A stretch of DNA of 64,000 bases from Deltaproteobacteria bacterium (GTDB lineage: Bacteria > Myxococcota_A > Polyangia > Polyangiales > JADJMO01): positions 70,191 through 134,190 of the forward strand of contig JANYDK010000037.1 in assembly GCA_025363655.1 (NCBI GenBank). The letters run 5' to 3'. The notes under the pieces were generated by a model. It saw only the letters and a list, made by a program, of their open reading frames with translations. It did no database searches and had not been told where the DNA came from. Every line of letters begins with the position of its first letter. Positions within the stretch are counted from its first letter, which is position 1. Positions 1 to 64,000 of the stretch are shown here, piece after piece. The position numbers and the translations under genes are program-made.

Positions 1-771
1 GAGCACGTGATGACAATCGACGACGTCGAGGCCATCGCGGTTGCCCGAGAGCGGCGTGTCGACGACGACGTCGTGAATCCACAAGTCGTCGGCCTCGAGG
101 TTGACCACGCCCCACATCGCGGCGTTGACCACGTGCACGTGGGCGATGGTCACCCGCTGACTCTGCGCGGTGTAGATCGCCATCGGCCGCGTTGCCTCGG
201 GATGGAGCGTGCTCGGACCGATCCACTTCGGCGTGTTGCCGTTGCCGTCGATCGTTCCTCTGCCGTCGATGCGAAGATCGTGGGCTTTTTCTGCGTAGAT
301 CAGCGTCTTTCGACAGTTGAGGAGCTGGGTGTTGTCGGTCGCGGGGTGGGTGTCGGGATAGTCGGCGTCGTCCTGCGTGCCGCGCAATGTGGCGCCGGCG
401 TCGACGAAGAAGACCATGTCGCTCCCGAGCGTGATCATCCCACTGAGGAAGGTGCCCCCGGCGAGCAAGACGGTGCCACCCGTGCCGGCGCAGGCGTCGA
501 TGGCGCGTTGGATGGCGGCGGTGTCTTTCGTCTTGCCGTCGCCCTTGGCGCCGAAGGTGCGCACGTCACACGTCGGTGGAGGCGCAGCGTCGGCGGTATC
601 GACGAGCGCAGTATCGACGAGCGCGGTATCGACGAGCGCAGTATCGACGAAGACGACGCCGACGTCGGCGTCTCCCTCGCCTCCATCTGCGACGAGCTCA
701 CCGTCGGGGCTGCCGCACGCTACGATGAGCAGCGTCGCCAAACTCGTCAGCGCGGTGAAGTGCCTCGACAT
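1..771 (-). CDS. Partial GH28-type (polygalacturonase-like) lipoprotein, 3' end beyond the window
   Basis: Reading down from an ATG at 771, 257 codons stay open to the window edge, so the C terminus is missing. The N terminus is a lipoprotein signal (hydrophobic ALTSLATLLIVACG with a lipobox Cys), followed by a tandem LVDTA linker. The mature part starts with FGAKGDGKTKDTAAIQRAID, the entry strand of pectate-lyase-fold GH28 enzymes, and carries GGTVLLAGGTFLSG and, next to the edge, NRDGLDVVDC, the place where GH28 catalytic Asp residues lie. It would hydrolyse a pectin-like or other acidic polysaccharide outside the cytoplasm. The family call is strong; the substrate is not known. Confidence 0.85.
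   Translation of the reverse strand, partial: MSRHFTALTSLATLLIVACGSPDGELVADGGEGDADVGVVFVDTALVDTALVDTALVDTADAAPPPTCDVRTFGAKGDGKTKDTAAIQRAIDACAGTGGTVLLAGGTFLSGMITLGSDMVFFVDAGATLRGTQDDADYPDTHPATDNTQLLNCRKTLIYAEKAHDLRIDGRGTIDGNGNTPKWIGPSTLHPEATRPMAIYTAQSQRVTIAHVHVVNAAMWGVVNLEADDLWIHDVVVDTPLSGNRDGLDVVDCHHVL
596..650. repeat. 15-bp tandem repeat coding for DTALV linker
   Basis: About 3.7 copies of GTATCGACGAGCGC(A/G) with a 15-base period. On the minus strand it encodes VDTALVDTALVDTA between the lipobox and the catalytic domain of the GH28-like protein. The period is a multiple of three, so copy-number change would alter linker length without frameshift. Confidence 0.9.
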
Positions 772-862
772 CGGAGGCGAGAAGCTGAGCACCAAGCGCC
801 CCGCCGCGCTTCTTTCGAGCCGTCGAATGCCTTCGCACCGCCGTCAGACGAGCTCGTCCGGC

Positions 863-2137
863 TCATCCGTGTCGCGATTTGCCGTAGAGCGGACGATGCT
901 CTTTTCGCGAGCGCGTCGTCTGGCCGCCTTCGCCGAGGATCGCCGTCTCGGCGCCGAGCGCGCGAATGCGTTGCGGGGTCACCCACTCGTCGTAGCTCGT
1001 CTTCCAACCGTCGTAGTGCACGAGATGGACGCCGAGCTTGGCGTCGAGCACCTTGGCGCTCCACCACTCGCCCTCGTCGAGCACCTCGCAAGTGGTGCCG
1101 ATCGGTAGCTGCGGCGGGACGAACGGACGCACGAGCCCGGCCGCGATCGAGACGAGCCCGCGTGGATCGTCGTCGCCGTATCCGGTCAGACGCACCTCGA
1201 GCTCGTCACCATCGGTCGCATCGATGCCGACGATCGTGCCGCGCTGCCAAGTGCCGGAAATCTTCGCTTCGACGTGCTCACCGAGCCGCGCCGTCGGTCG
1301 GGCCTCGGCGACGGCCACCGAGACGTTGGGAAAGCGCGCGCCGATCATGAACGAGGCGAGCTGACCTTCGACGAATGGCATCTCGCCCTCGGTGAAGCGG
1401 CCCGTCTCCCCCAACGTGACGAGGCGGTCGCCGTCTCGATCGAGGCGCGAATCGCCGGAAAAACCAGCGATCAGACAATCGGTGAAGGTCCAGGCGCCGG
1501 TCGACGATTCGCGATCGACGGCCGACGTCAGCGCGGCGAAGGCGACGCGGCCTTCACGACGCTTGGCCTCGACACCGAGGGCGCCGGAGTAGCAACAGTC
1601 TGCGGTGAGCAGCGCGGCGTCGCCACGGAACTCGCGGGAGATGGTCTCGACGATGTCGGAGACGCGCCAACCGGTGTCGTGCAGCTCGTCGGACCGCGCG
1701 TCGTGTTGAATGAGGTACGTCGTGCCGTCGTCGTCGCGATGACCGTGGCCGGCGAAATAGAAGAAGAGCAAATCGCCCGGCTGCGACTTGCGCAGATAGG
1801 CGACGAACGTGGTCTCGATGGCGCCGAGCGTGGCGTCCTCGTCTCGGAGGAAGACGATTTGATCGCTCGGCACGCCGCGCGTCTCGAGGAGATCGCGGAG
1901 CGCGACGTCTTTGCGATCGTCTTGCGGAAACGAAGCGAAGGCCGCGTCTTCCCACTCGAGCACGCCGACGAAGAATGCCCAGGTGCGCGCCGGGTTCCAC
2001 GTCGGTGTCGGCGTCGTCTTCGGCAGCTTGGGCGCGACGCCGCTGGCGACGTCGACCCGCGCGCACCCCGCCGCCACGGCGATGCTCGCCATGGCGCTCA
2101 TCAGGAAGTTGCGTCTTGATGGTCCGGTGTTGCTCAC
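863..2137 (-). CDS. Exported caspase-like (peptidase C14) protein with two Tudor-like domains
   Basis: 424 aa. The N terminus has a twin-arginine motif (SRRNFLM) and a lipobox-like VAAGC at 21-25, so export by Tat and lipidation is likely. Residues about 50-250 form a caspase/metacaspase p20-like domain: the catalytic His lies in FAGHGH (His131) and the catalytic Cys in TADCCYSG (Cys182). The C terminus holds two small barrel domains, about 285-340 and 345-395; the second has HYDGWKTSYDEWV, the signature of Tudor-knot/chromo-barrel folds. Caspases with WGD-type partners occur in multicellular bacteria, but a Tudor-like reader on an exported one is odd. It is divergent from the papain-like gene at 2330. 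The peptidase role is inferred from the intact dyad; the substrate is unknown. Confidence 0.88.
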   Translation of the reverse strand: MSNTGPSRRNFLMSAMASIAVAAGCARVDVASGVAPKLPKTTPTPTWNPARTWAFFVGVLEWEDAAFASFPQDDRKDVALRDLLETRGVPSDQIVFLRDEDATLGAIETTFVAYLRKSQPGDLLFFYFAGHGHRDDDGTTYLIQHDARSDELHDTGWRVSDIVETISREFRGDAALLTADCCYSGALGVEAKRREGRVAFAALTSAVDRESSTGAWTFTDCLIAGFSGDSRLDRDGDRLVTLGETGRFTEGEMPFVEGQLASFMIGARFPNVSVAVAEARPTARLGEHVEAKISGTWQRGTIVGIDATDGDELEVRLTGYGDDDPRGLVSIAAGLVRPFVPPQLPIGTTCEVLDEGEWWSAKVLDAKLGVHLVHYDGWKTSYDEWVTPQRIRALGAETAILGEGGQTTRSRKEHRPLYGKSRHG

Positions 2138-2329
2138 GTGGGGATCGACGGGCGAGGGTGGGAGATCATTCTCGTGAGGGGCATGAGGTATCGGGAAACG
2201 AGCGCGTTACCATTCCCTTTGGCCAAAGATTGCTGCGCAACTTTGGCCGTCCGGTCGATCTCGCCTTGCTCGGTCGCCGGACCGCCGTGAATGATGACCG
2301 CTCTCACTCCGTCCTTCCAGCACCGCCGC
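2138..2329. promoter_or_regulatory. Divergent intergenic region with an inverted repeat
   Basis: This region separates the divergent caspase-like and papain-like genes. It contains a perfect 8-bp inverted repeat, GGCCAAAG at 2221-2228 and CTTTGGCC at 2241-2248, with a 12-base spacer; the left arm is itself in the palindrome TTTGGCCAAA. It could be an operator or an RNA hairpin. No convincing -35/-10 pair was identified. Confidence 0.4.
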
Positions 2330-3805
2330 ATGCCAAGAAATCGAGCCTCTTCGTGGGTGAGCCTGGTCGGCCTCGTCGTTCTCGCGACCGCGTGCGGAGC
2401 GAGACATCGTCCCGCCGAGACTGCCGGCGGAGCGGGAGGCCCTGCGCCGGTCTCGAGCGGAGCTCCGAGTGCCGCAGTGGCGACCACGCTTCCGCCTGGG
2501 TGGGCCTGGCCCTTCGACGCCACGCAGGGAAAAACGGCCTTTTCCTCGCTTGGCGTCGAGCGCCCGTTCGATCTCGCGAAAATCAGCTCGCTCGCAGGCA
2601 GCTCACCTTGTGCGCCCTTCGAAGCAGCGCCGCACGTGTGGGTCGCGCCGCTCTGCGAGGTGCCTCGTCTCTTCCCGAAGGTCCCGAACGTGCCGACAGC
2701 TCCGCTGGCCCCGTTCGCGAGCGCGAGCCTGGCGGCCGAACCGCCCTTCACCGGCGTGGTCCCGCTCGCCGCCGATTTGCGCGCCAATGGCACCGACGGG
2801 CCGGTGCAGAACCAGCAGATGGTCGGCGTCTGTTGGACGTTCGCGGTCTCGACGGTGATGGAGAACGCGTTCCGTCGCCAAGGGCGCAGCGACCTCGTGG
2901 CGCCGATGCACATCCTCTCCTCGAACGTCTTCAACCAGATCTGGAAGAGCGGAAAGAGCACCGCGCTCATCGGCGAAGGCTCGTGGCCGTACGATCCGGT
3001 CAAGGCCTGCAAGCTCAACGAGTCGCCGAGCGAGGTGTGGTGCGGCGACGCCTACAAGGTGCAGCCGGGCTCGTGGAAGAGCGATGCGGCGCTCACGGCC
3101 GAGAAGCAGCACGCCGACGAAGGGGGCCTCTATCGCTTGGTGAACGCGCGCGAGCTCACCACCGACGCGACGTTGCCGCTCAGCGCCGCCGCCGCGATCA
3201 GCAAGGGCCTCGCGGTCTACGTCGGCATGAAGATCGACACCAACACCTGGGGCTACCAACGGGTGAAGGACGGTCGCATTCCCGATTGGACCAACGGCGC
3301 CGCCGGTCACGCGGTCGTGCTCGTCGCCTATCGCACGACGCCGACCGGCCGCGAGTTCCTCGTCCACAACAGCTGGGGCGAAGGTTGGGGCGACAAAGGG
3401 TACGCGTGGATGTCCGAGCGGATGCTGGTGATGTTCACCGACGAGGCGCTCCTCTTCGACGCCGAAGGTGCCGGCGCAGGGGGCGAGCTCCCCAAACCGA
3501 CGGGCGGCGGAGGCACACTCCCCATTCCGATACCGACGGGTATCGGATTGCCGTTGCCGATCCCAGCTCCCTCCACGTCAGCGTGTCCGAGCGGGCAGAC
3601 GAAGGACGTCGTCTTCGGTCAATGCGCGAAAGCGTGCTCGGGTGGAGGCGCCCCCGTCGCCGGCATCTGCACCGGTGGTGGCGCGCCCATGCCGGCCCCG
3701 AAGATCGGATGTGCCGCTGGCCAGGTACCCGATTGGATCACCGGCAAGTGCGTGAGCCAGTGCCCCTCGGGACAGCCGCCGATCGAAGGGCTGTGTTTTC
3801 CCTGA
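2330..3805 (+). CDS. Papain-family (C1A) cysteine peptidase lipoprotein
   Basis: 491 aa from ATG 2330; an in-frame ATG at 2291 would spoil the signal peptide. The lipoprotein signal runs VGLVVLATACG. The catalytic Cys168 lies in QNQQMVGVCWTFA, His327 in GHAVVLVAY and Asn347 in HNSWGEGWGDKGYAWM, so the triad of papain is complete. A Pro/Gly linker follows, then two short Cys-rich repeats (CPSGQ...CAKAC and CAAGQ...CVSQC) that look like small disulfide-bonded modules. There is no obvious I29 prodomain; the 100 residues before the catalytic domain are Ala/Pro rich. It is likely surface-attached or secreted and may act in predation or nutrition. Confidence 0.88.
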   Translation: MPRNRASSWVSLVGLVVLATACGARHRPAETAGGAGGPAPVSSGAPSAAVATTLPPGWAWPFDATQGKTAFSSLGVERPFDLAKISSLAGSSPCAPFEAAPHVWVAPLCEVPRLFPKVPNVPTAPLAPFASASLAAEPPFTGVVPLAADLRANGTDGPVQNQQMVGVCWTFAVSTVMENAFRRQGRSDLVAPMHILSSNVFNQIWKSGKSTALIGEGSWPYDPVKACKLNESPSEVWCGDAYKVQPGSWKSDAALTAEKQHADEGGLYRLVNARELTTDATLPLSAAAAISKGLAVYVGMKIDTNTWGYQRVKDGRIPDWTNGAAGHAVVLVAYRTTPTGREFLVHNSWGEGWGDKGYAWMSERMLVMFTDEALLFDAEGAGAGGELPKPTGGGGTLPIPIPTGIGLPLPIPAPSTSACPSGQTKDVVFGQCAKACSGGGAPVAGICTGGGAPMPAPKIGCAAGQVPDWITGKCVSQCPSGQPPIEGLCFP

Positions 3806-3815
3806 GGGAAGGTGA

Positions 3816-4688
3816 CTAGCGGCGCCGACCCAGCTTCTCGATGAAGCCCCGAACTGCGGCGCCTGCCGCGGGGTTGCGCGTCGCGGTCGGTGCGTGGCCG
3901 GCACCCTCGATGGCGACGAAGCTCGAGTTGGGGTGCTGGTCGGCGACGGCTTTGGCGTGGGCGATGGGGAGCACCGGATCGGCGGTGCCGGCGATCACCA
4001 ACGTCGGGACGCGCACGTGCTTCCACCACTTGCGGGTGTCGACGCCCCAGAGCGTCGGCATCACGCGCCGCATGTCGGCCGAGAGAGGGCCGGCAGTGAC
4101 GAGGAGCGCCGGGCCGCCGCGGCGACGAAGCACTTGTCCGACGCCATCGAGCTCGAGCCACTCGAGACCGGTCGTGTCGCTGTGCGAGTGCGAGTTGGGA
4201 TCGAGGAGCTTGGCGGCCTCGAGCTTGGGCCGCCACATCGGGTGGAAGGGGCTGAGCGAGCAGAGAGGATCGGCGAGGCGCTCGCGGAAGCAGAGGCAGC
4301 AGCTCTCGACGATGAGCCCCGCCAAACCTTCGGGATGACGGCGGCCGTAGATCTCGGCGAGCCAGCCGCCGCCGGAGATGCCCCAGAAAATCCACGGACC
4401 GAGCCCGATGCGCTGGCGTGCGGCGTCGAGGTCTTCGACCATGCTCTCGAGCGTCACGCTCTGCGAGGAGGTGGAGACGGAGCCCCCGACGCCGCGCAGG
4501 TTGATGCACATGACCCGTGAGCCCGCGGTCGCCGCGAGGAGCTCGACGGTGCCCGCGTTGAAGGCCTCGCCGGGATGGGCCGCGCAAATCATCGGCACGT
4601 TGGCGAGTGCTACCCCACCGGTGAACACTTCGAGCTCGGCGCTGCCCACGTCGACGAGCGCTCGCTCGACGGTTCCTTCCGTCTTCAT
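3816..4688 (-). CDS. Alpha/beta-hydrolase fold protein
   Basis: 290 aa, cytoplasmic (no signal). It shows the alpha/beta-hydrolase order: oxyanion-region AAHPG, RGVGGS, nucleophile elbow GISGGG with Ser105, Asp237 in GTADPVLP, and His265 in GAGHAP. The residues around the elbow fit the proline-iminopeptidase/esterase group, but the substrate cannot be read from the sequence. It is convergent with the papain-like gene, with only 10 bases between the stops. Confidence 0.88.
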   Translation of the reverse strand: MKTEGTVERALVDVGSAELEVFTGGVALANVPMICAAHPGEAFNAGTVELLAATAGSRVMCINLRGVGGSVSTSSQSVTLESMVEDLDAARQRIGLGPWIFWGISGGGWLAEIYGRRHPEGLAGLIVESCCLCFRERLADPLCSLSPFHPMWRPKLEAAKLLDPNSHSHSDTTGLEWLELDGVGQVLRRRGGPALLVTAGPLSADMRRVMPTLWGVDTRKWWKHVRVPTLVIAGTADPVLPIAHAKAVADQHPNSSFVAIEGAGHAPTATRNPAAGAAVRGFIEKLGRRR

Positions 4689-4816
4689 CTTCGCACGCTA
4701 GCGCACCCTCCTCGGGCGGTCATGAACTCTCGTCGCCTGGATGATTCGGCGCAAATCGTCGGTCGAAGTACCCCTCCGGGGGCGAGCTCGCGCGCGAAAT
4801 CACCTACGTTCTGCCG

Positions 4817-5689
4817 ATGGGCCCGTCGCCGCATCACGTCCTCTCGGCTCGCATCGAAGCTGCCGAGGTCGCACACCTGGGCAGCGCCGTCACCACCTAC
4901 GCGTCGCTCTGTCCGAACGAAGGGGCGGAGGCGCTGTATGTCTCCGGGGGCGTGGCGGGCTACTTCGGTCCGACGATCTCGCTCTCGCGCGCGGTCGGTC
5001 TCGGCATGCACGGGCCCGTCACGGCGGCCGACCTCGATGCGCTCGAAGCCTTCTACGACGAGCGCGCGATGGGCGTCTCGCTGCACGTCTCGGCCCTCGC
5101 CGACGACTCTCTCTTGCCCCTCCTCGCAGCGCGCGGCTTCGTGCTCCTCCATCTCGACTCCGTGCTCGTGCGGACGCTCGACGACAGTTGTCTGGCGACC
5201 GCGCCAGGTGAGACCGACGATCAGGGTTCGATCGAGATTGGCGTGCGGGTCGCTGAGGCGGCCGAGGCGAAGACGTGGGTGCGTACTTCGCTCGCTGGCT
5301 TCGCCGATGCCGACGCGCCTCCGCCTGGCAACGAGCGACACGCGGCGATCTACGAGGCCTGCTTCACCGTTCCGAGCACGCAATACTTCTTCGCATCGAG
5401 CTCGGGCGGGTTCGCGGGTGCCGGCGCGCTCGACATCCAAGGTCGCACCGCGCAGTTCTTCGCCGCGAGCACGCTCGCCTCTTCGCGCGGCATCGGTGTG
5501 CAGTCAGCGCTCCTCCGCAGCCGCCTCGCCCATGCACGTCGCGCCGATTGCGACCTCGCGTTCGTGCGCACCGCCGCCGGGAGCACCTCGCAACGCAACG
5601 CCGAACGATGCGGTTTCCGTCTCGCCTACGCGCGCGCTGCGATGAGCAGGCCCGCGCGGACGCGCGCGGTCGTTCCCTCGCGATCGTGA
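4817..5689 (+). CDS. GNAT-family N-acetyltransferase
   Basis: 290 aa. The C-terminal half, about 140-275, has the GNAT layout with the acetyl-CoA pyrophosphate loop in SSRGIGVQSALL and the terminal NAERCGFRLAYARA, where a partner GFR strand is typical. The N-terminal half looks like a second, degenerate GNAT module (ADLDALEAFYDERAMGV, LLAARGFVLLHLDSVL). Its acceptor is unknown. The gene ends in GTGA, which also starts the next gene, so the two are translationally coupled. Confidence 0.82.
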   Translation: MGPSPHHVLSARIEAAEVAHLGSAVTTYASLCPNEGAEALYVSGGVAGYFGPTISLSRAVGLGMHGPVTAADLDALEAFYDERAMGVSLHVSALADDSLLPLLAARGFVLLHLDSVLVRTLDDSCLATAPGETDDQGSIEIGVRVAEAAEAKTWVRTSLAGFADADAPPPGNERHAAIYEACFTVPSTQYFFASSSGGFAGAGALDIQGRTAQFFAASTLASSRGIGVQSALLRSRLAHARRADCDLAFVRTAAGSTSQRNAERCGFRLAYARAAMSRPARTRAVVPSRS

Positions 5690-6084
5690 TCGAGCGGCTC
5701 CACGACGCGGTGACGAGCGACTACGTCTTCTTCTTCGCGATCGCGTCGATGGTGATCGCTGCCGTCGTGCTCGCGCGCTCTCTCGGGCGATGGCGAAGCT
5801 CGACGGTGCTACTTCGCGGACCACTCCTCGGCGCCGCGCTGACGGCCCTCTCGCTCTTCGTGACGTCGACGGCGCCGAGCGGTGATCTCCTGCGCACCCG
5901 CGCCGGGCTGCCGCACTTCGCGGTGACGAGCAACCTCGACGAAGTCACCGGCGAGCGTCTCACGCACGTACACGGCGGCTATCTGCTCCTCGACTTCGCC
6001 TTCTGGCTCCCCTTCGGCGTCCTCGCGGCGCTCGCGCTCATCCGCGACAAGCGCGCGCCAATCGTCCCGGTCGTGCGCCCGTGA
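5686..6084 (+). CDS. Small integral membrane protein
   Basis: 132 aa from GTG 5686, which overlaps the TGA of the GNAT gene by four bases. Three hydrophobic segments are visible, near 12-30 ([17 protein letters not shown]), 43-62 ([13 protein letters not shown]) and 100-120 ([19 protein letters not shown]). No family recognised. The strict overlap suggests co-expression with the acetyltransferase. It converges with the deacylase gene, overlapping its 3' end by about 47 bases. Confidence 0.7.
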
Positions 6085-7798
6085 ACGCGCCGCGCGAGAC
6101 GACGACCTCGCCGGAGACGATCGTCGCCAGGTAGCCATCGGCGTGCTGAATCAGCCGTTTTCCGCCGGCCGGAAGATCGGCCACGAGCTTCGGTCTCTGC
6201 AGACGCAGCCCCTCGAAATCGATGACGTTGAGATCGGCCTTCTTGCCGACGGCGATCACCCCGCGATCACCGAAGCCGACGTAGCGCGCGTTGTCGCTGG
6301 TGAGCATCTTCAACACGCGTTCGAGCGGGAGCTTTCCCCGCGCCCGATCGCGCGCCCAGTGCGTGAGCATGAAGGTCGGGAAGCTGGCGTCGCACACCGT
6401 GCCGACGTGGGCGCCGCCGTCGCTGAGCCCGGTGAGCGCGAGCGGGTGCGCGAGCATCTCGGCGACGACGTCGAGGTTGAAGCTCGAATAGTTGAAGACG
6501 GGAAAGTAGAGGAGCTCCTTGCCGTCGTTCTCGAGGAGCGCATCGTAGATGAGCTCGAGCGGCTTTTTTCCGGTGCGCATCGAGTCGGCGAAGATCGAAG
6601 CGTCGCGCGAAGGCTCGTAGTCTGGGCGCTCGCCGAGGCGGAACATGCGCATCGAGACGAAGTCGATGTTGGCGAGGAAACGATCGGCCATCGGCGGAAC
6701 GTTGCTCCCGTCGCCGGCGATCTTCTCGCTCTTCTCCTCGAGGAGCCGCGCCTTGAAGGCCGGATCGCGCATCGCCGCGACTCGTTCTGCGAGCGGCAGC
6801 ATCGCGATGCGCTTGTAGCTGGGAAAACCGATGAACGGATGGAACGTCGCCTCGAGCCCGAGGAGGACGCCGATGCCCCGCGCGCCGACCTGCAACCGGA
6901 TGTCGGTGCCGTTCGCTTTGGCTCGCTCGGCGCGCGCGACGATTTTTCGCCACTGCTCGCTGTCGAGATCGCGCTGCAAAAGTGAGATCGACGTCGAGTG
7001 TGTGCCGCCTGCGCGCGCCATCGCTTCGAGGACGTCGAACTCCGCGTCGAAGCGCGCTGGCGACGACTCCATGTCGAAGTCCGACACTGCCTGCAAGACG
7101 CCGTGCCCGAGGCCTTCGAATGCCCGCGCGATTCCTTCCAATTCGCGCACCGTCGCTTCGGCCGCGGGCGTCGAGCTCCCGTCGATCGATCGGTGATTGT
7201 CCGTGCGGCCCGTGGAAAAACCGACCGCGCCCGCCTCGAGCGCCGCGCGAACGAGCACCCGCATCTGCGCGATGTCTTCGTCCGTCGCTGCTCGCCCGGC
7301 GATCGCCCGATCGCCCATCACGTACACGCGCAACGCATCGTGCGTCACCTGCGCCGCAAAATCGATCGCGTGCGGCTTCGCGTCGATCGCCGCCAAATAC
7401 TCGGCGAACGACTCCCACTGCCAATCAATCCCCTCGGCGAGCGCCGCGCCGGGGATGTCTTCCACGCCCTCCATGAGCTCGATCAGCCTCTTCCGATCGC
7501 TCGCCCGCACCGGCGCGAAACCGACCCCGCAATTGCCCATCACGCAGGTGGTGACGCCATGAAGGCTCGATGGGGCGAGATCGGCATCCCACGAGACCTG
7601 TCCGTCGTAGTGGGTGTGCAAGTCGATGAAGCCAGGCGTGACGATCGCTCCCGTGGCGTCGATCGTTCGGCGGGCATCTTCGGTGCAGGCGCCGATCTCG
7701 ACGATGAGGCCATCGCGAATGCCGACGTCGGCGCGGACGCCGGGATTGCCGAGGCCGTCGAAGAGGGTGCCGCCGTGGATTGCGAGGTCGAGGGTCAC
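6038..7798 (-). CDS. N-acyl-D-amino-acid deacylase family amidohydrolase
   Basis: 586 aa from a GTG at 7798 that overlaps the stop of the upstream gene (GTGA). It has the amidohydrolase metal motif HTHYDG at 61-66, [16 protein letters not shown], which is characteristic of D-aminoacylases, and the C-terminal [12 protein letters not shown] and [14 protein letters not shown]. The family removes acyl groups from N-acyl-D-amino acids, or acts on related cyclic amides, in the cytoplasm. The length is somewhat above the usual ~480-550 aa. It sits at the end of a three-gene minus-strand operon with two exported or membrane proteins. Confidence 0.9.
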
Positions 7799-8496
7799 GA
7801 AGGCAAGGTAGCAGGAGTTCTTGCCTCTTCCCCTGCTGCTGCCGCATCCATCGCGCGTCGCTCGTAGGCAATCACCGCGCGGCGCAGCGGGTCCATCAGG
7901 AACATGTAGGTGATCCATCCAGCCATCGCCGACGCCCAGACCAAGGCCTTGAACTGCGGGACGCCCAAGAAAAACGCGACGATGTTGGCGAGCTGCAAAA
8001 GCCCGGCGATTCCTGCGAGCGCCCGAGGTGCGCGTCGTTCATCGCCAGCGGCGTCGAGCAGGCGATTGATCGCGAAGCAGACGCGCAATTGGCAATCGAA
8101 GAGCCACCAAACGTTGTAGGCAGGGACCAAGAAGCGAAAGACCGCGCTCCCCGGCGTCACGTCGCCGCGCTCGCGCATCGGGAGCGTCGACCATGAACGC
8201 TCGATCCAATACGCGGCGATCGCAATCACCGCGAAGGCGCCGTAGCCCTCGAACTTGATCAGCCAAGCGCGGTTTGCCTCCAGGTCGAAGCCGAACGTCG
8301 ATGGAAACAGCGCCAGCACGTTGATCGCGAACACCACGAGAACGACCGCCAGCAGCACCCATTTCGCCGATTCGCTGGGGAATCGCTCGCCTTCGAGCAC
8401 GGGCACGCCGCCCGTCGTCGGTGGCGCGTAAGGGTCGTACTTCATGGTCGGCTGCGGGTCGGAGCTCGCTTCGGAGCGGGAAAAATCAGTGCTCAT
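7795..8496 (-). CDS. DUF4328-like multi-pass membrane protein
   Basis: 233 aa from ATG 8496, which overlaps the stop of the upstream gene (ATGA). There are four hydrophobic stretches, including [35 protein letters not shown] and [20 protein letters not shown]. The [12 protein letters not shown] region with a following Arg/Asn-rich helix resembles the DUF4328 family, which has no known function. Domain assignment is from memory of the pattern, so moderate. Confidence 0.75.
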
Positions 8497-9083
8497 GAAC
8501 GTTGTCGACACCAGTCGGCCATCGGTTGCGTGGGTCGACGACGAAGCCTGAGCGTCGCGCCGACGAGCGCAATGGCCATCAAGGTCGCGTCGCCATCGCC
8601 ACCTTCGCCAGGGATCCCCATCGCGCACGCGCCGCGTGACACCTTGAGCTCTCCGAAAGTCGCGGTCGGCGTCGGCGAGTCGGGCAAGACCGCCACCGTG
8701 AGCTGCGTCGAGAACCCGTCGTTCATCCCTGGGTGTCCGCAGGGAACGTAGCCACGCTGATCGGGGTAACTGAGCTGGAAGACGAATGGGGAGTGGCCTT
8801 GCCGCAATCGATCGACGTCGTCGACCTCGATCGTGAGCTCGCGGGGGCCGGTGATTTTGACGCTCTTCACAGTGGTGCCTGGCGCGGGCTTCACCCAGGC
8901 CTTGGCGTAGTACGCGTCGGGGATGTCGTCCCCCGGCGTGGCCTCCCAGCGCACGACGAGCCCGCTTTGGGTCCAGCTCGTCGAAGAGTGACCGGAGAAC
9001 TGCGGATCAGGACAACCTCCGCACCCGAGCTCCGTGAGGGAGAGCGCGAGGACGATGGCGAGGGCCAATGCGTGACGCGACAT
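8493..9083 (-). CDS. Lipoprotein of unknown function with MYXO-CTERM-like tail
   Basis: 196 aa. A lipobox is present (LSLTELGCGGC). The middle is beta-rich without recognised motifs. Near the C terminus a Cys (GACAMG) is followed by GEGGDGDATLMAIALVGATLRLRRRP, a hydrophobic span and Arg cluster like the MYXO-CTERM anchor, but a further ~12 residues follow the Arg cluster, so this may be only a stop-transfer segment. It is first gene of the deacylase operon. Confidence 0.72.
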   Translation of the reverse strand: MSRHALALAIVLALSLTELGCGGCPDPQFSGHSSTSWTQSGLVVRWEATPGDDIPDAYYAKAWVKPAPGTTVKSVKITGPRELTIEVDDVDRLRQGHSPFVFQLSYPDQRGYVPCGHPGMNDGFSTQLTVAVLPDSPTPTATFGELKVSRGACAMGIPGEGGDGDATLMAIALVGATLRLRRRPTQPMADWCRQRS

Positions 9084-9099
9084 GTAGGCGAGAATACGC

Positions 9100-9156
9100 C
9101 CTCGCCTGCGCCCGCGCCTGCGCTTGCACCCGCGCTAGCGCTCGCGCCCGCGCCCG
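9100..9156. repeat. Degenerate GC hexamer tract in the divergent spacer
   Basis: A run of loosely repeated CGC-rich hexamers (GCGCCCGCGCCTGCGCTTGC style) lies between the divergent lipoprotein (start 9083) and sigma-factor genes. It contains no gene. It may be a slippage product; no function is visible. Confidence 0.6.
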
Positions 9157-9252
9157 GAAGAAACTTTTGAACGAACCCTCTCCCCCCGGGCACTCCCTCA
9201 TGCGATGAGCCCTTCTCATGTCCTCGGCGGCCTGCCTTTCGCTCGGAGCGCC

Positions 9253-9813
9253 ATGAGCGCCAGCGACGGCGTCGTGGACGAAGGGCTGGTTTCTCGGTTG
9301 CGCCGGGGGGAGCTGGCGGCGATTGGCGAGGCCTACGACGCGCATGCGCGGGCGGTGATGGGGTTCGCCCGTCGCCTCGTCGGGGAAGAGAGCGCGGCGC
9401 AGGATTTGACGCATGAGGTGTTTCTCACGTTGCCGTCCGCGGTGCGCGGGTTCGAGGAGCGATCGTCGCTGCGGACATTTCTCCTCTCGATCGCCGTCAA
9501 CCATGCGCGTCACCACGTGCGTGCGGCGTCGCGGCGGCGGGCCGTGATGGATGAGCTCGGGCACCTGCCCGAGAACCGCGGGACGACGCCGGAGCAAGAG
9601 GCGATGCGGGTCGATCTCGCGCGGGAGCTGACGAGGGCGCTCGATGCGTTGCCGCTCGAACAGCGCGTGGCGTTCGTGCTCTGCGAGGTCGAAGAGCTGA
9701 GCGCACGCGAGGCGGGCGAGGTCGCGGGCTGCCCGGAGGCGACGATGCGGACGCGGCTCTTCCACGCAAAACGGAAGCTGCGCGAAGAGCTCGAGGCGAG
9801 GGGGGTACGATGA
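9253..9813 (+). CDS. ECF-type RNA polymerase sigma factor
   Basis: 186 aa from ATG 9253, chosen because GGAG precedes it and because sigma-70 region 2 starts a few residues later; an ATG at 9205 adds 16 residues. Region 2 runs about 10-75 (AYDAHARAVMGFARRLV, AAQDLTHEVFLTL, SLRTFLLSIAVNHAR) and region 4 about 125-180 (LPLEQRVAFVLCEVEELSAREAGEVAGCPEATMRTRLFHAKRKLRE). It directs core RNA polymerase to a small regulon. The stop overlaps the start of the next gene, a membrane protein that may hold it inactive. Confidence 0.92.
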   Translation: MSASDGVVDEGLVSRLRRGELAAIGEAYDAHARAVMGFARRLVGEESAAQDLTHEVFLTLPSAVRGFEERSSLRTFLLSIAVNHARHHVRAASRRRAVMDELGHLPENRGTTPEQEAMRVDLARELTRALDALPLEQRVAFVLCEVEELSAREAGEVAGCPEATMRTRLFHAKRKLREELEARGVR

Positions 9814-10574
9814 GTGACGATTTGCTTTCGCGGGCGGCGGGCGCGCTGCGCTCTTCTGCCGAGCCGTCGTCGGAGGAGTTGCGCGAGACGCGCATGCGGG
9901 TGATGGCGAGCCTGCGACGGACGCGGCAGCGGCGGGTCCGCGTCGTGACCGTCGTGCTTCCGCTCGCGGCGGTGCTGGCGACGAGCCTGGCGTGGGCCGG
10001 TGCGACCGGTCGATTGTCCAAGGCCGTCGAGGCGGTGCGCGAGATGTTCGTCGCTGGAACCTCGGAAAAACAAGCCGATTTGCCGCCGCCCCTGCCTTCG
10101 ATGTCGACGACGGAATCACCGAGCGCTGTTCCGAGTGAAGCTCCGAGTGAAGCTCCGAGCGCGGTCGCAAGCGCGGTCGCAAGCGCGGTCCCAAGCACGA
10201 TGCCGAATGCGCCGTCGGCCGGTCCGAGCATCCTCGCGATCGCGCCGTTGCCGAAGGTCGTCGTGGAGGACGCCGCGGTCGCGGTCGATGCGCGCGATGC
10301 CGATCTCGAGGCCTACAAGAAGGCGCACCAACTCCACTTCGTCGCGCACGACGACGCCGGCGCGCTGCAAGCGTGGGACGCGTATCTCGCTGCGTTTCCC
10401 AATGGAACGTTCGCCGCCGAGGCCCGGTACAACCGTGCGCTTTGTCTCCTTCGGCTCGGTCGCACCCTCGAGGCGCGTGCTGCGCTCCAGCCCTTCGCCG
10501 ATGGCAAGGTCGCCGGCGGCTATCGACGTCAAGAGGCGCAGGCGCTCCTCGACACCCTCGACGCCGGACCCTAA
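9810..10574 (+). CDS. Putative anti-sigma-like membrane protein with periplasmic TPR region
   Basis: 254 aa; ATG 9810 overlaps the sigma-factor TGA (ATGA). A short Arg-rich cytoplasmic part (1-45) precedes one transmembrane helix (VVTVVLPLAAVLATSLAWAG), a Pro/Ser/Ala linker with small repeats, and a C-terminal TPR-like pair (YKKAHQLHFV, AWDAYLAAFPNGTFAAEARYNRALCLLRLG). Genes in this position often encode anti-sigma factors. There is no zinc-binding HxxxCxxC motif, so it is not a ZAS-type anti-sigma; the role is inferred from position. Confidence 0.82.
   Translation: MSDDLLSRAAGALRSSAEPSSEELRETRMRVMASLRRTRQRRVRVVTVVLPLAAVLATSLAWAGATGRLSKAVEAVREMFVAGTSEKQADLPPPLPSMSTTESPSAVPSEAPSEAPSAVASAVASAVPSTMPNAPSAGPSILAIAPLPKVVVEDAAVAVDARDADLEAYKKAHQLHFVAHDDAGALQAWDAYLAAFPNGTFAAEARYNRALCLLRLGRTLEARAALQPFADGKVAGGYRRQEAQALLDTLDAGP
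10128..10196. repeat. 12-bp tandem repeats in a Ser/Ala/Pro linker
   Basis: Two copies of CCGAGTGAAGCT are followed by about three of GCGGTCGCAAGC, coding for PSEAPSEAPSAVASAVASAVPS in the linker between membrane anchor and TPR region of the preceding gene. The 12-base period keeps frame. Confidence 0.8.
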
Positions 10575-10655
10575 TCCGGACGTCGAAGAAAAATCGTCGC
10601 GCTCGCGCGTGAACGATTGAACGAATGGCGACGCCGCGGGCACGGATGGATCGAA

Positions 10656-12257
10656 ATGCGACGACTCCTCGTCTCCACCACCCTGGTCGCCGCTGCCGTC
10701 GCAGTAGGGGCGATTCTTCCGACGTTGCTCACGGCGTCGAGCGCACACGCCGACGAGACCAGCACGCCGACGAAGTTGCTTCTCCGCATCGAAGGCAACG
10801 TCGGTGGCGTGACGCCGGAGTCGTTGCGAGCCGCCATCGGAGCCGAGCTCGGCGTCGAGGTCGCGCTCATCAACGAGGCCAATCGTGACTTTTCGGTGAC
10901 GGTGCGCGCCGAGAAGGGCGCCGTCTCGATGAGCTTTCGCGCGCCCGACGGTCGGCTCGTGGTGCGCACCATCGCGACGCCGAAGGCGAAGTCGTCGGTC
11001 GAGACCATCGCTCTCATCGTCGGCAACCTCGTGCGCAACGAGGCCGCCGATCTGATCGGCGAGCTCCACGCGGCCGCAGAAGCCAAAATCGCGAGCGGCT
11101 CGGCCTCGGCATCGGCGGCACCATCGACGGCACCCTCGACGGCGCCCTCGACCTCCACCAGCACGGCGCCGCCCGACTTCTTCGTCGACGACAAACCCAA
11201 ATCTCCAGTGGTCGCGACGGCGATCGCTCCATGCAGCGTCCCGCGCGTCGGCCCGTGGTGGGGTCTCGACTTCGCCCCGCGCCTCGGGAGCTCGACGCCG
11301 GACAGTGGCGCCGAAGCCGTGCGCATCGCTTCGCTCGGCGTGATTGGTACGTATTCGGGCGGCATCAAGGGCGCCGACGTCGCCGGCGCGATCACCCTCA
11401 CGCGGGGCGGCGTCTGTGGAGCGCAGATTGCGGGCGTCGTCACCTTTGCGGGTGGGGGCGTCACCGGCGCGCAAATCGGCGGCTTCGTCGCGGTCGCGGT
11501 CGGTCCGGTGATCGGCGCGCAGATTGCGCCGGTCGGTGTCGCCGTCGAGGGCATCTCCGGCGCGCAGATCGGCGTCGCCGAGTTCGCCACCTCGGTCGAC
11601 GGCGTGCAATTCGGCGCCTTCAACTTCGCGACCAAGCTCCGCGGCGTGCAGTCGGGCGGATTCGATCTCGTCGACGGCGACGCGGCCGGCGTGCAGCTCG
11701 GCGCCGTCAACGTCGTCACCGGCAAGATGCACGGCGTGCAGCTCGGCGCGTTCAACTACGGCAACGACATCGCCGTCCCCATCGGGCTCGTGTCGATCGT
11801 CCCCCACGGCGGCGTCACCTCGCTCGATCTCTTCGGCACCGAAGATCTCGGCGCCGACGTCGCGCTCACCCACGGCGGTCGCGTCATCCACAACATCTAC
11901 GGCCTCGGCGCGCGGCGAATCCACGGCGGTGCCGCCTTCGCGTACACCTTCGGGATCGGTGGGCGCATCGTCGGCGGGCCCAATTTCACGCTCGATCTCG
12001 ACGTCTTGGCGAGCTCGCTCCTCTCGCGCGGCCTCCACACTTCGTGGGGCACCTACGTCTCGACGGTGCGACTCGTGGCCGGCCTGCGCGTCGCCGAGTC
12101 GCTCACCTTCACCGCCGGCCCCACGTACAACCTCCTCGTCACCGACGATCTCGACGAAGGCAATCGACACCACGTCGGCGAACACCGATTCGACGACGGC
12201 GATCATCCCATCGTCGGTTACCCCGGCGCCACCTTCGGCCTCCGCGCGGAGCTCTGA
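10656..12257 (+). CDS. Exported surface-repeat protein, LA_2272-like
   Basis: 533 aa from ATG 10656, which has GGATGGA upstream; an ATG at 10617 would lengthen the n-region. A signal peptide ends near SAHADE. After a 120-residue N-terminal domain and a Ser/Ala/Thr/Pro linker, residues about 245-385 hold a series of ~20-residue repeats (GGVCGAQIAGV, GGVTGAQIGGF, DGVQFGAFNFA, AGVQLGAVNVV, HGVQLGAFNYG), the pattern of LA_2272-type surface repeats. The C-terminal part is beta-strand rich, ends in aromatic/Leu residues and may form an outer-membrane barrel. It follows the ECF sigma module by 81 bases and overlaps the next gene by one base (TGATG). Confidence 0.82.
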   Translation: MRRLLVSTTLVAAAVAVGAILPTLLTASSAHADETSTPTKLLLRIEGNVGGVTPESLRAAIGAELGVEVALINEANRDFSVTVRAEKGAVSMSFRAPDGRLVVRTIATPKAKSSVETIALIVGNLVRNEAADLIGELHAAAEAKIASGSASASAAPSTAPSTAPSTSTSTAPPDFFVDDKPKSPVVATAIAPCSVPRVGPWWGLDFAPRLGSSTPDSGAEAVRIASLGVIGTYSGGIKGADVAGAITLTRGGVCGAQIAGVVTFAGGGVTGAQIGGFVAVAVGPVIGAQIAPVGVAVEGISGAQIGVAEFATSVDGVQFGAFNFATKLRGVQSGGFDLVDGDAAGVQLGAVNVVTGKMHGVQLGAFNYGNDIAVPIGLVSIVPHGGVTSLDLFGTEDLGADVALTHGGRVIHNIYGLGARRIHGGAAFAYTFGIGGRIVGGPNFTLDLDVLASSLLSRGLHTSWGTYVSTVRLVAGLRVAESLTFTAGPTYNLLVTDDLDEGNRHHVGEHRFDDGDHPIVGYPGATFGLRAEL

Positions 12258-13234
12258 TGCAGCACACGGCCCGCCTGTCGAACTCCTTCGTCTATCGCAG
12301 CCTGGCGATGCATGAGCTGGTCGAGCTCGCCGAGAAGGTCGCGCCCTCCGACGCGCCCATTCTCGTCACCGGACCGAACGGCTCGGGAAAGGAGCTGATC
12401 GCCGAGCTCTTGCAAAGGCGCTCGCTCCGCGCCGACAAGCCGTTCATTCGCGTCAACGCCGGCGCGATCCCCGACACCCTGATCGAGGCCGAGCTCTTCG
12501 GCGCCGAGGCGGGCGCGTACACCGGTGCGACCCGCGCCCGTCGTGGTCACATCGACATGGCCGACGGAGGCACGCTTTTTCTCGATGAAATCGGCAACCT
12601 CGGCGCCGCGGGTCAGGCCAAGCTGCTGCGCGTTCTCCAAAGTGGCGAGTACCACCGCCTCGGAAGCGCCACCGCGCGGCGCGCCGACGTCCGCGTGATC
12701 AGCGCCACCAACGTCGATCTCGCGGCCGCGATCGCCGCTGGAACCTTCCGCGAAGATCTCTACTACCGCCTCTGCGTCATCGAGCTCCGTGTCCCGCCGC
12801 TCGCCCAACGTCGTGACGACATCCTCCCCATCGCCGAGGCGCTCCTCGCGCGTGGCGAACCGGCCTTGCGCAAGAGGCTCGGCGCCGCGGCCCGTCGAGC
12901 GCTCCACGCACACGCGTTCTCCGGCAACGTCCGCGAGCTGCAGAATCGAATTCTTCGCGCGCAGCTCGTCTCGCGCGGCGAAGAGATCACGCCGGACGAT
13001 CTCGACCTCGCCGCCCCCTCGGACGAGATCGTCGTGCCCCTGCGCGTGCCCGAGCGCTCGAACCCGGAGCGATCGCCGGAGAGCGCCGATCGCACTTCTC
13101 TCGAAGCGCTCCTGCGTGCGTCCGGCGGCAACGTCTCGCGCGTGGCGACGTCGCTCGGCGTGAGCCGACAAGCGCTCTATCGGCGCATGGAACGGCTCGG
13201 CATTCGTTGGGAGCGCGGGCTACGGGTCGCGTGA
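12257..13234 (+). CDS. Sigma-54-dependent transcriptional activator without sensor domain
   Basis: 325 aa; ATG 12257 shares one base with the previous TGA. The AAA+ domain starts almost at the N terminus: Walker A GPNGSGKE at 39-46, the sigma-54 contact loop as GAYTGA at 86-91 (GAFTGA with Phe changed to Tyr), Walker B GGTLFLDEIG near 104-113, and the sensor region FREDLYYRL. A Fis-type helix-turn-helix closes the protein (SGGNVSRVATSLGVSRQALYRRM). There is no receiver, GAF, PAS or FHA domain, so control must come from elsewhere, as in PspF-like activators. Confidence 0.93.
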   Translation: MQHTARLSNSFVYRSLAMHELVELAEKVAPSDAPILVTGPNGSGKELIAELLQRRSLRADKPFIRVNAGAIPDTLIEAELFGAEAGAYTGATRARRGHIDMADGGTLFLDEIGNLGAAGQAKLLRVLQSGEYHRLGSATARRADVRVISATNVDLAAAIAAGTFREDLYYRLCVIELRVPPLAQRRDDILPIAEALLARGEPALRKRLGAAARRALHAHAFSGNVRELQNRILRAQLVSRGEEITPDDLDLAAPSDEIVVPLRVPERSNPERSPESADRTSLEALLRASGGNVSRVATSLGVSRQALYRRMERLGIRWERGLRVA

Positions 13235-13259
13235 GGTTGCGTTAGGCTCGCTTCTCCCG

Positions 13260-14996
13260 ATGCCGAGCCTCGAGGTCGACGCGCAGCTGATCCTCCTCGA
13301 AGCGGCCCTCGACGGCGCTCGTCTCGAAGACGCGCTCTCCCACGCGCTCGCGGCGTGGCGAAAGGCCAAAACGCCCGAGCTCGCCGCGCTCGTCGAGGTC
13401 GTCGCCGCGGCAGCAGAAGCCAACGAGCCGCCGCTCGAAGCGAGCAAAGGTGCTTCGCAAGAGGCCCGCTGGAAGGCGCGCGCTACGGAAAAACGGCCAG
13501 TTTCGCTCGCGCGGCTCCTCGATCCCGTCCTCGACCGTGGTCCCAACGTCGCTCGATCGCGCGTCGCGATGCTCGAGGGCTTTGCGCCCGATCCGCGACT
13601 CGTCGCCAAATATCTCGCCTGGCTCGAGACGCCGCCGGTGCATGATGGCGGGCGCGCGCGCTTCTTTCCGACGGTGATCGCGCAACTCATCCTGCAGGGT
13701 GAGCCGAGCGTGCTCGCCCGGCTCGATCCGATGCTCACGCCCGAGACGCGCGCCGACACGATCGCGCGCATCGGGCTGAGGCCGCTGACGCAGCTGCGCG
13801 CCGCGCGCGAGACGCTCTCGAAGCTGTCGATCGCGCCGCCGCTTTCCTCGAACACCCTCGAGACCGCGCGTCGGCTCGCCCATCGGGTGACGGCGATCGT
13901 CACCGCACCGCGCCCGGCGAAGCGTCTGCGCGCCGATCTCCTGGCCGACGTCCACGCCCACCCAGAGGACGACGTGCGTCGGCTCGTCTATGCCGATGCG
14001 CTCGGCGACGAAGGCGACGAACGCGGAGAGTTCATCGCCCTCCAATGTGCACGCGCGAAGAACGGCACGCCGCCGACGCGCCGCGAGAAGGAGCTCCTCA
14101 GGGTCTACGAGCGCGAGTGGCTGGGCGCGATCGAGCCGGTGATCCTCAAGACCGGCGTGCGCTACGAGCGTGGATTTCCCGTCGCCGGTCGCCTCCTCCA
14201 CGAACGGCTCGGGCCTGCACCCTACGACGCGCCGGAGTGGTCGACCTTCGTCGAGCTCGACGTCGAGCGGCAGGCCACGCTGGCGACGGGCGCGCGCGAT
14301 CTGCTCCTTCGGCCACATCTGCGCTCGCTTCGGCGCGTGCATGGCGCACAAATCGAGGACGTCGCCGCAATCGCCGCGCATGACGCTCCGCTGCCGTGGG
14401 ACGAGCTGAGCGTGCGCTGCTGGCGAAACGGCCTCCGCCAACTTCGCGACGTCTTCGCGCGTGGGCTCGAGACGCTCCCGTCGTTGTCGGTGCTCGGTTT
14501 CGTGCTCCAAGCGCCGTCGACAGACATGCTCGAGGTCATTCTCTCGGGACCGCTCGCGACGCGGCTTCGGCGGCTCTTTCTCGTGGGAGACGTCGACGAG
14601 GTCGCCACGGTGCGAGGCCTCGTCGCCGCCGCGCCCAACCTCGAGCAGCTCGAGCTCTCGTTTCCGCACTTCACGCTCCAGCTCTCCCGAACTGGAAGTG
14701 GAAGCGGCAGCGGAATTTCGAGCGGAAGCGCGCGAGCGCTCGACCAAGTCGACGTGGTGCTCGAGGCCGCCAGCGGACCGATCATGGGCGTGGCCCGTCG
14801 CGCGCTCATGGGGCTCGCGCCGCTCGGCGTCAGCGCTTTGCGTCTTCGTTGTGACGGCGCCGGCGTCGAAGGAGACGAGCTGGTGCTCGGAAAACGCCGA
14901 GCCTCGCTCGCGCCCTTGCAGGAGATCGCAGGGCTCCTCCGGGTCACCCTCGAAGGACCGCTCCCCGTCAGACGTCCTTCCCAATCGCCCTCTTGA
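13260..14996 (+). CDS. TIGR02996-domain protein
   Basis: 578 aa, no signal peptide. Near 232-270 lies HPEDDVRRLVYADALGDEGD followed by ERGEFIALQ, which is the TIGR02996 repeat-companion domain found in Myxococcota and Planctomycetes. The segment after it resembles leucine-rich repeats (LPSLSVLGFVLQ, LRRLFLVGDVDEV, LEQLELSFPHFTLQ), the usual companion. A Gly/Ser stretch (TGSGSGSGISSGS) interrupts the C terminus. Function is unknown; LRR proteins usually bind other proteins. The last 29 bases overlap the convergent small membrane gene. Confidence 0.85.
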   Translation: MPSLEVDAQLILLEAALDGARLEDALSHALAAWRKAKTPELAALVEVVAAAAEANEPPLEASKGASQEARWKARATEKRPVSLARLLDPVLDRGPNVARSRVAMLEGFAPDPRLVAKYLAWLETPPVHDGGRARFFPTVIAQLILQGEPSVLARLDPMLTPETRADTIARIGLRPLTQLRAARETLSKLSIAPPLSSNTLETARRLAHRVTAIVTAPRPAKRLRADLLADVHAHPEDDVRRLVYADALGDEGDERGEFIALQCARAKNGTPPTRREKELLRVYEREWLGAIEPVILKTGVRYERGFPVAGRLLHERLGPAPYDAPEWSTFVELDVERQATLATGARDLLLRPHLRSLRRVHGAQIEDVAAIAAHDAPLPWDELSVRCWRNGLRQLRDVFARGLETLPSLSVLGFVLQAPSTDMLEVILSGPLATRLRRLFLVGDVDEVATVRGLVAAAPNLEQLELSFPHFTLQLSRTGSGSGSGISSGSARALDQVDVVLEAASGPIMGVARRALMGLAPLGVSALRLRCDGAGVEGDELVLGKRRASLAPLQEIAGLLRVTLEGPLPVRRPSQSPS

Positions 14997-15177
14997 GCGG
15001 CTTGTTGAACGCCCAAATGGCCATTCCGGTGGCCAGCAAAAGTGTGTAGAAAATAGGCCAAAATGCGCTCCCTTGGCCGCTGCCGACGAGTCGCACGCCG
15101 ACGATCATGACGATGAACGAGAGGCCGAGGATGATGCAGCCGATCGCCATTACGTCCGCATCCGCGCCCGCGCTCAC
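14968..15177 (-). CDS. Small two-helix membrane protein
   Basis: 69 aa from GTG 15177, whose GTGA overlaps the stop of the upstream lipoprotein gene; an internal ATG at 15150 would give 60 aa. Two hydrophobic segments: MAIGCIILGLSFIVMIVGV and FWPIFYTLLLATGMAIWAF. No family recognised. Its 3' end overlaps the end of the convergent TIGR02996 gene. Confidence 0.68.
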   Translation of the reverse strand: MSAGADADVMAIGCIILGLSFIVMIVGVRLVGSGQGSAFWPIFYTLLLATGMAIWAFNKPLKRAIGKDV

Positions 15178-16277
15178 TCTGCCTTCTGCCCCGGCTCGGG
15201 CGTCACCCGCTGCAACTCCTTCACCAACCTCGGATCCGGACAATCATCGAGTCGAACCCGCAGGCTAATGGGGATATCCAAATGCGTCGGATCGGCCGTA
15301 GCGAGGGCGATGGCAATCTCCGCCAAGGCATCACAGCTCGGCCTCTTCTCCATCGCCGCCGCCCAATGGGCATATGCATACAGACGCAACCACGTGCACT
15401 CCGGGTTCTTCGAGACGTCTTTGCACGCAGCGATGTCCGGGAGAAAAGCGGCTTCGATCTTCTCTTCGGGAATCGCCGCGAGCAAGGCTTCGATGCCTGC
15501 TTCGCTCGGCATCGTCGCGATCCCTGGCGTGCCGGCCGGCGCAGCCTCGGGGGCGAGGCGGGCGAGGATGTGATCTCGAAGCTTGGCGGAGACCTGCACC
15601 TCTTCGACGAGCGTCGTCAGCTCGTTCGCCTCGAAGACCACGCTGAGCGCAGCGTCGGCCACCGCTTCACGCTCGACCTTTTCGAGATTGGCCACTTGGA
15701 TCGCGAAGAGCAGGTCGTCATCACGCTTCGTCAGCGAGGTGTGCAGCCAGTCTCTCGGCGGCGCCTGCGCGGCGAGCACGTCGGCGCACGTTTTTCCGTC
15801 GCCCTGGCGATTGAGCATCAACACCGAGTGCGCGAAGGGCAAGACGACGGTGAACGCATCGCGTGACGATTTCACCGCGCGGAAGGCCATGCGGTCGCTC
15901 TTGGCGCTCTCGCAGTGGTCGATCAGCTTCGCGTCGTCGAAGGGATTTTTTCCATCGGGAGTGCCATTTTCCGACCCGTCGAGCTGGGTCGGCACGAGGC
16001 CGACGACGCGCAGCTCGCCCTTCGGCTGCACCTCGAGAAAATACGTCCATTGGTCGTAGGGGAGAAAGCCGATGCTCTTGCCGCTGACGTGGCATGCGCC
16101 GTAGTGCTGACCGGAGGTGACGGCGTCGAAGTCGATCGACGTCGTCGTCAGCTCGACGTGGATCAGCGTCTTGCGTTCGTTCTTCAGCTCTCGATCCTCG
16201 AAGGCGCCGCGACATCCGAAAGTGCCGAGGACTCCCATCGCTGCGAGCACGAGAATCCGCGTGTGAAATCGAAGCAC
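15174..16277 (-). CDS. Lipoprotein, first of two tandem paralogues
   Basis: 367 aa from GTG 16277, picked because it places the signal ILVLAAMGVLGTFGCRG directly at the N terminus; the long upstream extension is antisense-like. The block HYGACHVSGKSIGFLPYDQWTYFLEV matches HHGACSSLGKGFAFTPFDEW in the gene just upstream, so the two are diverged duplicates. Conserved Cys residues (GACH, HCES, KTCADV, NPECTW, RPSCDAL) suggest disulfides. Function unknown; likely periplasmic or surface lipoproteins. Confidence 0.8.
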   Translation of the reverse strand: MLRFHTRILVLAAMGVLGTFGCRGAFEDRELKNERKTLIHVELTTTSIDFDAVTSGQHYGACHVSGKSIGFLPYDQWTYFLEVQPKGELRVVGLVPTQLDGSENGTPDGKNPFDDAKLIDHCESAKSDRMAFRAVKSSRDAFTVVLPFAHSVLMLNRQGDGKTCADVLAAQAPPRDWLHTSLTKRDDDLLFAIQVANLEKVEREAVADAALSVVFEANELTTLVEEVQVSAKLRDHILARLAPEAAPAGTPGIATMPSEAGIEALLAAIPEEKIEAAFLPDIAACKDVSKNPECTWLRLYAYAHWAAAMEKRPSCDALAEIAIALATADPTHLDIPISLRVRLDDCPDPRLVKELQRVTPEPGQKAE

Positions 16278-16287
16278 GGGCCGTCTT

Positions 16288-17598
16288 CTACTTCGGCGCG
16301 CACCGCGAGACCACGCAGCGTGCGCCGTTCGCGACGGCCTGCGGGGGAGCATGGGCGAGCACTTCTTGGGCACGCCGAACGATGTCGGCCTCGCAATGAC
16401 TGGCGAGCCACATGGCCGCGAGCGCAGGGAGGGAAGTTGCCTCCAGACGCTCCACCTTGCCTTGCGTGCAGGCGTGCGTGAGGTCGCTGTAATACGCGAC
16501 GAGGCTCTCGCCGGGCGAAAGACGTGGATCGAGGGCGGCGAGGGCGAAGGCGCGCATCGTCTTGCTCGACGCACAACGGCTGGCGGCTTCGAACACCGCC
16601 AATGCACGCGGCTCTGCGAACGGGCCGCCTTCGGTGGCCAGGCGGGTGCCGATCTCGGCGAGGGTGTCGCAGGCGCTCGGCACGGCCTCCTTCGCCACCC
16701 ATCCCGCGATGGCCTGCAATCGCGCCGTGGTGCACAGCGGCCTCGTCACTGGCGCGTCACAATCTTCGAGCGCCGCCTGCAGCGCGTGCTTCCTGTCCGC
16801 CGGATCGACCGTCTCCAACATCGCGTCGAAGTTGCGTTCGGGATCGAGCTCGCCGATCGCGAGCGCCTTCCCCGGGGAGAGCGCGTCGAGCAGCCGATCG
16901 CGGAGCCTCTCGCTCAGCTCCAACCATTTGACGATGCGCGCGCGGCGTTCTTCTCCGAGCGGGCGAGATATTGACGACGTCAACATGGCTTCGCCGTGGA
17001 AGTGATCGGTGAGCGCGACGTCGGTCGCGAGATCCGCGTACGGGCTCTCGGGGGTCAGCGACGCCACCAGCCAATCGTCGGCAGAGGACACCGTCGCCAA
17101 TGCCCCCGAGCAGGTCATCGCCTCCGAGCCCACGAGCTCGACGAGCACCACCGAGAGGTCGAACGAGAGGACGGCGACGAACGGTCGCGGCGGCTCACCG
17201 TTCGACGCTTTGACGCGGAGAACCGTCCTCGACTTGTCGGCATCCGGACAGAGATCGAGATCGACGGCGCCGAAAGGGTCACCCGCCGAGCCCCGCTGCA
17301 CGCTCCCCAGCTCGACGTACCCTCGGGCGAAGACATCGACGCTCGACGGCGCCTCGATCGCGAGCGTCGACGTCCACTCGTCGAAGGGCGTGAACGCGAA
17401 GCCCTTGCCGAGGGAGGAGCACGCGCCATGGTGCTTGCCCTCGGTGCGCGCGGTCACCTGCAGCGGCGTCGGCTCGAGATCGAGCGCGGTGACGATGCGT
17501 CGCGACGGCGGGAGGTCGGTGATGCACCCACGGCAGCTCGCTGAGAGGAGAGCCGCGGCGCCGAGGAGGAGCGCTGCACGTCGACCCCTCCCGGCCAT
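16288..17598 (-). CDS. Lipoprotein, second of two tandem paralogues
   Basis: 436 aa from ATG 17598, which opens a lipoprotein signal (AALLLGAAALLSASCRGC). It shares with its downstream neighbour the order: Cys-containing GAC block, PFDEW/PYDQW, a LCPDADKS/HCESAKS segment, a TCSGALA/TCADVLA segment and a C-terminal Cys-rich helical half (CTTARLQAIAGWVAK, SACDTLAEIGTRLAT). Only 10 bases separate the two genes. No named family recognised. Confidence 0.82.
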   Translation of the reverse strand: MAGRGRRAALLLGAAALLSASCRGCITDLPPSRRIVTALDLEPTPLQVTARTEGKHHGACSSLGKGFAFTPFDEWTSTLAIEAPSSVDVFARGYVELGSVQRGSAGDPFGAVDLDLCPDADKSRTVLRVKASNGEPPRPFVAVLSFDLSVVLVELVGSEAMTCSGALATVSSADDWLVASLTPESPYADLATDVALTDHFHGEAMLTSSISRPLGEERRARIVKWLELSERLRDRLLDALSPGKALAIGELDPERNFDAMLETVDPADRKHALQAALEDCDAPVTRPLCTTARLQAIAGWVAKEAVPSACDTLAEIGTRLATEGGPFAEPRALAVFEAASRCASSKTMRAFALAALDPRLSPGESLVAYYSDLTHACTQGKVERLEATSLPALAAMWLASHCEADIVRRAQEVLAHAPPQAVANGARCVVSRCAPK

Positions 17599-17618
17599 CC
17601 TTCCCTCACGTCGTTCTC

Positions 17619-19583
<1,965 letters not shown>

Positions 19584-19600
19584 GGGCCCACCACGCTACC

Positions 19601-20170
19601 CTATGCCATGCCGCGCTTGCCGCTCATGAAGCCGGCAGGGGCGACGCCGGCGAGGGCGTAGGCCTCGGTCCAGCGCTCGCTGATGGGGATGTCGAAGACG
19701 ATCTTGTCGTCGAGGGGCATCGGCAGCCACGCGCCCTGCCGAATCTCTTCCTCGAGTTGGCCCGGGGCCCAGCCTGTATAACCTAGATATGCACTGTAGG
19801 TGCCGGGCCCTTCGGCGCGGCCGATGGCGGCGAGCACTTCACGCGACTGCGTCACGGCGACGCCATCCGAGAGGCGAATTTCACCCTCGCGCGCTTTGAT
19901 GTCGGGTTTGTAGACGATCCAGCCGATTTCCGGCTGCACCGGGCCCCCGACGCGGACGATGCCTCGATGTTGCGAGGCGTCTTCGGCGAGGCCGAGCTGT
20001 TCGAGCAGATCGCCGACGCAGGCGATTTCCTTGTGACCGTTGACGACGATTCCGAGCGCACCTTCGTCACCGTGCGCGACCATCAGCACGAGCGCGTGGA
20101 GGAAGTTCGGATCGTTGAGCGGCGGAGCTGCGATGAGGAGGCCTGGAGCGAGCGAGCCGCGCTGCAGCAT
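19601..20170 (-). CDS. YqgE/AlgH family protein
   Basis: 189 aa, cytoplasmic. The DUF179 core is clear: GSLAPGLLIAAPPLNDPNF, VLMVAHGDEGALGIVVNG, VGGPVQ, and AYLGYTGWAPGQLEEEI followed by GAW. The biochemical role of this family is not settled; AlgH was first tied to alginate gene regulation in Pseudomonas. The gene stands alone, divergent from the cupin gene. Confidence 0.93.
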   Translation of the reverse strand: MLQRGSLAPGLLIAAPPLNDPNFLHALVLMVAHGDEGALGIVVNGHKEIACVGDLLEQLGLAEDASQHRGIVRVGGPVQPEIGWIVYKPDIKAREGEIRLSDGVAVTQSREVLAAIGRAEGPGTYSAYLGYTGWAPGQLEEEIRQGAWLPMPLDDKIVFDIPISERWTEAYALAGVAPAGFMSGKRGMA

Positions 20171-20240
20171 CTCTCAGGCGTAGCACTTTTCCGTCGGGCT
20201 CGTCACTCGCCCGAGGCGCTCGCCGTGGTAGCGTCCGCGC

Positions 20241-20735
20241 ATGTCGAAGAGGCCGCCGTTCATCATCTCGACCGAAGACGTCCCCTCGAACGAAGGGAAG
20301 TATCCGCACAACGACGAAATCTTCGGCACCGGTCGGAAGGTCGGGGTCTTCGCCGGCCTCTTGCGCATCGGTCTCCACGTCGATCGTCTCGCGCCGGGTC
20401 AGCGAACGTCGTATCCGCACAGCGAAGAAGACGAAGAAGAGTTCGTCTTCGTCCTCGAAGGCGAAGTGCAGGCGTGGGTCGACGGTGAGCTTCACCCGAT
20501 GAAAAAGGGCGATTTGGCGGCCTTCCCGGCCGGCACCGGCATCAACCACACGTTCATCAACGACTCCGATCACGAGGTGGTGCTCCTCATCGGGGGCGAG
20601 CAGGCGAAGAGCGACAGCCGCATCTTCTACCCGCACAACGGAGAGCGTAAGAAGGACATGCCCTGGGCCCGCTGGTGGGACGACGTGCCGAGGCGCCCGC
20701 TCGGGCCGCACGACGGCAAACCGAAGCCCCGCTAG
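20241..20735 (+). CDS. Cupin-domain protein
   Basis: 164 aa. A single cupin_2 barrel: GLHVDRLAPGQRTSYPHSEEDEEE carries the first metal motif (G..L.PG...PH....E), and GDLAAFPAGTGINHTFINDS the second (His in NH). The C terminus is basic and Pro rich. Single-domain cupins of this type include sugar-binding and dioxygenase-like proteins; the substrate cannot be told. It is followed by 12 bases and the D-aminopeptidase gene, so they may be co-transcribed. Confidence 0.85.
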   Translation: MSKRPPFIISTEDVPSNEGKYPHNDEIFGTGRKVGVFAGLLRIGLHVDRLAPGQRTSYPHSEEDEEEFVFVLEGEVQAWVDGELHPMKKGDLAAFPAGTGINHTFINDSDHEVVLLIGGEQAKSDSRIFYPHNGERKKDMPWARWWDDVPRRPLGPHDGKPKPR

Positions 20736-20747
20736 ACTGCGTCGGGC

Positions 20748-21578
20748 ATGCACGTCTACGTCAGCATCGACATCGAAGGCGTCGCCGGGGTGGTGCACGT
20801 CGATCAGACGCGCCGCACCGGTCACGACTACGAGCGAGCCCGGCATTGGATGACGCTCGAGGCGAACGCCGCCATCGCCGGCGCCTATGAAGCGGGATGT
20901 ACATCCATCCTCGTGAACGACTCGCACGGCGACATGCGCAACCTCGTCCTCGACGAGCTCGATCCGCGCGCGGAGGTGATCTTCGGCTCGCTCAAGCCGC
21001 TCTCGATGGTGCAGGGGGCGAGCGATCGCTTCGGCGTCGCCCTCTTCATCGGTTACCACGCAGGCGCCGGGAGCCGCGCCGGCATCCTCGATCACACCTA
21101 CTACGGCAAGGTCGTCGCGCGTCTCCGCGTCGGTGGCCTCGACGCCAACGAGACCGCGCTCAACGCGATGGTCCTCGGCGCGCACGGCGTTCCGGTCGGG
21201 CTCGTCACCGGCGACGAGACCACCTGCGCGCAGGCGAAAGAGGTCCTCGGCGACGTCGAGACGGTGGCCGTCAAAGAAGCATATACACGCTATGCAGCTC
21301 GCACGATCGGCCTCGAATCGGCTCGATCGCGCATTCGTAGCGGCGCCCTTCGCGCCGTCGGTCGGGCGGCGAAGCAAGGCTTTCGGCCGTACGTGCCGGC
21401 GCCGCCGCATGCGCTCGAGATCGACTTCGTCAACTCCGCCTGCGCCGACGCCGCCGAGCTCGTCCCCGGCACGCGTCGACTCGGTGGCACCACCACTGCC
21501 TACGAAGCGCCCGACGCCGACACCGTCATTCGCGTCATCCAGGCGTGGACCCTCCTCGCCGCCTCGACGGTGGTGTGA
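20748..21578 (+). CDS. dppA: M55-family D-aminopeptidase, DppA-like
   Basis: 276 aa, the usual length of this family. Zinc-site residues fit Bacillus DppA closely: Asp8 and Glu10 in SIDIEG, His60 in NDSHGDMRN, His104 in GYHAGAG, and Glu135 in ANETALNA. The family cleaves N-terminal D-amino acids (D-Ala-D-Ala, D-Ala peptides), often in use of peptidoglycan peptides. The stop overlaps a possible GTG start of the WD40 gene (GTGA at 21575-21578). Confidence 0.9.
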   Translation: MHVYVSIDIEGVAGVVHVDQTRRTGHDYERARHWMTLEANAAIAGAYEAGCTSILVNDSHGDMRNLVLDELDPRAEVIFGSLKPLSMVQGASDRFGVALFIGYHAGAGSRAGILDHTYYGKVVARLRVGGLDANETALNAMVLGAHGVPVGLVTGDETTCAQAKEVLGDVETVAVKEAYTRYAARTIGLESARSRIRSGALRAVGRAAKQGFRPYVPAPPHALEIDFVNSACADAAELVPGTRRLGGTTTAYEAPDADTVIRVIQAWTLLAASTVV

Positions 21579-21580
21579 GC

Positions 21581-22630
21581 ATGCGTACTCGCGGCACTCC
21601 CGGACTCGCGCTCTGGCTCATCCTCGTGGTTTCTCTCGGCGCTTGCCTCGGTGCTTGCGGCAAGACCACGCCGTTGGCCACCGACGTGCCGAAACCGAAG
21701 GCGGGCCCCGTTCTCAAGAAGGGGCGGCTCACCGAGTCGCAGGCCGTCATCCCCGCGCACGACGGTGGCGTCGGAAACGTCGCGCTCTCGCCCGACGGAA
21801 AATACCTGGCGACCGCCGGCGTAGAAGATGGGCTCCTCAAGGTCTGGGACATCGCCGCGCACACCATTCGTTGCGAAGGCTCGCAGACCTATCCGGTGAC
21901 CACGCTCGTCTACGGTCCCGATGGGAAACAGCTCCTCACGGCCAGCGCATCGGTGAAGGCCAGCGGGGGCTTCGCCAACAGCCACGGACAGCTCCTCGTC
22001 TGGGACGCGCTCACCTGCAAACAGTCCAAGGTGATCATGGAAGACGCGCGCCTCGTCGAGGACGCGGTCTTCGCACCGGACGGCAAGACGGTCGCTTGCA
22101 TCGAATCGAAGGCCCACGTCGCGCGCATCTTCGACGCCGCCGCCGGCACTTTTCTCAAGTCGTTCGAAGCGAGCGACGCCGGCTCTCCCGCGCTCGGATT
22201 CCTCGACGGTGGCAAGGGCTTGCTCGTCACCAGCGACGAAGGCGCGCTCTTCTATGAAGTTGCTTCGGGGGTGAAGAAATGGGCGATCGAGGACGCCGTC
22301 TCCGCCCTCGCCATCGCGCGTGACGGCAAGAGCTTCGCCATCGCTTCCGGCGTCGCCCTTCGCACCTTCGACGCGGCGGGCAACCCGTTGCGCGTGATGA
22401 AATCCCTCGAACCGATCGACGGCGCGCTCGCGTTCTCCGCCGACGGACGACGCATCGCCAGCGGCGGAGACGACGGCGCGGTGGTGATCTGGAACGCCGC
22501 CAACGGCGATCGTCTGCAATCGGTCCGGCCGCACGATGGCCCGGTGCTGACGGTCGGATTTTCCCCCGATGGATCGTGGTTCGCGAGCGGCTCCGAGGAC
22601 GGGACGGTCGCGCTCTTCGGCGTCGAGTGA
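21581..22630 (+). CDS. WD40-repeat lipoprotein
   Basis: 349 aa from ATG 21581; an in-frame GTG at 21575 that overlaps the dppA stop is an alternative. Lipoprotein signal ALWLILVVSLGACLGACG. WD40-like blades repeat through the rest, e.g. VGNVALSPDGKYLATAGVEDGLLKVWD, ALAFSADGRRIASGGDDGAVVIWN and VLTVGFSPDGSWFASGSEDG. At about seven blades it should close one propeller on the cell surface or in the periplasm. Role unknown. Confidence 0.87.
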   Translation: MRTRGTPGLALWLILVVSLGACLGACGKTTPLATDVPKPKAGPVLKKGRLTESQAVIPAHDGGVGNVALSPDGKYLATAGVEDGLLKVWDIAAHTIRCEGSQTYPVTTLVYGPDGKQLLTASASVKASGGFANSHGQLLVWDALTCKQSKVIMEDARLVEDAVFAPDGKTVACIESKAHVARIFDAAAGTFLKSFEASDAGSPALGFLDGGKGLLVTSDEGALFYEVASGVKKWAIEDAVSALAIARDGKSFAIASGVALRTFDAAGNPLRVMKSLEPIDGALAFSADGRRIASGGDDGAVVIWNAANGDRLQSVRPHDGPVLTVGFSPDGSWFASGSEDGTVALFGVE

Positions 22631-22655
22631 GGGAGAACGAGCACGATTTTTCGGC

Positions 22656-22661
22656 TATCCT
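22656..22661 (+). promoter_or_regulatory. Possible -10 element ahead of the ATPase-HNH pair
   Basis: TATCCT lies 11 bases before the ATPase start codon in a short AT-richer stretch (ATTTTTCGGCTATCCTAG). No good -35 is visible (gagaac at 17 bases). If used, the transcript would have almost no leader. Confidence 0.25.
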
Positions 22662-22672
22662 AGCGGCCGAGC

Positions 22673-23920
22673 ATGCTCAAGCGTCTCTCGCTGCAGAATT
22701 TCGAACCGTTCACCGAGTTCGACGTCGAGTTTGGGCGTCGCCTGAACCTTCTGTGCGGAGACAACGGCTTGGGCAAGACGTTCTGCCTCGAGGTCGTCTA
22801 TCGCGTGCTGACCGGTGAGTGGCCGACGCACCCCGCCGCCGTTCGAGTTCACGATGACCAGCTGCCGGTCATCGAAGCGGATGGATTTTCGGAGACAGAA
22901 CACGAGAGATACACCTTCGTCCCCGGAGCGCAGGACTGGGACCATGAGGGAGAAATCAAGCCCCCCCAGCTCATCTACATGCGAGCCGATGGTGGCTTCA
23001 CGATCTGGGACAGGTACAGAAATACCGGCAGGGCACGACGAGATGTTCGCGGCAACCTGCTTGGGATGGAACAGCGCATCGCACTCTCCGTCGATGAAGT
23101 TTGGAACGGGCTTCGTGGTGAGGATGAACGTCCGCGATGCAACGGCCTTCTGAGTGATTGGCTCACCTGGGAAGCGCGTCGTCCCGACCTCTTTCAGCGA
23201 TTCGTACGCGTGCTCAGGCATCTCTCGCCCAAGGGCGAAGTCCTTCAGCCTGGAACACCTCGCAGACTCTCCGTGGAAGATGCGCGAGACATTCCGACGC
23301 TGAGACTTCCCTACGGCGAAGTCCCCGTGACTCTCGCTTCTGCGGCGATGCGGCGCATCTTGTCGCTCGCCTACGTGCTTCTGTGGACATGGCACGAGCA
23401 CGTCGAGATTGCCAAACTTCTCGGAGCGCCGCCGATCACGAATCTCGTCCTCATCGTGGACGAGGTGGAGGCGCACCTGCATCCGCTTTGGCAGCGACTC
23501 ATAGTGCCGGCCATTTTCAAGGCCATCCCCGAGCTGGACGACCGAATTCAGCTGCAGGTTCTGGCCAGTACCCACGCTCCGCTCGTTCTCGCATCCGTCG
23601 AAACGATGTTCGATCCCGAGAACGATCGACTCACCCACTTTGGTCTCGTCGACGGAAAAATCGTGGTCGAACCGATTCCCTGGGCGAAGCAGGGCGATGC
23701 GGAAAACTGGCTGACATCACGAATTTTCGGGCTCGACCAGGCCCGTTCCGTCGAGGCCGAGCGGGCGATCGACGCGGCCGAAGCGTTTCTGCGCGGCGAA
23801 CCGCGATCGGACCTTTTCGATGAGAAGGCAATCGACGCCGAGCTGCACCGAGTTCTCGCCGGCGACGACGAATTTTGGCCACGTTGGCCTCTAGCTCGGT
23901 TGCCAGCCGCCGAAGAATGA
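22673..23920 (+). CDS. AAA/ABC-type ATPase of a Septu-like (PtuA-like) pair
   Basis: 415 aa. SMC/OLD-type ATPase: Walker A GDNGLGKT at 29-36, a family-specific block YGEVPVTLASAAMRRILSLA (214-233) where an ABC signature would be, Walker B LVLIVDEVEAHLHP (258-271), and the H-loop ASTHAPLVLAS (298-308). No coiled-coil arm is long enough for an SMC and no TOPRIM domain follows, so it is not an OLD nuclease. It is translationally coupled (ATGA) to an HNH-like protein, the pairing used by PtuA-PtuB. Codon use and G+C are lower than in neighbours (34/60 G+C at 23041-23100 versus 43/60 at 21061-21120), suggesting transfer. Likely it senses an invader and controls the partner nuclease; this is inference. 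Confidence 0.85.
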   Translation: MLKRLSLQNFEPFTEFDVEFGRRLNLLCGDNGLGKTFCLEVVYRVLTGEWPTHPAAVRVHDDQLPVIEADGFSETEHERYTFVPGAQDWDHEGEIKPPQLIYMRADGGFTIWDRYRNTGRARRDVRGNLLGMEQRIALSVDEVWNGLRGEDERPRCNGLLSDWLTWEARRPDLFQRFVRVLRHLSPKGEVLQPGTPRRLSVEDARDIPTLRLPYGEVPVTLASAAMRRILSLAYVLLWTWHEHVEIAKLLGAPPITNLVLIVDEVEAHLHPLWQRLIVPAIFKAIPELDDRIQLQVLASTHAPLVLASVETMFDPENDRLTHFGLVDGKIVVEPIPWAKQGDAENWLTSRIFGLDQARSVEAERAIDAAEAFLRGEPRSDLFDEKAIDAELHRVLAGDDEFWPRWPLARLPAAEE

Positions 23921-24489
23921 TTCGCGTCGAGCCGCCGCCCGAGCCCCCGCTATTCGACGAACGCGTGCGTCGTCGGGGCGCGGCTTGGCTCGCCGAACAT
24001 TCCGTCGCGATGCGTCCTCCCGCGTTGTGGTCCGAGGTTCGCGACGATCTCGCAGCTGGATTTCGGAATCGTTGCGGCTATTCCGCGGTCGAAATTCGCC
24101 ATGGCGACGGCACGGTCGATCACTTCCGTCCTATCAGTGGGAACCGAGACCTCAGCTACGAGTGGAACAATTACAGGTACGCGTCGCCGCGCATGAACAG
24201 CGCGAAGGGAGACGCCGTCGTCCTCGATCCCTTCGAGGTGCAGGATGGATGGTTTGCAATCCAACTGCCGAGCGCCCTACTCGTCATCACGAGTTCGATG
24301 CCGGACACGCACAGAGCGTTGGCGCTCAAGACCATTGAGCGCCTTCGCTTGAACAAGTCGCACGCGATCAAGAACAGGCTCGCTTGGCAATTGAGATACG
24401 AGAGTGGGAAGATGACCCTCGACGTTCTTCACGAGGTCGATCCGCTCTTGGCACAAGCTGTCGAGGCGCAAGCTCGCCGATCGAAATAG
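23917..24489 (+). CDS. HNH-like nuclease of a Septu-like (PtuB-like) pair
   Basis: 190 aa from ATG 23917, which overlaps the ATPase stop by four bases. The core CGY...TVDHFRPISGN...YEWNNYRYASPRMNSAKGD...LDPF follows the PtuB/TIGR02646 HNH layout: Asp68-His69, Asn84/85, Asn94 and Lys97. The zinc cysteines of that family (CxxC before DH and CxxCN after) are not kept: only Cys53 remains and RYASPRMN replaces the second pair. The His-Me finger residues thus survive while structural zinc seems lost. It probably cuts DNA or RNA under control of the ATPase; activity is inferred. Confidence 0.8.
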   Translation: MIRVEPPPEPPLFDERVRRRGAAWLAEHSVAMRPPALWSEVRDDLAAGFRNRCGYSAVEIRHGDGTVDHFRPISGNRDLSYEWNNYRYASPRMNSAKGDAVVLDPFEVQDGWFAIQLPSALLVITSSMPDTHRALALKTIERLRLNKSHAIKNRLAWQLRYESGKMTLDVLHEVDPLLAQAVEAQARRSK

Positions 24490-24494
24490 GCTAC

Positions 24495-24536
24495 AAAAAA
24501 AGCTCGCCCGCGGCTCCTTGCGAAGACGCGGGCGAG
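24495..24536 (-). terminator. Intrinsic terminator for the methyltransferase-like gene
   Basis: A perfect 10-bp stem, CTCGCCCGCG at 24503-24512 and CGCGGGCGAG at 24527-24536, followed on the minus strand by seven T (24501-24495). It ends transcription from the minus-strand gene at 24556. On the plus strand the hairpin lies just after the HNH stop but without a T run, so it would serve that direction poorly. Confidence 0.85.
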
Positions 24537-24555
24537 GGGGCGAGGCGAGCTCGAC

Positions 24556-25752
24556 TTACTTGATCGGGGCCGGGGGCGGGGTCGCGGCGGCGGTGCCTGC
24601 GGGCTTCGGCATCGCGGTCATCGCCGGCTTCTCGCTCGCCGCTGCCGGCTTCGCTTCGGCCTTCGGCTTCTCGGCCTTGATCGCGACCTTGACGAACTTC
24701 AGCGTCATGCGATCGCTCTCGCCGATGGCGGTGTACTTGTCCTTGTCCTTGTCCTTCAGCTCGAGCGACGGCGGGAGCGTCCAGACGCCTTCCGGATAGT
24801 CCTTGGTGTCCTTCGGGTTGGCGTTGACCTCGGAGGGCTTGCCGACGAGCTTGAAGCCCGCCTTCTCGAAGCTCTCGATGACGAACTTCTGCGGGACGTA
24901 GCCCTTCTTCGAACTCTCCTTCGGATCGGCGTCGTCCTTCGCGCGGTGCTCTTCGATGCCGACGACGCCGCCCGTCTTGAGGGCCTTGTGCCACTCGCCG
25001 AGCCAAGCCTCGAGGTTGCCGCGGTTGACCATGCCGTGGAGGCCACGCATGACGAGGACCGCGTCGAGCTTGCCGTCCATGTTCAGCGCCGGCGCCTTGC
25101 CATCGACGACGACCGTCTCGACCTTGCCGTAAATCTCCGGCGCGGTGGCGAGGAAGTCTTTCCACTCGTTCGCGTAGAACGTGCTGCGCTCTTCGGCGGG
25201 GCCGTTCGGGTCACCGCTGGTGCCGATGTACTTGCCCTTCATCGCCAACGTCGGCGCGAGGAGCTCGGTGTACCAACCGGTGCCGGGGCCGACGTCGAGC
25301 ACCGTCATGTTCGGCTTGATGCCGAAGTGCTCGAGGGTCTCGAGCGGGTGACGGAACTTGTCGCGCTCGGCGTTGCCCGGCATGCGGTGCTTGCCTGCCA
25401 TCGCCGCGGTGATGCCGGCCTTGAGGCTCGGATAGACCTTCTCGGCGAGCGCCTTGGCGGCGGTGTGCATCTCGGGCGTCCAGCGTGCGAGCTCGGCCTT
25501 GTGATCGCTCGCCCACTTGTCCTTGTCGGCCGCGAGCTTGGCGGCCGCCTCGGCCTTCTTCTTCTCTTCCGGCGTCGGCTCCGGCTTCGCGGGCTCGACC
25601 GTGGCCGTCGGCTCGGGAGTCGCGACCGTCGGCGTCGGCGTCGGCGCTGGCGCGGGCGGCGGGTTCGGCGGCGGCGGCGGGTCGGAGCCACACGCGCCTG
25701 CGAGGCTCGCGAGCAAGGAAACGGCGAGGACGGTCGAGAGAGCTTTACGCAT
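24556..25752 (-). CDS. Exported methyltransferase-fold lipoprotein
   Basis: 398 aa from ATG 25752 (lipobox LAGACG; an upstream ATG at 25773 is less apt). A long Pro-rich linker (PPPPPNPPPAPAPTPTPTV) and a Lys/Ala helix lead to a class I methyltransferase-like core: motif I TVLDVGPGTGWYTELLAP, then VDGKAPALNMDGKLDAVLVMRGLHGMVNRG and LKTGGVVGIEEH. Predicted methyltransferases with a signal peptide (the COG4798 group) look like this. SAM is not known in the periplasm, so either export is wrong or the fold serves another job. The C terminus is Lys/Pro/Ala rich. Confidence 0.8.
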   Translation of the reverse strand: MRKALSTVLAVSLLASLAGACGSDPPPPPNPPPAPAPTPTPTVATPEPTATVEPAKPEPTPEEKKKAEAAAKLAADKDKWASDHKAELARWTPEMHTAAKALAEKVYPSLKAGITAAMAGKHRMPGNAERDKFRHPLETLEHFGIKPNMTVLDVGPGTGWYTELLAPTLAMKGKYIGTSGDPNGPAEERSTFYANEWKDFLATAPEIYGKVETVVVDGKAPALNMDGKLDAVLVMRGLHGMVNRGNLEAWLGEWHKALKTGGVVGIEEHRAKDDADPKESSKKGYVPQKFVIESFEKAGFKLVGKPSEVNANPKDTKDYPEGVWTLPPSLELKDKDKDKYTAIGESDRMTLKFVKVAIKAEKPKAEAKPAAASEKPAMTAMPKPAGTAAATPPPAPIK

Positions 25753-25880
25753 GCCAGCCGCGTACATCGTCACGGGCTGAGGCTCAATCCGTTCCCCGCC
25801 ACCGGCTGCTCCGTGACATCTTGTTCGCGCTTCTTCACGGTCCCCACACCTCCTCCGCGGTAGGCCTGCACTACACGTCG

Positions 25881-27161
25881 ATGAAGCGATTTCTCAGCTG
25901 GTTCGTCGTCGTCCTCGTCCTCGCCGCTGGTGGCTACGGCGTTTACCGTTGGCGCGTTCGCAGTGCACACGTCGCTCCGAAGTACCGCACGGCCAAAGTC
26001 GACAAGGGGCGCGTCTCCTCCAAAGTCACGGCCACGGGAACGCTCTCCGCGCGGGTGACGGTGCTCGTCGGTAGCCAAGTGAGCGGCCGACTGCAGGACA
26101 TTTTCGTCGACTTCAACTCGCAGGTGAAGAAGGGCCAGGTCATCGCCCAGATCGATCAGCGCCTTTTCCAGGCTGATTTGCAGCGCGCGCGCGCCAACTA
26201 CGTGCAGTCCGACGGGCAAGCGAAGAAGTCGAAGGTGCAGGTCGCGCAAGCGCAGCGCGCGCTCGATCGCGCCATCAAGCTCAAGGCCGAAGGGCTCCTC
26301 GGTGACGCCGATCTCGAAATCGCGCAATCCAACCTCGAGGGGGCGAAGGCCGACTTGGTCGTCTCGCAAGGGAGCATCGCCCAGGCCGCGGCCGCGCTCA
26401 AAACCTCCGAGGTCAACCTCGGCTTCACCACCATCATCTCGCCGATCGACGGCGTGGTCATCTCGCGCGCGGTCGACGTCGGACAGACGGTCGCTGCCTC
26501 GCTCTCGGCGCCGACGCTCTTCACGATCGCGCAAGACCTCAAATCGGTGCAAATCGACTCCTTCGTCGCCGAGGCCGACATCGGCAAGCTGCAGGAGGGG
26601 ATGGAGGCGACCTTCTCCGTCGACGCCTATCCGGGGCAGAAATTCCTCGGAAAAGTGCGAATGATCCGCAACGCCGCGCAGACCGTGCAGAACGTCGTCA
26701 CCTACGACGCGGTCATCGACGTCGACAACTCCGACCTCAAGCTGCGCCCCGGGATGACGGTCAACGTCACCTTCGTCTGGGCCGATCGCAAAGACGTCCT
26801 CCGCATTCCCAATGCTGCGCTTCGCTTCAAGCCGCCGGCCGATCCGAGCGCTTCGGCGAGCGCGAGCGGTGGCGGAAATGGCGGAGGCGGCGGAGGCGGC
26901 GGTGGCGGCGGTGGTGGCGGTAAGAAGAAGAAGGACGATGCCGGTGCAGCCTCGCCCAAGCGCACCGTCTACGTGCTGCGCGACGGCGCCTCGGTTGCCG
27001 TGTCGATCGAGGTCGGAATCAGCGACGGCACCCTCACCGAGGTGACGAGCGGCGAGCTCAAGGAAGGCGACGACGTCATCACCGAGCTCGAAGATCCCGC
27101 CGCGGCGAAGGCGGGCGGAGGCGGAGCGGCGGCCAACACACAGTTGCCGCGGAAGTTCTGA
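25881..27161 (+). CDS. macA: MacA-like periplasmic adaptor (HlyD/RND MFP family)
   Basis: 426 aa from ATG 25881. A single N-terminal membrane anchor (FVVVLVLAAGGYGVY) is followed by the biotinyl-lipoyl half motifs (TGTLSARVTVLVGSQVSGRL and TIISPIDGVVISRAVDVGQTV), a coiled-coil hairpin (about 95-175), and the beta-barrel LRPGMTVNVTFV. A Ser/Ala then Gly-run linker (14 consecutive Gly) and KKKKDD separate the barrel from a membrane-proximal domain. It bridges a MacB-type ABC pump to an outer-membrane channel. It shares one base with the next gene (TGATG). Confidence 0.9.
   Translation: MKRFLSWFVVVLVLAAGGYGVYRWRVRSAHVAPKYRTAKVDKGRVSSKVTATGTLSARVTVLVGSQVSGRLQDIFVDFNSQVKKGQVIAQIDQRLFQADLQRARANYVQSDGQAKKSKVQVAQAQRALDRAIKLKAEGLLGDADLEIAQSNLEGAKADLVVSQGSIAQAAAALKTSEVNLGFTTIISPIDGVVISRAVDVGQTVAASLSAPTLFTIAQDLKSVQIDSFVAEADIGKLQEGMEATFSVDAYPGQKFLGKVRMIRNAAQTVQNVVTYDAVIDVDNSDLKLRPGMTVNVTFVWADRKDVLRIPNAALRFKPPADPSASASASGGGNGGGGGGGGGGGGGGKKKKDDAGAASPKRTVYVLRDGASVAVSIEVGISDGTLTEVTSGELKEGDDVITELEDPAAAKAGGGGAAANTQLPRKF
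26866..26925. repeat. GGC-rich poly-Gly tract in macA-like gene
   Basis: Repeated GGC/GGT/GGA codons specify a run of 14 Gly, preceded by SASASGGGNGG and followed by KKKKDD. It is a likely slippage-prone, flexible insert between adaptor domains. Confidence 0.85.
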
Positions 27162-27895
27162 TGGCTGCGCTCATCCGCGTGGAGGAGCTCACCAAAGTCT
27201 ACCGCATGGGCGACCAAGAGCTGCATGCGCTCGACGGCGTCTCGATGGAGATCGCGAGCGGCGAGTTCGTCGCCATCATGGGCACCTCGGGCTCCGGCAA
27301 GTCGACGTTGATGAACGTCCTCGGTTGCCTCGATAGGCCGACGAGCGGCAAATATTTCCTCGGCGACAAAGAGATCTCGCGCCTCTCGGTCAACGAGCTG
27401 GCCGACATCCGCAGCCACACCATCGGCTTCGTCTTCCAGAACTTCAACCTCCTCGCGCGCACGTCGGCGCAAGAGAACGCCGAGCTCCCGCTGGTCTATG
27501 CCGGGGCGAGCAGCAAGGATCGCAAGGCGAAGGCGAAGCGCGCGCTCGAACGCGTCGGGCTCGGCAAGCGCCTCGATCACATGCCGTCGCAGCTCTCGGG
27601 CGGTCAGCAGCAGCGCGTCGCCATCGCCCGCGCCATCGTCAACGATCCTCGCCTCATCCTCGCCGACGAGCCGACCGGCGCCCTCGACTCGCGCACCACC
27701 GTCGAGGTGATGGCGCTCATGCAAGAGCTCGGCAAATCGGGCATCACCGTCGTCGTCGTCACCCACGAGCCCGACGTCGCCGCGTACGCCGAACGCGTCA
27801 TCGTCGTCAAAGACGGCAAAATCGTGGAAGATCGACGACAGACGCCGGAGGAAGCAGTGCACTCGCAACCTCCGACCTCGGGTGCTCCGACGTGA
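27161..27895 (+). CDS. MacB/LolD-type ABC transporter ATPase
   Basis: 244 aa. Walker A GTSGSGKST (41-49), Q-loop FVFQNFNLL, signature LSGGQQQR, Walker B LILADEPTGALDS and H-loop VVVVTHEPDVA. It belongs to the MacB/LolD/FtsE-like class whose ATPase is separate from its permease here, unlike E. coli MacB where they are fused. It starts on the last base of the adaptor stop (TGATG) and its own end is overlapped by the permease GTG (GTGA). Confidence 0.93.
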   Translation: MAALIRVEELTKVYRMGDQELHALDGVSMEIASGEFVAIMGTSGSGKSTLMNVLGCLDRPTSGKYFLGDKEISRLSVNELADIRSHTIGFVFQNFNLLARTSAQENAELPLVYAGASSKDRKAKAKRALERVGLGKRLDHMPSQLSGGQQQRVAIARAIVNDPRLILADEPTGALDSRTTVEVMALMQELGKSGITVVVVTHEPDVAAYAERVIVVKDGKIVEDRRQTPEEAVHSQPPTSGAPT

Positions 27896-29121
27896 GCCCG
27901 TTCGCCACCCTCCGCATCGCCTTGCGCGCGCTCCTGCGCAACAAGATGCGCTCGTTCCTGACGATGCTCGGCATCATCATCGGCGTCGGCGCGGTCATCG
28001 CGATGGTCGCCATCGGCGAAGGTGCCAAAGCACAAGTCGAAGCCTCGTTCGCGGCGATGGGCACCAACCTCCTCATCGTCCTGCCTGGCGCCTCCAGCGG
28101 CGGCGGCGCTTCCGGTGGTTTCGGCTCGCAACCGACGCTGACGTGGGACGATCTCAAAGCCATCCAGAACGAGTGCCCCGCCGTCCGCGTCGCTTCCCCG
28201 GCGCTCCGCTCGAACGCGCAAATCGTCAGCGAAGAGCAGAACTGGTCGACCGGCATCACCGGCACGACGCCCGAATATTTCGACGTCCGCAGCTGGCCGA
28301 TGGCGAAGGGCGTCTCCATCACCGCGGCCGACAACGACGGCGGCGCCAAGGTCGTCGTGCTCGGTCAGACGGTCGTCGGAAAGCTCTGGGGACCGAACGC
28401 CGATCCGATCGGTCAGACGGTGCGCATCAAGAACATCCCCTTCGAAGTCATCGGCGTCGCCGCGAGCAAGGGACAGTCACCGACCGGACAGGACTACGAC
28501 GACGTCGCCTTCATCCCGGTCAACACCTACCTCGCGAAGATCCAAGGCGGCCTCAAGAAGTATCTCAGCGGTACCATCTTCGTCGGCGCCAACTCGGCCG
28601 GTGACGTCGGGCGCGCCGAGCTCGAGGTGCAAGCGCTGCTTCGCGAACGTCACCACTTGCAACCGGGTGACGACGACGACTTCTCGGTGCGCAACCTCGC
28701 CGAGATCGCCGGCGCGCAACAGGCAGGCACGCAGACGCTGACCACGCTCCTCGCCAGCGTCGCCGCGGTCTCGCTCCTCGTCGGCGGCATCGGCATCATG
28801 AACATCATGCTCGTCAGCGTCACCGAGCGAACGCGCGAGATCGGCACCCGCATGGCCGTCGGCGCGAAACCCAGGCAAATTCTCGCGCAATTCCTCGTCG
28901 AGGCGCTCGTCCTCTCGGTCTTCGGCGGGCTCGTCGGCGTCGCCCTCGGCATGCTCGCTTCCCAGAGACTCGCGGCGCAGTTCGGGTGGCCGACGTTGAT
29001 TCGTCCCGACGTCACGATCATCGCCGTCGTCTTCAGCGCGATCGTCGGCGTCGGCTTCGGGCTCTACCCGGCGAGGAAGGCCTCGCGCCTCGATCCGATT
29101 CAAGCACTCCGCTTCGAGTGA
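27892..29121 (+). CDS. MacB-type ABC transporter permease
   Basis: 409 aa from GTG 27892. Typical order: helix 1 (MRSFLTMLGIIIGVGAVIAMVAIGEGAK), a periplasmic MacB_PCD domain (about 45-270), then three helices in the FtsX domain with LLVGGIGIMNIMLVSVTERTREIG and the ending GLYPARKASRLDPIQALRFE. With the two genes before it this makes a complete inner-membrane part of a tripartite exporter for peptides, toxins or antibiotics; no TolC homologue lies nearby. Confidence 0.94.
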   Translation: MSPFATLRIALRALLRNKMRSFLTMLGIIIGVGAVIAMVAIGEGAKAQVEASFAAMGTNLLIVLPGASSGGGASGGFGSQPTLTWDDLKAIQNECPAVRVASPALRSNAQIVSEEQNWSTGITGTTPEYFDVRSWPMAKGVSITAADNDGGAKVVVLGQTVVGKLWGPNADPIGQTVRIKNIPFEVIGVAASKGQSPTGQDYDDVAFIPVNTYLAKIQGGLKKYLSGTIFVGANSAGDVGRAELEVQALLRERHHLQPGDDDDFSVRNLAEIAGAQQAGTQTLTTLLASVAAVSLLVGGIGIMNIMLVSVTERTREIGTRMAVGAKPRQILAQFLVEALVLSVFGGLVGVALGMLASQRLAAQFGWPTLIRPDVTIIAVVFSAIVGVGFGLYPARKASRLDPIQALRFE

Positions 29122-29138
29122 AACGGTACAGTGCGGCG

Positions 29139-30284
29139 ATGAAGATCGATCCCGATCTGGTCGTCCGCGCGCGCGAAGCAGGGCAGGTCGCGCTCCCGAA
29201 GATCTCCGAGGCCGAAGAGGCGCGACACCTTTCGCCGGTCGCGGCTGCTGCGCTCGTCTCCGCCGGCGTCTTCAAGCTCCTCGTCCCGCGCGCGTACGGC
29301 GGCAGCGAGACCAACGCCGCGACGTTCTTCGCGGTCCTCGAAGAGCTCGGCCTCGTCGATGGCTCGCTCGCCTGGTGCGCGATGATCGGCGCCAGCACCG
29401 GCCTCGTCGCCGCGCATCTCCGAGACGACGTCGCCCGCGCCATCTACGCGCCCGACGACGCCGTCTCCTGCGGCGTCTTCGCGCCCACCGGCCTCGCAAA
29501 ACCCGTGGAAAATGGCTTTCGCGTGCGCGGCCGATGGTCCTTCGCGAGCGGTTGTCATCACGCCGGCTGGCGCATGGTCGGCGTCCTTTGCGAAGGGGAA
29601 GCGCCCGGCGCGAACGGCCTTCCCAAGGTGCACCACGCGCTCTTGCCCGCGGCCGAGACCAAGATCATCGATACCTGGACGACGAGCGGCCTCCGCGGCA
29701 CCGGCAGCCACGATCTCGAGGTCGACGACGTCTTCGTCCCCAGCGAGCGCTTCTTCTCTCTCTTGTCGCCGCCTCGCCATCACGGCGCGCTTTACCGGCT
29801 TCCGTTCTTCGGGCTCCTCGCCGGTGGCATCGCCGCGGTCACGCTCGGCATCGCGCGCGGAGCCCTCGAGACCATCGTCGACTTGGCGAAGAAGAAGACG
29901 CCCCTCGGCGCGCGTCGCGGTATCGCCCATCGTGAGCTGGTGCAGTTGCAGGTCGCGCAAGCCGAAGCGAAGGTGCGAGCTGCGCGCGCGTTCCTCGGGG
30001 AAGCCGCCGCCGACGCCGAAGCCGAGAGCGTCGCCGGTGAAGTCTCGGTTCGAACGCGTGCCCTATTCCGACTCGCCGCCGCCCACGCCGCGACCGAGAG
30101 CGCCGCCGCCGTCGACCTCGCCTACGGTCTCGGAGGTGCGACCGCGATCTACGAGAAAAACCCGCTCCAGAGACACTTTCGCGATGTCCATGTGGCCGTC
30201 GCCCACGTGATGGTGTCGCCCGTCGTCACCACCACCGTCGGCCGCGTGCTCCTCGACCTCGAAACGGACGTGAGCACTCTATGA
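29139..30284 (+). CDS. Acyl-CoA-dehydrogenase-like flavoprotein
   Basis: 381 aa from ATG 29139; a GTG at 29118 in frame overlaps the permease stop and is a plausible alternative. N-terminal helical domain (PVAAAALVSAGVFKLLVPRAYGGSE), middle beta domain with WSFASGCHHAGWRMVGVL and TSGLRGTGSHDLEVDDVFVP, and C-terminal ACAD type-2 helical domain ending RDVHVAVAHVMVSP. That C terminus is typical of flavin-dependent monooxygenases of the HsaA/DszC type rather than true dehydrogenases. It likely uses reduced flavin or FAD on an acyl or aromatic substrate. It overlaps the SDR start (ATGA). Confidence 0.87.
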   Translation: MKIDPDLVVRAREAGQVALPKISEAEEARHLSPVAAAALVSAGVFKLLVPRAYGGSETNAATFFAVLEELGLVDGSLAWCAMIGASTGLVAAHLRDDVARAIYAPDDAVSCGVFAPTGLAKPVENGFRVRGRWSFASGCHHAGWRMVGVLCEGEAPGANGLPKVHHALLPAAETKIIDTWTTSGLRGTGSHDLEVDDVFVPSERFFSLLSPPRHHGALYRLPFFGLLAGGIAAVTLGIARGALETIVDLAKKKTPLGARRGIAHRELVQLQVAQAEAKVRAARAFLGEAAADAEAESVAGEVSVRTRALFRLAAAHAATESAAAVDLAYGLGGATAIYEKNPLQRHFRDVHVAVAHVMVSPVVTTTVGRVLLDLETDVSTL

Positions 30285-31114
30285 AAATGAACAAGACGCT
30301 CGAAGGCACCGTCGCGCTCGTCACCGGCGCGAGTCGTGGCGTCGGCAAAGGCATCGCGCTCGGACTCGGCGAAGCGGGCGCGACCGTCTACGTCACGGGT
30401 CGTTCCATCACGAGTGGCACGAGTGGCTCGCTCCCCGGCACCATCGGCGAGACGGCCGAGCAAGTCACCGCGCTCGGCGGCAGGGGCATCGCAATCGCCT
30501 GCGATCACGGCGACGACGCGCAAGTCGAAGCCCTCTTCGCGCGCATCGCCTCCGAAGCGCCCGGCCTCGATCTCCTCGTCAACAACGCCTTCGCCATCCC
30601 CGACGGCAAGGTGACCGCGCCCTTCTGGGAGCTGCCGATCGATCAGTGGGACACCATGCACCGCGTCGGCCTTCGCTCGCACTACGTCGCTGCGGTCTTC
30701 GCCGCCAAGGCGATGGTCCCGAAGAAGCGCGGCCTCATCGTCAACGTCAGCAGCTTCGGCGCCAAGATCTACGCGGTCAACGTCGCCTACGGCGCGGGCA
30801 AGGCGGGCGTCGATCGCCTCTCGCGCGACATGGGCCGCGAGCTGAAGCCGCACGGCATCTGCGTCGTCTCGCTCTGGCCAGGCATCGTCAAGACCGAGCG
30901 CCTTCTCCTCGAGCCCGATCGCATCGGCTTCGATCCGACCCACGGCGAGACCCCGCAGTTCTCCGGCCGCGCCGTCGCCGCCCTCACCGCCGATGCAAAA
31001 CGCTTGGAAAAAACTGGGCAATCGTTGGTCGTGGCGGAGATGGCTCGCGAGTACGGCTTCACCGATCTCGACGGCTCGCAACCAGCGTCGTTGCGGCGGG
31101 AGAAGAAGGGCTGA
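30281..31114 (+). CDS. Short-chain dehydrogenase/reductase, DHRS1-like
   Basis: 277 aa. Rossmann cofactor loop TGASRGVGKG at 15-24, NNAF at 101-104, catalytic Ser157/158 in NVSSFG, Tyr170 and Lys174 in AYGAGK. The insert TSGSLPGTIGETAEQV after the second strand (a cofactor-proximal loop) and the WPGIVKTE segment resemble the DHRS1 subgroup. It is coupled to the flavoprotein gene, so both may act in one catabolic or modifying step. Confidence 0.92.
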   Translation: MKMNKTLEGTVALVTGASRGVGKGIALGLGEAGATVYVTGRSITSGTSGSLPGTIGETAEQVTALGGRGIAIACDHGDDAQVEALFARIASEAPGLDLLVNNAFAIPDGKVTAPFWELPIDQWDTMHRVGLRSHYVAAVFAAKAMVPKKRGLIVNVSSFGAKIYAVNVAYGAGKAGVDRLSRDMGRELKPHGICVVSLWPGIVKTERLLLEPDRIGFDPTHGETPQFSGRAVAALTADAKRLEKTGQSLVVAEMAREYGFTDLDGSQPASLRREKKG

Positions 31115-31121
31115 CGGTCCG

Positions 31122-31856
31122 ATGTACCGCTCTCTCGCCGTCGCCTGCCTGACGATCGTCCTCGGGTGCCAACGCCCAGTCGGCGAAGCCATTTCGAAGG
31201 ACAAGGTGGAGCCGTCGACGAGCGTCGCCAGCACGTGGTCGAGTCCGCCCAGTGCCGCCGCGCCCCCCCCGCCGTCGGCAGCATCCGTCGTCGAGGTGGC
31301 CGCTTCGCCGACTCCGACTGCCACTCCGACGAGCCTCGTCAGCATTGCCAACATCGACCCGCTCGACGTGCCGGGGTCCGCCAAGTCGCCCATCGTGTGG
31401 AAGCCGTCGCCGCTCGCCAAATGGATCCAAGCCGTCGACGGCTACGTGCCCGCCGTGAAGCCGGGCAAGCTGACGGCACTCAACGGCTCCGCGATCGCGT
31501 GGGCGACCTACCTCAGTGACGTCCATCGACGTCTTCATCCCCTCTTCGCCGACCAGTTCATCGAGAGCCTGAGCGCATACCCGCCCTCGTATCCGATGAA
31601 CCAGCCGACGCTGAAAACGGTCATCGAAGTCGTCCTGCGCCCCGACGGCGCGATCCATCACCTCGGCATCGTGCGCTCGTCCGGGTTGACGGCCTTCGAC
31701 CTCGGCGCGCTCGACGCGTTCGATCGCGCCGCACCCTTTGGTCCTGCGCCGGCGGCGATCATCAGCCCCGACGGGCTGGCGTATTTTCATTGGGAGCTGC
31801 ATCGCGACGACATTCGCTGCTCGACGATCAACGCGCGTCCGTATTTACTGAAGTGA
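31122..31856 (+). CDS. Lipoprotein with TonB C-terminal-like domain
   Basis: 244 aa from ATG 31122. Signal SLAVACLTIVLGCQ, a Ser/Pro/Ala linker, then a C-terminal region with TLKTVIEVVLRPDGAIHHLGIVRSSGLTAFDLGALDAFDRAAPFGP, the TonB-C pattern (a strand, then DGxI, then xSSGxxxxDxxxxxAxxxAxPFxP). True TonB has an N-terminal membrane helix and not a lipobox; this type of free-standing TonB-C lipoprotein is common in myxobacteria and its job is unclear. Confidence 0.82.
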   Translation: MYRSLAVACLTIVLGCQRPVGEAISKDKVEPSTSVASTWSSPPSAAAPPPPSAASVVEVAASPTPTATPTSLVSIANIDPLDVPGSAKSPIVWKPSPLAKWIQAVDGYVPAVKPGKLTALNGSAIAWATYLSDVHRRLHPLFADQFIESLSAYPPSYPMNQPTLKTVIEVVLRPDGAIHHLGIVRSSGLTAFDLGALDAFDRAAPFGPAPAAIISPDGLAYFHWELHRDDIRCSTINARPYLLK

Positions 31857-31885
31857 TCGTCTTGCTCCGTGTTCCTCTCCTCTCC

Positions 31886-32809
31886 TCACGTCGGCTCTTT
31901 CCATGAATGCGGAAAGCTCTCCGTCGCCGGTGTCGAAATCACGTGGTGAAACTTCCCGACGTCGAGGCGCATCTTGCCGCCGTCGATTTCGCTGAGCACG
32001 TCGGCGAGGCGGGCGCCGTAGAGGATTTCGTCGGCGAGGTAGGCGTGCCGCGCGTGCACCGGTTGCATCGTGGTGTCGTCGGTGCCGCTCACGGTCACGA
32101 TCATCTCGACCTCGTCGGCTTCCAGCTTCGCCGGCGTCGAGCCGAAGAGCGGGCTCTCCGCGTCGACGCGATGGAGGACCGTCCAAGACCGCGCGAGGGC
32201 CGGTTGACGCTCACGCACCAGCTGCAAATCGTACATCCGATAGAAGGTCATGCCCTCGGCGGTCTTCTCCGTGCGCACCATCGAGACGCGCACCGTCGTG
32301 TCGGCGACGTTGCTGCTGCGCTCGTTGCCGACGCGAATCATCATCGTCGGGATGCCGTCCATCGGCGAGATGGGGGCGTACTCGGAGAAGGCGATGCGCG
32401 CCGTCGAACGCGAGAACTTGGCGAAGACGAGGCCGGTGATGAGCGCGGTCACGAGCAGGCTGACCACCGACTCGGCGGTGACGAGCATGTGCGCATGCTG
32501 GCCCGACGGGTACATCGCGCCGTAGCCGATGGTGCCCATCGTCTGCACGCTGAAATAGAAAGCATCCGCGAACGAATGCGGTCGCATCCCGACGATCTCG
32601 GTGCTCACCGACTGGTACCCGAAGGCGAAGACGACGTTGATCGCGACGTAGGCGGCGACCAGCTGCGGGATCGTCAGCCACCACGAGAGCCGGAGGAACA
32701 GGTGATAGAAGTCGCGCAGCGGCGCGCGCGGGGCGCCCACCACTTCGACGGACGACTCCGCACCCGTGCCGAACGATCGCGGCCTCGGCGGACCTTTGCG
32801 AGCCGGCAT
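31886..32809 (-). CDS. Inward-rectifier (KirBac) potassium channel
   Basis: 307 aa. Slide helix and outer helix (WLTIPQLVAAYVAINVVFAFG), pore helix with selectivity filter TIGYG at 93-97 (FYFSVQTMGTIGYGAMYP), inner helix (VVSLLVTALITGLVFAKFSR), then the cytoplasmic immunoglobulin-like IRK domain (MIRVGNERSSNVADTTVRV, HARHAYLADEILYGARLADVL). Length and order match the KirBac family. It conducts potassium across the inner membrane. Single gene, divergent from the next. Confidence 0.95.
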   Translation of the reverse strand: MPARKGPPRPRSFGTGAESSVEVVGAPRAPLRDFYHLFLRLSWWLTIPQLVAAYVAINVVFAFGYQSVSTEIVGMRPHSFADAFYFSVQTMGTIGYGAMYPSGQHAHMLVTAESVVSLLVTALITGLVFAKFSRSTARIAFSEYAPISPMDGIPTMMIRVGNERSSNVADTTVRVSMVRTEKTAEGMTFYRMYDLQLVRERQPALARSWTVLHRVDAESPLFGSTPAKLEADEVEMIVTVSGTDDTTMQPVHARHAYLADEILYGARLADVLSEIDGGKMRLDVGKFHHVISTPATESFPHSWKEPT

Positions 32810-33112
32810 GCGCGCGAAGTATCCGATTCTCGTCTTCTGCGGGCCAACATCGCGCTCGGCTGCGCATCTCGCTGCGCAACTCGAGGTCGCCCGGCTTGCT
32901 CCGGCTCATGCGCGGATGACAGGTGTCCCTCCACGGAGATTCCAATGGCACCGCCAAAGTGCGGTGTTGATGCGTCTATTGCCTGAAAATCGCGGTTGGC
33001 GTGACTCGTGCTGACGTGGGTGGGTGACGGCCATCATCGCCGTCGACGCGCGCCGAACCGAGCGCGCGCGCCTCCCAGCTCCTTCCAACCGTCCAACCGA
33101 GAGGTCCGCGCC
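32810..33112. promoter_or_regulatory. Divergent intergenic region, 303 bases
   Basis: No credible gene here. It must hold the promoters of the KirBac gene (leftward) and of the lipoprotein gene (rightward). A 6-bp inverted repeat, CACCGC at 32949-32954 and GCGGTG at 32961-32966, is visible. No clear sigma-70 promoter could be picked. GAGAGG at 33100-33105 is a good ribosome-binding site for the rightward gene. Confidence 0.5.
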
Positions 33113-35188
33113 ATGCCGCGTCGGGATTCCTTTGTCTTCGCTCTCGTCTCCGCGCTCGCGGTGGTCTCCGCCTCTGCGCTCGCCGCCTGTACCGGCGCGA
33201 TCGGCGACGACCCCAGCAACCTCGTCGATCCCGACGCAGGTGGGCCGACGCCCGGCGACGACGGCGGTGGTGGCCTCTCCTTCGACGACGCGCCTCCCTC
33301 CAACACCGTCGCCACCATCGAGGTCAGCCCCAAGTCGGCCACGATCGAGTCGGTCGACGCCGCGAAGGTGACGCAGACGTTTCGCCTCGTCGGTCATCGC
33401 CCCGACGGCAGCGACATCTACCTCGATCCCGCCGACATCTCCTGGGCCGCCGACATGCCGGCGATCGGCGCGATCAAAAGTGGCGTCTACCAAGCGAGCG
33501 GCGCACAAGGCGGGACCGTCGCGATTCGTGCCAGCTACAAAGGAAAGAACGCGCTCGCGTCCTTGACCGTCAAGCTCACCCTCCACGGTCACGATCCGAA
33601 GATCGACAAGGTCACCGAAGACGCACTCCGCGCCGCTACCACCAAGGATGCGGCGACGACGTGGGCCTATCCCTACGACGACACCGTCTTCCCGCGTGGC
33701 CTCTCCGGACCGACCTTGATGTGGAACGGCAGCGCGGCCGGTGACGTCTATCGCTTCGCGGTCGACAGCCCGACCTTCTCCTACGAAGCCTTCGCCTCGG
33801 TCGCGCCGCCCGCGCGCTTCGAGATTCCGCAGGCGATTTGGACCAAATTCGTCGAGTCGACGTCGGGCGCCTCGACGCTCGTCGTCTCGCGCAAGTCGGG
33901 CGCCGCCGCGCCGACGGTGGTGACCAAGCTCGGATGGACGATCGCGCCCGGTTCGATGCGCGGCACCATCTACTACTGGAGCAACCGCCAAGGTCGCGTC
34001 ATGCGCATCAAGCCCGGCGCAGATACGCCCGATGATTTCAGCGCCAGCACGCTTCCGGCGGCCGCGTGCACGATGACGTGCCACAGCGTCTCGGCCGACG
34101 GCTCGACGCTCATCAGCGGCGGCGACGGGCTCGGCGGCGCCTACGATCTCATCGCCAACAAGCCGAAGCATGCGCTCGCTGGCGACACCTCGGCGATTCG
34201 ATCCTGGAACTTCGCGGCCATCTCGCCCAACGGGAAAGACGTCGTCCTCAACGGCAATGGCGCGGGCGGGCTCTACCATTCGGCCGATGGCGCAGCCGTC
34301 CCCGGCTCGGGTCTCGACAAGATTGCGACCTGGATGCCGGCCTTCACGCCCGACGGCACCGGCCTCCTCTACACCGACTATTCGGGCGGCCCGACGAACC
34401 GCTCGCTCTTCGCTTGGGACTTCGACGCGGCGTCGGAGAAGCTCTCGAAGAACCGCATGCTCGTCGCTTCGGGCGCGGTCGTCGACAAGCCGTTCATCTC
34501 GTATCCGAGCGGCAGCCCCGACGGTCTCTGGGCGGTCTATCAACGCGGCACGGTCGGCAGCGACACGCGCGGTCAATGCATCTCCGGCGAACCGGCGTGC
34601 CGCTACGACAACCGCTCCGACCTCTACCTCGCCAACGTCAAGACGCCGGGCGTCGAAATCGCGCTCGCCAAGGCCAATGGCACGAGCTACCCCTTCGCCG
34701 CCGGCGATCGCGATCGGAGCTGGAATTTCGAGCCTACTTTCGCGCCGCTCTCCGCGGGGGGGTACTACTGGGTCGTCTTCACCAGCCGTCGTACGTACGG
34801 CAACATGCACAGCGGTGACGCCGCTTCACCGTCGCAGATGAAGCAGCTCTGGGTCGTCGCCATCGAGCAGAAGCCGACGCCTGGAAAAGATCCGAGCCAC
34901 GCCGCCTTCCGTCTCCCCGGCCAAGCGCTCACCTTCGTCGATGGCGGTGGCGCCTCGCAGAACTCCCTCAACATGCGCGGCTTCTGGGCGCTCGATCCGT
35001 GCAAGTCCGACGGCGCTGGTTGCGGCACCGGCAGCGAGTGCTGCGGCGGTTACTGCGAGTCGCTCACCTGCAAGAGCGCGCCCCCGCCTTGCTCGGCCGA
35101 CGGCGATCACTGCACCAAGGACTCCGACTGCTGCGACGGCTCGCTCCTCTGCATCAACCACGTCTGCTCACAACCGGGTCCGCGCTGA
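33113..35188 (+). CDS. Large lipoprotein with beta-propeller-like core and Cys-rich tail
   Basis: 691 aa from ATG 33113, preceded by GAGAGG. Signal ALAVVSASALAACTG, then an acidic/Gly linker, a bacterial-Ig-like domain (ATIEVSPKSATIESVDAAKV...), and a TolB/WD40-like region with repeated SPNGKDVVLNG, TPDGTGLLYTDYSG, SPDGLWAVYQ. Near the middle lies ACTMTCHSVSADG: homologous proteins I know carry CxxCH there, a haem c site, while here the spacing is CxxxCH. The C-terminal ~60 residues have a double CC pattern (GSECCGGYCESLTC, DSDCCDGSLLCINHVC), a knottin-like module. Function unknown. Confidence 0.83.
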   Translation: MPRRDSFVFALVSALAVVSASALAACTGAIGDDPSNLVDPDAGGPTPGDDGGGGLSFDDAPPSNTVATIEVSPKSATIESVDAAKVTQTFRLVGHRPDGSDIYLDPADISWAADMPAIGAIKSGVYQASGAQGGTVAIRASYKGKNALASLTVKLTLHGHDPKIDKVTEDALRAATTKDAATTWAYPYDDTVFPRGLSGPTLMWNGSAAGDVYRFAVDSPTFSYEAFASVAPPARFEIPQAIWTKFVESTSGASTLVVSRKSGAAAPTVVTKLGWTIAPGSMRGTIYYWSNRQGRVMRIKPGADTPDDFSASTLPAAACTMTCHSVSADGSTLISGGDGLGGAYDLIANKPKHALAGDTSAIRSWNFAAISPNGKDVVLNGNGAGGLYHSADGAAVPGSGLDKIATWMPAFTPDGTGLLYTDYSGGPTNRSLFAWDFDAASEKLSKNRMLVASGAVVDKPFISYPSGSPDGLWAVYQRGTVGSDTRGQCISGEPACRYDNRSDLYLANVKTPGVEIALAKANGTSYPFAAGDRDRSWNFEPTFAPLSAGGYYWVVFTSRRTYGNMHSGDAASPSQMKQLWVVAIEQKPTPGKDPSHAAFRLPGQALTFVDGGGASQNSLNMRGFWALDPCKSDGAGCGTGSECCGGYCESLTCKSAPPPCSADGDHCTKDSDCCDGSLLCINHVCSQPGPR

Positions 35189-35227
35189 GCTTCTTGTTTC
35201 GCCAAAGATTGGTACCCTCGCGCGCCG

Positions 35228-35590
35228 ATGGCCAAGACCCAGATCCTCGTCCTCTCGTACGCCGGTTGCGGCACCTGCAAGAAGGCACTGGCGTGGATGA
35301 AGGCGCACGGCGTCGAGCCCGTCGTGCGCCCCATCGTCGACGAGCCGCCGACGTCGAAAGAGCTCGCGGAATGGATCCCCGCGAGCGGCAAGCCGGTGAA
35401 GAAATGGCTCAACACCAGCGGTCAGAGTTATCGCGCGCTCGGCAAGGAGAAGGTCGACGCAGCCACCGACGCGCAGCTCACGAGCTGGCTCGCCAAGGAC
35501 GGAAAGCTCGTGAAGCGTCCGGTGGTCGTGGTCGGTAAGAAGGTGCTCGTCGGCTTCGACGAGGCTGCATATGCCGAGGTATTGGGCTAG
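35228..35590 (+). CDS. ArsC/Spx-family thioredoxin-fold protein
   Basis: 120 aa. Start of the fold with SYAGCGTCKKALAWMKAHGV (CxxC motif CGTC at about 14-17), the middle LAEWIPASGKPVKKWLNTSGQSYRALG and end RPVVVVGKKVLVGFDEAAYAEVL are as in ArsC/Spx/MgsR proteins. Arsenate reductases of this type have a different partner set, and there are no ars genes here; it may be a regulator or a disulfide reductase. Confidence 0.88.
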   Translation: MAKTQILVLSYAGCGTCKKALAWMKAHGVEPVVRPIVDEPPTSKELAEWIPASGKPVKKWLNTSGQSYRALGKEKVDAATDAQLTSWLAKDGKLVKRPVVVVGKKVLVGFDEAAYAEVLG

Positions 35591-35626
35591 CTCCTCTTCC
35601 CCGCGGGGGCTAATCTTCTCATCTGG

Positions 35627-36352
35627 ATGAAGGCCGCGCGTCGTCGTCGTGGAGGAGTGGGAGAACAGCTCCTGACGCAGCTCCTCGAGGCCTTCGAAGG
35701 CGCGCAGGCGGCGCAGCTGGTGATCGACGCCGCCCTCGTCGACTCGCTCTGCGACGAGGTCCCAGACGACAGCGCCGGTCTCCTCCTCTTCGCGCGTGAT
35801 CACGTCGCGCCACGCATCGCGCGAAGGAGCGGCGCGCGCATGGCGGCTTCATGGGTCGAACGGCTCGAAGCGCTCGTCCGCAAACGTGGCGCCGTGTCGG
35901 GGCTGCAATCGACGTCGCAAGGCCCTCTGCCCGTCGCCTCGCAAGTCGGCTCTGGCGTACGCGTCCGTCGCATCGGGGTGCTCCTCATCGAGCCCATCGC
36001 CGTCCTCCGGGCCGGTCTCGCGCGCGCGCTCGTCCAAGGACAATGCGACGTCACCACCGTCGCCGATGCCGCCGGCGCCACCGCGTACCTCGCGCAACGT
36101 CCCGAGCTCGACGTCCTCATCCTCGACCCGACCAACGTCGAACAAGCGAACCTCGCGCGCACGCTGCCGATCTTGCCGCGCCCGCTCGCGCTCGTCGCCT
36201 GGAGCTCGCGCACGCAAGAAGAGCTCGAGCCCCTCCTCACCGGCGCCCGCGCCCGCCTCGTCGCCGTCGCCCCGCGTGGAGCTTCAGATAAAGAAGTTAT
36301 GTTCATCGTGCGCCAGGCGGCTCCCGCAAGGGGGCGACGCGACGAGGCCTGA
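35627..36352 (+). CDS. Protein with degenerate receiver-like domain
   Basis: 241 aa. N-terminal 100 residues are helical without known motif. Residues about 115-230 look like a response-regulator receiver: RRIGVLLIEPIAVLRAGLARALVQGQCDVTTVADAAGA, then the LDVLILDPTNVEQANLARTLPIL loop where the phospho-acceptor Asp would be, and LALVAWSSRT and LVAVAPRGASDKEVMFIV. The acidic pair of the first loop is IEP instead of the usual D-D, so phosphorylation is doubtful. No output domain. Confidence 0.72.
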   Translation: MKAARRRRGGVGEQLLTQLLEAFEGAQAAQLVIDAALVDSLCDEVPDDSAGLLLFARDHVAPRIARRSGARMAASWVERLEALVRKRGAVSGLQSTSQGPLPVASQVGSGVRVRRIGVLLIEPIAVLRAGLARALVQGQCDVTTVADAAGATAYLAQRPELDVLILDPTNVEQANLARTLPILPRPLALVAWSSRTQEELEPLLTGARARLVAVAPRGASDKEVMFIVRQAAPARGRRDEA

Positions 36353-36406
36353 GCTCACGCCCGGCGAGCATTTGCCGCGGCGGCCGCGCCGTCCTATGCC
36401 GCGTAC

Positions 36407-37159
36407 ATGTCGTGCAGTAGGCGCAGTCACTCCCTCGTCCTCTCCGCTCTCCTCGCCGTCTCCGCGTCGCTCTTCCTCGCGCCCGAGGTCGATGCCAAGC
36501 CGAAGAGGCTGCCGGTCGTCGGCGTGGTCACCGAGGGCATCGCCGAGAAGCTCTACGGCGCGCCGAAGATGAAGGGCAAAGCGCCGGTCGGGAAGGTCTT
36601 CACGGCCATCTGCGACGGCTCGCTCGCGAGCTGGAAGCTCACCGATTTCGGCGACGACGGCGCGCTCGTCGGCGGCTTCGTCGGCGGCATCAAGCCGAAG
36701 CACTGCCTCCTCGTCGACCAGCCCTCGAACCCGGCGATGGCCGCCAAGGGCCGCCCGAACCCGACCACGGCGCAGGTCAACGCGGCGAAGCTGGCGGCGA
36801 CGACGGCGCTCACGAGCAAGAAGGACGGCCCGCCCGTCAAGGTCGACGTCGCCGTCTTCCACGACGGGCAAGAGATGATCGCCGTCGCGCAGACCTCGCG
36901 TCAGGTCGCCGATGGCAAGAGCAACTGCCTCGAGAAGACGTCACTCGTCATCCTCGTCGAAGGCGAAGACGGCACCTGGAAGAAGCTCTTTTCACCCCAG
37001 CCGAAGGGCAAGGGCGTCTGCGGCTACACGTACTTCACGCGCGCCGACGTCGACGCCGACGGCCGTGACGAGATCGCGCTCCGCATCGACAAAGAAGACG
37101 AGTATGGCTACCGCGTTCTGAAGCGCGTGAAGTCGAGCTACGACGTGGTCGCGAAATGA
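36407..37159 (+). CDS. Exported protein of unknown function with FG-GAP-like end
   Basis: 250 aa. Sec signal (LVLSALLAVSASLFLAPEVDA, cleavage after VDA). The middle has no clear motif. The C terminus has FTRADVDADGRDEIALRID, the DxDxDG calcium-loop style of FG-GAP/VCBS repeats, in a single copy. Probably a periplasmic or secreted beta-rich protein. Confidence 0.78.
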   Translation: MSCSRRSHSLVLSALLAVSASLFLAPEVDAKPKRLPVVGVVTEGIAEKLYGAPKMKGKAPVGKVFTAICDGSLASWKLTDFGDDGALVGGFVGGIKPKHCLLVDQPSNPAMAAKGRPNPTTAQVNAAKLAATTALTSKKDGPPVKVDVAVFHDGQEMIAVAQTSRQVADGKSNCLEKTSLVILVEGEDGTWKKLFSPQPKGKGVCGYTYFTRADVDADGRDEIALRIDKEDEYGYRVLKRVKSSYDVVAK

Positions 37160-37200
37160 AACTGTCGCACTGAAAACCCGCTCCGATTTCGGGCGTCTTC

Positions 37201-38376
37201 TCACCCAGCCGCGCGCTTTTCTCTGCGCTCTTTCGCCATCCGCAGCTCGGCCTTGATCACTGCCGCAGTGATCCCGATCGCACCCGCGCCGAAGACGATC
37301 AGCATCGGTCCCAGCACCGTCGCGAGGGCGGCGAGGAGTGTGAGGAAGACGAAGGTGTCGCGCTTGAAGAGCGGCTGAATCGCAGCGACGAGCTTGCCTG
37401 CGCCGGTCGCCGGTTTGCCGGTGTCGTCTCCGGCGACGAGCGGATACTTGAGGAGGTCGCCGCTGCCGATGCTCGCGAGGTAGCGATATTCGAGGCCACT
37501 CGTGAGGAGCCCGCAGCCGACGATGATGCCGCCGACGACGAGGTAGGGAACGAACTGCGTCGAGCGGTAGAGACCCCACGCGGCGCCGGCGAAGAAGCCG
37601 TAGTTGGAGAGATCGTCGCCGATGGTGTCGAGCCATTCGCCGAGGCGTGAGCCGCGGAAGGTGACGCGCGAGAGCTCGCCGTCGCAGCCGTCGAGGATGC
37701 TCTGCGCGTTGAGGAGGAGCGCGCCGAGGACGAAGCCGAGATACGTGCCGCGCGCGGCGACGATGCCGCTGGCGATGCCGAGACCGAGGATGCCGACGCT
37801 GAGCTGGTTCGGGTGAATCGGCAGGTTGACGAGGAGTCGGCTGACGAAGAGCGAGATGTAGCGATTGAGGTACGTCGAGGTCCAGCCGTCTTGCACCTTG
37901 CGGAGCGAGCGCATGAGGAGCGAGGTCGCGCGGCTGCCATCTGCGCGATCGACGACGACGAGCGGCACGAAGCCGAACGGTGGAAGAAACTCGAGAGCCG
38001 TAGTGGCTTCGGCATCGGCGCCGCTCGGCACGATGACGACGCGCGCGCTGCCTTCACCGTTCGCGTGCGCAGCCCCATCGGCAGCCGCGTCACGAAGGGC
38101 GGCGAAGAGGCCGCGATGGACGACGACGTCGGCGCCGACGACGAGGCGTGTGCCGTCGGAAGGCGGCGTGCCGTGTTTCACAGGGATTTTCAGGCGTGGA
38201 TCGACGAGCGTGGCCGCGAGCGCGTCGTCGTTCGACTCGACGTACACCGCAGCGGCGCCGGCGCTCTGGGCGGTGAGCGCGAGCCGGAGGGGCGTCGTCA
38301 GCCCGGCGATGCGTTCAGTGACGCCGATGGCGCCGGAGGCTGCCGGTCGCAGCACGAGCCACAGCGAGGTCGCCAT
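37201..38376 (-). CDS. CDP-alcohol phosphatidyltransferase with N-terminal extension
   Basis: 391 aa. The CDP-alcohol phosphotransferase motif is exact apart from Ser for Ala: Asp232-Gly233, Ser236-Arg237, Gly246, Asp250, Asp254 within DGELSRVTFRGSRLGEW. Several membrane helices follow, and a lead-in LNRYISLFVSRLLVNLPIHPNQLS is as in the DIPP-synthase/IPCT group. The first ~150 residues (RPAASGAIGVTERIAGL..., RLVVGADVVVHRGL) look like a decayed nucleotidyltransferase half. It would move a phospho-alcohol from CDP onto a lipid or polyol; the acceptor is not known. Confidence 0.87.
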   Translation of the reverse strand: MATSLWLVLRPAASGAIGVTERIAGLTTPLRLALTAQSAGAAAVYVESNDDALAATLVDPRLKIPVKHGTPPSDGTRLVVGADVVVHRGLFAALRDAAADGAAHANGEGSARVVIVPSGADAEATTALEFLPPFGFVPLVVVDRADGSRATSLLMRSLRKVQDGWTSTYLNRYISLFVSRLLVNLPIHPNQLSVGILGLGIASGIVAARGTYLGFVLGALLLNAQSILDGCDGELSRVTFRGSRLGEWLDTIGDDLSNYGFFAGAAWGLYRSTQFVPYLVVGGIIVGCGLLTSGLEYRYLASIGSGDLLKYPLVAGDDTGKPATGAGKLVAAIQPLFKRDTFVFLTLLAALATVLGPMLIVFGAGAIGITAAVIKAELRMAKERREKRAAG

Positions 38377-38379
38377 CTC

Positions 38380-38922
38380 TCAGTCGGCGTCGCTGGCGTC
38401 GGCGTCGGCATCGCTCGCGACATCGGCGTCGCCATCGAGCGCACTGTCGGTGACCGCATCGGGCCCGGTGTCGGCATCGGAGGCGTCGGCATCACCGATG
38501 TCACCGGCATCACCAGCCTCGGCATCTCCCGCATCGGAATCGGGCGCGTCGGCGGCGTCGACTTCATCTGCATCGGCGTCGCTGCCGCCGTCTGCATCGC
38601 TGGCGCCGTCGGTCGGCCCGGCCTCGGGGATGCTCGCGTCTCCGAGCTGGTAGCAGACCCAGTTGGCGTTGCTCTCGGCGCCGCAGATCATGACGACGCT
38701 CTTGCCGCCGGAGCCCGCGTCGGCGCAAGTGCCGCTGTAGTCGCAGACGAGGAGCCCAGGGCACGTGCTGCCTTCGACCGGCGTGCTCGTCGGACAGGCT
38801 TGGTCGGGCGGCGCGGTGCCGATGCCGTTGCCCTTCGATTTGCATCCGGCGAACGTCGCGAGCGCCGTGAGGCCTGCGAGCGCGGCGACGGGAAGCAGGA
38901 CGGCGAACGTGCGGACGCGCAT
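38380..38922 (-). CDS. Lipoprotein with Asp/Ala-rich tail
   Basis: 180 aa from ATG 38922 (the longer frame upstream is antisense to the ligase gene). Signal AALAGLTALATFAGCKSKG; about 65 residues with six Cys (ACPTSTP, STCPGLLVCDYSGTC, MICGAESNANWVCYQ) form a compact disulfide module, then ~85 residues of DADASDADG-type repeats, very acidic. Such tails can bind calcium or extend the module from the membrane. Its stop lies 4 bases before the phosphatidyltransferase start. Confidence 0.78.
   Translation of the reverse strand: MRVRTFAVLLPVAALAGLTALATFAGCKSKGNGIGTAPPDQACPTSTPVEGSTCPGLLVCDYSGTCADAGSGGKSVVMICGAESNANWVCYQLGDASIPEAGPTDGASDADGGSDADADEVDAADAPDSDAGDAEAGDAGDIGDADASDADTGPDAVTDSALDGDADVASDADADASDAD
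38383..38625. repeat. Asp/Ala codon-repeat tract
   Basis: Irregular repeats of GCATCGG/CGGCGTC-type triplets on the plus strand read GAC/GCC/TCC on the minus strand as DADASDAD. Part of the preceding lipoprotein's tail. Confidence 0.8.
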
Positions 38923-38981
38923 GAAGGGCGCCTTCGTAGCACGTCGGCCCGCGAAGGCGAAGCGGGCGAGACGAGACTGGC

Positions 38982-40502
38982 TCAAGCCTTCCGAGCGAGC
39001 ATCGCGTGCAGAGCCTGCTTCTGCACCTTGCCCATCGGGTTGCGCGGAAGCTCGGCGACGAGCTGCAAGCCGCGCGGCACTTTGTACGGCGCCATCTGCT
39101 CTTTCGACCAAGCGCGCAGCTCGTCCAGCGCGAGCGTGTGGCCTTCGCGAAGCACCACGCACGCGGTGACCGCGTCGCCCCACGTCTCGTCGGCGACGCC
39201 GATGACCGCGACCTCGGCGATGGCAGGATGCGCGCGAAGCGACTCTTCGATTTCGAGCGCACTCAACTTGTAGCCGCCGCTCTTGAGCACGTCGGTCGAG
39301 GTGCGGCCGAGGAGACGGATTCCGCCATCGTCGCCGCGAAGCCCCGTGTCGCCGGTGCGAAATCGGCCTTTTTCGTCGAAGGAAGCGGCAGTCGCGGCCG
39401 CGTCGCCGAGGTAGCCGCTGAACATTTGAGGCGAGCGCACGCGGAGCTCTCCGGCTTCACCCTCGCCGAGCGATGCGCCTTGGTCGTCGACGATGTCGAT
39501 CTCGACGCCAGGGAAGGGCACGCCGACCGAGCCGGCGACGCGCGGACCGTCGTAAGGGTTGCCGAGCGCCATGCCGATTTCGGTCATGCCGTAGCGTTCG
39601 AGGATGGTTTGCCCGGTGGCGGCGGCGAAGGCGTCGAGGAGCGCTGGAGAGAGCGCGGCCGACCCGCTGGTGACCAGCCGCAGTCGCCTCGCGTTGCCCG
39701 ACCAGCGCGCGCGCGTGACGTCGTCGGCGGCGCGGTACGCTTCCATCAACTTGTGATGCATCGTCGGAACCGCCATGAAAAGCGTCGAATCCGCCATCAG
39801 CTCCCACACGTTGCGCGCGTCGAAGTCGGCGAAGCGGGCCGTCGCACCCGACCAGAGCGCGCCGAGCAGCGCCACCACCACGCCGTGGGTGTGATGGAGC
39901 GGGAGGACGTGGAGGAGGTGATCGGTCCGCTGCCAATGCCACGCGCTCTCGAGCGCGCGCAAGGTGGCGGCGACGGCGCCGTGCGAGAGCATCACGCCCT
40001 TCGGCTTGCCGGTGGTGCCCGACGTGTAGAGGACGAGCGCCGGCGCATCGGCGGCGTTGGCTGCGCTCTCGCCGATGAAAGGCGCGTGACGATCGTCGGT
40101 CTTGAGGAGCGGGCGACCATCGCGCAGAGGTTCGAGGCGTGGCGCCAGCTCGCTGCTCGCGATCAAGGTCGTCGGGGCAGAGTCACCCACGAGGTGCGAA
40201 AGCTCGCTCGCCGAATGCAGCGGCGAGAGCGGCACCGCGGCGCCACCGGCGAACCAGATGCCGAGGAGCACGTCGGCGAAGCTGCGGGAGGGAGGCACGA
40301 GGAACGCCACGCGGGCGCCGTCGAGGGATGGCCTCCCGCGTCGCAACGTCGCCGCGAGCAGCCGTGCACGCGCGGCGATGGCTCCATAGGTACCTGCGCC
40401 ACCGGCGACGCCGTCGGGACCGATGACGGCGACGTCGGTCGCGATCGGGTGACCGACGAGACGATCGACGAGTGGCGACGCGGCTGCGTCGACCTGAGGC
40501 AC
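38982..40502 (-). CDS. Acyl-CoA synthetase / malonyl-CoA-synthetase-like AMP ligase (copy 1)
   Basis: 506 aa from GTG 40502. ANL-superfamily motifs: ALVLYTSGTTGKPKGVMLSH (A3), ERYGMTEIGMALGNP (A5), GRFRTGDTGL (A7), LGRTSTDVLKSGGYKLSALEIE (A8), and catalytic Lys in PRNPMGKVQKQ (A10). The block LHVLPLHHTHGVVVALLGALWSGA and SGGYKLSALEIEE fit the MatB/ACSF3 malonyl-CoA synthetase group. It would adenylate a short acid and load it on CoA. It follows a TerB gene by 7 bases; the same pair recurs at 48120-50221. Confidence 0.92.
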   Translation of the reverse strand: MPQVDAAASPLVDRLVGHPIATDVAVIGPDGVAGGAGTYGAIAARARLLAATLRRGRPSLDGARVAFLVPPSRSFADVLLGIWFAGGAAVPLSPLHSASELSHLVGDSAPTTLIASSELAPRLEPLRDGRPLLKTDDRHAPFIGESAANAADAPALVLYTSGTTGKPKGVMLSHGAVAATLRALESAWHWQRTDHLLHVLPLHHTHGVVVALLGALWSGATARFADFDARNVWELMADSTLFMAVPTMHHKLMEAYRAADDVTRARWSGNARRLRLVTSGSAALSPALLDAFAAATGQTILERYGMTEIGMALGNPYDGPRVAGSVGVPFPGVEIDIVDDQGASLGEGEAGELRVRSPQMFSGYLGDAAATAASFDEKGRFRTGDTGLRGDDGGIRLLGRTSTDVLKSGGYKLSALEIEESLRAHPAIAEVAVIGVADETWGDAVTACVVLREGHTLALDELRAWSKEQMAPYKVPRGLQLVAELPRNPMGKVQKQALHAMLARKA

Positions 40503-40509
40503 GCGCCGA

Positions 40510-40950
40510 CTACCCTTCGTCGGGCTCGAGCGATTTCAGCTCTTCGACGATTTCCTCGGCGCGCTCTTCGGCGATGCCGAGCGCCGAGGCGAGCGTCTTG
40601 AAGAACTCTTTCTCTTCGTCGAGGACGATGCCGTCGGCGCCCGCCATCGTCGCCGAGAGCGCGAAGGCGTGCTCTTTGTCGGCGACCGTCGGCAGGCGAC
40701 CGGCGATGGCCTTGAGGCGCGCGTCGCGACCTTCCTTCGATTTGCCCTTGAGCTTGAGGAGCACGCCCTTGACGTCTTCCGGTTTGACCTTGCCGCCGCA
40801 GATGCCGACGACGTTGGCGACGAAGTGCTCACGCTCTTTCGGACCGAAATCGTCGTCTGCGTTGGCGGTGATGTACATCGCCTCGATCAGCGCTTCCATC
40901 TTCGGCGTCGGTACGCCGAGGGCCTTTTTTGCTTCGTCGATCGTCGTCAT
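40510..40950 (-). CDS. TerB-family helical protein (copy 1)
   Basis: 146 aa from ATG 40950. TerB-like helical bundle: MEALIEAMYITANADDDFGPKEREHFVANVVG and ALSATMAGADGIVLDEEKEFFKTLASALGI, each with the metal-loop AxADxxxxxxE pattern of TerB. TerB proteins occur with tellurite-resistance and stress modules, but many stand elsewhere. Here it precedes an acyl-CoA synthetase gene in what looks like one operon. Confidence 0.85.
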   Translation of the reverse strand: MTTIDEAKKALGVPTPKMEALIEAMYITANADDDFGPKEREHFVANVVGICGGKVKPEDVKGVLLKLKGKSKEGRDARLKAIAGRLPTVADKEHAFALSATMAGADGIVLDEEKEFFKTLASALGIAEERAEEIVEELKSLEPDEG

Positions 40951-41028
40951 GTCGGTTCGGCAAGGGTCGCACGAACGGGGCGAGATCGGCAATGCCCCTC
41001 CGTCGACGCGCGGGCGCATCGCGTTTCC

Positions 41029-42552
41029 CTACTCTTCGCCCTTCGAGCCCCCGGTGAGCGGCGAGAAGAAATTGTCCTTTTTCGTGTACTCGTCGATCGT
41101 GTAGCGGAATTTGTAGCTCGGCGCCGCGCGCTGGTTGCAGTCGGTGCGCTCGCAGAAGCGACAGGTGACGCCGACCGGAATGGCCACTTTTCGTAGGTCG
41201 GCGGCGCTGATCGGGACGTCGTCGGCGTAGACGAGGTGCTTCGCGTTGTCGACGTGCGTGCCGAGGCCGATGCTGTAGACGGTGCCGCGCACGAGCGAGC
41301 CCTGCACCGGCGCCGGCGTCACCTTGGCGAAGCAGAAGTAGGTCGAGCCGTCGGTCATCACGCTGTACTGCTTGGTGATCACCGACGGGTTGAGGAAGGC
41401 GACGTGCACCGCCCACTTCGGGCAGCCGCCGCTTCCATGCGGGAATTTCAGCCCTGTCGAGCTGTAACGTTTGCTGACGTTGCCCGCGACGTCGACGCGT
41501 TGGAAGTGGAAGGGCACCCCACGACGACGCGGATCGGCGAGGTTGCAGACGCGGTGGGCGACGGTCTCGTAGGAGCTCTCGAAGATGTTCGAGAGGAGCT
41601 CGATGTCGTAGCGCGTGCGCTGCACCTCTTTGAAGAAGTCGCCGTAAGGGAGCAGCAGCGCGCCGGCGAAGTAGTTGGCGAGGTGAATCTTCAGGAGCTT
41701 CGGCGTCTCGGTGTGACGCGCGCGGAAATCGCGGCTGATCGCCGTGTCGAGCCGGCGCTCGTCGAGTACGCGGAGCCCGGCGGCGTGCGCGAGCTGGAAT
41801 TTCAGGCGTTGTTCGAGGAGCCCGGTCGAGAGCGTGAGCGTGCCGCTCTTCGGATCGTGACGACGCACCACCGAGCCGGCGCCCTCCTTGAACGACACCA
41901 GCTCGACCTTGAGCCCGAGGTTGCGTTCGAGAAGGCGGATGAGATCGTCGGAGAGCACGCGCCTTCCGGTGAGCCCGCCGTCTTGACGGAGGCGATCGGC
42001 CTCTTCTTCGAGCTGCGGAAACCAGTTCTTGTGCGCCTCGAGGAAGTCGATGACCTCGTCGAAGGGCGAGTGCTCGAAGCGCGGCACGTCGTCGCCTTCG
42101 TGGGCGGCGACGGCGCGTTTTTCCATCCGCGCTTCTTCGTCGCGGCGCATCGCGAAGATGAGCTGATCGAGCTGTCCGCGCGTGTTCTTGTAGAGATTGA
42201 AGAGCGCGGCGATGGTCGTCGCCGTCTTCGGCTCGGCGCTCATCGCCTGCAAATCACGCTCGTCGAGATCGAGCGTGCGCAAGAGCGGCTCTTCGATGAG
42301 CTTGGCGAGGCCGTCGTCGACGCGCTGTTCGCCGAGCGAGGCCATGAACGGCTCGACCTCGACGCCGAAGACCTCGAGCGCGCGCCAGAGCAGCGGCAAC
42401 TGCGCGGCGCGATGCCCCTTCTCGATGAGGTTGAGGTAGGCCGGCGAGACCGAGAGTCGCTTGGCGACGTCGGCTTGCGTCAGGTGACGCTCGAGACGCA
42501 GCGCCCGGAGACGCGCGCCGATCGAAGCGTTGATTTGCTTGCCCTCTTGCAC
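41029..42552 (-). CDS. ScfR-family (RamB-like) XRE transcriptional regulator
   Basis: 507 aa. N-terminal XRE helix-turn-helix (ASIGARLRALRLERHLTQADVAKRL, SPAYLNLIEKGHR). The middle is an IrrE/ImmA-like domain, with QLAHAAGL where the HExxH would be, so it is non-enzymatic. The C terminus has the ScfR zinc-like end CRFCERTDCNQRAAPS. Regulators of this group (RamB, PrpR, MLD) respond to short-chain acyl-CoA and control acetate/propionate or glyoxylate genes. It is 78 bases upstream of the TerB-ligase operon on the same strand, which makes those genes likely targets. Confidence 0.92.
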   Translation of the reverse strand: MQEGKQINASIGARLRALRLERHLTQADVAKRLSVSPAYLNLIEKGHRAAQLPLLWRALEVFGVEVEPFMASLGEQRVDDGLAKLIEEPLLRTLDLDERDLQAMSAEPKTATTIAALFNLYKNTRGQLDQLIFAMRRDEEARMEKRAVAAHEGDDVPRFEHSPFDEVIDFLEAHKNWFPQLEEEADRLRQDGGLTGRRVLSDDLIRLLERNLGLKVELVSFKEGAGSVVRRHDPKSGTLTLSTGLLEQRLKFQLAHAAGLRVLDERRLDTAISRDFRARHTETPKLLKIHLANYFAGALLLPYGDFFKEVQRTRYDIELLSNIFESSYETVAHRVCNLADPRRRGVPFHFQRVDVAGNVSKRYSSTGLKFPHGSGGCPKWAVHVAFLNPSVITKQYSVMTDGSTYFCFAKVTPAPVQGSLVRGTVYSIGLGTHVDNAKHLVYADDVPISAADLRKVAIPVGVTCRFCERTDCNQRAAPSYKFRYTIDEYTKKDNFFSPLTGGSKGEE

Positions 42553-42636
42553 GACGAGACGAGCATACCAGGCACGCGGCCCTCGCTGAGCGCCGTCGCT
42601 TCACCTGCCGCGGGCGACGCGGTACGTGACCTCGAC

Positions 42637-44520
42637 ATGCCCTCGCGCGCCGAAGCTCTCTACACCCGCGTGCGCGATGCTGCGCGAGTGGCCGCTCTCT
42701 TCCACTCTGGCCGTGCCACCTTCCTCTCGCTCGGGCGCGTCGTCGCCATCGGCGGAGTCATCGGCCTCGCCATCCTCACGCGCGTGCGCAACCTGGGAAA
42801 TCCAGGGTGGGGCGGGGTCGCAGTGCTCGGCGCGGCGTTCGTCGTCCTCGTGATCTTCCACGATCGGGTACTGAAGAAAAAAGACGTCGAAGATCGCCGC
42901 GTCGCCTGGGCCGAGGCTGGGCTCGCGCGCCTCGCCGATCGTTGGTCGCATCCGGTGACCGAAGGCGATCCGAAGAACCAAGACGGACATCCCTACGGCG
43001 GCGATCTCGATCTCTTCGGCGAGCGCTCGCTCTTCCAGTCGCTCGACACCACGCGCACGAGAGAAGGTCGTGCGCTCCTCGCCTCGTGGCTTCGTGCAGG
43101 CGCGACGCCCGCCGAGATTCGCGCGCGACAGTCGGGGGCACGTGCGCTCGCGCTCGAGAGCGGTGACACGCTCCGCGAAGGGCTCGGCGTCGAAGGCGCG
43201 CTCCTCGGCGACGATCCGCCAGAGCTCGCGCCGCTCCTGACGTGGGCCGAGAAGACGCCGGAGTGGAACCCAGGGCCGCTCGTGCAAGTGGTCGCCCTCG
43301 TCCTGCCGGCTTTCACGATGGGTCACCTGCTCCTCGGCGGCGCGTTGCCGATGTTGCCGCGCTGGCTCTGGCTCGTCAGCCTCGGGCTGCAAATCGCGCT
43401 CACGACCAGCCTGCGTCCGTCGATCAACGCCAGCATCGAGGCGTGCTCGAACCATCAGGGCGCGCTCGCCCGCTTCGAGAAGATGTTCGCCGTCGTCGAG
43501 GGGGCGAAGCTCGACGAACCTTCACTGGTGAAGCTTCGTGCTTCGATGGAGGGTGCCAGCGCCGACAGTCGCGCGCTCGCCTTCGTCGTCAGCTTCGTCG
43601 ACGCGCGTCGCAACGACGGCTTCCGGCTCTTCATCGGGCCGATGTTGGCGTGGGATCTCAACTGCGCGCTCGCGCTCGAGCGGTGGCGTCGTCGCGCAGG
43701 TGTTCGGCTGCGTGCGCACCTTTCGGCCCTCTCGCGCATCGAGGCGCTGACCGCGCTTTCGACGCGCGCCTTCGAGCGGCCGGAAGATGCCTTTCCCGAG
43801 ATCGTCGAAGACGCCGTCACGCTCGACGCCAAGGCGCTCGCGCACCCTCTTCTCCCGCGCGCCAAGGTGGTGGCGAACGACGTGACGCTCGAAGACGAAG
43901 GGAGCATTCTCCTCGTCACCGGCTCCAACATGTCGGGCAAGAGCACGCTCCTCCGTGCGGTCGGCACCAACGTCGTCCTCGCGCTCGCCGGGGCTCCGGT
44001 GCGTGCGCAGTCGATGCGCTGCTCGCCCTTTGCGGTGCAGACGAGCATGCGCGTCTCCGACTCGCTCTCCGATGGCGTCTCGCACTTCCTCGCCGAGCTG
44101 CTTCGTCTCAAGGCGGTGGTCGATGCCGCCGACGACGCGACCAAGACGATGGGCCCGCCGGTGCTCTTTTTGCTGGATGAAATCCTTCACGGAACCAACT
44201 CGCGCGAGCGTCATTTGGGCGCGCGAGCGATCGTCCGTCACCTCGTCGCTGCGCGCGCCGCCGGTGCCGTGAGCACCCACGATCTAGCGCTCGCCGCGCT
44301 CGAGACCGAGTGTCCTGGCAAGGTGAAGAACGTCCACTTCCGCGAGCAGGTGGGGCCTGGTCCCGACGGCAAAGAGACGATGACCTTCGACTATCGCCTG
44401 CGCACCGGCGTCGTCGACTCGTCGAATGCGCTGCGGCTGATGCGCATCGTCGGCATCGACGTGACGATCCCGGAAGAGTCGGCAGGTGAGTCGGAAGCAG
44501 TGGCCGCGGAGACGTCGTGA
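42637..44520 (+). CDS. Membrane-anchored MutS-like ATPase
   Basis: 627 aa from ATG 42637. Two N-terminal hydrophobic segments (LSLGRVVAIGGVIGLAIL, WGGVAVLGAAFVVLVIF) and another pair in mid-protein (VVALVLPAFTMGHLLLGG, LWLVSLGLQIALTT) are followed by a MutS-class ABC ATPase: Walker A GSNMSGKST at 429-437, SMRVSDSLSDGVSHFLAELLRLK, Walker B VLFLLDEI at 509-516, then GTNSRERHLGA and VSTHDLALA. The mismatch-binding and connector domains of MutS are absent, so it is not canonical mismatch repair. It ends in GTGA that starts the PPTase gene. Confidence 0.87.
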   Translation: MPSRAEALYTRVRDAARVAALFHSGRATFLSLGRVVAIGGVIGLAILTRVRNLGNPGWGGVAVLGAAFVVLVIFHDRVLKKKDVEDRRVAWAEAGLARLADRWSHPVTEGDPKNQDGHPYGGDLDLFGERSLFQSLDTTRTREGRALLASWLRAGATPAEIRARQSGARALALESGDTLREGLGVEGALLGDDPPELAPLLTWAEKTPEWNPGPLVQVVALVLPAFTMGHLLLGGALPMLPRWLWLVSLGLQIALTTSLRPSINASIEACSNHQGALARFEKMFAVVEGAKLDEPSLVKLRASMEGASADSRALAFVVSFVDARRNDGFRLFIGPMLAWDLNCALALERWRRRAGVRLRAHLSALSRIEALTALSTRAFERPEDAFPEIVEDAVTLDAKALAHPLLPRAKVVANDVTLEDEGSILLVTGSNMSGKSTLLRAVGTNVVLALAGAPVRAQSMRCSPFAVQTSMRVSDSLSDGVSHFLAELLRLKAVVDAADDATKTMGPPVLFLLDEILHGTNSRERHLGARAIVRHLVAARAAGAVSTHDLALAALETECPGKVKNVHFREQVGPGPDGKETMTFDYRLRTGVVDSSNALRLMRIVGIDVTIPEESAGESEAVAAETS

Positions 44521-45152
44521 GTCGGCGCTTCGCGACCGGCAGCGCCGCCATCGGCGAGACGAGTGATCGGAGTTTTCTCTCCGAGATCGAACGTGGCTAT
44601 TTTCAGGGCTTTCAGGCCGAGCGTCGCTGTGACGAGTTCCTCGCCGGGAGGCTTGCTGCGCGTCGTGCGCTCGGAGAGCTCGGCGTTGCGGTCGAAGGCC
44701 TCGCCATCGTCCGGGAAGACGATGGCGCTCCACGCGTCACCGGCGCCGATCGTACCGTCGCACTCTCCATCTCCCACTCGCACGTGCGCGCCATCGCCCT
44801 CGTCGCCGAGGGCGAGCTCCCGATCGGCATCGACCTCACCGAGTGGACCGACGCCCCCCGCATTCGCAAGGTCGCGATGCGCGCATTTCCACGGGAAATC
44901 GAGCGCGATTTGGTGCTCGCCGACGACATCAGCGCGGTGCGCGGGTGGGCTTTGAAGGAGGCGGTGGCGAAGACGCTGCGCATGGGGCTTCTCGAGCAAG
45001 GCGGCTTCCTCCGCATCGAGATCGTCTCGCTCGAGCCGCCGAGGGTGCGGGTGAAGGACGATGAGCGGGTGTTGGTGCTGACGATCGTCGATGAAGAGGA
45101 TGGGGTGCGCGCGACAGGGGCGGTGGGCCCGCGCGTAGTCACGAGTCGATGA
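44517..45152 (+). CDS. 4'-phosphopantetheinyl transferase superfamily protein
   Basis: 211 aa from GTG 44517, coupled to the MutS-like gene. Sfp/AcpS-type motifs: SISHSH (84-89), GIDLTE (104-109, Asp106) and WALKEAVAKTL (144-154, Lys147, Glu148, Lys152). The usual GIDVE spacing has one extra residue before the Glu, so metal binding may differ. It would move phosphopantetheine from CoA to a carrier protein; no carrier gene is in the window. Confidence 0.87.
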   Translation: MSRRFATGSAAIGETSDRSFLSEIERGYFQGFQAERRCDEFLAGRLAARRALGELGVAVEGLAIVREDDGAPRVTGADRTVALSISHSHVRAIALVAEGELPIGIDLTEWTDAPRIRKVAMRAFPREIERDLVLADDISAVRGWALKEAVAKTLRMGLLEQGGFLRIEIVSLEPPRVRVKDDERVLVLTIVDEEDGVRATGAVGPRVVTSR

Positions 45153-45320
45153 CGAGGATGAACTCGGCGCGCCCATCGCCCTTGAGGTCGGCGATCGTCG
45201 GGTAGTTGGTGGCAGTGCCGGAGTCGTTGTCGATCGAGAAGCGAACGGTGCCTGTCTTTCCGTCGAAGACGCGCGCCTTGCACGTGTAGGGGTAGGAGTT
45301 GACCCTACATCCGATGTGGC
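45139..45320 (-). pseudogene. 5'-truncated FG-GAP/VCBS protein remnant
   Basis: On the minus strand, VFDGKTGTVRFSIDNDSGTA, TNYPTIADLKGDGRAEFILV and then a stop match the end of an FG-GAP repeat as in myxobacterial VCBS proteins (VFDG.TG...SGTATEYP.IADVDGDG.AEIVV). The 5' part of any such gene is missing: the frame runs into the start of the divergent lipoprotein gene, and its last 14 bases overlap the PPTase end. No credible start exists. Confidence 0.55.
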
Positions 45321-45334
45321 CTACCTGATGGCCC

Positions 45335-46363
45335 ATGAACCGCACCCTCCACAACATCTCAGCCGCCGCGCTCATCGCGAGCTCCACGTCCTTCTTCCTC
45401 GGCTGTGCCGTGAGCGCCGATCACACCGAGAAGGAAGACGTCTCCGCCGAGACCACCGGCGCGCTCTCTTCCTACAAGGACCTCGGCGAGATCCCCGGCA
45501 CGGGCGAGGGCCGTACGTCCAAGTACAGCAATCCGCCGCGCTACTCGGCGTACACCTTCTACGCCGACAAGGGCGACGAGGTCGACGTCTGGGTGAAGGG
45601 AGCCAAGGGCGGAGACGACGACGCGGTCGTGTGGGTGCTCGACGCCAAGGACAAGACCATCGGCACCAACGACGACGCCGACGGGACCACGCGTGACGCG
45701 CACGTCGTCGTCACCGCGCCATCGACCGGACCGAAGGCGAAGTACCGAATCGTCTTCCGCGACTACTATCTGGCGAAGGCGACCTTCACCGTCAGCGTCC
45801 GCGTGAAGCCGGGCCTCACCAAGTGCGCCGTCGACGCCGACTGCGTGAAGACGAAGAGCGGCTGCTGCGGCCTCACCTTCACCGCAGTGAACGCCTCGCG
45901 CGTCGACGACGTCGCCTGCAAGCCGCCGTACCCGCCGTGCGCGCCGCCGCCCCCGATGCCGGACGATCTCCGCGTCGCCCAGTGCAACGCCGGCACCTGC
46001 GCCCTCGTCGAGCCGACGGCCATCGCTTGCGGTGGCTTCACGACGAACCCCCACGCCTGCCCGGCTGGCTACGTCTGCAAGAAGGACGGCGTGCCGATGG
46101 ACGTCCCTGGCAAGTGCGTCGCGGGATGCGACGAGAGCAAAGAGCCGAACCGCAAGTACGTCGCTCACTCGCCCGAGCAGTGCAAGCTCGTGCGCTACGC
46201 CTGCGAGCCCGGCACCGTCGGCTTCAGCAACGACTGCGGCTGCGGCTGCGAGCAGCCGAGCGACTGCCCGACGTTCATCAACTGCATGCCTGGCCCCGGC
46301 GACACTGCCACGACGTGCGCGACGCTCCGCGCCAAGTGTCCGTATACCCCGGTCGCCTTCTGA
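45335..46363 (+). CDS. Cys-rich lipoprotein
   Basis: 342 aa. Signal SAAALIASSTSFFLGCAVS. Residues about 45-155 form a beta-sandwich like a pre-peptidase C-terminal domain (YSAYTFYADKGDEVDVWVKG, DAVVWVLDAKDKTIGTNDDADG, AKYRIVFRDYYLAKATFTVSV). The C-terminal half holds about 20 Cys (KCAVDADCVKTKSGCCG, CAPPPPMP, GYVCKKDG, DCGCGCEQPSDCP) as disulfide-rich modules, a style common in myxobacterial surface lipoproteins. Function unknown. Confidence 0.82.
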   Translation: MNRTLHNISAAALIASSTSFFLGCAVSADHTEKEDVSAETTGALSSYKDLGEIPGTGEGRTSKYSNPPRYSAYTFYADKGDEVDVWVKGAKGGDDDAVVWVLDAKDKTIGTNDDADGTTRDAHVVVTAPSTGPKAKYRIVFRDYYLAKATFTVSVRVKPGLTKCAVDADCVKTKSGCCGLTFTAVNASRVDDVACKPPYPPCAPPPPMPDDLRVAQCNAGTCALVEPTAIACGGFTTNPHACPAGYVCKKDGVPMDVPGKCVAGCDESKEPNRKYVAHSPEQCKLVRYACEPGTVGFSNDCGCGCEQPSDCPTFINCMPGPGDTATTCATLRAKCPYTPVAF

Positions 46364-46417
46364 GAAGCTCTCCTGAGAAGCCAGCTCCCCGACAAGTTCC
46401 CTGAGAGGAAGCCGAGA

Positions 46418-46482
46418 GGCGGAGTCTTTCTGTCATGGATCTCCTCCGCCCACCGTCGCCACGCTTGCGACGACGGGCGACG
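46418..46482. terminator. Possible bidirectional terminator hairpins
   Basis: In the spacer between two convergent genes: GGCGGAG at 46418-46424 pairs with CTCCGCC at 46444-46450, and CGTCGCC at 46454-46460 with GGCGACG at 46476-46482. Neither has a long T run, so intrinsic termination is only suggested. Confidence 0.35.
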
Positions 46483-46486
46483 AGGC

Positions 46487-47890
46487 TCAGCGCGGCGGAC
46501 GACCGGTCTCGCCCGTCGCCGTCTTCGGGGGAGACTTCTCCCACGTCAGGTGATCGACGAGCGCGGCCGAGTCGAGGATGCCGTCGCTCGTATCCATGAC
46601 CATGAAGCGGAGGGTGATCGTCTCGCCGGGATCGACGCCGAACTTGGTGTTGAGCCAGCCGCTGCCGCCGCCGTAGATGAACTTGAGCTTGGGGCCGCCG
46701 GTGGTGTCGACCGCCATGATGGTATCGTCGGTCGAGCCCATTCCGGCGCCGTCGAAGTTGGTGCCGGCGAGGGTGCCGAAGATCGACGCCGCGGTGTCGC
46801 CGCCGACGCCGACGCAGTTCGCGAGCGCGGTCGGCTTCTGCAGACCGCTCGGCCCCGGGGACTTCGGGCAGAGCTGGAAGAAGCCTGAATTGACGGTGAT
46901 CGCGAGGCCCTTGCTGTCCTTGGCGACGTTGGTGTTCTTGAACTTCGCGGTGCTGGCGACGGCGAAGAACGCGTCGTTGAAGGGCGTGTTCCAGTACTGA
47001 TTGAACTCGCTCGAGAAGAACGCGTAGTCGAAGAGGAGCGCCTGCGCATTGCTCGGCACCTTGATGGTGATGCGCAGCTCCGTGTAGTCGTTGATGTTGA
47101 GACCGAGGCCGCCGACGCTGCCATTCGTCAGGGACTTGCAGGCGTCGCTGTCGATCGGGATCGCGGTGCAGGGGCTGGAGACTCCACCGAGCGCGGAGCC
47201 GTCGAGGCCACCGGTGGCGGTGCGGCTGCCCGGATCTTTGTCACCGAACACGCCGGACGAGATGCCGATCATGTTGGTGCCCATCCGGGCGGCGTTGCTC
47301 CCGAAGGAGTTGATGATCTTGGTCGCAGTCGTGTGGTTGTTGCCGGCGACGATCGTCGAGCTGAGGAAGCCGCCCTTGCTCGAGTACCACTCGGCCTTCA
47401 CCAGCGGATCCATCACCGGGCCCGCCTTGGTCTTGCTTCGCTGCGCGCAGAGGTCGCCGGCGCGCACGAAATCTTGGGGCGTCGCCGACGAGTCGGCCGG
47501 CGGGCAGTTGGTGATCGGGTTGTCCTTGGTGCCGTCGCAGTCGTTGTCGACGCCGTCACCTTCGAAGTCGTACGCCTCCGGGTTGATCGTCCCGTCGTGA
47601 TCGTCGCAGTCGTCTTTGCCGTCGAGGTAGCCGTCCTTGTCGCAGTCGCCCGCGGGGCAGGAGCCGCCGGTGTCGGTCGGCGCGAGCGTGTCGCCGATGT
47701 GGAGGCCGCCGTCGTCGTCCGCGTCGGTCGGCAGGGTGTGCGTGTCACCCCCCGAGCCCGAGTCGCTGGCCGGATCGTTGGAATCGAAGTCCTCCGGGCC
47801 GCCCGGATCCTTGCTTGCCGAACAGGCGGCGAGCGCGAGGGCGATGAGGCCAAACGAGGGGATTCGGATGATGGAAGTGAAGCGATGCAT
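46487..47890 (-). CDS. MopE-like lipoprotein with choice-of-anchor-L-like domain
   Basis: 467 aa from ATG 47890. Signal FGLIALALAACSASK, an acidic linker, then a MopE-like metal-binding block DKDGYLDGKDDCDDHDGTIN and DGVDNDCDGTKDN (calcium loops). The rest resembles a choice-of-anchor L domain: FDYAFFSSEFNQYWNTPFNDAFF, then GLAITVNSGFFQLCP and LRFMVMDTSDGILDSAALVDHL. Proteins of this plan are exported and surface-bound, usually with unknown ligands. Confidence 0.87.
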   Translation of the reverse strand: MHRFTSIIRIPSFGLIALALAACSASKDPGGPEDFDSNDPASDSGSGGDTHTLPTDADDDGGLHIGDTLAPTDTGGSCPAGDCDKDGYLDGKDDCDDHDGTINPEAYDFEGDGVDNDCDGTKDNPITNCPPADSSATPQDFVRAGDLCAQRSKTKAGPVMDPLVKAEWYSSKGGFLSSTIVAGNNHTTATKIINSFGSNAARMGTNMIGISSGVFGDKDPGSRTATGGLDGSALGGVSSPCTAIPIDSDACKSLTNGSVGGLGLNINDYTELRITIKVPSNAQALLFDYAFFSSEFNQYWNTPFNDAFFAVASTAKFKNTNVAKDSKGLAITVNSGFFQLCPKSPGPSGLQKPTALANCVGVGGDTAASIFGTLAGTNFDGAGMGSTDDTIMAVDTTGGPKLKFIYGGGSGWLNTKFGVDPGETITLRFMVMDTSDGILDSAALVDHLTWEKSPPKTATGETGRPPR

Positions 47891-48119
47891 TGGGCGAGCC
47901 TCCCTACGGAACCGCGCACTTTGAGCGCTGCGAGGGGGGTCACGCAACACCCTTTACATGCGAAGGATGCATGGGCCGTCGCAGCGGCAGAACGCGCAGC
48001 CCCATTGGATCGTAGCGTTGCGCATCCGCATGCGTACGTGCGTGGAAGCGTCACAAAGATGAGACGAACCGGCGCGCGGTCACTCGCCCCCCGCGCCTCA
48101 CCGGGTTACCTAGGACGAG
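47891..48119. promoter_or_regulatory. Divergent intergenic region, 229 bases
   Basis: It separates the MopE-like lipoprotein and TerB copy 2. It contains short palindromic words (CATGCGAAGGATGCATG near 47962-47978, GCATGCGTACGTGC near 48031-48044) and no gene. The promoters of both flanking operons must be here, but no confident -10/-35 could be assigned. Confidence 0.4.
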
Positions 48120-48656
48120 ATGCTCAAGCTCGAAAACCAGACCATCGCCAAGCTCCGCGACCGCTTGAAAGAGCGCGGCGAGCGTCCGTCGCTCTTCGCC
48201 ACCGATCTCGCGGCGCTCGCGCAGCAGGAGGTGCCATCCGACGTGCTCCTCCGCTTCGATGCCTTGTGCGAGGTGATGTACTTGATGGCCGCCGCCGACG
48301 GGAAGGTCACCGCCGACGAAGAGGACACGCTCCGCGGCGCGATCCGCGAGCTCTCCGAAGGCAACGTCCGCTCGGTGCAGATTCGCTCGATGATGGAGGG
48401 CGCGCAGATGCGTCTCGCCAAAGAAGGGCGTGATGCACGGGTGAAGGCGATCGCGCAGACGCTCGAAGAAGACGTCCCGACGATCGACGTCGCCTTCATC
48501 CTCGCGGCCGCCGTCGCCTTCGCCGACGACGAGATCGCCGACGCGGAGAACGAGCTCCTCAACCAGTTCGCCGAAGCGCTCGGCATCGATCCCGAGCACG
48601 CCGAGCACTTGCTCGACGAAATGGGGCTCGAGGGCGGCGCGGCTGACGAAGCGTGA
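48120..48656 (+). CDS. TerB-family helical protein (copy 2)
   Basis: 178 aa. TerB-like bundle: FDALCEVMYLMAAADGKVTADEEDTLRGAI and DVAFILAAAVAFADDEIADAENELLNQFAEALGI. It has the same two ADxxxxxxE loops as the 40510-40950 copy, with GRDARLKAIAGRLPT there and GRDARVKAIAQTLEE here, so they are diverged paralogues. The stop overlaps the GTG of the ligase gene (GTGA), a tighter coupling than in copy 1. Confidence 0.86.
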   Translation: MLKLENQTIAKLRDRLKERGERPSLFATDLAALAQQEVPSDVLLRFDALCEVMYLMAAADGKVTADEEDTLRGAIRELSEGNVRSVQIRSMMEGAQMRLAKEGRDARVKAIAQTLEEDVPTIDVAFILAAAVAFADDEIADAENELLNQFAEALGIDPEHAEHLLDEMGLEGGAADEA

Positions 48657-50221
48657 GCTCGCAACGCCCTGCACGCGCCACCGATCTCCTCGTCGCCATC
48701 TCCCGCAATGCACCGCGGGACGTTCCGCTCGTCGTCGACGCCGAAGGGTCGACCGACGTCGAACGTTTTCTCGAACGCGTCGATCGTGCGGCCGCGGCGC
48801 TGCTCGGCGAGGCGAAGACGCTCGCGGGGCGACGGGTCGGAATCCTCGCGCCGCCCGGTGCGTCGTTCCTCGTGGCGCTCTTCGGAGCCTTTCATGCCGG
48901 CGCCGCCGTCGTCGTCCTCTCGCCGCTCCATCCGCCGCCGGAGATGCAATATTTCCTCGACCACGCGGGCGTCGACACGCTCGTCGTCGATCGATCGCAC
49001 GCTTCGCTGGTGGCGCCGCTCGTCACAGGAGCCGACGGCCTCGAGCGTCGCCTGCTCACCATCGACGAGCTGCACGCGGGCACTCGTCGCGGCGATCCGC
49101 CTGGAGCGCGCCCCGACGACGATGCATTGATTCTTTATACGAGTGGGACGACGGCGCGGCCGAAGGGGGCGCGCATCACCCACGACAACCTGGCGACGCA
49201 ATCGGCGCTCCTTCGCGAGGCGTGGCGATGGTCACCGGGCGATCGACTGCTCCACGCGCTCCCGCTCCATCACCTTCACGGGCTCGGCATCGCGCTCCTC
49301 ACGGCGCTGAGCGCAGGCGCGGGCGTGCACGTGCTCCCTCGCTTCGATGCGCACGCGATGTGGGAAGCGATCGCCGTGCCCGCGAGCGGTCTCGAAGATC
49401 GTGAGCCGGTCTTGATGTCGGTGCCGACGATCTTCTCCCGCATGCTCGGCACCTTCGAGGCAGCAGAAGAGCGCGTGCGACGTCGATGGACGGCCGGGGC
49501 GCGTACGTTGCGACTCGCCACCAGCGGCTCGGCGGCGCTCGGCGTCACGCTCTCGGCGCGCTTCTCCGCCATCGCCGGCGAGGCCCCGCTCGAACGCTTC
49601 GGGATGACCGAGATCGGCGTCGGCACCGCGGCGCGCATCGGCGGTCCGCGCATCGCAGGCTCCGCGGGCGTGCCGCTCCCCACCGTCGAAGTGCGCGTCG
49701 TCGACGACACGCTTCGTGACGTCGCACCGGGCGAAGAAGGCGAGCTCCTCGTGCGCGGCCCCAGTGTATTTCCGGGCTACGACGGCGACGACGCGGCCAG
49801 CCGCGCCGCCTTCCCCTTCGGTCGGGACGAAGGCTGGTTTCGCACCGGCGACGCGGTGGTCTTCGGCGACGACGGCGAGATGCGCGTCCGCGGTCGTCTC
49901 TCGGTCGACGTCTTGAAGAGCGGCGGCTACAAAATCTCGGCGCTCGAAATCGAAGACGTGTTGCGCGCGCACCCCGATCTCGTCGACGTCGCGGTGGTCG
50001 GCTTGCCCGATCCCGAGTGGGGCGATCTCGTCACCGCGGTGGTCGTGAGCCGAGCCGGTTGCACCTTCGACGAGGACGCGCTCCGTACATTTTGTCGCGA
50101 ACGCCTCGCTGCCTACAAGGTGCCGAAGCGCTTCGTGGCGATGGAAGCGCTGCCCCGCAACGTCGTCGGCAAGGTGGTCAAGCCGGCGCTCGCTTTGGCC
50201 ATCGCGCCTGCGATACGCTGA
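48653..50221 (+). CDS. Acyl-CoA synthetase / AMP ligase (copy 2)
   Basis: 522 aa from GTG 48653. ANL motifs: ALILYTSGTTARPKGARITH (A3; the Lys of PKG is kept), LERFGMTEIGVGTAARIG (A5), WFRTGDAVVF (A7), RGRLSVDVLKSGGYKISALE (A8) and catalytic Lys in PRNVVGKVVKP (A10). It aligns along its length with copy 1 (LHALPLHHLHGLGIALLTAL, LRLATSGSAALGVTLSARF, GPRIAGSAGVPLPTVEVRV), a clear paralogue. The acyl substrate is not evident; MatB-like is the best guess. Confidence 0.92.
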   Translation: MSSQRPARATDLLVAISRNAPRDVPLVVDAEGSTDVERFLERVDRAAAALLGEAKTLAGRRVGILAPPGASFLVALFGAFHAGAAVVVLSPLHPPPEMQYFLDHAGVDTLVVDRSHASLVAPLVTGADGLERRLLTIDELHAGTRRGDPPGARPDDDALILYTSGTTARPKGARITHDNLATQSALLREAWRWSPGDRLLHALPLHHLHGLGIALLTALSAGAGVHVLPRFDAHAMWEAIAVPASGLEDREPVLMSVPTIFSRMLGTFEAAEERVRRRWTAGARTLRLATSGSAALGVTLSARFSAIAGEAPLERFGMTEIGVGTAARIGGPRIAGSAGVPLPTVEVRVVDDTLRDVAPGEEGELLVRGPSVFPGYDGDDAASRAAFPFGRDEGWFRTGDAVVFGDDGEMRVRGRLSVDVLKSGGYKISALEIEDVLRAHPDLVDVAVVGLPDPEWGDLVTAVVVSRAGCTFDEDALRTFCRERLAAYKVPKRFVAMEALPRNVVGKVVKPALALAIAPAIR

Positions 50222-50225
50222 GAGC

Positions 50226-51125
50226 GTGCGGCGCTTCACGTTCCCATCGCTCGTCCTCGTGGCGGCGCTGCCGATCGTGATCCTCGATGCACCGGTGGCG
50301 CGCGCCTTCGTGCCGCCCACCGCGCGCGTGCAGACCTTCGGAGAGATGGTCCTCGTCCCTGGCGCGAGCTACAAATTCGGGAAGCAAGCGGTGTGGGGCG
50401 GTCCGCACGCCGGGCAGATGATCCCCGGCGCCGACGCCGAAGGGGTCACCGTCACCGTCGGCACCTTCTTCCTCGATCGCACCGAGGTCACCGTTCGCGC
50501 TTACGGAGCGTGCGTCAGCTCCGGCAAGTGCGTCGCGCTCAGCCAGGGCAACGAGACCAACGACTGCACCTACGATCGCCCGGGGTACGCCGAGCATCCG
50601 CTCAACTGCGTGTCGTTCGACGAAGCGAAGGCGTTCTGCGGCTCTCTAGGCAAGCGCCTCCCCGACGAATTCGAATGGGAGCTCGCCGAGCGCGGGCCGA
50701 CGAGCCGGCCGTTTCCCTGGGGCGAAGCGCCGCCGACGCCGAAGCACGTCAACGCCTGTGATGCGAGCTGCGTGCGCGAAGAGCTGAAGAAGGGCTCCAC
50801 CTTCACGTCGCTTTGGGTCGACACCGGCGGCGACGATCTCTGGGCCTTCACCGCGCCGGTCGGCACCTATCCCGATGGCGTCAGCCAATACGGCGCGCTC
50901 GACTTGTCGGGCAACGTCGAAGAGTGGGTGCTCGATTTGTGGGGCCCGATCTCGGCGACGCCGACCACTTCGGTCCCGCCGGGCGGCTACGAAGATCACG
51001 TCGTGCGCGGCGGCTCGTGGGACCTCGGGACCATCGACACCTTCAGCGGCGTGAGGCGAAGCGCCGCGGCCAAAGACACTCGCACGAGCTGGCTCGGATT
51101 CCGCTGCGCGCGCGACGGCGCCTGA
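50226..51125 (+). CDS. Exported FGE-sulfatase-fold protein (copy 1)
   Basis: 299 aa from GTG 50226, 4 bases after the ligase stop. A signal peptide ends near ARAF. The FGE-sulfatase/SUMF1 fold is seen in MVLVPGASYKFG, VTVGTFFLDRTEVTVRAYGACV, LNCVSFDEAKAFCGSLGKRLP, DEFEWELAERG, DLSGNVEEWV and RGGSWD...WLGFRCA. The active-site Cys pair of true formylglycine-generating enzymes before the GFRCA end is missing, so it is more likely a binding or scaffold protein. Paralogue of the gene at 52577. Confidence 0.87.
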   Translation: MRRFTFPSLVLVAALPIVILDAPVARAFVPPTARVQTFGEMVLVPGASYKFGKQAVWGGPHAGQMIPGADAEGVTVTVGTFFLDRTEVTVRAYGACVSSGKCVALSQGNETNDCTYDRPGYAEHPLNCVSFDEAKAFCGSLGKRLPDEFEWELAERGPTSRPFPWGEAPPTPKHVNACDASCVREELKKGSTFTSLWVDTGGDDLWAFTAPVGTYPDGVSQYGALDLSGNVEEWVLDLWGPISATPTTSVPPGGYEDHVVRGGSWDLGTIDTFSGVRRSAAAKDTRTSWLGFRCARDGA

Positions 51126-51138
51126 ACCTCGAAAGCAC

Positions 51139-51888
51139 TCACTTGAAGCTGTTCAGGTGGACGACGTACCACTCGCCGCGCCAAGAGATCATCGACTTCA
51201 CCGGCAACGAGCCTTCGGTGCCGTCGCTCCTCGTGAAGACGAGCTTGCCGTCGAGGACGCGATCGTAGCCGAGCTTGTTGCCCTCCGAGCCGGGCTCCAT
51301 CCATTTCGCCTTCGCCACCGGGATTTCGAGCGCGATGAAGCGGGCCTTGGTCGGCTCGTCTCCGAGCTTCTTGTGGTACGCGTGAATGTCGCGCGCGAAG
51401 GCGCCGAGAAGCCGCTGCTTGTAGTCGGCCGGCGGGTTGGGAATCGCCTTCACCTGCGCATAGGCGACGAGGGGGAAGAACGCCGCCGCTGCGTGCGCAG
51501 GCTCGTCGCGGACGATTGCCTCCCAAAGAAGACGCGTGCGTTGCGCGTACGAAGGTGAGTCGAGCGTGGGTAAGGCGTCGGTCTGTCCGAGCGGGCCGCC
51601 GTCGTCGGCGTAGAGCGGCGGTGCGATGTCGGCGGGCGCGTCGGCAGCGACATCTCCAGCGCTGGCATCGGCGCTCGTCGGGGCATCGGCGCTCGTCGTC
51701 GCGCTGGCGTCGACTGGACCCGTGCCCGACGCCGTGTCGGGTTTTCCGCTCGTCGCAGCAGCCACGGCATCGGCGGGCGAGGGCGGTGGTTCCTTGTCGC
51801 AGCCGAGCCCCAGCCCTACCGAGACGGCCAACGAAGCAGCCAGACTGGCAGCCGACGAACGGAAACCTCGATGCGCAGCGCCGAACAT
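51139..51888 (-). CDS. Lipoprotein of unknown function
   Basis: 249 aa from ATG 51888. Signal SLAASLAVSVGLGLGCDK, then about 75 residues of Ala/Asp/Ser/Thr linker, and a compact C-terminal domain of ~130 residues (LLWEAIVRDEPAHAAAAFFPLVAYAQVK, YDRVLDGKLVFTRSDGTEGSLPVKSMISWRGEWYVVHL). That end, a strand with WRGEWYVVHL, is as in small SnoaL/NTF2-like or DUF domains; no firm name. It is convergent with copy 1 of the FGE-fold gene and divergent from the PaiB-like gene. Confidence 0.75.
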   Translation of the reverse strand: MFGAAHRGFRSSAASLAASLAVSVGLGLGCDKEPPPSPADAVAAATSGKPDTASGTGPVDASATTSADAPTSADASAGDVAADAPADIAPPLYADDGGPLGQTDALPTLDSPSYAQRTRLLWEAIVRDEPAHAAAAFFPLVAYAQVKAIPNPPADYKQRLLGAFARDIHAYHKKLGDEPTKARFIALEIPVAKAKWMEPGSEGNKLGYDRVLDGKLVFTRSDGTEGSLPVKSMISWRGEWYVVHLNSFK

Positions 51889-51935
51889 CGCCCGACGTTG
51901 CCACCGCTCACGCCCTCTACGCAAGAATCACCCGC

Positions 51936-52574
51936 ATGTACGTACCGAGGCTCTTCGCCGAGACCGACACTGGCCGCTTGCACGGCCTCATCGAGGCTCA
52001 TTCGTTCGGGCTCCTCGTCGCACCCTCCGCGCCGACGGGCTCGCCGCCCGAGCTGGCGCACGTGCCCTTCCTCCTCGATCGCGAGGTCGGACCGTTCGGC
52101 CAGCTGCGTCTTCACGTCGCGAGGCAGAATCCCATCGCCGAGGCTCTACTCGGCGGCGCGCGGGTGACGGCGGTCTTCCTCGGCCCGCATGGGTACGTCT
52201 CGCCGCGCTGGTACGAAGATCCGGCGCGCCAGGTGCCGACCTGGAACTACGCCGCGGTGCACGCGCACGGAATCGTCACCAAGCAGTCGCGCGAAGAGCT
52301 GCTGCAGACGGTGGAAGATCTCGCCACGCTTCACGAAGCCCACGAAAACAAGACCAATCCGTGGTCGGTCGAGGTGGCCGCGCCCGGCTTCGTCGACGGC
52401 CTCCTCGGCGCCATCGTCGGCTTTTCGATCGTCATCGACGCGCTCGAGGGCAAGCTCAAGCTCAGCCAGAATCGCTCGCCGGTCGATCAAGCGCGGGTGC
52501 GCGAGGCGTTCGCGTCTCGTGGCGCACCCGACGATCTCGCGATGTTGGCGCTGATGTCGCCGAGATCACCGTAA
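51936..52574 (+). CDS. PaiB-like FMN-binding family protein
   Basis: 212 aa from ATG 51936; upstream extension is antisense to the lipoprotein. The start MYVPRLFAETD, then LLVAPSAPTGSPPELAHVPFLLDR, FLGPHGYVSPRWYEDPARQVPTWNYAAVHAHG and IVGFSIVIDALEGKLKLSQNRSP are the PaiB/FMN-binding negative regulator pattern. Bacillus PaiB represses sporulation and protease genes; elsewhere the family may bind FMN or haem. The gene is followed at once by convergent FGE-fold copy 2. Confidence 0.92.
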   Translation: MYVPRLFAETDTGRLHGLIEAHSFGLLVAPSAPTGSPPELAHVPFLLDREVGPFGQLRLHVARQNPIAEALLGGARVTAVFLGPHGYVSPRWYEDPARQVPTWNYAAVHAHGIVTKQSREELLQTVEDLATLHEAHENKTNPWSVEVAAPGFVDGLLGAIVGFSIVIDALEGKLKLSQNRSPVDQARVREAFASRGAPDDLAMLALMSPRSP

Positions 52575-52576
52575 AA

Positions 52577-53488
52577 TCAAGCTCCCCGTGCACAGCGGAA
52601 GCCGAGCCACGAAGCGCGCGTGGTCTCGACCGCTTCGGTGCGTCGCGTGCCGGAGAAGGCGTCGTAGCTGTTGAGATCCCATGAGCCGCCACGGACGACG
52701 AAGTCGTTCACGCCCGAGCCGCCAGGTCCTGGGTTGGCGATGTCGTTCCACGGATCGCTCATCCACTCTTCGACGTTGCCCGACATGTCGAGGGCGCCGA
52801 AGGGGCTGGCGTTGATCGGATACGTCGCGACCGGTGCGGTGAACGGAAAGCCGTCGTCGTCGGGCGGGCTCGGCCAGAGGGAGGTGAACGACTCTCCGAG
52901 CAGCGTCATCGCGTCCTTGGCGCAGGAGGCGTCGCTGGCGTTGACGTGCTTCGGCGTCGGCGGGTCGTTGCCCCAGGGAAACGCCAAGCTGGTCGGACCG
53001 CGCTCGGCGAGCTCCCATTCGCGCTCGCTCGGGAGCCGCTTGCCCATGTACGCGCAGTACTCTTCGGCCTCGACGTGGTTGACGCAGTTGATCGGGTGCT
53101 CGTCGAACCCAGCCTTCGCGTAGGTACAGAGGACGTTGTGGTTGGAGGCGAAGTTGTCGCCGTCGGTGAGCGCCTTGCACTTGCCGGAGTGAACGCACGC
53201 CGAATACGCCGAGACGGTGACCTCCGTGCGATCGATCCAGAAGGAGGCGACGCGCGCCTCGTAGCCGAGCGGATCGGCGATCACCGAGCTGCCGGGGACC
53301 GGGCCTTGCCACGTCGCTTGTGCGGCGAATCGATACGTCGCGCCGGGCACGTAGACCATGTCGCCGGCGACGGGGCGCACCTTCACGCCGGGCGGGACGA
53401 AGGCGATCGCGGGCCCCGCGGCGGCGAGCGTCGTCAACGCGACGAGGGCCGCGAGCGCGAACGACGTGGATGAAAACGAGCGCATCAT
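52577..53488 (-). CDS. Exported FGE-sulfatase-fold protein (copy 2)
   Basis: 303 aa. Signal FALAALVALTTLAAAGPAIA. Same plan as the 50226 gene: DMVYVPGATYRFAAQ, FWIDRTEVTVSAYSACVHSGKC, INCVNHVEAEEYCAYMGKRLP, SEREWELAERGPTSLAFPWG, PTPKHVNASDASC, LDMSGNVEEWM and VRGGSWDLNSYDAFSG...WLGFRCARG. The catalytic Cys of true FGE is again absent. The two copies face opposite ways with the lipoprotein and PaiB-like genes between them. Confidence 0.87.
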   Translation of the reverse strand: MMRSFSSTSFALAALVALTTLAAAGPAIAFVPPGVKVRPVAGDMVYVPGATYRFAAQATWQGPVPGSSVIADPLGYEARVASFWIDRTEVTVSAYSACVHSGKCKALTDGDNFASNHNVLCTYAKAGFDEHPINCVNHVEAEEYCAYMGKRLPSEREWELAERGPTSLAFPWGNDPPTPKHVNASDASCAKDAMTLLGESFTSLWPSPPDDDGFPFTAPVATYPINASPFGALDMSGNVEEWMSDPWNDIANPGPGGSGVNDFVVRGGSWDLNSYDAFSGTRRTEAVETTRASWLGFRCARGA

Positions 53489-53513
53489 CGAGTTCTCGTG
53501 GTCTCCGATTCTA

Positions 53514-54920
53514 TCACTCGAACGTCGGACGGGCCCGCTTCACTCCCCGGCGGCGGACGAGGCCGAGGGAGATGCCGAGAGAGACGAAGACGATGCCGAG
53601 GAGGTCGCGATCGTCTTCACGGCTCGAGGTCGTGCACCCGCCGCAGCCCTTCGAGTTGCCCGGAGGCGTCGTCGCCCCTGCGTCGGGGAAGCTCGCGTCG
53701 TCGGTGCCTGCGTCGCCAGCGCCGAGGAGATCTTGCGTTCCAGGCCAGAATTCAGGGCACATCGTCGCCGTCGGGGTGCCTTTCGGGCAGGAGAGCTGCT
53801 CGAGCTCGACGAGGTGATAGAGCTGCTTCGCGAGCTTGCCATCGGCCTCGATGAGGCCGACCGTGAAGCCGTCGCAGTACTCGCTGCCGCAGACGTAAAG
53901 ACCCTCGTTCGCCCACGCGAGGCAACGCACCATGTACGACGGGAGGCAGCTGCTCAGCGCCGGGGGACGAGCGGCTGCCGGCGCGAACACCATGTCGCTC
54001 GTCTTCGCGATGCGCAGGCCGTCTTTCGTGCCGCCGACCGCGATCTGGCTCCCGTCGGGGCTGAGCGCGAAGCCGAGCATGTCGGCGACGAAGTCGATGG
54101 CGTGCTTCCAGGTCTTGCCGCCGTCGTCGGTGTAGAGGAGAGCATCTTTGATGTCGCGATCGACGCGCACGTAGAGTCGATCGGGGGTCTTCGGATCGAT
54201 CGCGCCGATGTAGGGGACCTCGCCGTTCGCTTCGGCGATGGGGAGGCGCTGCCACGTCACTCCGCGATCGTCGCTGCGCTCGAGGACCGCGACGGGCGAG
54301 CCCGTGCCGCCGTCGGGGAGCATCGGGCCGCCCATGGTGCCGCTGACGTAGACGCGCTGGGGATCGGAAGGTGCGACGTCGAGCGTCTGCGCGATGAAGA
54401 GGTCGGGGATCGGGGTGCCGAGCGTCGTCCACGTTTTGCCGTTGTCGCTCGAGGTGCCGAGGACGACGTGCACGTTGTCGCCGACGAGCGTCGAACCGAG
54501 CGCGACGGCGTGCGACGGATCGCCCTTCTCGGCCGAGACGTCGACCACCAGCTGACCCTTCAGTTCGCCCGCCGCGAACGCGAAGCTGCAGCCGCGATCG
54601 TGGCTGACGCTGAGCCCGTCGGGGAGTCCCGCGAGCAACGTGCCGTCCTTGGTGATCGCCAGCGGCGGATCGACGATGCCGCCGTAGCCGACCGAGGCCT
54701 CGCAGACCCACGTCCACTTGGCGCCCCCGTCGGTGCTCTGGAGGAGCCCGTAGGTGGTGCGCAGCGCGAGATGCTTGGCGTCGCCCGGATCGACGACGAG
54801 CTGGCTGGCGAAGGGAAATCGCCCATTGGCAGAGGCAGATTCGGTGACGAGCAGACCGGCGAGACCTGCGAGACCCGCGAGCGGAAGAGCGAAGAGTCGA
54901 GCGTGGGAAGGAGCGCGCAT
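53514..54920 (-). CDS. BNR/Asp-box repeat protein with MYXO-CTERM-like anchor
   Basis: 468 aa. Signal LAGLAGLAGLLVTESASA. Asp-box beta-propeller repeats: STDGGAKWTWV, SHDRGCSFAFA, SSDNGKTWTTLG, SDDRGVTWQRLP and TDDGGKTWKHA. The C terminus runs GNSKGCGGCTTSSREDDRDL, hydrophobic LGIVFVSLGISLGLV, RRRG, which fits the MYXO-CTERM sorting tail (Cys pair, helix, Arg cluster). It should be anchored at the cell surface after processing. Four bases follow the stop of an acidic-protein gene. Confidence 0.88.
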   Translation of the reverse strand: MRAPSHARLFALPLAGLAGLAGLLVTESASANGRFPFASQLVVDPGDAKHLALRTTYGLLQSTDGGAKWTWVCEASVGYGGIVDPPLAITKDGTLLAGLPDGLSVSHDRGCSFAFAAGELKGQLVVDVSAEKGDPSHAVALGSTLVGDNVHVVLGTSSDNGKTWTTLGTPIPDLFIAQTLDVAPSDPQRVYVSGTMGGPMLPDGGTGSPVAVLERSDDRGVTWQRLPIAEANGEVPYIGAIDPKTPDRLYVRVDRDIKDALLYTDDGGKTWKHAIDFVADMLGFALSPDGSQIAVGGTKDGLRIAKTSDMVFAPAAARPPALSSCLPSYMVRCLAWANEGLYVCGSEYCDGFTVGLIEADGKLAKQLYHLVELEQLSCPKGTPTATMCPEFWPGTQDLLGAGDAGTDDASFPDAGATTPPGNSKGCGGCTTSSREDDRDLLGIVFVSLGISLGLVRRRGVKRARPTFE

Positions 54921-54923
54921 CGA

Positions 54924-56018
54924 TCATCCAACGAGGCGAAACGCGAAGCCCATTCCGGTGGCGAGGACCTCGACCCGTGAGGCGGTGGTGGTGACCGAGA
55001 GTGTATCGACGCGGGCGCGATCGCTCTCTTCTTCGTCGAGCCCAGCGGCCTCTTCACGATGCGCGCGCGGGAGCTCGGCGACGACCTCGGCGACGGGGGC
55101 GCGTCCTTCTTCGATGCGCACGACCGCGAGCGCCGCCACGTCACGCACGACGTCGTGCAGCGCGACCACGACGTGCGGGCCGAACGTGCGTGCCGGGACG
55201 AGCGAAACGAGCGGCACGATGGCGATGGCGGTGGCGCTGCTGCAGTTGGCGAGCGCGACGAATCGCTTCCCGCCGTCGGTCGAGAGCATCAGCGGCGTGC
55301 CGAAGCGAGCGACGACCACGAGCTCTCCAGTGGCCGCCCAGCGATCGTCTTCCCGAAGCGCAAAGGGCGTCGGCACCGTCGGACGAGGAGGAGGTGGCAT
55401 CGACAGCGGACGCGGCGGCAAGACGGCCTTCGCGACTTCCCAGGCGACGTCGCTTCGGGGCGGCCACGGTGTTCGTTCGAGCTCGGCACGGAGGCGAGCC
55501 TGTCCGCGATCTTCGAGCGCGCCGACGTCGTCGACGCCCTCTTCGTCTTCCCCGATCGCCGCATCGACGTGCAGCGGCGGGAGGTGCTTGTCCTCGTCGA
55601 TGGCGTCGGCGGGATCTTCGTCGGTGCCTTCGCTGCCGCCGTCGTCGACCGTGTGGTCGTGCTCCTCGAGCACGCCTGCTTCGCCTTCGGTGACGTCGCG
55701 CCCGTCGCCTTCGTCGCTTCCTTCGAGGAGCCCATGCTCTCCGAGGCCGCTGATTTCGACGCCGACCTCGAGCCCGTCATGACCTTCGGCGTCGTCGAGG
55801 AGCCCGTGCTCACCGCGGTCGCCGCCGTCACCGCCGATCAAGGTCTCGCTGAAACGTGCGTCGTCGCCGAGCGCGGCGTCGTCGAGTCCGACGCTCTCGT
55901 CGGTCACCACCAGGTGCCCGTCGTCGTCGGCGTCGTGCGTCGCGCCATCGTCGTCGAGCTCGGGCAACGGCGGCAGCTCGTCCCTCTCGGGGCGGCGCTC
56001 GCGCGGCTTCTCGGGCAT
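54924..56018 (-). CDS. Very acidic protein of unknown function
   Basis: 364 aa, no signal peptide. The first ~170 residues are dominated by Asp/Glu/Gly (DESVGLDDAALGDDARF, DDVGALEDRG, EGTDEDPADAIDEDKH) and look disordered. The C-terminal ~150 residues have folded-domain composition: LVVVARFGTPLMLSTDGGKRFVALANCSSATAIAIVPLVSL resembles one BNR-like strand pair. It precedes the BNR gene, which supports joint use. Long open frames on the plus strand here are compositional mirrors. Confidence 0.62.
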   Translation of the reverse strand: MPEKPRERRPERDELPPLPELDDDGATHDADDDGHLVVTDESVGLDDAALGDDARFSETLIGGDGGDRGEHGLLDDAEGHDGLEVGVEISGLGEHGLLEGSDEGDGRDVTEGEAGVLEEHDHTVDDGGSEGTDEDPADAIDEDKHLPPLHVDAAIGEDEEGVDDVGALEDRGQARLRAELERTPWPPRSDVAWEVAKAVLPPRPLSMPPPPRPTVPTPFALREDDRWAATGELVVVARFGTPLMLSTDGGKRFVALANCSSATAIAIVPLVSLVPARTFGPHVVVALHDVVRDVAALAVVRIEEGRAPVAEVVAELPRAHREEAAGLDEEESDRARVDTLSVTTTASRVEVLATGMGFAFRLVG

Positions 56019-56070
56019 GCGTTGATCTACTGCCGCGGATGGAGACTGGCCAGCGATGCCCGCACGCGCG

Positions 56071-57042
56071 CTACTTTCCGCCTGGATTGCCCCACGGCGG
56101 CGGCGTGCCCGGACCTTGCGGGATGGTCGCGTTGCTCACCGGTTGCGCCGGCTGGGTGTACCCCGCCGCATACGGGTTCACCATCGCGCCCCCTTGCGGC
56201 TGCCCGTAGGGCTGCTGCGGATACTGCTGTTGCGGATACGGCTGCTGCGGATACTGCTGCGGCGCGTATCCACCCGCGTAGGCGACCTGCGGCGACATCG
56301 AAGGGAGCGGCCTTGCCTGCGTGCCGAGCATTTGGTCGTCCATGCGATGCGCGCTCTTGACGAGGAAACGAAGGACGATCATCCCGAGGATGGGGATGCC
56401 GAGGACGCCGCAGAGGACGATGATGCCGTTGCCGGCGAGCTTCCCGTGCGAGTCGGTCATCCCGAAGCTCCCGCCGCTCATCGCGATCCAGTCGTAGGTG
56501 CCGTGGATGAAGACCGCGGTGGCGAGGCCGAAGAGGAGCCAGACGAAGGTGCCGCCGCCCTTCGCGAACTTCGCGCGGCCGACGAAATAACCCATGATTC
56601 CCGAGGCGGTTGCGTGCAGGGGCACGGCGGTGAATGCGCGCACGATGCCCGTCGCGAGGCCGCCCATGCTGACGTATTCGATGTTCTCGAGGATGGCGAA
56701 ACCGAGGCTCGAGGCCGCGGTGTAGAGGATGCCGTCCATCACCTCGTCGAAGGCGGGGTTACGCCAGATGTAGAGCATCACCATCGTCAGCTTGAGCGTC
56801 TCTTCGGTGACCGCGGCGACGACGTAGGCCTCGATGAGCCCACCGTTGGCGGTGGTCAAATCGCCGAGGCTCGCCATCAGCAGCTTCTCGATGATGTACG
56901 CCGGCACGCAGCTGAGGATCCCGAAGAGGACCATGTTGCGCACTTTCCCCGGCGGCTCGGGACGCTTGCTGTCCCACTTCTTGAAGAGCGCCAGGAGTAG
57001 CAGCGCGGGCCCGACCGAGATGCCGAAGAACAGCTGCCACAT
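56071..57042 (-). CDS. PrsW-family intramembrane metalloprotease
   Basis: 323 aa with several transmembrane helices. PrsW motifs: AAVTEETLKLTMVMLYIWR (Glu-Glu pair), LGFAILENIEYVSMGG, LHATASGIMGYFVGRAKF and VFIHGTYDWIAM, in the right order. A Gln/Pro/Tyr-rich cytoplasmic tail (QQYPQQPYPQQQYPQQPYG) follows. In Bacillus PrsW cleaves an anti-sigma factor; here the substrate is unknown, and the anti-sigma-like gene at 9810 is a guess only. Confidence 0.93.
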   Translation of the reverse strand: MWQLFFGISVGPALLLLALFKKWDSKRPEPPGKVRNMVLFGILSCVPAYIIEKLLMASLGDLTTANGGLIEAYVVAAVTEETLKLTMVMLYIWRNPAFDEVMDGILYTAASSLGFAILENIEYVSMGGLATGIVRAFTAVPLHATASGIMGYFVGRAKFAKGGGTFVWLLFGLATAVFIHGTYDWIAMSGGSFGMTDSHGKLAGNGIIVLCGVLGIPILGMIVLRFLVKSAHRMDDQMLGTQARPLPSMSPQVAYAGGYAPQQYPQQPYPQQQYPQQPYGQPQGGAMVNPYAAGYTQPAQPVSNATIPQGPGTPPPWGNPGGK

Positions 57043-57091
57043 GCTCCAGGAATATCATCACTCGCCGGCGGGCGGCGAACTGCGAATGAGC

Positions 57092-58327
57092 CTAGCCGCC
57101 GTACATCTGGGTGACCCAGAGCTCGCCGGTCTTCGCATCGACGGCGACGCCGATGCCGACCTTGGTGAAGCGTCCTTCGAGCAAATTGCTGCGGTGCGAA
57201 GGGCTGGCGTAGATCGCGCGGTGGGCGCCGAGATCGGTCTTCGCCTTGGCGACGTTCTCACCGAGGAGCTTCCACTTGGTGCCCGTCTCGGCGACGCGCG
57301 CGGCCGGATCGCCGTCGCCGACGTCGTGGCCGAGGAGGTGCTTCTTCATCATCGCCTCGGCGTGTGCTTGCGCGACCTTGGCGAGCGTGGCGTCGATCAC
57401 GAGTGGCTTCAGCTTCTCGGCTGCACGCGCGCCATTGAGCCGCAACAGCAAGGCGTCTTTCGGATTCTTCGCGCCCTCGCCGTCGGCCTCGCCGGGCACC
57501 GCAGCGCTCGGCGGTGCGAGGGGAGGATCGACACCGGCGTAGACCTCGGCCTCGAGCACCGGACGTGGCCCGCTGGCATCTTCGGCGAGCACCTGCACCA
57601 CCCAACGCCCGGCGTTGCCGACGGCGAATCGGGCGGTCACGTGCGTCGGCGTGCCGCTCGTCGTCGTCGAGAGAATCGTCTTCGGCGCGCCCGACGGGGG
57701 AAGGAGGATGACCTGCCCCTTGTCGACGTCGCCGAGGAGCACGGCGTCGAGATCGATCCAAGCGCCGGCCTTCGCCTTCGTCGGAATCGCCACCAGATCG
57801 GCGAGCGGCGTGACCGCGATGACCGCCAACGCTTCCTTGGCATCGGCGCCTTTTCCCGTGCGATAGAGCGCGACCCCGCAGCGCACTTTCGGCGCCGATT
57901 TCCCGAGCCACGTCTTCACGTCTTGCAGGAGCGCGGTGCGATCGAGCGTGCCTCCGTCGATGCGCGCGCCCCAGGTGCGCGGCCACACGTGCGGGTTGCC
58001 TGCCTTGCGCTGTCGCCAGTCGATCTCTTGCGCGTCGGGGAGCTCGCCGCGAATCGCCAGCACCTGCGCCAGCTCGGTCGCTACGGTGGTCAAGCTGGCA
58101 TCGACGCCGCCGCCACAGAGCTTGGTGATCGGTCCGTCGAGCGGATCGTTGGGGATGCCCGGCCGCGGCGATTTGGTCTCCGCGACCCAGGGGTTCGGCG
58201 CCGGCAAGACGAGCGGCGTCGGCCCTGCGCTCGAACGCGCTCCGATGCTCACGCAGGCGAGCATGAGAAGGGCCATGCCGACGCGTCTCGCGGCCATCGC
58301 GCCGCTCGCTCGTACCTGCATGCCCAT
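57092..58327 (-). CDS. Exported CAP/SCP-domain protein
   Basis: 411 aa from ATG 58327; in-frame ATGs at 58357 and 58321 are possible too. Signal around GMALLMLACVSIG. The first 280 residues have no clear name. The CAP domain lies at the C terminus: LLLRLNGARAAEKLKPLVIDATLAKVAQAHAEAMMKK, GHDVGDGDPAARVAETG, LLGENVAKAKTDLGAHRAIYASPSHRSNLLEG and VGIGVAVDAKTGELWVTQMYG. CAP proteins are secreted with varied roles. Confidence 0.88.
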   Translation of the reverse strand: MGMQVRASGAMAARRVGMALLMLACVSIGARSSAGPTPLVLPAPNPWVAETKSPRPGIPNDPLDGPITKLCGGGVDASLTTVATELAQVLAIRGELPDAQEIDWRQRKAGNPHVWPRTWGARIDGGTLDRTALLQDVKTWLGKSAPKVRCGVALYRTGKGADAKEALAVIAVTPLADLVAIPTKAKAGAWIDLDAVLLGDVDKGQVILLPPSGAPKTILSTTTSGTPTHVTARFAVGNAGRWVVQVLAEDASGPRPVLEAEVYAGVDPPLAPPSAAVPGEADGEGAKNPKDALLLRLNGARAAEKLKPLVIDATLAKVAQAHAEAMMKKHLLGHDVGDGDPAARVAETGTKWKLLGENVAKAKTDLGAHRAIYASPSHRSNLLEGRFTKVGIGVAVDAKTGELWVTQMYGG

Positions 58328-58397
58328 CACCGTACGAAGGACGAGCCACCGACGCATATTTTCACGCGAAAATAGGGGCTTCCGTCCGAGACCGACG

Positions 58398-59057
58398 CTA
58401 GCTCCGTTCGATGTTCTGCCCGGCGACTTCCCACGCGAGGAATCCGCCTTCGAGGAACGCGACCGGGTAGCCCTGTTCGGCGAGCTGTTCGGCGATGGGC
58501 TTCGATTCGAGGCCGCCGCGGCAATAGAGGACCGGAATGAGGCCCGTCGAGGCGAGGGCGTCGGCGCGGGTGATGAGTTGATCGAGGGGGATGTTCATTG
58601 CCCCGGGGATGTGGGCGCGGGCGAAGCTCGTGGCCTCGCGGGTGTCGATGGGCTGGACGCGAGCGGCCTTGATCAGCTTCACCAACTCTTCGACGCGGAC
58701 GGCGGCCTCCGAGCGCGGGAGGAACGGCTCGATCAAGGTGCGAAGCTCGGGGCGCTTGAGCATTCCTTGCTTGGCGGCGACGACGCGACCTTGCGCCACG
58801 ACGGCCACCGCTGGAATCGATTTGAGCTGAAATTCTCGAGCGATCGTCGGCGATCGATCGGTGTCGATCTTGACGAACTTGACCTTGCCTTCGAGCTCTT
58901 GCGCGAGAGCGAGGACGTCGGGCTCCATCGACTTCCACGGGTTCGACCAGGCGGCCATGAAGACCACCGCGACCGGAAGCTCGGAGGTGAGCACCTCGCG
59001 CTCGAAGGTTTGCTCGTTGACGGTGATGAGGCTGGGGCCAGTGCTGAGGGGCTGCAT
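58398..59057 (-). CDS. Thioredoxin-rhodanese fusion with WSNPW in place of WCGPC
   Basis: 219 aa. Residues 1-115 are a thioredoxin fold (VAVVFMAAWSNPWKSMEPDV, KFVKIDTDRSPTIAREFQLKSIPAV with cis-Pro82), but both redox Cys are gone: WSNPW at 37-41. Residues 120-219 are a rhodanese domain with the active-loop Cys179 in LYCRGGLESKPIA and HIPGAMNIPLDQL before it. The rhodanese thus looks active while the Trx fold is a binding module. Cytoplasmic, single gene. Confidence 0.87.
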   Translation of the reverse strand: MQPLSTGPSLITVNEQTFEREVLTSELPVAVVFMAAWSNPWKSMEPDVLALAQELEGKVKFVKIDTDRSPTIAREFQLKSIPAVAVVAQGRVVAAKQGMLKRPELRTLIEPFLPRSEAAVRVEELVKLIKAARVQPIDTREATSFARAHIPGAMNIPLDQLITRADALASTGLIPVLYCRGGLESKPIAEQLAEQGYPVAFLEGGFLAWEVAGQNIERS

Positions 59058-59111
59058 CGCTCGGCCCCTTCGGTATCCACGCCACGCTCTCCCCGCAAGC
59101 CCCGCGGGCGA

Positions 59112-60275
59112 TCAGACCGTCGCCCTCGCCGGCCTGCGACTGGACTTGCCCGACTTGCCCGAGTTGCTCGACTTGCTCGTCTTGCCGGCGCGACCTTCCC
59201 ATCGGAGGTGCGGATCGAGCGCATCACGCATCGATTCGCCGAGGAGCGCGGCCGAGGCGACGGTGAGGAAGACGAAGAGCGCAGGGAAGGCGACGAGCCA
59301 CCAGGCGGACGGATGTTCCCGCACCTGGGCGAAGAGCGCACCCCAGGCGAGCGGATCGGAGCCGCCGAGCCCGACTGCCACCAACGTCGTCTGTAGCGCG
59401 ACCACCGAGCCGGCGGCGAACGACGTGAGGACGAGCGAGGTGCCGACGACGCCTGGGAGCACGTGCACCGTGAGGATGCGCGACGGGCTGGCGCCGAGCG
59501 CACGCGCGGCGAGCACGTGATCGAGCGTGACGACGCGGAGCACCTCGGCGCGCACCACGCGGGCGAACTCGGCCCAACGCGTGGCGACGACGGCGATGAG
59601 CAGCGTCTCGGCGGAGGGAAAGGGGAGGAGCGCTTGGACGATGAGGACCAACATCACGCCGGGCACCGTCTGCACGACCTCGATCAAGCGGCGCACCACG
59701 ACGTCGAAGGTGCCGCGAAGGAGACCCGCGAGCGCGCCGGCGGCGACGCCGATGAGCGCGGCGCTCGAGGCGGCGATGAGGCCTCCTGCGAGCGTCGGCG
59801 CCGCGCCTTGCAAGATCGCCATCAAGACGTCGCGCCCGAGCGCATCGGTGCCGAACGGATGCACCATCGAAGGCGCGCGCAGCACCTCGTCGGCGCGTCC
59901 GAGGAGCGGCGGCGAGAGAGCGCCGGCCACCGTCACGAGCAAGAGCCCGACGAGGATCGCCGTCGCCGCTTGCGCGCGTCGATCGAGACGAAGCGAACGC
60001 AGCCAGAGCTCGACCCCGAGGCGTGTCGGTTCACGAAGCGCGGCGACGGTCGGCGCGATCGTCCCGCGCGCGATGCGTCCGGCGACGGTCAGTCTCTCGA
60101 TCGTCGAGAGGCGCGGCGCCGACGATCTCCGCTGCTCGGGAGGCAACGCCGGCAGGCTCGGCCGCGAGCTGATGCGCGGTGAAGAGCTCGTCCGCGGCGA
60201 GACGCTGGCGCGCGGCGGCCTCGGCGTCGGACGCGAAGGACGAGGCGTGCCCGATGGACGCTCCGGATCGCTCAC
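59112..60275 (-). CDS. DppC/OppC-like ABC transporter permease
   Basis: 387 aa from GTG 60275, which overlaps the stop of the upstream permease (GTGA). A long Pro/Arg/Ser-rich cytoplasmic N terminus (about 100 residues) leads to the oligopeptide permease core: APSMVHPFGTDALGRDVLMAILQGA (the HxxGTDxxGRDxxxR-like block), the EAA-type loop VRAEVLRVVTLDHVLAARALGASPSRILTVHVLPG, and six helices. No ATPase or binding protein gene is near, so partners must be elsewhere. Confidence 0.9.
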   Translation of the reverse strand: MSDPERPSGTPRPSRPTPRPPRASVSPRTSSSPRISSRPSLPALPPEQRRSSAPRLSTIERLTVAGRIARGTIAPTVAALREPTRLGVELWLRSLRLDRRAQAATAILVGLLLVTVAGALSPPLLGRADEVLRAPSMVHPFGTDALGRDVLMAILQGAAPTLAGGLIAASSAALIGVAAGALAGLLRGTFDVVVRRLIEVVQTVPGVMLVLIVQALLPFPSAETLLIAVVATRWAEFARVVRAEVLRVVTLDHVLAARALGASPSRILTVHVLPGVVGTSLVLTSFAAGSVVALQTTLVAVGLGGSDPLAWGALFAQVREHPSAWWLVAFPALFVFLTVASAALLGESMRDALDPHLRWEGRAGKTSKSSNSGKSGKSSRRPARATV

Positions 60276-61759
60276 AGCTCCTCCTGCGCGCCAGGACTGG
60301 TGAGCGAGATGCGCACGCGCGGATCGAGCGCGGCGTGGACGACGTCGGCGACGACCGCGATGAGCAGCACCGCGAAGGCAGTGAGCATCGAGAAGCCCAT
60401 CAGCCAAGGGAGATCGCGCGCGCGCGCCGCAGCGATCGCCGCCGGTCCGAGGCCGGGGAGATCGAGCATCACCTCGGCGACCATCGCGTTGGCGAGGGCG
60501 ATCGGTGCCAGCGCGGTGCCGAGCGCGAGGATCGGTCCCGCCACGCTACGACCGACGTGTCCGAACCAAATCGAGAGCGGGGAGAGCCCCTTGCCGCGCG
60601 CGACGCGGACGAAATCCTGACGGATGACGTCGAGCGCAGCCGAGCGCGCATGCCGGGCGATGGGGGCGATCAGCGCCGTCGTCAGGCCGATCGTCATCGT
60701 CACCTCGAGCATGACGCCGTTCATCCCGACGATCGATCGCGCGAAGAGCACGACGACGAACGAAGGCACCGCATACGCGAACGTGGCGCCGAGGCCGATC
60801 GCGCGATCTGCCAGCTTGCCGCGGCGACGCGCGGCGATCGCGCCCATCGGGAGGCCGAGGAGGTAGGCGGCGATCAGCGCAAAAAACATGCGTCGAAGTG
60901 TGCTCGGTGCGGTCTTGCGCAGATCGCCGAGGACCTCCGTATCGGTCCGCCACGAGGTGCCGAAGCGTTGGGTGAAGATGCTGATCACCCACCGACCGAA
61001 GCGCGTCTCGGTGAGGTGCGCGGCGACGCGTTCGACCGGATCGAACTCGACGTACTGCGCGCGGTGCACCGTCCAGAACGCGCGCAGGGTGGCGATGTCG
61101 CTGATCTCCTTGGCACCTGCCTTGATCGCCGCGGTGACCGCCAGAGCCTGGATTTCCTCGCGATCGCCCGCCGTGAGCTCGCCGTCGAGCGCCTCGAGCA
61201 AGGGTGCGAGCGCGGCGGTGTCGGCGTTGGCGAGCTGCCGCGCATAGAGCGGCTCGGCGCGATCGTCGAGATGCCTCCGGAGGACGCGACGCAACGTCGA
61301 GGGCCGCAGATCGACGCCGCGATCTTCGAGCGCGCGGTGCCAGAAACGATCGACCTTGATCGGGTTGTCGAGATCGGCGACCTCCTCGAGGCCCATCCGG
61401 TAGGCGAGCGGCGCCAGCTCACGCGAGACGCGCGCGCGCTGGACGGGCGTGATCGCCTCGAGCGCCGCGACGATGTCCGTGAGCCCAGCCGCGCCGATGC
61501 GCAAGAGCAGCTTCACGAGGTTGGCGCGCTGCAGACCGTCCTCGGTGCGAAGCCGCGCCACCGTCTCGGCGATGATCCGCGGACGATCGGCGGGCGCTGC
61601 GTTGAAGAGGATCGGCAGGTGCGAATAACGCCGCTCTTGCTGCTCCTCGGTGAGGTCGGTGGGGACCGGCGTGGCGGCGACGAGCGCGAAGAGGCCGATG
61701 ATGACGAGGAGGAAGACCGGCGCCCCCGCGAGCAACCTTCGCACGAGGAAGGGGAACAT
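60272..61759 (-). CDS. DppB/OppB-like ABC permease with large periplasmic insert
   Basis: 495 aa. Helix 1 (RRLLAGAPVFLLVIIGLFALVAA) fits the DppB start, but the usual short periplasmic loop is replaced by about 220 residues of helical repeats (about 33-250; HEAT-like LLRIGAAGLTDIVAALEAITP, LRRVLRRHLDDRAEPLYA). The core resumes with RFGRWVISIFTQRFGTSWRTDTEVLGDL, then EAA-loop ARHARSAALDVIRQDFVRVARGKGLSPLSIW and the last helices. Normal DppB is ~330 aa. Coupled by GTGA to the DppC-like gene. Confidence 0.88.
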   Translation of the reverse strand: MFPFLVRRLLAGAPVFLLVIIGLFALVAATPVPTDLTEEQQERRYSHLPILFNAAPADRPRIIAETVARLRTEDGLQRANLVKLLLRIGAAGLTDIVAALEAITPVQRARVSRELAPLAYRMGLEEVADLDNPIKVDRFWHRALEDRGVDLRPSTLRRVLRRHLDDRAEPLYARQLANADTAALAPLLEALDGELTAGDREEIQALAVTAAIKAGAKEISDIATLRAFWTVHRAQYVEFDPVERVAAHLTETRFGRWVISIFTQRFGTSWRTDTEVLGDLRKTAPSTLRRMFFALIAAYLLGLPMGAIAARRRGKLADRAIGLGATFAYAVPSFVVVLFARSIVGMNGVMLEVTMTIGLTTALIAPIARHARSAALDVIRQDFVRVARGKGLSPLSIWFGHVGRSVAGPILALGTALAPIALANAMVAEVMLDLPGLGPAAIAAARARDLPWLMGFSMLTAFAVLLIAVVADVVHAALDPRVRISLTSPGAQEEL

Positions 61760-61762
61760 CGC

Positions 61763-63460
61763 TCACGTCCCCGCTTGGTAGGCGCGGAGGCCGTTGACGA
61801 TCGCATCGACCATTCGTGCTTGGAACTCGGCGTCGGCGAGGTGCGCCTCTTCCTTGGCGTTGCTGATGTACGTGACCTCCATCAGCGCCGCGGGCATGCG
61901 CGCGCCGACGAGGACGAAGAAGCCCGCGCCGTGTACCCCGCCATCGACGACGTCCGGATAGCTCGGTCCGAGCGAGGCCATCGTCGCTTTTTGCAGGAGC
62001 GCGGCCAGCTGTTGCGAGCGTCCGCCGAGCTCTTGCAACTTCAGATCGTCGAGAATCGCCCGCAGCTCGCCAGGTGCCGCGGCGCCGCCGCCGTTCTCTC
62101 TCGCCGCCACTTTTTGGGTGATTTCGTCGCGTGCGGTGTCGAGGACGTAGATCTCCATCCCGTGCGCCTTGGGAGACGGCGAGGCGTTGCAGTGGATGGA
62201 GAGGAAGACGTCGGCCTCGGCACCGTTGGCGATGGCCGCGCGCTCTTCGAGCGAGACGAAGGTGTCGGCGGCGCGCGTGAGACGCACCTCGACGCCGAGC
62301 TCACGGGCGACGATCGGCGCCGCAGCTTTCGCGAGGGCGAGCGTGACGTTCTTCTCCTGCAATCCGCTCGGACCCGTCGCGCCCGGATCGCTGCCGCCGT
62401 GACCGGCGTCGAGGACGATGCGTCGCAACGGCCGCGGCCCCGTGCCTTCGGCGACCTGCGGCGGCGTGGTCGAAAGATCGACGACGACGCGGAACGGATC
62501 GGGGAGAAAGAAGATGCGTCGATAGGCCGGCCTCGCCAGCGAGAGAACCACCGCGGTGCCTCCGGGAGACCCCGTCGATGGCGCGCCCGGCTCGGCGACG
62601 ATCGCGGGAATCGGCGCCAGCTTCCCGCCGATGAGAAGACCTTTGCCCTTGCCGATCGCCTCGTCGATGTCTTCCGCCGCGCCCGCCAAATCGACGCCTT
62701 CGAGGCGCACGCGCACGGTGCCGGGTGTCGCCGGTTCGAGGAGATACGTCGCCGGTTTGTCGAGCTCGATGACCACGCGCGCCGAGTCGGCGGTCGACCA
62801 TCGCGAGACGCGGAGCACGCGTGCATGTGCGCCATTGCTCGTGCCCGCGTCGGCGCCGAGGCCAGCGAGCGCACCGATGACCCCTTCGCCTGCGAGCGCG
62901 CGATCGAGCTGCGCCAAGGCCTCTGGCGGCGGTCGCCAGGGGCGGCTGCGATCGAGCGCTTCGTCGATGCTGGCGACGCACGGAGAGCTCGTCAGGCGAC
63001 GTCGTGCCGCGTAGAGCTCGCGATAGGAGACGCGCGGATCATGGGCAATTTCCCCAGCGAGCTCGGCGCGTTCGATCGCCGGCGCGCACGCTTCGGCGAA
63101 CTCGGGCCTCCCGATCGCCACCGTCCACCATTCGAGGGCACGCCTCGCGTCGTCTTCGGAGAGCCCGCCGCCGAGTCGAAATGCTCTCGCGCGCAATCGG
63201 CCGGCGAGCGTGGCGAGGACGACGCCGCGCGCGGTCCCTCCCTCGGCGACCGCCGCTGCCCCTAGTTTTTCCGAGGCGGCGACGAGATCAGCGCGCACCG
63301 CGGTGGCCGAGGCGAGGACCTTCTCGCCATCGTCGATGAGCGAGACCTGCGAGGGCGCGGCATCGAGCGCCGGACCCTGAGAGCGCGGCCCGCACGCGGT
63401 CACGAGCAACGCGAGGCCGACGAGCCCGCGCGTCGTCCAACTCGTCGAGCGCGGTCTCAT
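61763..63460 (-). CDS. N-acetylmuramoyl-L-alanine amidase lipoprotein (AMIN + Amidase_3)
   Basis: 565 aa. Lipobox LVTACG with Cys23. About 30-210 is helical and unnamed; about 213-330 is AMIN-like (RVLRVSRWSTADSARVVIELDKPATY, RIFFLPDPFRVVVDLS), and 340-560 is the zinc amidase: IVLDAGHGGSDPGATGPSGL, EKNVTLALAKAAAPIV, VFLSIHCNASPSPKAHGMEIY, AALMEVTYISN. All zinc ligands and the catalytic Glu are kept. It cuts the amide between muramic acid and L-Ala. Three bases separate it from the permease gene downstream, so wall cleavage and peptide transport may be linked. Confidence 0.93.
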   Translation of the reverse strand: MRPRSTSWTTRGLVGLALLVTACGPRSQGPALDAAPSQVSLIDDGEKVLASATAVRADLVAASEKLGAAAVAEGGTARGVVLATLAGRLRARAFRLGGGLSEDDARRALEWWTVAIGRPEFAEACAPAIERAELAGEIAHDPRVSYRELYAARRRLTSSPCVASIDEALDRSRPWRPPPEALAQLDRALAGEGVIGALAGLGADAGTSNGAHARVLRVSRWSTADSARVVIELDKPATYLLEPATPGTVRVRLEGVDLAGAAEDIDEAIGKGKGLLIGGKLAPIPAIVAEPGAPSTGSPGGTAVVLSLARPAYRRIFFLPDPFRVVVDLSTTPPQVAEGTGPRPLRRIVLDAGHGGSDPGATGPSGLQEKNVTLALAKAAAPIVARELGVEVRLTRAADTFVSLEERAAIANGAEADVFLSIHCNASPSPKAHGMEIYVLDTARDEITQKVAARENGGGAAAPGELRAILDDLKLQELGGRSQQLAALLQKATMASLGPSYPDVVDGGVHGAGFFVLVGARMPAALMEVTYISNAKEEAHLADAEFQARMVDAIVNGLRAYQAGT

Positions 63461-63553
63461 CGCTCCTGTCTACCCCGAACGCGCACGCGGCCCCAAAAAC
63501 GTTCGGATCCAACTCGGGAAGGCCGGCATCGATACGAGACTCCGAGTGCTACG

Positions 63554-64000
63554 ATGAGGTTTCGCATGCATCGCACGTCGCTGGCCTCGATTGCCGTGGT
63601 GGTCGCGGTCTTCGCGGTCTCCTCGATGGCCGCGCTGTCCGGCTGTCGGCGCGAGAGCACCAGCATCAAGGCGGCGCCCGAGAAAAACCGTCCGCGCTCG
63701 ACGCCGCCACCGCCTGCGCCGGGCCTGCCGGTGGTCGACACCTTGGTCGGGTACGCGGGCGAAGACGTCGTCCTCGAAGGTCGTCCGGCCTACACCACGT
63801 CGTCACACATGAAGGCCCCACCCGCGGGAAAAACGGCCTATTTCGTGCTGCCGAAGGGCCGCGAATACGACGTCGCCACCTACGTCGAGGGCACGCCGAA
63901 GTGCGATCCTTCGACGACGATTCTCCTCACCGGCAAGGTCTTCGTCGCCGTCGGCAAGCTCCACGGCGGCGACTACGCCGAGCCGCAGCTCGACGTTCGT
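63554..64000 (+). CDS. Partial lipoprotein, 3' end beyond the window
   Basis: 149 codons are open from ATG 63554 to the edge (an ATG at 63566 is an alternative). The signal IAVVVAVFAVSSMAALSGCRR has a lipobox Cys; then a Pro/Arg/Ser linker (RPRSTPPPPAPG) and a beta-rich domain VDTLVGYAGEDVVLEGRPAY, KTAYFVLPKGREYDVATYVEG, TTILLTGKVFVAVGKLHGGDYAEP. No family recognised; the mature part may be a small Ig-like domain. Confidence 0.72.
   Translation, partial: MRFRMHRTSLASIAVVVAVFAVSSMAALSGCRRESTSIKAAPEKNRPRSTPPPPAPGLPVVDTLVGYAGEDVVLEGRPAYTTSSHMKAPPAGKTAYFVLPKGREYDVATYVEGTPKCDPSTTILLTGKVFVAVGKLHGGDYAEPQLDVR

Follow-up and report, generated by a model that had tools for sequence, protein, structure and literature searches.

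The gene pair at positions 22673–24489 of the analyzed window (the whole stretch of 64,000 nucleotides) encodes an ATPase followed by a small HNH-type protein, which raises the question of whether these genes form a Septu (PtuA-PtuB) anti-phage system, the effector part of a retron, or a DNA repair ATPase accompanied by an unrelated nuclease. The first-pass annotation, made from the sequence alone, pointed to Septu and suggested a separate, less described branch. The observations presented here make a two-gene Septu system (PADLOC Septu type I) from a diverged branch the very probable identity of the pair, a reading that is supported by profile matches, protein structure, gene order, co-occurrence of the two genes and the lack of retron matches. 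The relevant features are listed in Table 1.

Table 1. Features of the ptuAB locus, its surroundings and homologous loci (window positions unless a locus is given)
Feature	Position	Strand	Details
ptuA, 415 aa, ABC/SMC-OLD-type ATPase of Septu	22673..23920	+	ATG start; PADLOC, structure, motifs
PtuA Walker A			GDNGLGKT, K35
PtuA signature region	residues 214-233		YGEVPVTLASAAMRRILSLA
PtuA Walker B			LVLIVDE, D263 and E264
PtuA His switch			STHAP, H301
ATGA stop/start overlap of ptuA and ptuB	23917..23920	+	sequence
ptuB, 190 aa, HNH-type nuclease of Septu	23917..24489	+	ATG at 23917; PADLOC, structure
WD40-repeat protein	21545-22630		upstream of ptuA; absent at E<=1e-30 from four other family genomes
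Methyltransferase-like gene (by eye)	24556-25773	minus	convergent to ptuAB
Caspase-like PADLOC match	866-2137	minus	E 9.5e-12, residues 52-219
PtuA homologs with N-terminal extension	L006:1486-3663, L012:1465-3570, L025:1477-3738, L018:1477-3399	minus	
PtuA homologs with N-terminal extension	L090, L092, L093, L111	plus	
Orphan ptuA	L114:4176-5585		without ptuB

The PtuA ATPase and its signature region

A PADLOC search identifies the ptuA product as PtuA (PDLC00307) with an E-value of 6.4e-139 and a score of 461 bits over residues 1-407. The motifs cited by the first-pass annotation for an SMC/OLD-type ATPase, GDNGLGKT (residues 29-36) and ASTHAP, are both present in this ORF together with LVLIVDEVEAHLHP, and in an alignment of 40 homologs G29, N31, G34, K35, D263, E264 and H301 are invariant. 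The AlphaFold model, for which the input alignment included 40 PtuA sequences, has a mean pLDDT of 88.6; its best structural match is 8sux_D (Z 21.8, rmsd 3.5, 275 aligned residues), spanning residues 1-337, and the top 20 matches, with Z from 21.8 to 18.9, are all PtuA proteins of Septu or retrons, followed by Rad50 (Z 17.5) and AriA (Z 17.4).

The YGEVPVTLASAAMRRILSLA block, initially taken for a distinct element and given as the ground for a separate branch, turns out to be the ordinary ABC-signature region of PtuA, as indicated by its alignment with QYGKIPLSQLSDGLRN of the E. coli protein (8ee4). This block is conserved across the Septu branch, with the signature consensus A-S-A-G-M-R/K-R in 40 aligned rows; in the window protein, the signature glycine is replaced by alanine (A225), a residue found in 5 of the 40 rows, the window sequence included. 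To judge from this replacement, the geometry of the ATPase could be slightly different.

Several PtuA homologs carry open N-terminal extensions of approximately 215-400 aa, measured from stop to stop (Table 1), for which a Pfam search gives no match. In another PADLOC model, PDLC00270, with 627 profile positions, the match to the window PtuA does not begin until position 215. Taken together, the extensions and the position of this match indicate what seems to be a recurring extra N-terminal domain in PtuA homologs.

The PtuB nuclease and its linkage to ptuA

The ptuB product matches the PADLOC PtuB model PDLC00348 over residues 1-188 with an E-value of 1.1e-61 and a score of 206 bits. An alternative TTG start at 23875 would lengthen the gene; the family alignment starts at the ATG. 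The HNH-type residues expected for the small downstream protein are found as C53-x-Y55, D68-H69, W83-x-N85 and N94-x-x-K97, and C53, H69, N85, N94 and K97 among them are invariant in a 22-row alignment. The TIGR02646 chain contains C-A-Y-C, and most members of this branch have S, L or T at the position of its second cysteine. Residues 1-189 of the AlphaFold model (22 sequences in the input alignment, mean pLDDT 94.2) superimpose on E. coli Septu PtuB 8eea_G with a Z of 15.1 and rmsd of 3.8 over 182 aligned residues, and on retron-Ec78 PtuB with Z up to 15.7; the first 12 structural matches are all PtuB, and other HNH proteins reach a Z of at most 6.6. A PDB search with the single PtuB sequence finds no match, and a PDB profile search yields weak matches only, the best of which is PtuB; the protein scores below the Pfam and NCBIfam cut-offs.

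The ATGA junction noticed in the first pass implies that the two genes share one transcript and are translationally coupled. The linkage of the two genes was surveyed in 107 loci, 27 from a search of the phylum and 80 from a genome-wide scan chosen on PtuA alone. A PtuB homolog is encoded downstream of the PtuA ORF in 104 of 108 cases in these loci, at most about 180 nt after the end of ptuA in 99 of the 104 relatives, so that the two-gene unit is conserved as anticipated and a majority of homologs without an HNH partner is not seen. Four cases deviate: L002 carries a genuine orphan ptuA adjoined by a beta-helix-like gene (called by eye), L085 encodes PtuB about 2.2 kb from PtuA, and L034 and L036, without PtuB downstream, are located close to contig ends. 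The orphan ptuA of L114, with a diverged C-terminus and an adjoining parallel beta-helix-like gene, is probably a decayed system.

Spread of the branch and genomic surroundings

The sequence identity to the solved Septu PtuA and PtuB is 15-19% (12-19% over all PtuA/PtuB structural matches, Septu and retron combined). In accord with these values and with scores under the NCBIfam cut-offs, the proposal of a separate, less described branch is reasonable, but the branch is already catalogued in PADLOC, with the dedicated models PDLC00307 and PDLC00348. Literature searches covering myxobacteria and cyanobacteria found no experimental study of this Septu branch. Within the phylum, a homolog (E<=1e-40) is present in 22 of 284 genomes and, within the family, in one of the four other genomes, with 38% identity. 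Homologs are also found in cyanobacteria, Chlorobiota, Planctomycetota, Acidobacteriota, Chloroflexota, Pseudomonadota and other groups; the tree of the branch intermixes phyla, and few of its deep forks are well supported. The GC content of the pair (0.605 and 0.607, compared with a mean of 0.674) is the lowest and near-lowest among the 53 called genes of the window which, along with the patchy occurrence, suggests horizontal acquisition. Using the four other family genomes, no empty site lacking ptuAB could be demonstrated, because the WD40 neighbor is missing in all four and the homologs of the methyltransferase-like gene reside in different surroundings.

The flanking genes are ordinary, encoding a POT transporter, AlgH-like, cupin, D-aminopeptidase, WD40 and methyltransferase-like (by eye) proteins, HlyD and MacB parts. 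The initial statement that no methylase flanks the pair has to be qualified given the adjoining methyltransferase-like gene; neither PADLOC nor Pfam matches this gene at the applied thresholds, it is transcribed toward ptuAB, and its relatives within the family do not accompany ptuAB. Among 49 proteins of the window, no convincing defense protein was found besides the pair, and the window contains no second defense system. The sole additional PADLOC match at E<=1e-15, mad3, was discarded as a defense neighbor since it corresponds to the ordinary ATPase of a MacB-type ABC transporter. The caspase-like protein at the start of the window might, from its sequence, be a metacaspase-type peptidase; no defense partner is seen near it. 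The neighborhoods of 11 relatives on long contigs, examined with rough gene calls that omit a few neighboring ORFs, contain clear DISARM (L126) or PglZ (L121) genes among the top 25 families listed in 2 of the 11 cases, and control stretches taken from the same contigs at a distance of at least about 25 kb give mostly generic kinase and regulator models among the top 25 families listed. Thus, placement in a defense island, also envisaged in the first pass, finds modest support among the relatives but none in the window.

Alternatives, likely mechanism and comparison with known systems

The folds of both proteins fit the effectors of retrons Ec78 and Ec83 as well as those of Septu, so that the pair might be the effector module of an Ec78-like type I-A retron, a class also named Septu type II, with the reverse transcriptase and ncRNA lost or encoded elsewhere. 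However, in agreement with the first-pass annotation, a search for reverse transcriptases (PF00078/RVT_1, E<=0.001) gives no match in the whole genome, which is 96% complete (the search is positive in three control genomes, one of them E. coli), and no Rfam family matches positions 17000-31000. The profile comparisons by which the first pass proposed to settle the identity of the pair divide along the same line: the PADLOC PtuA and PtuB models match in full length, whereas the NCBIfam retron models and TIGR02646 remain far below their cut-offs (65.8 of 500 bits for PtuA, 16.1 of 150 for PtuB and 26 of 52.15 for TIGR02646). In addition, PtuB shows the C-x-Y-S pattern of E. coli Septu as opposed to C-x-Y-C of the TIGR02646 chain. 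Given the lack of a reverse transcriptase match in a genome of this completeness, the pair is assigned to two-gene Septu, and the retron module, for which neither reverse transcriptase nor RNA matches exist, is rejected as extremely improbable. Equally improbable is a housekeeping repair ATPase of the RecF/Rad50/OLD type with an unrelated HNH neighbor. Pfam assigns PtuA only to the generic AAA_15/AAA_21 families, and the RecF and RecN models match its N-terminus weakly, but the patchy distribution, the constant PtuB partner and the structural ranking (Z of 21.8 with PtuA vs at most 17.5 with Rad50/SMC) lead to the rejection of this explanation, and the deviant GC content of the pair also speaks against it; a placement in a housekeeping family, which was to count against Septu, is not seen next to the full-length PtuA match.

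The divergence of the branch and the lack of a defense island in the window are also compatible with a Septu-related pair that has changed its role to plasmid or transformation defense or to toxin-like growth control. The retention of the architecture and of the catalytic residues, and the DISARM or PglZ genes beside some relatives, render such a change very unlikely. As an anti-phage Septu system, the pair most likely acts through phage-triggered cleavage of nucleic acids by PtuB that is gated by PtuA. By analogy with characterized relatives, PtuA would oligomerize and dock PtuB, and nucleotide-bound PtuA would keep the complex inactive; phage infection would then release or activate the PtuB nuclease, which would halt phage production by cutting either DNA or one particular tRNA. 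In the complex published by Li et al. 2024, PtuA reportedly inhibits PtuB in a nucleotide-gated manner.

In one E. coli Septu system, mutation of the PtuA Walker A or B motif or of the PtuB H or N residue abolishes immunity (PMC13096335); the correspondence to the residues described here is by motif type. The E. coli system in which these mutants were made cuts tRNA-Tyr upon infection (PMC13096335), and the target differs among PtuAB systems, with nicked DNA reportedly cut by E. coli ATCC25922 Septu and tRNA-Tyr depletion for Septu EcB88 and retron-Eco7 (PMC11555353, PMC13096335). That the diverged branch, present in many phyla, has another target or trigger than the E. coli systems is conceivable but rather unlikely. 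Because it is far removed from those E. coli systems that have been studied to date, this branch could help to decide whether the ancestral Septu activity was DNA or tRNA cleavage. Otherwise, the locus is ordinary: it adds one more genome to a widespread Septu branch, and the correct call made from sequence alone is confirmed as Septu, which is already known and not a new kind of system.

Among the known systems, PARIS AriA (Z 17.4) and Gabija GajA (Z 15.9) share with PtuA the SMC/OLD ATPase superfamily but have other partner proteins and are less similar to it than PtuA proteins are. The PtuA-PtuB effectors of the type I-A retrons Ec78 and Ec83 show the same folds and the same pairing, whereas the window pair comes without a reverse transcriptase or retron ncRNA match and scores under the retron family cut-offs. 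E. coli Septu type I (8eea/8sux) has the ATPase and HNH pair with the same motifs and the same PtuA signature region, and the fold match is full-length for PtuB and covers residues 1-337 of PtuA; its PtuB contains C-C-Y-S, conforming to the C-x-Y-S pattern of the window protein. The differences are the 15-19% identity, the length of PtuA (465 residues in E. coli vs 415 in the window) and the signature, S-D-G in E. coli vs S-A-A in the window. Finally, the PADLOC models PDLC00307 and PDLC00348, which match the two proteins in full length with 461 and 206 bits, represent the branch itself, and the pair shows no notable difference from them.
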